DNA of 21,989 bases from a virus. The DNA lies in IMG/VR virus record IMGVR_UViG_3300036886_000459, positions 1 to 21,989 of that record; one strand, given 5' to 3'. Position numbers and translations under genes: made by a program. The notes under the pieces are model-generated. The model did not search any database, was not told the DNA's origin, and saw nothing but the letters and a program-made list of their open reading frames with translations. Of this stretch, positions 1-21,989 are shown piece after piece (the first letter of the stretch is position 1; the number at the start of each line of letters is the position of its first letter).

Positions 1-282
1 TTACGTAAAACAAAAATACTTAATAATATATTAAGTAATGCAAAGTATGGTATATATTCAAGTCAATTACCGTTGGATAATCAGGTTGTTGTTGGTAATA
101 TTATTTATGGTATGATCGACGGAATTAATCTTAATAATAAATTGTTAAATGCCTATAATAATACTATAGTTGATTTTACAAATATAGGAATAAACCTTAC
201 GGCAAATGTTGGTGATTATAGTATAAAAAATTGTTTGATACAAAAAGGAACAACTGGTTCCAGTTGTTTTTCAGAGGTTTAA
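1..282 (+). CDS. 5'-partial end of a beta-helix tail protein, apparently split by a frameshift
   Basis: The frame is open from base 1, so the true start lies outside the window, and it stops at a TAA at 280-282. The residues have the Asn/Ile/Gly-rich rhythm of a right-handed parallel beta-helix, for example VVVGNIIYGMIDGINL and AYNNTIVDFTNIGINL. The same rhythm occurs several times in the downstream protein, as in NNLIYGSTNGI and YNNTVIATTTGI. The last residues (YSIKNC...SCFSEV) align with the middle of a repeat unit in the next gene (YSINNI...). The next frame resumes at the matching point (SSLISYCI against SSANISYCI). I therefore infer that this is the same polypeptide as the gene starting at 285, interrupted by an indel. 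It could also be a genuine gene end, because an ATG with an AGAGG upstream follows two bases after the stop. Virion location is inferred from the neighbours. Confidence 0.7.
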   Translation, partial: LRKTKILNNILSNAKYGIYSSQLPLDNQVVVGNIIYGMIDGINLNNKLLNAYNNTIVDFTNIGINLTANVGDYSIKNCLIQKGTTGSSCFSEV

Positions 283-284
283 GA

Positions 285-3200
285 ATGAGTAGCCTAATAA
301 GTTATTGTATCACTGATGATGAATCAATACCAGATGCTTCAGGTAATCATATTGATACACCTATACTTTTTAAAGACTCATTAAACAATGATTTTAGACT
401 TGATCCTAAAGCCGACGACCCCGCTATACGTCTTGGTTTAGATTTATCTACTGATGATTATTTTCCATTTGATAAAGATATTTCAGGAAATAAAATAGAT
501 GATACGTGGCAGATAGGTGCATCTCATTTTACCAGAGAATTAAGAATCGCTATTGGTAATCCTTCTTATACTGATTTAAAAACAGGTACACCTACAATTA
601 TTATAGAAGATGGAATATTAACTTTTAGTGAAGCTCAAAACAATGAAAATTTATGCAGTGGATGTTTTGTTCTTTTCGGGTTAGGTCAAGCTGTTGTGTT
701 GTATGAAAAAATAATAGATATTTATAACCCTAATAAAAAATGGTTGGTTACTGAACCAATAACTGGAAGTGCAAATATAAACCAACTTGAACCAATAAGT
801 GTTGGTTCTATAACTGTTCAATTTAACAATCTTTATCAGGTTTTATATAATTCTAATGTTGGTTTTCCTGGTTTATATTACAGTAATAACGATAGTTTTG
901 ATTATATAATAAACGATTTAAAAGCAACTGTTTATTGTTCATATGGACCATCTGATTTGGGTTCTAAAATTCATACCAGTTTATTGTTTGATGAAACAAG
1001 AAACCTTACAATTAAAACACCTAACGATAAAACAAAAGACTGTAACATAAGTCGCAGACATTATGGTGTTTATGATTCAAGAAAATGGTATGCTACCGGA
1101 GGAACCCATTTCCAAACACCTGTAGCAGTAAATATTGATTATGTTACATTAGATGGGCTACAATTATCATCACAAACACATGGAATAACTGTTACTACTA
1201 AAAATTATGCCATAACCAATAATATACTTTTTAATAGTATAGATAATGGAATAAATATTGATAACAGCAATCCAAGCGACCAATCTATTATAGCTAATAA
1301 TCTTATTTATAATTATAATGGAAGCGGTTTATATATAAAGAATTACAATTTTGATAATCATAATTCTAAGACAATAATTTATAGTAATACAATTATTGGC
1401 GGTGAATATGGTATTAAAATTGAAATGAGTAACGAGTTTAAATACACCAATGAAGCCTATTTAAAAAACAACCTCGTACAAGACGCTACAATTAGGGATT
1501 ATTTTGTCCCATGCCTAAACCCGAACATTACTTTGTTTGAGTCCTGCTGGTCCAGCGATACTTCTATATTTGATTATACAGGTAGGCTTAATAAAAGCTT
1601 TATTAAGGTTCATTTTTCAAATAAGGTTAATAATGATTACAGACTTACTTTTTATGATTCATTAAACATGCCGGACTGTGCCATTTTATCTACAGATCCT
1701 TTGTATCAGATATATAACGATTTTAAAAATTGTAGTAATTCATTGTATAAATGGACAGTTGGATGCGATAACTATGCTGTTATAAATTATAGAATAGTTA
1801 ATTTTTCTGTAGGAAACAATAGTTTTTCCCCCAGTTTTACAGCAACTATTAAAAATAGTATTTTAACGTTTAGTTCAACTTTTTCAAATCCTATAGGCGT
1901 AGGAGATAAAATAGAATATTCTGGTGGAACATGTTATCTTTCTGATAAGGGTACCTCAAACATTTGGGCTGTAAGGACTGCTACTGGAGATGCTGTTGCT
2001 GATGTAACAGACGCCGTAATAACTTCTATACAAAGAGAAGCGACAGATATCCCTACCGCCTTTGCTGATTTAGAAGCCAATGTAACTAAAAATGTTACAA
2101 ATTTTGGTATCAATGTATTTATATGGTGTTATAATGATTCTGTTCCTGATACAACACCAGTTATAATTGATACAGACTGGATTTGTGATTCTGACCATAA
2201 GATACAAATATTAACGCCATACGATCATTTAACTCAATGTAAATCCAGTCAAAGAAATGCAGGCATATGGACTTCATCTGCATACACTTTGAACATAACA
2301 GGGACACCGGCAATAATTTTAAACTCAGGATTTATTGATATTATTGGTCTTCAAATAGAAACTGTAAGTAGTGCTTATAATGGTATTAATTTAGGAATTA
2401 ATTTAAATTCAAATATCATTAAAAACAATATTATAAGAAATGTAATTATAGGAATTAATGGACCAAATTCAAATACAAATATTTATATTTTAAACAATCT
2501 TATTTATGGAAGCACAAACGGAATAGCGGCACAAAATGTTTTTGTTTATAATAACACTGTTATTGCAACAACTACAGGCATTAATTTATTATTAGACCCA
2601 GGTTCATATTCTATTAATAATATTGTTGGACCTGCGACTATAACTAGTTATGCTGGATTAGATTCTTCAGCAAACATATCTTATTGTATAGCCCATGATG
2701 CTACGGCTATCGGATCTAATTGTTTTAACAACGTTGTTTTACAATATGTAGACCCGTCAAATAAAGACTACCACCTTAACAGAGCTGATTGGCAGGCTAT
2801 AAACCAAGGTCTTGATATAAACAATATTGGTAGAAATTTTTCCATAGGTTTTGATGACAACCCTGATATAGAAACAATACAACTATACTTTTCGATAAGT
2901 CCAAATACAAATGACTTTAAAACGTCAATTGATTTAAATCTATATGTAACAATTTCTGGTGGTTTGGCTATTTTTAGCCTTGACCAGGTTGATGACAATG
3001 TGGGTGTTGGAAACTCTGTTATATATAATGGTACTAATGAATGTTTTCTATCAAAACGCATAAGTTATTCTCAATGGGAAGTAATAGATAAATTCGGTAG
3101 GGTACCAACCAACATAATTAATAGTCCTGTTGTATCTATAAAACATAAGTTTAACGATATTAATACAGCTGTTGAAAGCGGTCATGGGATAAAACTATTG

Positions 3201-6200
3201 TTAACCGACGTTAATACTAGCGGACCTGAATTTAATTCATTAAAAAAATCTAAGTATCAAATAAATTTATCTGTTTATAAATCAAATACGTTTTACAACA
3301 CAAGTGTTGTAATACAAGATTACGAATGCGATGAAGATAATTACCTAAAAATTTATACCCCTTATGATTTAACCAATGAATGTAATACCAAACAGCGCCA
3401 CAATGGATGGTATCATAATCCTGAAATAACATCCGCAGCAGCAATTAAAAAACTTTCAGATGTTCTTGGAAACGTAATAGACATACAATCACCATATATT
3501 GTTATAGAGGGTTTAATTATAATTTGTCACAACAACAAAGGTGTGTCTTTTGAAAATGCAGTCAATTCAAAAGTTGTTGGGTGTATTATAGAAGATCCAG
3601 ATACTGGTATTATAAATAATACAAGTGGCTCGGTTATAATAGCGAACAATATTATTTATGGGTGCTATGAATATGGAATAAAGACCAGTGGAAACGATAT
3701 CGTTTATAATAATACTATAGTGTCAAAAAACAAAAATGGAATATATAACTCATCAACTGACACCGTTATAAACAACATAGTTGATATTACAAACATTTCT
3801 TATAACGGATATAATGATAATACCAACATTAAGTTTTGTTTAAGCAGAGATGCCTCTGCCGGAACCAATAATAACTGTCAAAATAATATAACCTTAGTTT
3901 ATAAAAATGTAGGTCTTAATAATTATATCACCTCAAATAATGAAGTCATTGATACAGGAATGCAGTTGGTACAGGATAGTAATTATGGTTTCTCGGTAGA
4001 TTCCAAGGGTTATAGCAGACCAAGGAGCTGGGGATTGGGCGCTAATGAATTTGAACCTGTTAAAGTTTTTTATGCTATTGGAATGAGCAATAATGATTTT
4101 TCAACAAAACCTGGTTTTGGTGGTTTAAATTTCAGTATAGTAAATGAAACAGAAAACGGTGTTAATATATTCAGTAAAATAATATTTACCACAAATCAGG
4201 TTGATAGTGGTATTGGTGTTGGTAATCAGGTTAAACAATTGGGTAATCCAGATTTTAATTGTATTCTGAAAGAAAAAATTAATAACAGGGAATGGGTTGT
4301 AACTGATTTTGACGGGCTTCCATTAGATTCATTATTAAGCGGTCAGGTTGGAAGTATTAACAGGATTTATGGAACATTGTATGAATCTGTTTCTGATAAT
4401 AAATCTAGCCTTGTCTCAAAAAACATTCAATTAAATTTAGTTTGTTATAATGATTCGGTTAACGATATATATCCTGTTGACTTAACGGGTTTTGTTTGTG
4501 ATAAGAGAAGTTATCTTCGTATATTCACCCCTCATGACAATATCAAAGAAGTTAATTCTACACAACGCCATGATGGCAATATAAACAACGGATATGGAAT
4601 AAGATCCACATCTTCTGGATATATGATATATGCTTCAGGTGTTGACTATCTTGAAATAGAAGGCTTGTGCATTAAAGAATATGGAAACAATCTAAGTTCA
4701 GGTATAGTAATAGAAGGTTCTGTTAATACCTTAATATCAAAAAATATAATTGAAGTTTATGGTGATGGGGTAAATATAACAAACGTAGCGCCAAGATCAA
4801 ATTATTTTATAGTTAATAATCTTATATATAATTGTTATGGAGATGGAATAAAGATTGAAAATTTGACCGCTACAACTTATTCAAAAGCTTTTATTTATAA
4901 TAATACAATGTATAATTGCAGGCGTGGAGTTTGTTTTTCAAATCCGACATATTTTACATCACCAATGTCTGCAGAATGTATTGATAATATATGTCAGAAT
5001 TCAAGGTATCAGGATTTTGTATGCGATTACTTTAATTCATCGTTTTTCTTAATTAAAAACTGTATAAGCAAAGACTATTCAGCCGGTATATTTGGTGGAA
5101 CAGAAAATTATAAAAATACTATAATAAACTTTGCAAATAAAGATAACGAAAACTTTTATCTTGGATCGACGGATTATCCTGCTTTAAAAACAGGATTAAA
5201 TCTATTATCAACTCCGTTGTATTTTTTTAATGATGACAACACCGACATGATAAGGGATTGGGATCGTGGTGCCTTTGAGATGGTTAATGTTGCCGGTACC
5301 GGAGAACTGGTAGTAACACCCGTTACCATGGAATGTAGTTGTGCAATACTTGATACAGCGCCAACACTTGTCTTACATTTACGTAAAGATATAGATAATT
5401 TGTTACCAGATGTTCTTGATAAATATCAGTTTTTTACAATTGATGGTTATCCAGGCTCGACTACAACGACAAGTAGTCCCGAACGAATAAGTCTTAATGA
5501 ATTTTTAGATTTATATCGATTTTATGATTCTTATAATATTGAAATAAACATACAGGGTGGAATGACCGTTCCTGTTGGTGAATTTAAATTAAGACCAAGA
5601 GGTACAGGTTTATCGGTTATCATTCAAACGTATCCACCTGAGCTTAAAAATAATAGTACCAATATAGCTTCATTGATATATCCAGAAGATGGAATGGTAG
5701 ATACAAACAGTAACCAGAAATTATTAACCTTTAAAAATATTAAAATCTATTCAACTGATGATTTTTATGATAATTATTTAATACAATATAGTGGAACACA
5801 TAATGTTAAATTTGTTAATTGCATAGTTCAATTAAATCTTGAGGCCATTTCAATAATTCCAACCATGGCAATAGAAGCCATAAATACTACTTTTATTTAT
5901 AGAAATAGTAATGATAGCAATACATTATTTTTAGTTAATAACATAGACTATTCAGTAAATAGAATATATAATTCAGAAATAATAACTTATAGAAATTCTG
6001 ATATAAGTTTTAGTACATCACAACTACAGACAAACGATATAATATCAAATGTATTAACATATAATTATAGCTCAATAAAACTTTTAACAATCAACAATGT
6101 CGTAAAACCAAATTGTCTTGAAAATACAGATCCTGTTTTTGAACAAGGAAGTTTTTATGTACAAGATTTTGATGTAAGCGTGGTAATGGCATGTAATTTT

Positions 6201-6812
6201 AAACCTGAACTAAACTCTCCGGTATTCGATGCTGGCAATAACAACTTTGTAATAGGTATAGATACCGATATTATAAACAACAATAGAATCTTTAATCGTA
6301 GAATAGTGGATATAGGACCATATGAACTACAGATACACAATCTGACTTTTAAATCGACTGATATAGAATCTATATATCAGGACAAATTATTTTTAATGGA
6401 TGAATTACATTATTTTAAAGGTACCGAATTAAATCTTTACGATTTATATTATAACTTTTATAATAACACCGATTATAGAATAGATTTCGCCAGAGAAAGT
6501 AAAATAATAATGGTATTAAAAGAAATGAATAATGATTTTATCTTAATAACAGATAAAGAAGATATTCTTGTCTCTGAGTTTGAAGCTTATTATGACAATT
6601 CAAATAGCGCAATAGTAATAACTAAAAATAATGCTTTTTTTGGAAACCTATTCAACAATATATTTAAGGACAGTAGATACTCATTTAAATTCGACGAGGC
6701 AAACCACAAGTTTTCGGTTTATCTTATCGATACTTTTAACAAAGGCGCTTCTGGAGATAAAAATTTTGTTAATAATGTCAGGTTTGGTGGAGCGCCAGTC
6801 TTAATAAACTAA
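285..6812 (+). CDS. Giant modular right-handed beta-helix protein, probable tail fibre or tailspike
   Basis: About 2,175 residues from ATG 285, which has AGAGG seven bases upstream. The same frame is open back to a TTG at 231. Four tandem modules begin near bases 547, 1800, 2885 and 4070. Each has a beta-rich domain of roughly 100 residues (GVGDKIEYSGG, then W-x-V), a conserved joint (TP[NYH]D, then usually QRH), a right-handed beta-helix full of NN-x-IY-G and YNNT turns, and a closing motif G-[LM]-x-L/I...D...[WD]-x-G-A-x-E. The C-terminal part, after about base 5285, has another beta-helix and ends that section with SPVFDAGNNN...DIGPYELQ, a pattern common in secreted and phage beta-helix proteins. 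No signal peptide is visible. Folds of this kind in phages usually bind or cut host surface polysaccharide. No catalytic site is recognised here, so the adhesin or depolymerase role is inference. The gene begins the preserved part of a virion operon and is followed nine bases later by the next gene. Confidence 0.8.
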   Translation: MSSLISYCITDDESIPDASGNHIDTPILFKDSLNNDFRLDPKADDPAIRLGLDLSTDDYFPFDKDISGNKIDDTWQIGASHFTRELRIAIGNPSYTDLKTGTPTIIIEDGILTFSEAQNNENLCSGCFVLFGLGQAVVLYEKIIDIYNPNKKWLVTEPITGSANINQLEPISVGSITVQFNNLYQVLYNSNVGFPGLYYSNNDSFDYIINDLKATVYCSYGPSDLGSKIHTSLLFDETRNLTIKTPNDKTKDCNISRRHYGVYDSRKWYATGGTHFQTPVAVNIDYVTLDGLQLSSQTHGITVTTKNYAITNNILFNSIDNGINIDNSNPSDQSIIANNLIYNYNGSGLYIKNYNFDNHNSKTIIYSNTIIGGEYGIKIEMSNEFKYTNEAYLKNNLVQDATIRDYFVPCLNPNITLFESCWSSDTSIFDYTGRLNKSFIKVHFSNKVNNDYRLTFYDSLNMPDCAILSTDPLYQIYNDFKNCSNSLYKWTVGCDNYAVINYRIVNFSVGNNSFSPSFTATIKNSILTFSSTFSNPIGVGDKIEYSGGTCYLSDKGTSNIWAVRTATGDAVADVTDAVITSIQREATDIPTAFADLEANVTKNVTNFGINVFIWCYNDSVPDTTPVIIDTDWICDSDHKIQILTPYDHLTQCKSSQRNAGIWTSSAYTLNITGTPAIILNSGFIDIIGLQIETVSSAYNGINLGINLNSNIIKNNIIRNVIIGINGPNSNTNIYILNNLIYGSTNGIAAQNVFVYNNTVIATTTGINLLLDPGSYSINNIVGPATITSYAGLDSSANISYCIAHDATAIGSNCFNNVVLQYVDPSNKDYHLNRADWQAINQGLDINNIGRNFSIGFDDNPDIETIQLYFSISPNTNDFKTSIDLNLYVTISGGLAIFSLDQVDDNVGVGNSVIYNGTNECFLSKRISYSQWEVIDKFGRVPTNIINSPVVSIKHKFNDINTAVESGHGIKLLLTDVNTSGPEFNSLKKSKYQINLSVYKSNTFYNTSVVIQDYECDEDNYLKIYTPYDLTNECNTKQRHNGWYHNPEITSAAAIKKLSDVLGNVIDIQSPYIVIEGLIIICHNNKGVSFENAVNSKVVGCIIEDPDTGIINNTSGSVIIANNIIYGCYEYGIKTSGNDIVYNNTIVSKNKNGIYNSSTDTVINNIVDITNISYNGYNDNTNIKFCLSRDASAGTNNNCQNNITLVYKNVGLNNYITSNNEVIDTGMQLVQDSNYGFSVDSKGYSRPRSWGLGANEFEPVKVFYAIGMSNNDFSTKPGFGGLNFSIVNETENGVNIFSKIIFTTNQVDSGIGVGNQVKQLGNPDFNCILKEKINNREWVVTDFDGLPLDSLLSGQVGSINRIYGTLYESVSDNKSSLVSKNIQLNLVCYNDSVNDIYPVDLTGFVCDKRSYLRIFTPHDNIKEVNSTQRHDGNINNGYGIRSTSSGYMIYASGVDYLEIEGLCIKEYGNNLSSGIVIEGSVNTLISKNIIEVYGDGVNITNVAPRSNYFIVNNLIYNCYGDGIKIENLTATTYSKAFIYNNTMYNCRRGVCFSNPTYFTSPMSAECIDNICQNSRYQDFVCDYFNSSFFLIKNCISKDYSAGIFGGTENYKNTIINFANKDNENFYLGSTDYPALKTGLNLLSTPLYFFNDDNTDMIRDWDRGAFEMVNVAGTGELVVTPVTMECSCAILDTAPTLVLHLRKDIDNLLPDVLDKYQFFTIDGYPGSTTTTSSPERISLNEFLDLYRFYDSYNIEINIQGGMTVPVGEFKLRPRGTGLSVIIQTYPPELKNNSTNIASLIYPEDGMVDTNSNQKLLTFKNIKIYSTDDFYDNYLIQYSGTHNVKFVNCIVQLNLEAISIIPTMAIEAINTTFIYRNSNDSNTLFLVNNIDYSVNRIYNSEIITYRNSDISFSTSQLQTNDIISNVLTYNYSSIKLLTINNVVKPNCLENTDPVFEQGSFYVQDFDVSVVMACNFKPELNSPVFDAGNNNFVIGIDTDIINNNRIFNRRIVDIGPYELQIHNLTFKSTDIESIYQDKLFLMDELHYFKGTELNLYDLYYNFYNNTDYRIDFARESKIIMVLKEMNNDFILITDKEDILVSEFEAYYDNSNSAIVITKNNAFFGNLFNNIFKDSRYSFKFDEANHKFSVYLIDTFNKGASGDKNFVNNVRFGGAPVLIN
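547..5283 (+). repeat. Four tandem protein-level modules of 360-420 residues
   Basis: Successive modules begin near 547, 1800, 2885 and 4070 and the last ends near 5283, giving spacings of about 1253, 1085, 1185 and 1213 bases. Alignable anchors are AIGNPSYTDLK, SVGNNSFSPSF, SISPNTNDFK and AIGMSNNDFS at the starts. Internal anchors are TPNDKTKDCNISRRH, TPYDHLTQCKSSQRN, TPYDLTNECNTKQRH and TPHDNIKEVNSTQRH. The DNA has diverged, so the repeat is seen only in protein. The stretch before 547 is the tail of at least one earlier module. Confidence 0.75.
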
Positions 6813-6821
6813 AGGATAGCT

Positions 6822-9800
6822 ATGAGATTTGTAAATACTAATAGATCAACCAAGGCTACCGACGTTATATCGGGGCTTTCAGATACAATTAATTTTATTG
6901 CTGGTGGAGTTGCTAAAGGAAACGCTATAGATAGCTTTTCCTGGGTGGCTGAATTTTTATTTAAGTATCCTAAAAATACCAAGATAAATCCTCATATTGC
7001 ATATATATCATTTTTTAGTGATAAAGAAATAATGTATGAGGAATTTGGTAATGTAGAAAGAATAACTGAAAATTATTCATTTTTTAATACGGTGATAAGA
7101 CAGGTTTTACCGGAGAATAGTTTTGAATTGACACGAAAACAATATACATCAGTGAGTAATAACAAGGCTGATTTTGATCTTATAGAATATCTTAATGTTT
7201 CTGACCAGATAAAATTTAATCATACAGACAACGATTCATATGAAATAGGCGGAGTATGGGAAAGTAAGGATTACAACCATGGCTATTGGAGAGCACCTGC
7301 CTTTATTGCCAATGGTTACAGGGAACATCTTGATGGAATCATGAACGGCTTTGATAAATATTATTGGAGCGGTCAAAACACCGATTCTGTAATAGAATTA
7401 AAAAGAGGTTCTGTTTTTTTAAGTCCTTTTGGAGAAGATTTACCAACCGAGTCTGCCGCAGAAATTACGGCAATTATTCCTACCGCTTTTATCGAAGATA
7501 ACAGTCTTATTAAAAGAATGATTGATGTAAAATTTAATATAGCAAATCCTAAATATTTTTATTTCGATTTAAATAACGAATGGGTTTGTTATTATAATGA
7601 CACAAAACATTATTATGACCAATCGTATTCTCCCTATTATGGAATCGTTAATTATTATAATAATGATTGGAAGAGAATACCTTATAGATCGATACCGTTA
7701 CAGTATTACAATAAAACGATATTCTTTCCTGCTATAATAAGAAATAATATCCTTGAACCGGCCAAGATAATTTCACAATGGGTACAGCCACAAAATGGTC
7801 AGATGACGTTTAATAATGGAGTACATCTTGGAAAGCCTGAAGATCAATCGAGGATAGTTTATAATATATGCAAACACATGATTGATAATACAGGGGCGGT
7901 AGGAAAGAAAGTTGGTTCTGAATATCTATATAGCGGTATAGACGTTGATACGGAGAGAAATAGGCGTTATTCAGCGGTGGTGATGACTGAACCATATTTT
8001 GTAACCGAGCCAATTTGCGGTGGAGAGATTGTAAGCTATATGTTTGTCGATAGGTGGAACAACCCTATTAAATCTTTTTCTGCAGATAATCCTGATATGT
8101 TTTTAAAGATAAAAGCAGGTAAGAATATAATACAGGAAATAGATAATTTATTAAGTATGAAAGATTATAATACGGATATAATTGAGACAGTTTCTATAAA
8201 TGATCCGGTTTCAAAACAAAATTCTTTTAGTAGCGTTACTGATAATTATTATAAAACATTTACAAATATAATAACCAGGCAGGAAGATTATTGTGATGAC
8301 CTTGTTGGAAAAAATTTTGTAAAAGGTATTGTTGGAATTGGTAACCATACTGTATTTACTGTTTCTGGTGATTCAAGATATTCTGATAGTCTAAGAAAAA
8401 TAAATGGATTAGGCTTTATATCAAAAACAAATATTGATTCAAGTGGTAATATTACCGGAACATCAAATATTTTAAATCTTTATTGTTCAAATTATAGCCC
8501 AATAGATTCTGGTAATCCACCAAGTTCTATATCTTTTGTTGATTCATCTTTAATAAATAGTACTTATGCTAATGAACAATTTAAGCCAATGTTAAAATTG
8601 CCTGGTATAAATGGTTACATAAAAATAATTGAAAAAAATAACCATTTTAAAATAACAAGGGCCAGAGATGGATTATACGAAGTAATTTATAATGTTGAAT
8701 TTCCATTCTGTCCAGGGTCATATTCTGAAAGATTAGCGATGAATTTTACTGATTATAAAGAAACCTGTGTATTAAAAAAACTGTCTTATATTAATGCAGG
8801 TTCTCAAATTATCGGTGATACGGTTCATCATACCATTGATGGAAATAATGATAGGTATGTACCTTTTGCAGACGACTCTTTTACAGCTCATACGGTATTG
8901 TCACAATATGATGGTTCTGGTTCGGTATCGACAAATTCATTTAAAATTGGGGGTGGATTAAGTGGCCTGGTGTCTTCCAGGGAAAATATAATAAACTATC
9001 CGTCTGATATGGTTTGGACAACCGAACAGTTTAATTTATTATCATTATTAAAACCTCGTGAAACAAATTATAGAACATACGGAACCTACGATCTACATCT
9101 ATCAGACAATCTAAAAGACAGGAAACTATTTTGTTTAAGTGATAATAGGCAATGGAAATATGCCGACGATAATTACATATCGTACATAGGAAATGAAAAC
9201 CCGAGCTATGTATGCGAAATAGACGTATCAACACTGTTCAAAAATTTCACTGATTACCAGGCTTTAAACGCCGCTCTTCCGGATGTAAAACGGTGGTTAT
9301 ACGCATACTTCTCAGGATTTGCAAACACAATGTTAGATGCTGATACATCGATAGACGATAGAAATTCAGGTGATGAATACAAGCCTGTTACCGAAAAAGT
9401 AAGCACCATGTATAATAACGATCTATCGACAGGCGATACCAAGTCTGGTATCGTTATAGAGACCTGGGACAAACAGCTTAGTAATTGGAGGCCACTATCA
9501 GTAGGCAGCTACGATTCACAGTGTGTGCCGGGAAAATCAATAATTAATGGAGTTCATATAAGTGACGACCCCGACGACCCAACCGATGGATTATTATATA
9601 TTACAAATCTTACACAAAACGAAGTATCCTATGATCTTTATACTGCAATAATTGGATATGTTGACGAAAACGGCGTCTTTAAATTTCCCGATTCTGTTAA
9701 TTATGGTACCGATAAAGATATATTAAGTGGAAAATCAAATCTGGTTTTGCTTAATAATTTAAACAATAAAACATATCATATTATATATATAGAACCGTTT

Positions 9801-10340
9801 AGCGGGACAACCGAAGGTTTCAGGCAATTATACAAGGCGTGGATTTTTTATGATCCAACTAATACCTTACCTGTATTGAATCCAGAAGATTTTAATACAG
9901 GTGATAGTGGCCCATTATCTATCTATGAACCGATAAAACAGATAAGCAAGGACGTTTCATTTGAATTATATACAAGTCAGGCCGTACAAGGGATTGTTGA
10001 TAATATTATAACAAGGTTTATAGATATAAAGTCAGTATCTGGGTCCGGAGACCAAACAGAATATGAAAGATATATAAACGACAATAAGTTGTATTTCAGG
10101 ATAAGAGTTATTAAAAATAAGAATTATCAAGTTTCCTATGAAAACCTTGGTGAAAGCATGATACAATATGTAGGAGATAGTATAAAGGCCAACACTCTTC
10201 CTAAAAAACAATGGTCTAACTTCCCATGGACATCAGACGGTGGTTCACACTTTGATACAATATTTGACTGGAAAAAAATTGAAACCAAGGAAATTATAAG
10301 AAAATTTGGGATGTCTTATTTTAAATGTGCATCCAGGTAA
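6822..10340 (+). CDS. Large (1172-residue) putative virion structural protein, no recognised family
   Basis: The ATG at 6822 has AAGGA six bases upstream and lies nine bases after the previous stop, so it belongs to the same operon. The protein is soluble-looking, with no signal peptide or membrane segment. It is rich in Tyr, Asn, Asp and Ile, as is common for beta-rich tail and baseplate proteins. I recognise no domain. Local aromatic-rich stretches occur, for example NDWKRIPYRSIPLQYYNKTI and YFYFDLNNEWVCYYND. The C-terminus is less repetitive (FGMSYFKCASR). A size over 1,100 residues, together with a beta-helix protein on one side and a CarboxypepD-like protein on the other, points to a tail, baseplate or fibre component. 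That role rests on context only. Nothing in the sequence shows an enzyme. Confidence 0.6.
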   Translation: MRFVNTNRSTKATDVISGLSDTINFIAGGVAKGNAIDSFSWVAEFLFKYPKNTKINPHIAYISFFSDKEIMYEEFGNVERITENYSFFNTVIRQVLPENSFELTRKQYTSVSNNKADFDLIEYLNVSDQIKFNHTDNDSYEIGGVWESKDYNHGYWRAPAFIANGYREHLDGIMNGFDKYYWSGQNTDSVIELKRGSVFLSPFGEDLPTESAAEITAIIPTAFIEDNSLIKRMIDVKFNIANPKYFYFDLNNEWVCYYNDTKHYYDQSYSPYYGIVNYYNNDWKRIPYRSIPLQYYNKTIFFPAIIRNNILEPAKIISQWVQPQNGQMTFNNGVHLGKPEDQSRIVYNICKHMIDNTGAVGKKVGSEYLYSGIDVDTERNRRYSAVVMTEPYFVTEPICGGEIVSYMFVDRWNNPIKSFSADNPDMFLKIKAGKNIIQEIDNLLSMKDYNTDIIETVSINDPVSKQNSFSSVTDNYYKTFTNIITRQEDYCDDLVGKNFVKGIVGIGNHTVFTVSGDSRYSDSLRKINGLGFISKTNIDSSGNITGTSNILNLYCSNYSPIDSGNPPSSISFVDSSLINSTYANEQFKPMLKLPGINGYIKIIEKNNHFKITRARDGLYEVIYNVEFPFCPGSYSERLAMNFTDYKETCVLKKLSYINAGSQIIGDTVHHTIDGNNDRYVPFADDSFTAHTVLSQYDGSGSVSTNSFKIGGGLSGLVSSRENIINYPSDMVWTTEQFNLLSLLKPRETNYRTYGTYDLHLSDNLKDRKLFCLSDNRQWKYADDNYISYIGNENPSYVCEIDVSTLFKNFTDYQALNAALPDVKRWLYAYFSGFANTMLDADTSIDDRNSGDEYKPVTEKVSTMYNNDLSTGDTKSGIVIETWDKQLSNWRPLSVGSYDSQCVPGKSIINGVHISDDPDDPTDGLLYITNLTQNEVSYDLYTAIIGYVDENGVFKFPDSVNYGTDKDILSGKSNLVLLNNLNNKTYHIIYIEPFSGTTEGFRQLYKAWIFYDPTNTLPVLNPEDFNTGDSGPLSIYEPIKQISKDVSFELYTSQAVQGIVDNIITRFIDIKSVSGSGDQTEYERYINDNKLYFRIRVIKNKNYQVSYENLGESMIQYVGDSIKANTLPKKQWSNFPWTSDGGSHFDTIFDWKKIETKEIIRKFGMSYFKCASR

Positions 10341-10361
10341 AAAATGTATTATATTATATAA

Positions 10362-10377
10362 TGTTCAGTAATGAACA
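10362..10377. other. Perfect 6-bp inverted repeat in an intergenic gap
   Basis: TGTTCA, four-base spacer GTAA, TGAACA, in the 58-base gap between the 1172- and 366-residue genes. This is the widest gap inside the + strand virion block. It follows an AT-only run (10347-10360) and has no T tract, so it is not a typical intrinsic terminator. It could be a small operator or an RNA processing hairpin. A chance match is possible. Confidence 0.3.
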
Positions 10378-10398
10378 CTTAGAAAGTAGCAGGAACGA

Positions 10399-11499
10399 AT
10401 GATTTCTAATTTAAGATCAAAACCAATTGAAGGCCATGTCACCGATAGCGCCGGAAATATACTGCGAAATGCGCAGATAATTATAAAACAACAGACGCCT
10501 AATGGCAGTTACATGGTAGATATTGTTCAGTCTGATGATGCTGGTTATTTTATATCAGACCCACTACCAAATGGAACATATGATATTTATGAATCTGGTA
10601 TAAAGATATCAAGAATAATACATAATACCGGTATGCAGGGTATTCAATGTTTTCAAGCGGCTATCGAAAACTATGATACATCTATAATGAAAAATTTCTC
10701 TGATTTAATTACCGCTAAAAATCTTAATTTATATAAAGCTTTTATTCAGATTGAACCATCAAATATTGACAATTCAAAATTTGGAAGCATATTTCCTATT
10801 TATGATAAAGACATTTCATCTCCACCAGACCCGCATTATACCAACGAGTTGTGGAAAATAGCTAATTTTTTTAATTTTTCTACTCATTCAAGAATAACAA
10901 TAAGTAGGTTTGATGTTGAATATTTTTCACCTTTAACACAATCTTCAAATTCATATAAAAGAATAAAATGGGCAGGTGTTCCCGCTATAAGATTTTATAG
11001 TGATTCAAAACTTGTTCTTCCGCTTGATTATTATTCAATGGTTGCAAACAATCCTAAAGCTATATCTCCCGCAGATGATACATATCTGAATTCAGATAAG
11101 GTATCATTTACTTTATCATCAAACATATTAACAATACAGGATGTTGGTGCCTATACAAATCTTGAAACATTGTCTGTTTCATTGTTTGCTGGTGATATAC
11201 TTAAAGTAAGGTTTGTTAATAGAACGGTTCCAACAGATTTTAAATTCTGGTATGGAATAGTTGATGTTATCGGTGGAATAAAAACAACTATATCTCTGGA
11301 AAATTGGAAGGGTTCAAGATTTGTTTCCAGTTCAGGTATTGACAGTGGTACCTATGAAGTAGATAAAATTTTTGCATTTGATGGAATGTTTTCAAATATA
11401 ATAGATATAAGTCAAGAAGTTAATCAGCTTTTTAATGTTGTCGAAAACAATTATGCACAAAATAACGAGAACGAATTGTACAATTATAACAATAGTTAA
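10399..11499 (+). CDS. Structural protein with N-terminal CarboxypepD-regulatory-like (Ig-like) domain
   Basis: 366 residues. The ATG at 10399 has AGGA five bases upstream. Residues about 9-67 fit a carboxypeptidase-regulatory-like beta-sandwich: EGHVTDSAGNILRNAQIIIK, then SDDAGYF and LPNGTYDIYESG. In these domains the G-x-V-x-D...G.....A.V and D-x-G-x-F signatures mark successive strands. The remainder is beta-rich and unassigned, with a Asn-rich tail (ENNYAQNNENELYNYNN). In phages such domains commonly decorate tail or capsid surface proteins and are thought to make weak carbohydrate contacts. That role is inferred here. The FISUMP protein on the opposite strand (17293-18354) carries the same type of domain at its N-terminus, but the two do not look like recent copies. 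Confidence 0.6.
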   Translation: MISNLRSKPIEGHVTDSAGNILRNAQIIIKQQTPNGSYMVDIVQSDDAGYFISDPLPNGTYDIYESGIKISRIIHNTGMQGIQCFQAAIENYDTSIMKNFSDLITAKNLNLYKAFIQIEPSNIDNSKFGSIFPIYDKDISSPPDPHYTNELWKIANFFNFSTHSRITISRFDVEYFSPLTQSSNSYKRIKWAGVPAIRFYSDSKLVLPLDYYSMVANNPKAISPADDTYLNSDKVSFTLSSNILTIQDVGAYTNLETLSVSLFAGDILKVRFVNRTVPTDFKFWYGIVDVIGGIKTTISLENWKGSRFVSSSGIDSGTYEVDKIFAFDGMFSNIIDISQEVNQLFNVVENNYAQNNENELYNYNNS

Positions 11500-11534
11500 G
11501 GGTGGACTTTAAACATTTAAAGTTGGAGGATGTC

Positions 11535-11927
11535 ATGTTGAAGGAACAATTTGATAGGCTTAATCATGAACAGAAATCGTTAATTTCTATTTCATATCTT
11601 TTGACAAAACCTGAATTGTGGCCTGAAGAATCTAAGAAGTTTTTTGAAAAGCTTATTGATTATGATAAGACCGCAAGCAATATCCAGGCATCTATTAATC
11701 AGGCAAAAAAATCTATAAACGATCTGCAGTCGCAATTTCACCAAACGGTTGGTTCTATTACCGCTATATCAAATATTATCGCTGATTATATTCCTGAAGA
11801 GAAATTTGAAGAATACTGTATAGGTTTTGACCTACCTGGTCAATTATCACAACCAGAAAATAAAAATGTACCTATAGATATGGCTGGCTCAACATCTAAA
11901 ACACTGCCAATACCAGAAAAAAAATAG
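11535..11927 (+). CDS. Small putative coiled-coil virion protein
   Basis: I chose ATG 11535 (130 residues) because a strong GGAGGA lies four bases upstream. The same frame is open from GTG 11502 (141 residues), but that start has only AAGG touching it. Most of the protein looks helical: YDKTASNIQASINQAKKSIN, then DLQSQFHQ, is a plausible short coiled coil. The C-terminus is Pro-rich and probably disordered (PENKNVP, KTLPIPEKK). No family is recognised. Small helical proteins between fibre and baseplate genes can be chaperones or connectors, but nothing here decides that. It ends nine bases before the next start. Confidence 0.6.
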   Translation: MLKEQFDRLNHEQKSLISISYLLTKPELWPEESKKFFEKLIDYDKTASNIQASINQAKKSINDLQSQFHQTVGSITAISNIIADYIPEEKFEEYCIGFDLPGQLSQPENKNVPIDMAGSTSKTLPIPEKK

Positions 11928-11936
11928 AGGCATACA

Positions 11937-12995
11937 ATGAGACGTGTAAACATACAGACTGGCCTAAAACAGCGTATTAACGATATCCTTGGACAGAACG
12001 ATACCAATGATGGTTCTGTCACACCATGGTCTATTCAGGCTGCAATGTTATCTAACACACAAAGAATAGCACAAGGTATCGTTGGAGAGGCTTTGTATGG
12101 ACGGGTCATGAAGGGGCTTAAAATCTCTTATTTATCGTCTACACCAGCGTCGGTTTCAATATCAAGCGGATACGGTTTTACACCCGATGGTTATATTATA
12201 AGTGTTGCAACACCAATAACCCTTGATATTTCTCAGTATATATCAGGAAACATATATATATATTTAAAATATTCTTTGGTAGCCGCAACAGAATCTGTTC
12301 ATGATTATGGTAAAAATACTGCATTTAATTCAACAAATATAACTGAAGAAATAGTATTTGATGAAAGCGGTTTGGTTAGTGGAACCAGTATAACATCAGA
12401 TATTATTGATGTCGGTATCACTACACCAATTTCAAGAAATGGATATGTTTATTTAGGAAGTGTAAATGTTGATAGTTTTAGTTCAACATCATTGATAACA
12501 AATACTTATGATGTTGGTATACAATCTTTAATAGATTCAAGCACAGGGTATTATCAAGATATAAGTGATGGCGTATCAATAAGCCTTATTGGTGAAACTG
12601 GAGATATTAGTATTAACCATGCTTTTGTTTCTAAATTAAACAAAACTATTAATTTAGATATTTCTTTTGATGTAACAAGTATATCTAATCACGGATCATC
12701 TTTAAGTAAAATAATTGTTAGCCTTCCAGATTCATGTAAATGTGCAAATAGATACGCTGTTTCTCCAAGTGGAAATTATTTTTTTAATGTTTTAAATGAT
12801 ACTTTAGAAAATAATACTCTTGTAATGAGTGTTTGTGGATTTTTTTATGCGGCAGGTGCTAATCAATATAAAACATTTAATATTGTACGATCAGCCTCTA
12901 ATAATACAACACTTATACCTTTTTTAGTTGGCGCAACAGGAACTAATGATGCGAGATTTACTATTAATATATCATATGAAGAAGCTTTATCATAA
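11937..12995 (+). CDS. Tail fibre / baseplate-like protein
   Basis: 352 residues. The ATG at 11937 has AGAGG six bases upstream. The N-terminal half has features often seen in phage baseplate or fibre attachment proteins: a short helical lead, then SVSISSGYGFTPDGYIISV, NIYIYLKYSL and GYVYLGSVNV. The strand-turn-strand pattern and the 'GYVYLG' step are typical. The C-terminal half (about residues 215-352) is a separate beta-rich region with a Cys pair (SCKCANRY) and could be a receptor-binding tip. No enzymatic motif is visible. The overall assignment comes from pattern recognition and from sitting in the tail-gene run. It is not a firm family match. Confidence 0.6.
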   Translation: MRRVNIQTGLKQRINDILGQNDTNDGSVTPWSIQAAMLSNTQRIAQGIVGEALYGRVMKGLKISYLSSTPASVSISSGYGFTPDGYIISVATPITLDISQYISGNIYIYLKYSLVAATESVHDYGKNTAFNSTNITEEIVFDESGLVSGTSITSDIIDVGITTPISRNGYVYLGSVNVDSFSSTSLITNTYDVGIQSLIDSSTGYYQDISDGVSISLIGETGDISINHAFVSKLNKTINLDISFDVTSISNHGSSLSKIIVSLPDSCKCANRYAVSPSGNYFFNVLNDTLENNTLVMSVCGFFYAAGANQYKTFNIVRSASNNTTLIPFLVGATGTNDARFTINISYEEALS

Positions 12996-13018
12996 CAATT
13001 AACACCGGAGTTTTTATT

Positions 13019-13684
13019 ATGAGATACGCTATTGATGGGAAATACCCAATTGAAACAAAAGAACAACTTACAAAAACTGCCACATATTTTGATAAATATC
13101 TTACAAGGTTTCATCCTAATGATAGAGTTAAAATAGCTTCCACAATGGAGAAGAGAGCGTCTGAGTTAGGAATGTATCTTGATAATGGTTGGATAAAAAA
13201 TTATTCAAGGGCTTTTATCAAAGAGGCAAGAATATCTCCAGATTTTAATAAAAATATTGAGATGCGCAAACACGCCTGTCATGGCAAAAGTTTTAAATAT
13301 AATGAAAACACTGTAAATGTTGAAGATCTTCTCGAAAAGATAGCAACTAAAATATTAGATAATAGAACCTATGATATTGTTGATGCTTTATTTGAATTTG
13401 ATAAAATAGCCGGTCTTGAATATCAATGGGACAAAACTATTGTAGATCCTGTCATGACGGTTTTTGGAAGTCTTAATAATCCTGAATACGATGCTGTTAA
13501 AATAGCAGGAGATGTTACAGATTATAAATTGAAAAAACTGGCCTCAGACGAAAAAGAAATTATTAAAATAGCAGAAGTTATGGGTAAAGATTTCCAGACA
13601 AGTTTTATGAAAGATCCTGTTAATACAGTTAAGAACCTTAAACCTACTGAACAAGCAGCTTTCTGTAAATCCATTAATAGCTAA
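13019..13684 (+). CDS. Conserved-looking phage structural-block protein, function unknown
   Basis: 221 residues. The ATG at 13019 has GGAG eight bases upstream. The protein is mainly helical and charged, with no membrane segment. It shows YDIVDALFEFDKIAGLEYQW near the middle and repeated helix-forming stretches rich in Lys, Asp and Ile. It sits two genes upstream of the portal-like protein, four bases before the next start, so it is probably co-translated with it. A role in head, neck or connector assembly is possible from position alone. I do not recognise a family. Confidence 0.6.
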   Translation: MRYAIDGKYPIETKEQLTKTATYFDKYLTRFHPNDRVKIASTMEKRASELGMYLDNGWIKNYSRAFIKEARISPDFNKNIEMRKHACHGKSFKYNENTVNVEDLLEKIATKILDNRTYDIVDALFEFDKIAGLEYQWDKTIVDPVMTVFGSLNNPEYDAVKIAGDVTDYKLKKLASDEKEIIKIAEVMGKDFQTSFMKDPVNTVKNLKPTEQAAFCKSINS

Positions 13685-13688
13685 AAAA

Positions 13689-14441
13689 ATGACTACTCCT
13701 AATACTTTAGCCCAGAGCCTCTATGAGGCAACGCTCCAAAACGATCCGGTCGAAGTTGATCGTATTAAGGGAGAGATAGAGAAGCGTGCAGATAGTTTAA
13801 AACCCAAGGTTAAAGAAAATGTAATAAACTTTAATACGGTTTTAAATAACGATGAGTCTTCGGCTAAATCTATTTATATTTTTCTGAACAAAGAATTTGG
13901 AGAAGATTGGTGGGAATGGGAATTTGAAACGTTGGAAAGAATGTTGTGGCTTAAGTTTAGTGTTGCGCTTGAAGATATTAATAGAGACAAGGTTTTTGCT
14001 ATAAGACATCTATGCAGAAGTGACCAAGCGTTCTTCGACTGGTTTGAATTTAACCAGGCCTGTTTATCACTGTCAGGAAGTATAGCTGATTTTGAAATGA
14101 TTAAAAAACCTTCTCCTGGCATGATTATTAATGCAGTAAAAACAATGAATTTTATAAGGCCTGAAAGAGAAAGTAATTTTGGAAATGATACCATAAAGTA
14201 TATTTGTATTTGTTTGAAAGATGACGGTTTATATTTACCTCCAGTCAGTATGTTTGATATGCTAAAAGTAGCTTTTTCTGAACTTGTTTCTGAAGAAATG
14301 AAAGCTCAATGGAAAAGCGTTTACGAAAAATACAGGCAGATAGTTTCTCATGAAAATGAAAAGATAGAAGAGACGGAAATTGATATTCAGGCAAGAAGGT
14401 TAATATCCGCAGAGGCGGCAGCAGCGTCTTATTTTAATTAA
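13689..14441 (+). CDS. Putative head/neck-region phage protein preceding the portal, function unknown
   Basis: 250 residues, starting at ATG 13689. No ribosome-binding site is visible. The start follows the previous stop by four bases, after a run of seven A, so initiation probably depends on coupling. The protein is largely helical and acidic, with aromatic-rich stretches (EDWWEWEFETLERMLWLKF and CRSDQAFFDWFEFNQACLSL). The last 40 residues form a likely coiled coil (KYRQIVSHENEKIEETEID). It ends twelve bases before the portal-like gene. Adjacency suggests a partner of the portal or an early assembly protein. No motif proves this. Confidence 0.6.
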   Translation: MTTPNTLAQSLYEATLQNDPVEVDRIKGEIEKRADSLKPKVKENVINFNTVLNNDESSAKSIYIFLNKEFGEDWWEWEFETLERMLWLKFSVALEDINRDKVFAIRHLCRSDQAFFDWFEFNQACLSLSGSIADFEMIKKPSPGMIINAVKTMNFIRPERESNFGNDTIKYICICLKDDGLYLPPVSMFDMLKVAFSELVSEEMKAQWKSVYEKYRQIVSHENEKIEETEIDIQARRLISAEAAAASYFN

Positions 14442-14453
14442 TGGAGATTTATT

Positions 14454-16550
14454 ATGTTTGAAGATTTTGGGGGTGGTACGATCATTTCGCCTAGTACGGG
14501 GACTGGTCTTGCCGGTGGAAGTGACAATAATGTTTCGATGAGTTTTACTCGTGGAAGTATACGTTATGACTCACCTTTTTTAGATATGACCAGTACATTT
14601 ATACCTAAATCAATTAAGGGTATTTTAAAGTTTATAGCTGCCTATGTAGTTTCAGATGGTTTACTTTCGCAATGCATCACAAAAATGGCAGAATATCCAA
14701 TAACCGATTTGATTTATAAAGATACTGATGAAACATTTTTAAAAGATGATAAGACTATTGATAAGTGGAAAAATATACTTGAAGCATCTATGTGTATAAT
14801 GAGATCTTTGAAACAAGCTGGTATGGATTATTATGCTTTTGGAAATTCAATTATATCTATAAATTATCCTTTTAAAAGAATGTTATCGTGTCCTAAGTGT
14901 AAACAGAGTCATACGGCTGACGGCTTAAAAGTAAAATTTGAAAATTTTAAATTTAAAGCGGCATGTGCAACACCTGGATGTAATTATGAAGGTGAAATGG
15001 ACGCCAGGGATATAAATACAAAGGAGATAAGTAAGCTTGGTGTAGTTCACTGGGATTTGCTTTATATAGATATAAAATATAATTCAATTACAGGTGACCA
15101 TTTCTATTATTACACCATACCTGCAGATTTACAATTCGCAATCAGGCGCGGAGATATGGATATTGTCAATGGAACTAGACTTGAAGTTATTCGAGCAGTA
15201 GAAAAAAGAAAACAACTCAAACTTATGGCTGATAATGTTTTTCATCTCAAACGCACTGGCCCACAGTATATCGTTCCCAGTGAAAGGGGCTGGGGTATAC
15301 CTTTACCTATGGCAGTATTGAAAGATATCTTCCATACAAAGGTTTTACGCAAAGGAAATGAATTAATCGCATTTGACCATATAGTACCATTGAGAATTCT
15401 CTTTCCGCAAGGAACTGGTGATGTATCTCCACACGCAACAATTTCATTATCCGATTGGAGAAGTAAGCTGGAATCGGAGATTAGAAAATGGCGTTCTGAC
15501 CCAAACTATATAACTATAATGCCTATACCATTGGGCTTACAAAACTTTAGCGGGGATGCAAAATTGTTAATGATAAGCCCAGAAATCAAAGCTTCTGAAG
15601 ATACAATTATAACTGGAATGGGGGTCCTGCCTGAAGTAATAAGGGGAGGTGCGTCATGGTCTGGAAGTAATGTATCTTTACGCATAGTTGAAAACACTTT
15701 TATAAATCATAGAACCGACATGCAAAAGATGATTGATTTTATAATTAAAAATGTAGCTAGTTTTATGGGATTACCAAAAATAAATACCAAAATGATGGAC
15801 TTCAAGATGGCAGATGATCTTGACAAAAAGAAATTAATGGTTCAACTAGCTGAACAACAAGGTTCTGATTCTATGGTAAGCAAACCAACAGTGATGCGCG
15901 AACTTGGATTGGAACCTGAAAAAGAATACAAATCTTTACAGGATGATTTAAAGAAAAGGCTTGAAATGAAAATACAAGAGGCTGAAGGCTTAGCCGAAGC
16001 CCAGGGCGCTGGGTCTATCGTCTCTGCGTTATTTTCCGCAGACGCACAAATAGAACAAAATAAGCGTATGCAAAGTAACCAAACCGAGGCTATGCAAAAA
16101 CAAGATATTGAAAACCAACAAGCAAGCGAACAGAATGCAGATGGTGTTGGGCAGGATGTCTCAACGCTGGCTGCCAAACAAGGTAAAAACCCAAACACAA
16201 TATCTATTCCTAATTTAATAATGATACTTACACAAAGATTTGCTAAACTTGCCCAATATGATCCAACTGAATTTGGTCTTCGGATGATTTCATGTAAGGC
16301 AAGTACACCATCACTTTATGAAGAAATTTATAAAAATTTAAAGAGTATGAATTTGGTAATTTTAGATACCATCCCTGGATTGCAGGCTAGTAATCCTACG
16401 CCTGGTCAAATACCTGTAAACACACAGGGTGGTGCTACCGCAGAGACTCCAACAAGCCCAGCCGCTTCTGGTTCAGATCCAAACGCAGTTAATGCAATTG
16501 AAATGCAAGGGTTGCCAGAACAAAAACCTCCTAGAAATGGTCAAATTTAA
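14454..16550 (+). CDS. Portal-like vertex protein with inserted zinc ribbon
   Basis: 698 residues. The ATG at 14454 has GGAG seven bases upstream. The portal forms the ring through which DNA enters and leaves the capsid. Evidence is recalled similarity to large-phage portal proteins: DYYAFGNSIISINYPFKRML near residues 125-144, then a Cys-rich insertion, then HIVPLRILFP and GMGVLPEVIRGGASWSGSNV, followed by a long helix. The insertion has C146-x2-C149 and C171-x4-C176, which fits a zinc ribbon. Residues about 500-570 are Gln-rich and helical. The last 50 are Pro/Thr/Gly-rich and probably disordered. The length is within the range for large-phage portals, but this call rests on motifs and neighbourhood. 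I cannot see a terminase or capsid protease in the window to confirm the order. Confidence 0.65.
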   Translation: MFEDFGGGTIISPSTGTGLAGGSDNNVSMSFTRGSIRYDSPFLDMTSTFIPKSIKGILKFIAAYVVSDGLLSQCITKMAEYPITDLIYKDTDETFLKDDKTIDKWKNILEASMCIMRSLKQAGMDYYAFGNSIISINYPFKRMLSCPKCKQSHTADGLKVKFENFKFKAACATPGCNYEGEMDARDINTKEISKLGVVHWDLLYIDIKYNSITGDHFYYYTIPADLQFAIRRGDMDIVNGTRLEVIRAVEKRKQLKLMADNVFHLKRTGPQYIVPSERGWGIPLPMAVLKDIFHTKVLRKGNELIAFDHIVPLRILFPQGTGDVSPHATISLSDWRSKLESEIRKWRSDPNYITIMPIPLGLQNFSGDAKLLMISPEIKASEDTIITGMGVLPEVIRGGASWSGSNVSLRIVENTFINHRTDMQKMIDFIIKNVASFMGLPKINTKMMDFKMADDLDKKKLMVQLAEQQGSDSMVSKPTVMRELGLEPEKEYKSLQDDLKKRLEMKIQEAEGLAEAQGAGSIVSALFSADAQIEQNKRMQSNQTEAMQKQDIENQQASEQNADGVGQDVSTLAAKQGKNPNTISIPNLIMILTQRFAKLAQYDPTEFGLRMISCKASTPSLYEEIYKNLKSMNLVILDTIPGLQASNPTPGQIPVNTQGGATAETPTSPAASGSDPNAVNAIEMQGLPEQKPPRNGQI

Positions 16551-16634
16551 TCATGCCTTATAAAAAAAATAGAAGATCAGATAAAACAGCATAGTAAATA
16601 TTATTTAGACCACAAAGATGAATTATTAAAAGGA

Positions 16635-17006
16635 ATGAAAAAATATGGTTTGAAACATAAAAAAGAAAAAAAAGAGTATGATAGAAAACGTAAATTAAAG
16701 CTTTCATACAATATGACAAAAGAAGATTTTGATAAAATGTTATCAAAACAAAAATATAAATGTAAAATTTGTAAAAACAAATTAAATAAAAGCTGTGTGG
16801 ACCATGACCATATAACAAACAATGTTAGGGGGATACTTTGTCCTAGATGTAACTTAATGATAGGTCAAGCCGAAGATAGTATTAAAATATTAACAAGTGC
16901 TATAAAATATTTAAAACACAATAAAATTCCAACAAATATAATACAGTTTCCTTCAAAAAAATACGTTGTTTCAATACCTAAAAAAAGAGTTTGTTGTTCA
17001 AACTAA
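16635..17006 (+). CDS. HNH endonuclease of the endonuclease VII type, probable 5' frameshift
   Basis: 123 residues as written. The motifs fit the recombination endonuclease VII family: C43-x2-C46, then VDHDH at 55-59, then RGILCPRCN (C69, C72, N73), which form a structural zinc site and a beta-beta-alpha metal catalytic centre. Family members nick or cut branched DNA. Similar small phage versions can also act as free-standing homing-type enzymes, so its role is open. The ATG at 16635 has AAGGA touching it, which is poor spacing. The frame is open upstream, with KKIEDQIKQHSKYYLDHKDE just before it. An ATG at 16553, two bases after the portal stop, reads MPYKK but stops after 13 codons. Removing one A from the run of eight at 16562-16569 would join the two. 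It is the last gene before the terminator. Confidence 0.75.
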   Translation: MKKYGLKHKKEKKEYDRKRKLKLSYNMTKEDFDKMLSKQKYKCKICKNKLNKSCVDHDHITNNVRGILCPRCNLMIGQAEDSIKILTSAIKYLKHNKIPTNIIQFPSKKYVVSIPKKRVCCSN

Positions 17007-17008
17007 TT

Positions 17009-17044
17009 AGCAACAGACCACCCTTATTCCTCCTCACTGTTGCT
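17009..17044 (+). other. 8-bp hairpin just upstream of the terminator
   Basis: AGCAACAG (17009-17016) pairs perfectly with CTGTTGCT (17037-17044) around a 20-base pyrimidine-rich loop that includes CCTCCTC. The bases at 17014-17021 can also pair with the left arm of the terminator (GCGGTCTG), giving an alternative fold. No T tract follows this hairpin. It may stabilise the 3' end of the virion transcript or tune termination. This is seen only as base complementarity. Confidence 0.4.
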
Positions 17045-17049
17045 ATAAG

Positions 17050-17081
17050 GCGGTCTGGGTTTAACCCAGGCCGCTTTTTTT
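17050..17081 (+). terminator. Intrinsic terminator of the + strand virion operon
   Basis: GCGGTCTGGG, loop TTTAA, CCCAGGCCGC, then seven T (17075-17081). The stem is ten pairs with one G-T wobble. It lies 43 bases after the HNH stop and just before the 3' end of the opposing genes, so it closes the + strand block. On the other strand there is no T run after the stem, so it probably acts in one direction. Confidence 0.9.
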
Positions 17082-17090
17082 ATAATACTA

Positions 17091-17262
17091 TTATACTTTT
17101 GTAGCCTCTGTTATCATATCGCACACCATATTGTATGGTTCTTGTACTACCACATCGCCACACTTGTCTACACAAACAACACACGATTCACCATACAAAT
17201 AGCGTACTTGGTTCTGCTTCTGCATTGCCGGTCAGCCTTGATATTGTTATAAATTTTTCCAC
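17091..17262 (-). pseudogene. Short frameshifted gene, about 56 residues when repaired
   Basis: Reading leftward, GTG 17262 has GGGAG five bases upstream and encodes VEKFITISRLTGNAEAE, then soon stops (PSTLFVW). A second frame shifted by one base begins within it and encodes QVRYLYGESCVVCVDKCGDV, ending VQEPYNMVCDMITEATKV before a TAA at 17093-17091. Removing one C of the CC in the GAACCAAG segment (near 17210) joins them into a small protein. It then looks like the many short phage proteins with a 'FI-x-L...V....I.V.....G......VKEP' beta pattern. I do not know its function. The 44-residue second half has its own ATG at 17225 but no usable ribosome-binding site. It follows the FISUMP gene by 30 bases on the same strand. 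Confidence 0.45.
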
Positions 17263-17292
17263 GTTAACTCCCTGTTGAATTAATTGTTTTTG

Positions 17293-18354
17293 TTATTTGT
17301 CTTTGATAAGCCTCAATGAATATCCATTATTGATATTTTGGGGTCTACCGGTAATTCCAAGAGCCTCAACGTCACCTTCTAATCCTGATCTTGATGTCGT
17401 ATCTTGTTGATAAACAGTTCTACTCCAATAATCAAAACTAGTATCCTTCCCAGTAAATCCTCCTTTATAACTTCTTGTTCCAGGAAAGTTTAAATTGAAA
17501 TATGGATCATTTGGAATTCCACCTGTGGCTGCTAATGCTGTGTACAATACTCCCCACTCTGTATCTGATGGTATATGCCACCCATCCGGTACCGCCACCG
17601 CCATCGCTCCCCTCCAATTATACAAAATCCCGTACTTCTTTACGCTATCACTATTATAAATATCATTATAATAACAACCTGCGTAAGTAGTCATATTTGC
17701 CCAGTCAGTATTGTTATCCTGACTATCAAATATAGGTAGCATATAATTGGAATTCTTGGCTGCCTCAGCGGTATCGCTAAGTCTGGTACACCTGTAGTTT
17801 TCACGCATCCAGGTCCTTCCACCTATAACGACTGTCTGGTAAACATTCCCGTTAGTGTCCTGAATTGACCCAGAGGTGTCTGAAATAGTAATACTTATTC
17901 CGGACATCATATAGCTCGTAATAGGCGTCCTGGCGCTCCAGTAACCAGCCTTCGTTACAACAATGGTATCATTGACCGCATCTACGATAGCTTGCCTTCC
18001 TGAGCCTCTTATAATGATTTTCTCTTCAGAACCTTTGGCTGCCTCAATGAAGCATCCAGTAACGACCGTTCTGTTGATAATCCTTCCACTTAAATCGTAG
18101 GCTTTCCCAGAAACCTTTCTATTTATACTAATTTTTAAGGTCTTTTGCTTATCAGCATATAGGTTAGTAACACTTACAAACTGTATTGCAAACTGACCAT
18201 TACTATTAGTTACGGTTGAAAGGTTTCTTTTCAGAACAGTCACGGTGGCTCCAGAAATTAATGTGTTACCGGTATCTGTAACGATACCCGTAAGGTTAAC
18301 TGATTGTGAAAAGCTTATAGAAATCAATGCAATAAGAATTGTAAGTGTTTTCAT
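17293..18354 (-). CDS. Secreted FISUMP-domain protein with CarboxypepD-like N-terminus
   Basis: 353 residues. The ATG at 18354 has AGGAG seven bases upstream. Residues 1-18 are a classical signal peptide (MKTLTILIALISISFSQS) with no lipobox Cys. Residues about 21-60 resemble a carboxypeptidase-regulatory-like domain (GIVTDTGNTLISGATVTVLK, then NSNGQFAI). The region about 75-160 repeats that style (KVSGKAYDLSGR, NDTIVVTKAGYWS). Residues about 164-351 match the FISUMP domain: DTNGNVYQTVVIGGRTWMRE, KYGILYNWRGA, PDGWHIPSDTEW, YWSR, and the end NNGYSLRLIKD. Such proteins are abundant at the surface of Fibrobacter and Bacteroidota, with no defined enzyme activity. Several stretches are richer in G+C than the virion genes (33 of 60 bases at 17581-17640), which suggests acquisition from a host. 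A role in altering the host surface or in adhesion is inference. Confidence 0.85.
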   Translation of the reverse strand: MKTLTILIALISISFSQSVNLTGIVTDTGNTLISGATVTVLKRNLSTVTNSNGQFAIQFVSVTNLYADKQKTLKISINRKVSGKAYDLSGRIINRTVVTGCFIEAAKGSEEKIIIRGSGRQAIVDAVNDTIVVTKAGYWSARTPITSYMMSGISITISDTSGSIQDTNGNVYQTVVIGGRTWMRENYRCTRLSDTAEAAKNSNYMLPIFDSQDNNTDWANMTTYAGCYYNDIYNSDSVKKYGILYNWRGAMAVAVPDGWHIPSDTEWGVLYTALAATGGIPNDPYFNLNFPGTRSYKGGFTGKDTSFDYWSRTVYQQDTTSRSGLEGDVEALGITGRPQNINNGYSLRLIKDK

Positions 18355-18394
18355 AAATAAACTCCTTTGTTTGGGTTAATTATCTTCTATCATA

Positions 18395-18403
18395 GTTATA
18401 CCA
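18395..18403 (-). promoter_or_regulatory. Possible extended -10 promoter element for the FISUMP gene
   Basis: On the - strand the bases read TGGTATAAC, close to an extended -10 (TG-N-TATAAT), about 41 bases before the start codon. I see no convincing -35 box at the usual distance. The gap of 131 bases from the preceding gene leaves room for a promoter. Weak evidence. Confidence 0.25.
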
Positions 18404-18464
18404 GATTATGTTGATTTATAACTGTTTAATAGCTAAAAAAAGCCATTAAAGGGTAAAATATGGA

Positions 18465-18479
18465 CCCCCTAATCGGGGG
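18465..18479. other. GC-only hairpin between the 128-residue gene and the FISUMP gene
   Basis: CCCCC, TAATC loop, GGGGG, standing out in AT-rich DNA just six bases after the stop of the gene at 18486-18872. The flanking bases allow one more pair after an A-C mismatch. On the - strand it is followed by a partly T-rich stretch (TCCATATTTTA) but no clean T run, so it may be a weak terminator for the ubiquitin-like operon. Confidence 0.45.
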
Positions 18480-18485
18480 CCGGTA

Positions 18486-18872
18486 TTATAATATTTGATT
18501 GATTTTCTTATTATCACATAATTCGTTTATGGGTTTATTAGCCTTTAAATAATCAGCCATTGCCTGAAGATACTGTTTTTCAAACAAATGTATATCATAA
18601 CATTGATATACAGGGGTTTTTAGATCATCACATTTACAAATACTAAATGTAAGATCGGTATCTTCATTGTTAAATTCCTTATCTGCAGTATCGTACTTAA
18701 AATGAATACACATCTCTTCTGAGCACCTTTTCTCTGGATCAACAAAACCCTCTTCCTTTAAATCGGTGCTATACTCAAATTCGATAAAACTGATAGCGCC
18801 CATTGCCACTATTACAGTTTTTACCTTCCTTTCTATGGACGTTGTTTTTACAGCAGAAATATGAATTACCAC
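18486..18872 (-). CDS. Cys-containing 128-residue protein downstream of the ubiquitin-like gene, unknown function
   Basis: The start is GTG 18872, chosen because AAAGGAGG lies five bases upstream, one of the best ribosome-binding sites in the window. The protein begins with a likely strand pair (IHISAVKT, VKTVIVAMGAISFIEFEY) and ends with helices (LFEKQYLQAMADYLKANKP). Six Cys occur at 50, 55, 79, 81, 91 and 119. The C-x4-C, C-x-C and single C could bind a metal, but no known zinc-finger spacing is matched. It lies 148 bases downstream of the ubiquitin-like gene on the same strand, with a strong hairpin between, so it may or may not belong to that operon. I recognise no family. An accessory or substrate role in the conjugation system is speculation. 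Confidence 0.65.
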   Translation of the reverse strand: MVIHISAVKTTSIERKVKTVIVAMGAISFIEFEYSTDLKEEGFVDPEKRCSEEMCIHFKYDTADKEFNNEDTDLTFSICKCDDLKTPVYQCYDIHLFEKQYLQAMADYLKANKPINELCDNKKINQIL

Positions 18873-18940
18873 TATAGCCTCCTTTAATACAGAAATAACT
18901 AGATTTATTCTCGTTATTTCCTTTAAAGATTGAGAGATGT

Positions 18941-18984
18941 GGTTAGTAGATGCCTTCTACATAATATAGAAGGCATCCATAACC
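18941..18984 (-). other. Strong intercistronic hairpin after the ubiquitin-like gene
   Basis: GATGCCTTCTA (18949-18959) and TAGAAGGCATC (18967-18977) form a perfect 11-bp stem around a 7-base loop. Outside it, GGTTA (18941-18945) and TAACC (18980-18984) can extend the stem across a small internal loop. It lies in the 148-base gap between the ubiquitin-like gene and the 128-residue gene. No T run follows on either strand, so a role as an mRNA-stabilising or processing element, or a protein-binding site, fits better than a standard intrinsic terminator. Confidence 0.6.
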
Positions 18985-19020
18985 TTGATTAATACTGTAG
19001 CAATGACAAACTGTTAAGGC

Positions 19021-19488
19021 CTAATTACCCTTAACGACCTGTGAACATATAATTCTAACCTTACCGCTACCGGGACGAGTAACGACGGAATCGATTGTTG
19101 CGATTCCACCATTAATACGGAATTCAAAAGCAGGTGTTCCGTTTGCGCGGAAAAACTGTGCCTTTTCATCCGCATTAAGCTGATCAAGAACGGTCTTGAT
19201 TGAATATCCATCCATTGCCGGAAGCGTGATTGCACGTCCACCACCAAGACGGAAAAATTCAACCTCAAACGGGTCAGAATTTCCTTTTACCATCTTTGCG
19301 ATATAAAACTTATCGTCACTATAAACATATTCACCTTCAGAAACAAGGCGCTGGTTTCGTGATACCTCTCCATCATTAAAATCACGGCCAGCCTGGTCAA
19401 AAAGGTCGCCGACAGTTGAACCCGACTCTACTGCAAAGGACTGAATTTCAGTCCCAAGCTGTACTAATGTAGCTATAATCGTTGCCAT
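19021..19488 (-). CDS. Tandem ubiquitin-like (beta-grasp) protein
   Basis: 155 residues. The ATG at 19488 has AGGA eight bases upstream. Two beta-grasp-like domains are visible. Domain 1 (1-70) starts ATIIATLVQLGTEIQSFAVE, has STVGDLFDQAG as the helix, and ends FYIAKMVKGN. Domain 2 (71-155) starts FEVEFFRLGGGRAITLPA, has GYSIKTVLDQL as the helix, then FEFRINGG, and ends ICSQVVKGN. The strand-turn-strand, helix, strand order and the closing basic-Gly tail fit bacterial ThiS/MoaD/ubiquitin-like proteins. Those usually end in Gly-Gly; here both domains end in Gly-Asn. Beside an E1, a JAB and an E2-like gene, it is the expected modifier, conjugated by its C-terminus to targets, possibly after cutting at the inter-domain VKGN. 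Composition (26 of 60 G+C at 19081-19140) is richer than the virion genes. A role as sulfur carrier cannot be excluded. Confidence 0.8.
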   Translation of the reverse strand: MATIIATLVQLGTEIQSFAVESGSTVGDLFDQAGRDFNDGEVSRNQRLVSEGEYVYSDDKFYIAKMVKGNSDPFEVEFFRLGGGRAITLPAMDGYSIKTVLDQLNADEKAQFFRANGTPAFEFRINGGIATIDSVVTRPGSGKVRIICSQVVKGN

Positions 19489-19533
19489 TTTAAAAATCCT
19501 AAGAAAATACCTACTACTTCAATTATTGTCACA

Positions 19534-20301
19534 TCAGGAACACATTGCCAACACTGGTTCTTCACCGAAACATCTCAAATAAAAGGTTTCCGGATACAGT
19601 GAAAACTGTGCTTCATTCCACTGGATATATGGTTGATTTTTATCTGGTCTAATGTTATCGTTTCCATACTTCATGTTGAAATGTTGTAATATTCTTCCGA
19701 CAGCAAGGCTTGCTAAAAATCCTACCGTCGATACTATAGACTGACTCCCACCGCATAAGGACGCTTCTGCGACATTATCCGAATACAGTGTTTTTTTCCA
19801 ATCCTCTACATGAGCATTGTTATTTGGATTAAAGGAATAGATCCGACCATCCCGTAACCCCATTCTTGTTTCCACCAGTAAATCAGTATTGAATGGAAAT
19901 TTTAAATGCTTCTCGAAGATTTCTGTTCTGCTTTTCATTGTGTCAGTCAACATAAATACATAAGTGCTCCGGATAAGTTCAGAATCGGTTTTGTCATCAA
20001 CCATCTGATTATAAGCCTCTATTTCAAAGCCACATTTTTTTAGAATCATTTGTTTCAAGGCTTCGACTTTAGGCTTTCCTATATGGTCTGGTTCATAAAT
20101 CTGGTTTGCCAAATTATGTTCTTCAACTATATCTCCGTCAAACACTCGTAATCTTCCTTGCGAATGAGTTGAGTCACCCCATCCCATTTGAGCAAGGAGT
20201 GACGCTACATATGATCCGGTAGCGCCAACCCCAATCACGGTAATACTTTTATCCTTTATCTGCTCAGGGTCGAGCAGATTTATTTGTCTTGTAAAGTTCA
20301 T
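19534..20301 (-). CDS. E1/ThiF-family adenylating enzyme of a ubiquitin-like system
   Basis: 255 residues. The ATG at 20301 overlaps the JAB stop in ATGA, with AAGGTGG upstream. E1 enzymes adenylate the C-terminus of a ubiquitin-like protein and pass it to a Cys. The Rossmann nucleotide-binding loop is VIGVGATGSYVASLLAQMGW (22-41). The acidic strand end is VFDGDIVEEHNLANQIYEPD (53-72), followed by GKPKVEAL with the conserved Lys. D120 and R125 (LTDTMKSR) match the ATP-site D...R. The crossover helix region is SLCGGSQSIVSTVGFLASLA, with Cys183 as candidate catalytic residue. C244 and C254 near the C-terminus are other candidates. The usual N-L-x-R-Q reads N-L-A-N-Q, so the conserved Arg is absent. 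No thiamine or molybdopterin genes are nearby, and the neighbours argue for protein conjugation. It ends 45 bases before the tandem ubiquitin-like gene. Confidence 0.87.
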   Translation of the reverse strand: MNFTRQINLLDPEQIKDKSITVIGVGATGSYVASLLAQMGWGDSTHSQGRLRVFDGDIVEEHNLANQIYEPDHIGKPKVEALKQMILKKCGFEIEAYNQMVDDKTDSELIRSTYVFMLTDTMKSRTEIFEKHLKFPFNTDLLVETRMGLRDGRIYSFNPNNNAHVEDWKKTLYSDNVAEASLCGGSQSIVSTVGFLASLAVGRILQHFNMKYGNDNIRPDKNQPYIQWNEAQFSLYPETFYLRCFGEEPVLAMCS

Positions 20302-21260
20302 AGTACGCCACCTTCAAATTCTTTTATTATTTCTTCAACTTCCGCTCTTGAATCATCAAGATAGGAATTTGAATTTATAACACGAGTATTGTTCTTTCCT
20401 GCCCTTTTGTTTCTTTTAGTATTATTTACATGGCTGAATTTGTCCAAAAAAGTCAATTGTCTGACGTTATGATTTGTACTATTGGCATTTTTTTCATGAA
20501 ACTTTCCATAACCACCATAGTCATAACCGTCATCAGTATGATCTTTGTCCCAATAGTTTTTACTATTAGGCCAAGTATCAGCTGGAATATTGACTTTTTT
20601 AAGTTCTTCTATTTTTGCTATTATTACTTTTTCTTCAAGATCTTCAGAAGTTATTCTGTTAATCGCATCAAGTTTTTGTTTTGTGGTAAGGTTGGAACTA
20701 ACCATGGCGTTTATTTCCTGCAATTTTTCAGCAAGAAAGGCGTCATCGTTTTCTTTTTCTTCTTCCCATTTTACATTATCAAACCTGACTTGTTTTTCAA
20801 AATCGAAAAATGATATTCCGATTAATTCTTCATTATTGACAATAATCCTTATAAGATGATTGCCTGTAGTTTTCATAAGATCCAAAGCCTGTGTATTATC
20901 CTGTCCAGAAGGACCTACTCCCATTGAATGATGTGAGTGACCCCACAGAATCATTCTCCCAATGTCTTCAGACCTTTCGTGGGCTATAAGCCATTCGGCT
21001 ATCAGTGTTCCACCCTCAGGACTTATTTCACAGGTAGCTGCAGATACAAGTTGTTGCTTTGGATAAAATATATCTCTCACAAAAAATGTATAATCTTCAA
21101 GCGTATCAACAACACCGTAAAAACCAACTTCTCCAGAATGCGCTTTAATGAGATTTTTAATCCATTTAAGCGCAGTTCTGGAAAAAATTATTGATGGAGG
21201 AATCTTAGTCTCCGGAGGCGTCAATAAGGTGTATGTTGTTTTTTCTAATGTGTTTTTCAT
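20298..21260 (-). CDS. JAB/JAMM-domain metalloprotease (deubiquitinase-like)
   Basis: 320 residues. The ATG at 21260 overlaps the upstream stop by one base (TAATG), which implies translational coupling. JAB enzymes are zinc isopeptidases that cut after a ubiquitin-like C-terminus. The full motif is present: E44 in SGEVGFYG, then H108-S-H110 (GHSHHSMGVGPSGQD) with exactly seven residues to S118 and two more to D121. The domain spans about residues 20-155. Residues 160-235 look helical (FLAEKLQEINAMVSS, KQKLDAINRITSEDLEEKVI). About 235-300 is Asn/Gly/Lys-rich and probably disordered, ending in an acidic helix (EVEEIIKEFEGGV). The tail is longer than a minimal JAB and may bind partners. It probably matures the tandem ubiquitin-like protein or removes it from targets. 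The protein substrate is inferred from the operon. Confidence 0.88.
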   Translation of the reverse strand: MKNTLEKTTYTLLTPPETKIPPSIIFSRTALKWIKNLIKAHSGEVGFYGVVDTLEDYTFFVRDIFYPKQQLVSAATCEISPEGGTLIAEWLIAHERSEDIGRMILWGHSHHSMGVGPSGQDNTQALDLMKTTGNHLIRIIVNNEELIGISFFDFEKQVRFDNVKWEEEKENDDAFLAEKLQEINAMVSSNLTTKQKLDAINRITSEDLEEKVIIAKIEELKKVNIPADTWPNSKNYWDKDHTDDGYDYGGYGKFHEKNANSTNHNVRQLTFLDKFSHVNNTKRNKRAGKNNTRVINSNSYLDDSRAEVEEIIKEFEGGVL

Positions 21261-21952
21261 TAAAAACTATCGGTTCCTGCGGTCTCGGGTGTTACTACAG
21301 GAAACCCTAAAATTTTGCAACCCCAACCATCATGTGTGTCGGGATTTCTTATATATTTAATAATAAGTTCAATAGCCATCATAATATTTTTAGTTTTTAA
21401 CGCTATATCAAGTTGTTCAAAAACATGCCCAAAACAAGGTTCGCCTTGGTGTGGAATATGACCACCGGCCCACACACCATCATCATCTTCAAAAATATGC
21501 GTTAAATTATATATATGAATTGGTGTTGTCGGATTATTAAACACGGTTTCGCTTAATATTGCGTTGGAATTTATAATTATCTGCATTTCACCGACATCCC
21601 TTATTGTATCATCATCGAGTTTCTCGGTATGCAGTCTTTTTGTCAATATTGTGATATTACCGTCTTTGTTAACATATACTTTTTTAATCAAACTGTTTTC
21701 AGTAATATCTTCATTTATTTTTTTTAATTGATCTATTATAAAATTTACCTTTTGATTTTCCTCGACAGGCTTCATTAAAATTTCAATTTCATTTCTTAAA
21801 ACCAATGTTTTTGATATAAGCCTGTTTAGTTCTAATATTTTTTCTTTGACAACATTTATATTTGATCCAAGAGCATTTTTCATGGCTCCAGCAATTAATA
21901 TTTTCTCATCACCGCTACATGGAGGAACCGGTTGAAGGTGGCTTTCAATCAT
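21260..21952 (-). CDS. Candidate prokaryotic E2-like protein (ubiquitin-like conjugation)
   Basis: 230 residues from ATG 21952, but the frame stays open to the window edge, so the gene may start further right. Residues about 30-90 are helical, possibly a coiled coil (EKILELNRLISKTLVLRNEI). Then come beta strands (KKVYVNKDGNITILTKRL, MQIIINSN). After that AGGHIPHQGEPCFGH places H165, H168 and C173 in the H...G-x-[PI]-C order seen at the active site of E2 folds, followed by a long helix and P-D-T-H-D-G-W-G. This resembles the prokaryotic E2 families (Prok-E2, such as the PRTRC-B type) recalled from the literature. E2s accept a ubiquitin-like protein from an E1 on a Cys and pass it to a target. 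C173 is the predicted thioester Cys. Adjacent E1, JAB and ubiquitin-like genes support it. Fold and activity are not proven by sequence alone. Confidence 0.65.
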   Translation of the reverse strand: MIESHLQPVPPCSGDEKILIAGAMKNALGSNINVVKEKILELNRLISKTLVLRNEIEILMKPVEENQKVNFIIDQLKKINEDITENSLIKKVYVNKDGNITILTKRLHTEKLDDDTIRDVGEMQIIINSNAILSETVFNNPTTPIHIYNLTHIFEDDDGVWAGGHIPHQGEPCFGHVFEQLDIALKTKNIMMAIELIIKYIRNPDTHDGWGCKILGFPVVTPETAGTDSF

Positions 21953-21989
21953 TTCACCATCACTGGGTTCAGCAACATCTGGATCAATA

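Follow-up and report, generated by a model that had tools for sequence, protein, structure and literature searches.

A conserved gene cassette of large tailed phages that probably encodes a ubiquitin-like conjugation pathway

The cassette and its surroundings

The window, meaning the whole 21,989-bp phage fragment analysed here (IMG/VR record IMGVR_UViG_3300036886_000459), includes, among its minus-strand open reading frames (ORFs), those of a tandem ubiquitin-like protein (Ubl), an E1 enzyme, a JAMM protease and an E2-like protein. The JAB/JAMM and E1 genes overlap by 4 bases and the E2 and JAB genes by 1 base; E1 and Ubl are spaced by 45 bases. This is the arrangement described in an earlier, sequence-only reading, and all four ORFs lie on the minus strand at the coordinates given there. 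A fifth, accessory small gene has homologues downstream of Ubl in the relatives G001, G002 and G003 (25–27% identity) and in G008. The features are as follows.

14454..16550, plus strand: portal protein, converging on the cassette (tblastn to the portal of Salmonella phage Arash, 4e-63; portal scan)
18486..18872, minus strand: accessory small gene, 128 aa, directly downstream of Ubl
19021..19488, minus strand: tandem Ubl, 155 aa (AlphaFold, Foldseek, nine-lineage alignment)
19279-19488, minus strand: Ubl domain 1, residues 1-70, ending VKGN
19024-19278, minus strand: Ubl domain 2, residues 71-155, ending VKGN
19279..19287, minus strand: internal KGN, residues 68-70, at the end of Ubl domain 1; putative processing site (nine-lineage alignment)
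19024..19032, minus strand: C-terminal KGN, residues 153-155, at the end of Ubl domain 2 (alignment of relatives)
19534..20301, minus strand: E1/ThiF-fold adenylating enzyme, 255 aa, single adenylation domain (Pfam ThiF, 6.9e-22)
19753..19755, minus strand: E1 Cys183 (S-x-C-G-x-S), candidate thioester cysteine (invariant in nine lineages)
20298..21260, minus strand: predicted JAB/JAMM isopeptidase, 320 aa (conserved metal-site residues)
20898..20939, minus strand: JAMM motif HSHHSMGVGPSGQD, residues 108-121 (window ORF and alignment)
21260..21988, minus strand: E2-like conjugating enzyme, E2b (AlphaFold, Foldseek, HHalign); the ORF from ATG 21952 has 230 aa
21434..21460, minus strand: E2b active-site stretch, His165 to Cys173, HIPHQGEPC (nine-lineage alignment)

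Conservation of the cassette among phages

Relatives were located with the portal protein as anchor; portal contigs of about 5 kb were too short to inform on the presence of the cassette. Nine distinct phage lineages, the window and eight others, have portals 49–74% identical and keep the order E2-JAB-E1-Ubl. Since the same order recurs in eight other lineages, a chance association is excluded. The sequence-only reading had named dispersal of the four genes in most relatives as a finding that would speak against it; in all relatives whose sequence reaches far enough the four lie together, and the cassette is never split in any informative contig. One contig, L043, seemed at first to come from a phage without the cassette, but a whole-contig search located its E1 about 14 kb away. 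The proposed phage origin is borne out by cassette-bearing contigs of up to 181 kb and by G001, where the portal is accompanied by a terminase-like ATPase and by a fused RNA polymerase. On the sequences compared, this group of large, uncultured tailed phages has retained the cassette as part of its core.

The E1 is 53–81% identical to that of the window across the other eight lineages. E2b, JAB and Ubl fall to 21–29% identity, with the catalytic residues of the enzymes still invariant in all nine.

Predicted structures and conserved residues of the encoded proteins

The assignment of the four genes as Ubl, E1/ThiF, JAMM protease and E2 was upheld by the Pfam ThiF match, by conserved motifs and by AlphaFold models compared using Foldseek. 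The alignments behind these models had only 4 and 7 sequences. Searching the PDB by sequence, with profiles of E2, JAB and Ubl, was unproductive, and neither the window Ubl nor the window E2b has a significant Pfam match.

The AlphaFold model of Ubl contains two beta-grasp units (pLDDT 81.9), and resembles linear diubiquitin and ISG15 (Foldseek E 5e-7 to 5e-6). Only ten columns are invariant among the nine lineages, and four of these are two Lys-Gly pairs, one at each domain end; the internal pair is K68 G69. The third residue is matched between domains: eight of the nine lineages have KGN/KGN, and the remaining one (G007) has KGS/KGS. In relatives, the second KG[N/S] motif is followed by unconserved tails of 0–21 residues. 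With its invariant Lys-Gly pairs, co-varying third residues and unconserved tails, Ubl looks like a processed precursor of the poly-ubiquitin type, which would give modifiers ending in -KG or -KG[N/S].

The E1 has a set of residues that are invariant in the nine lineages (R5, GxGAxG, D55, D57, N63, Q67, K78, D120 and R125). Cys183 occupies a position that we take to be equivalent to that of the catalytic cysteine of ATG7. The position of MoeB Arg73 is filled by Asn (HNLxNQ). Scores against ThiF/MoeB equivalog models all lie below the respective cut-offs (59.2 vs 159, 52.4 vs 275.25 and 44 vs 266 bits). A scan of genome contigs with the window E1 found no cellular relative.

The JAB protein scores far below the Pfam cut-off (13.3 vs 25 bits). 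Even so, the E...HxH-x7-S-x2-D motif pointed out earlier is a complete predicted metal site; E44, H108, H110, S118 and D121 are invariant in the nine lineages, with a spacing of x6 in one of them.

For E2b, the AlphaFold model has a pLDDT of 80.9 and matches UbcH7 (Foldseek E 6e-3, probability 0.99); the TM-score of the PDB match is modest, about 0.35 by query and 0.5 by target. An unrelated fold had been set beforehand as an outcome that would count against the module, and the predicted fold is E2-like. H165 and C173 are invariant in nine E2b proteins. The canonical HPN Asn is absent, and the nine-lineage alignment contains no invariant Glu or His after Cys173. No relative came up when viral sequences were scanned with the window E2 sequence by itself. 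The ORF at 21260-21952 that had been taken as the E2 gene is present, but its supposed start is probably wrong: the frame is open up to the contig end and the E2b proteins of relatives have 324–475 aa, so the window E2b is probably truncated, with its N-terminus missing and ATG 21952 internal.

This picture is extended by a second E2-like protein, E2a, which is encoded upstream of the cassette in all eight relatives. His165 and Cys173 of E2b are also aligned in three E2a proteins. An N-terminal C[LMF]G motif of E2a was considered as another E2 site and dropped, its Cys being replaced in G004.

Genome neighbourhood and proposed pathway

In the window and seven of the eight relatives the cassette adjoins the portal gene, which lies on the opposite, converging strand; in G004 the portal is about 14 kb away. 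The cassette is co-directional with genes for an SNF2 helicase, a VRR-NUC protein, an exonuclease and a primase/helicase. By gene order it is thus part of a convergent DNA-metabolism block, though it lies beside the portal. The earlier placement of the module at virion genes is therefore correct as to position, while the link to the virion that it implied is weak. More distant phage versions, in crAss001-type Bacteroides, Flavobacterium and Xanthomonas phages, are found among replication and repair genes.

There is good reason to regard the cassette as a phage-borne ubiquitin-like conjugation pathway, and we hold this reading with considerable confidence. It is built on the gene set, its order and conservation, the predicted E2 and Ubl folds, the invariant residues and the co-varying KG[N/S] pairs; from these we infer every chemical step, the timing and the targets. 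The tandem Ubl would be made as a precursor and cut by the JAMM protease at the KG[N/S] that closes each beta-grasp domain. This cut would remove any C-terminal tail, and the domains would probably be separated. The E1 would adenylate the exposed Ubl C-terminus, probably forming a thioester on Cys183, and Ubl would be handed to the cysteine of an E2, be it Cys173 of E2b, its counterpart in E2a, or both. Attachment to amino groups on target proteins could follow, and the JAMM protease could remove Ubl again. No E3 was recognisable.

Since the cassette genes run with the phage DNA-metabolism block, replication or host-takeover proteins appear likelier targets than the virion; this argument is one of gene order only. 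That the targets are replication, recombination or host proteins, modified early in infection, is put forward tentatively, at somewhat less than even confidence.

Alternative functions

The virion could nevertheless be the substrate, with the system tagging capsid, portal or tail proteins of the phage itself, as the sequence-only reading had suggested. The adjoining portal gene would fit this, and a Ubl together with a JAB peptidase is known from lambdoid tail-assembly clusters (PMC1779556). Against this, the cassette lies on the opposite strand with DNA-metabolism genes, the portal of G004 is distant, and the crAss, Flavobacterium and Xanthomonas versions are located among replication genes; moreover, the crassvirus structural atlas in its main text mentions neither gp75, gp76 or gp78 nor ThiF or ubiquitin (PMC10172136). 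Modification of the virion is accordingly judged improbable. Somewhat less so, although still unlikely, is a role in counter-defence, in which the cassette would disable host Ubl or CBASS defences, either by JAMM stripping tags or by Ubl and E2 jamming host enzymes. Hosts do deploy Ubl systems against phage, namely Bil and, in CBASS, Cap2 (PMC10097602, PMC11354881); a JAMM protease by itself could reverse host tags, and CBASS E1-E2 proteins are distant relatives of the window E1. A decoy, however, would need less than a whole cascade that has two E2s and a processed precursor, and the cassette is a core feature of the whole phage group, whereas anti-defence genes are usually patchy.

A sulfur-carrier function, with Ubl donating a thiocarboxylate in the manner of ThiS/MoaD and the E1 acting as ThiF/MoeB in cofactor synthesis or tRNA/DNA thiolation, seems very improbable. 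The E1 is indeed ThiF/MoeB-like, the first Ubl domain is weakly ThiS-like (E 0.18 in the window; E 0.021 in G007), and JAB peptidases are found in sulfur operons too (PMC1779556). Yet the E1 scores are well under the equivalog cut-offs, there are two E2-fold proteins with an invariant Cys, the tandem Ubl ends in KGN and not GG, and rhodanese, cysteine synthase and thi/moa genes were not seen near the cassette.

Significance

In bacteria, Ubl operons are chiefly familiar from antiphage defence; a full cascade as core equipment of phages would reverse this picture. That a complete kit is kept together in every sampled relative suggests that phages may label proteins during infection, as eukaryotic cells do. 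At not quite even odds, the conjugation pathway may go further: this phage group could depend on its own Ubl system as a core of infection, with one precursor giving two different modifiers (-KG or -KG[N/S]), one E1 and two E2s, controlling phage replication or remodelling host proteins, and related systems may have gone unnoticed in crAss-like gut phages. A poly-ubiquitin-like precursor with co-varying ends offers concrete, testable biochemistry. Cultured systems are usable now, because the isolates crAss001, Flavobacterium Fpv3 and Xanthomonas PhiXhv-15 carry comparable gene sets. No account of a complete cascade encoded by a phage turned up in the open literature; an earlier one may exist in subscription papers or preprints, which were mostly outside the search.

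Comparison with known systems

The PRTRC plasmid system (row 6d of Iyer 2006) also has separate Ubl, E2, JAB and E1 genes, in the order E2-JAB-E1 in Azonexus. Its E1 belongs to another clade (the window E1 reaches 41.0 bits against TIGR03736, with a cut-off of 144.75) and the E2 profiles do not match (0.5%); PRTRC protein B, the E2, has a conserved His C-terminal to the Cys, whereas the His of E2b precedes it. In line with the sequence-only reading, which saw no partition-type PRTRC gene in the window, no PRTRC E/F or ParB was recognised there or in the neighbouring genes examined. Bil (BilABCD) shares with the window set a two-domain Ubl, E2, JAB and E1. BilD combines inactive and active adenylation domains with a Cys domain, and BilB has a CEHH motif (PMC11354881); the window E1, by contrast, has 255 aa and one ThiF domain, and the window E2 lacks CEHH. 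Tandem Ubl repeats are common to the window and the polyUbl operons (row 6e of Iyer 2006). Those operons have a JAB-E1 fusion and an inactive E2 (PMC1779556), whereas in the window JAB and E1 are separate and the E2 Cys is invariant. Judged by sequence, the cassette is thus of a type other than PRTRC, Bil or the polyUbl operons of 2006. CBASS Cap2 is an E1-E2 fusion with a CD-NTase; the window E1 is separate, and only the E1 domain matches.

Among phages, the lambda TAPI/TAPK tail-assembly pair (row 5 of Iyer 2006) is likewise a phage-encoded Ubl and JAB, but has no E1 or E2, and its JAB is joined to NlpC/P60. Closer parallels are provided by crAss001-type phages (Steigviridae gp76-gp79) and Flavobacterium phage Fpv3 (gp52-gp55), in which Ubl-like, E2-like, JAMM and ThiF-fold E1 genes are also neighbours. 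Their E2-like proteins have a conserved HSH...C.G, and their Ubl has a conserved K-S-G stretch followed by extra sequence. They differ in gene order (Ubl-E2-JAB-E1), in having a single Ubl domain with a long C-terminal extension, and in an E1 of a separate clade. Phage MT835544 has a JAB that is matched by the JAB profile (94%); crAss001 gp77 is matched weakly (68%). E2 and Ubl profiles of the window group gave no significant match to crAss001 and MT835544 proteins, so the case for homology of these two components is made by motif, gene order and the matches of JAB and E1. In crAss001-type phages and Fpv3 the genes bear the annotations hypothetical protein, metalloprotease or thiamine biosynthesis, and in PhiXhv-15 they are labelled hypothetical or thiamine genes. 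PhiXhv-15 differs in its single Ubl, its order Ubl-E2-E1 and the lack of a JAMM motif among the adjacent genes that were read. Its E1 lies directly downstream of an E2-like gene, with an upstream protein whose Ubl-like C-terminus ends in SGG, and its E2-like protein is matched by the E2b profile over the UBC-like part, Cys on Cys (HHalign 84.5%, E 7e-6).

Gene layout of the window

The window is a fragment of a phage genome (21,989 bp; IMG/VR virus record) with a plus-strand gene run towards the portal and, from the opposite end on the minus strand, genes for an E2-like protein (E2b), a JAMM isopeptidase (JAB), an E1, a tandem ubiquitin-like protein (Ubl), a 128-aa protein and a FISUMP-domain protein.

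Features of the window outside the four-gene cassette
Plus strand, start of the run leading to the portal: beta-helix protein, 2,193 aa
14454-16550, plus: portal, matching that of Salmonella phage Arash (4e-63)
16635-17006, plus: endonuclease VII, after the portal
17293-18354, minus, between portal and cassette: domains of FISUMP (Fib_succ_major) and carboxypeptidase-regulatory-like type, a hint that the host may be of Bacteroidota/Fibrobacterota
18486-18872, minus, directly after Ubl: 128-aa protein, weakly conserved in several lineages, with no homologue beside Ubl in lineages G006 and G007

The window terminates inside E2b, so that the N-terminus of this protein and any second, upstream E2-like protein (E2a) lie outside view; since the frame is open to the contig end, the start first placed for E2b has been corrected.

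Conservation and identity of the cassette

Relatives were sought in IMG/VR with E1, Ubl and portal as queries; with the window, G001-G008 make nine lineages. The expectation that the four genes are kept as a set was borne out: the cassette is present in every contig with enough DNA, namely G001-G008 and the near-copies L037 and L050. Identity to the window is 53-81% for E1, 27-63% for Ubl, 29-49% for JAB and 21-40% for E2b, and the order E2a-E2b-JAB-E1-Ubl is unvarying wherever sequence extends far enough. E2a (534-761 aa) has a C-terminal E2-like domain homologous to E2b, with APH...C[HL]GN invariant in all eight relatives. A second C[LMF]G motif occurs in its N-terminal half in G001-G003 and G005-G008 (e.g. 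L002 5593-7878) and is lost in G004; it is possibly a degenerate second E2-like domain.

The assignment of E1 is certain (Pfam ThiF, 6.9e-22). JAB, Ubl and E2 score under Pfam cut-offs and were therefore identified by other evidence. In JAB, E44, H108, H110, S118 and D121 are invariant across the nine lineages, as are R5, the glycine loop, D55, D57, N63, Q67, K78, D120, R125 and C183 in E1, which has HNLxNQ in place of the usual Arg-containing motif. The E2 model (pLDDT 80.9) best matches UbcH7 chains in the PDB (E 6e-3, probability 0.99, with a modest TM-score), and all 15 top matches are E2 or E2-fold (UEV) chains; in a viral library it matches uncharacterised phage proteins, and giant-virus E2 more weakly. 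E2b has only 11 invariant positions, among them H165 and C173. Together with the predicted Ubl fold, these data confirm a four-gene ubiquitin-like module on one strand.

Ubl ends and proposed precursor processing

The Ubl model (pLDDT 81.9) has two beta-grasp units and, among PDB structures, scores best against linear di-ubiquitin and ISG15 (E 5e-7 to 5e-6). Only 10 columns are invariant in the nine Ubls (L29, K68, G69, V76, R80, G82, G117, R145, K153 and G154); four of these form two KG pairs, each ending one domain, and the domains are otherwise little alike. Both pairs are followed by N in eight lineages and both by S in G007, which is one event and not a statistical test. Beyond the second motif lie 0 residues (window, G001, G004, G008), 1 (G005, G007), 4 (G006), 15 (G003) or 21 (G002), and these tails show no conservation. 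The simplest explanation would be that a single enzyme reads both domain ends, as in poly-ubiquitin; it is also possible that Ubl stays an uncut, ISG15-like tandem.

Genomic context

Upstream of the G001 cassette, the same strand encodes VRR-NUC (above cut-off), HTH-like, SNF2-type helicase, RNase T/PD-(D/E)XK and Toprim/MCM-type primase-helicase proteins. Virion genes run towards the cassette from its other side, and about 14 kb separate portal and E1 in G004. Because of these neighbours, the convergent strands and this gap, the cassette appears to end a DNA-metabolism block rather than to belong to the virion block. Thus, of the proposal of a conjugation module linked to virion genes, the module is supported and the link weakened.

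The larger relatives, G001, G005, G006 and G008, each have a gene for a very large RNA polymerase protein. In L013 and L014 (about 16-30 kb in G001), a near-identical motif, MxxFEQIKEAAFIDELEKIA, opens about nine small proteins and is a candidate signal for packaging or targeting; the motif was found in none of the other stretches searched.

Further features in individual stretches
L017 106-6156 (G001): giant RNA polymerase protein, fused beta-beta' chain
L020 4143-7142: fragment of a class II ribonucleotide reductase that also matches intein and LAGLIDADG
L020 3732-4131: predicted tmRNA gene, directly downstream of that fragment

Comparison with other phages and known systems

An E1 tblastn search matched 81 phage records. 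Adjacent Ubl-like, E2-like (HSH...C.G), JAMM and E1 genes occur in crAss001 (gp76-79), four other Steigviridae and Flavobacterium phage Fpv3, where their neighbours encode primase, uracil-DNA glycosylase and exonuclease.

Comparable gene sets
L004 2253-6663: crAss001 gp76-gp79; same set in L023 and L025-L028 (crAss001-type Bacteroides phages and Fpv3)
L022 2736-6615: Xanthomonas phage PhiXhv-15 (isolated jumbo phage); Ubl-like protein, E2-domain protein, E1

The crAss001-type and Fpv3 sets keep the active-site residues (the DAC15 JAB is without its N-terminal part as annotated), and in their Ubl a conserved KSG precedes a long extension. Their genes are annotated as hypothetical, metalloprotease or thiamine. 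In PhiXhv-15 the genes lie between DNA ligase and topoisomerase; the Ubl-like protein ends in SGG, and the E2 domain (HPHM...SLCLG), inside an 892-aa protein, matches E2b in profile comparison (84.5%, E 7e-6). Gut contig MT835544 carries a small Ubl-like ORF, an E2-like ORF, JAB (94%) and E1; here and in the crAss sets, motif and order suggest the E2 and Ubl identities.

In a full-text search of open-access papers, the only phage Ubl-JAB link described was the lambda TAPI/TAPK pair. Feature-by-feature tests exclude membership of PRTRC, Bil, polyUbl operons, Cap2 and ThiF/MoeB (PMC1779556, PMC11354881). The cassette is predicted to resemble the ubiquitin pathway in its working, while standing outside all of these types.
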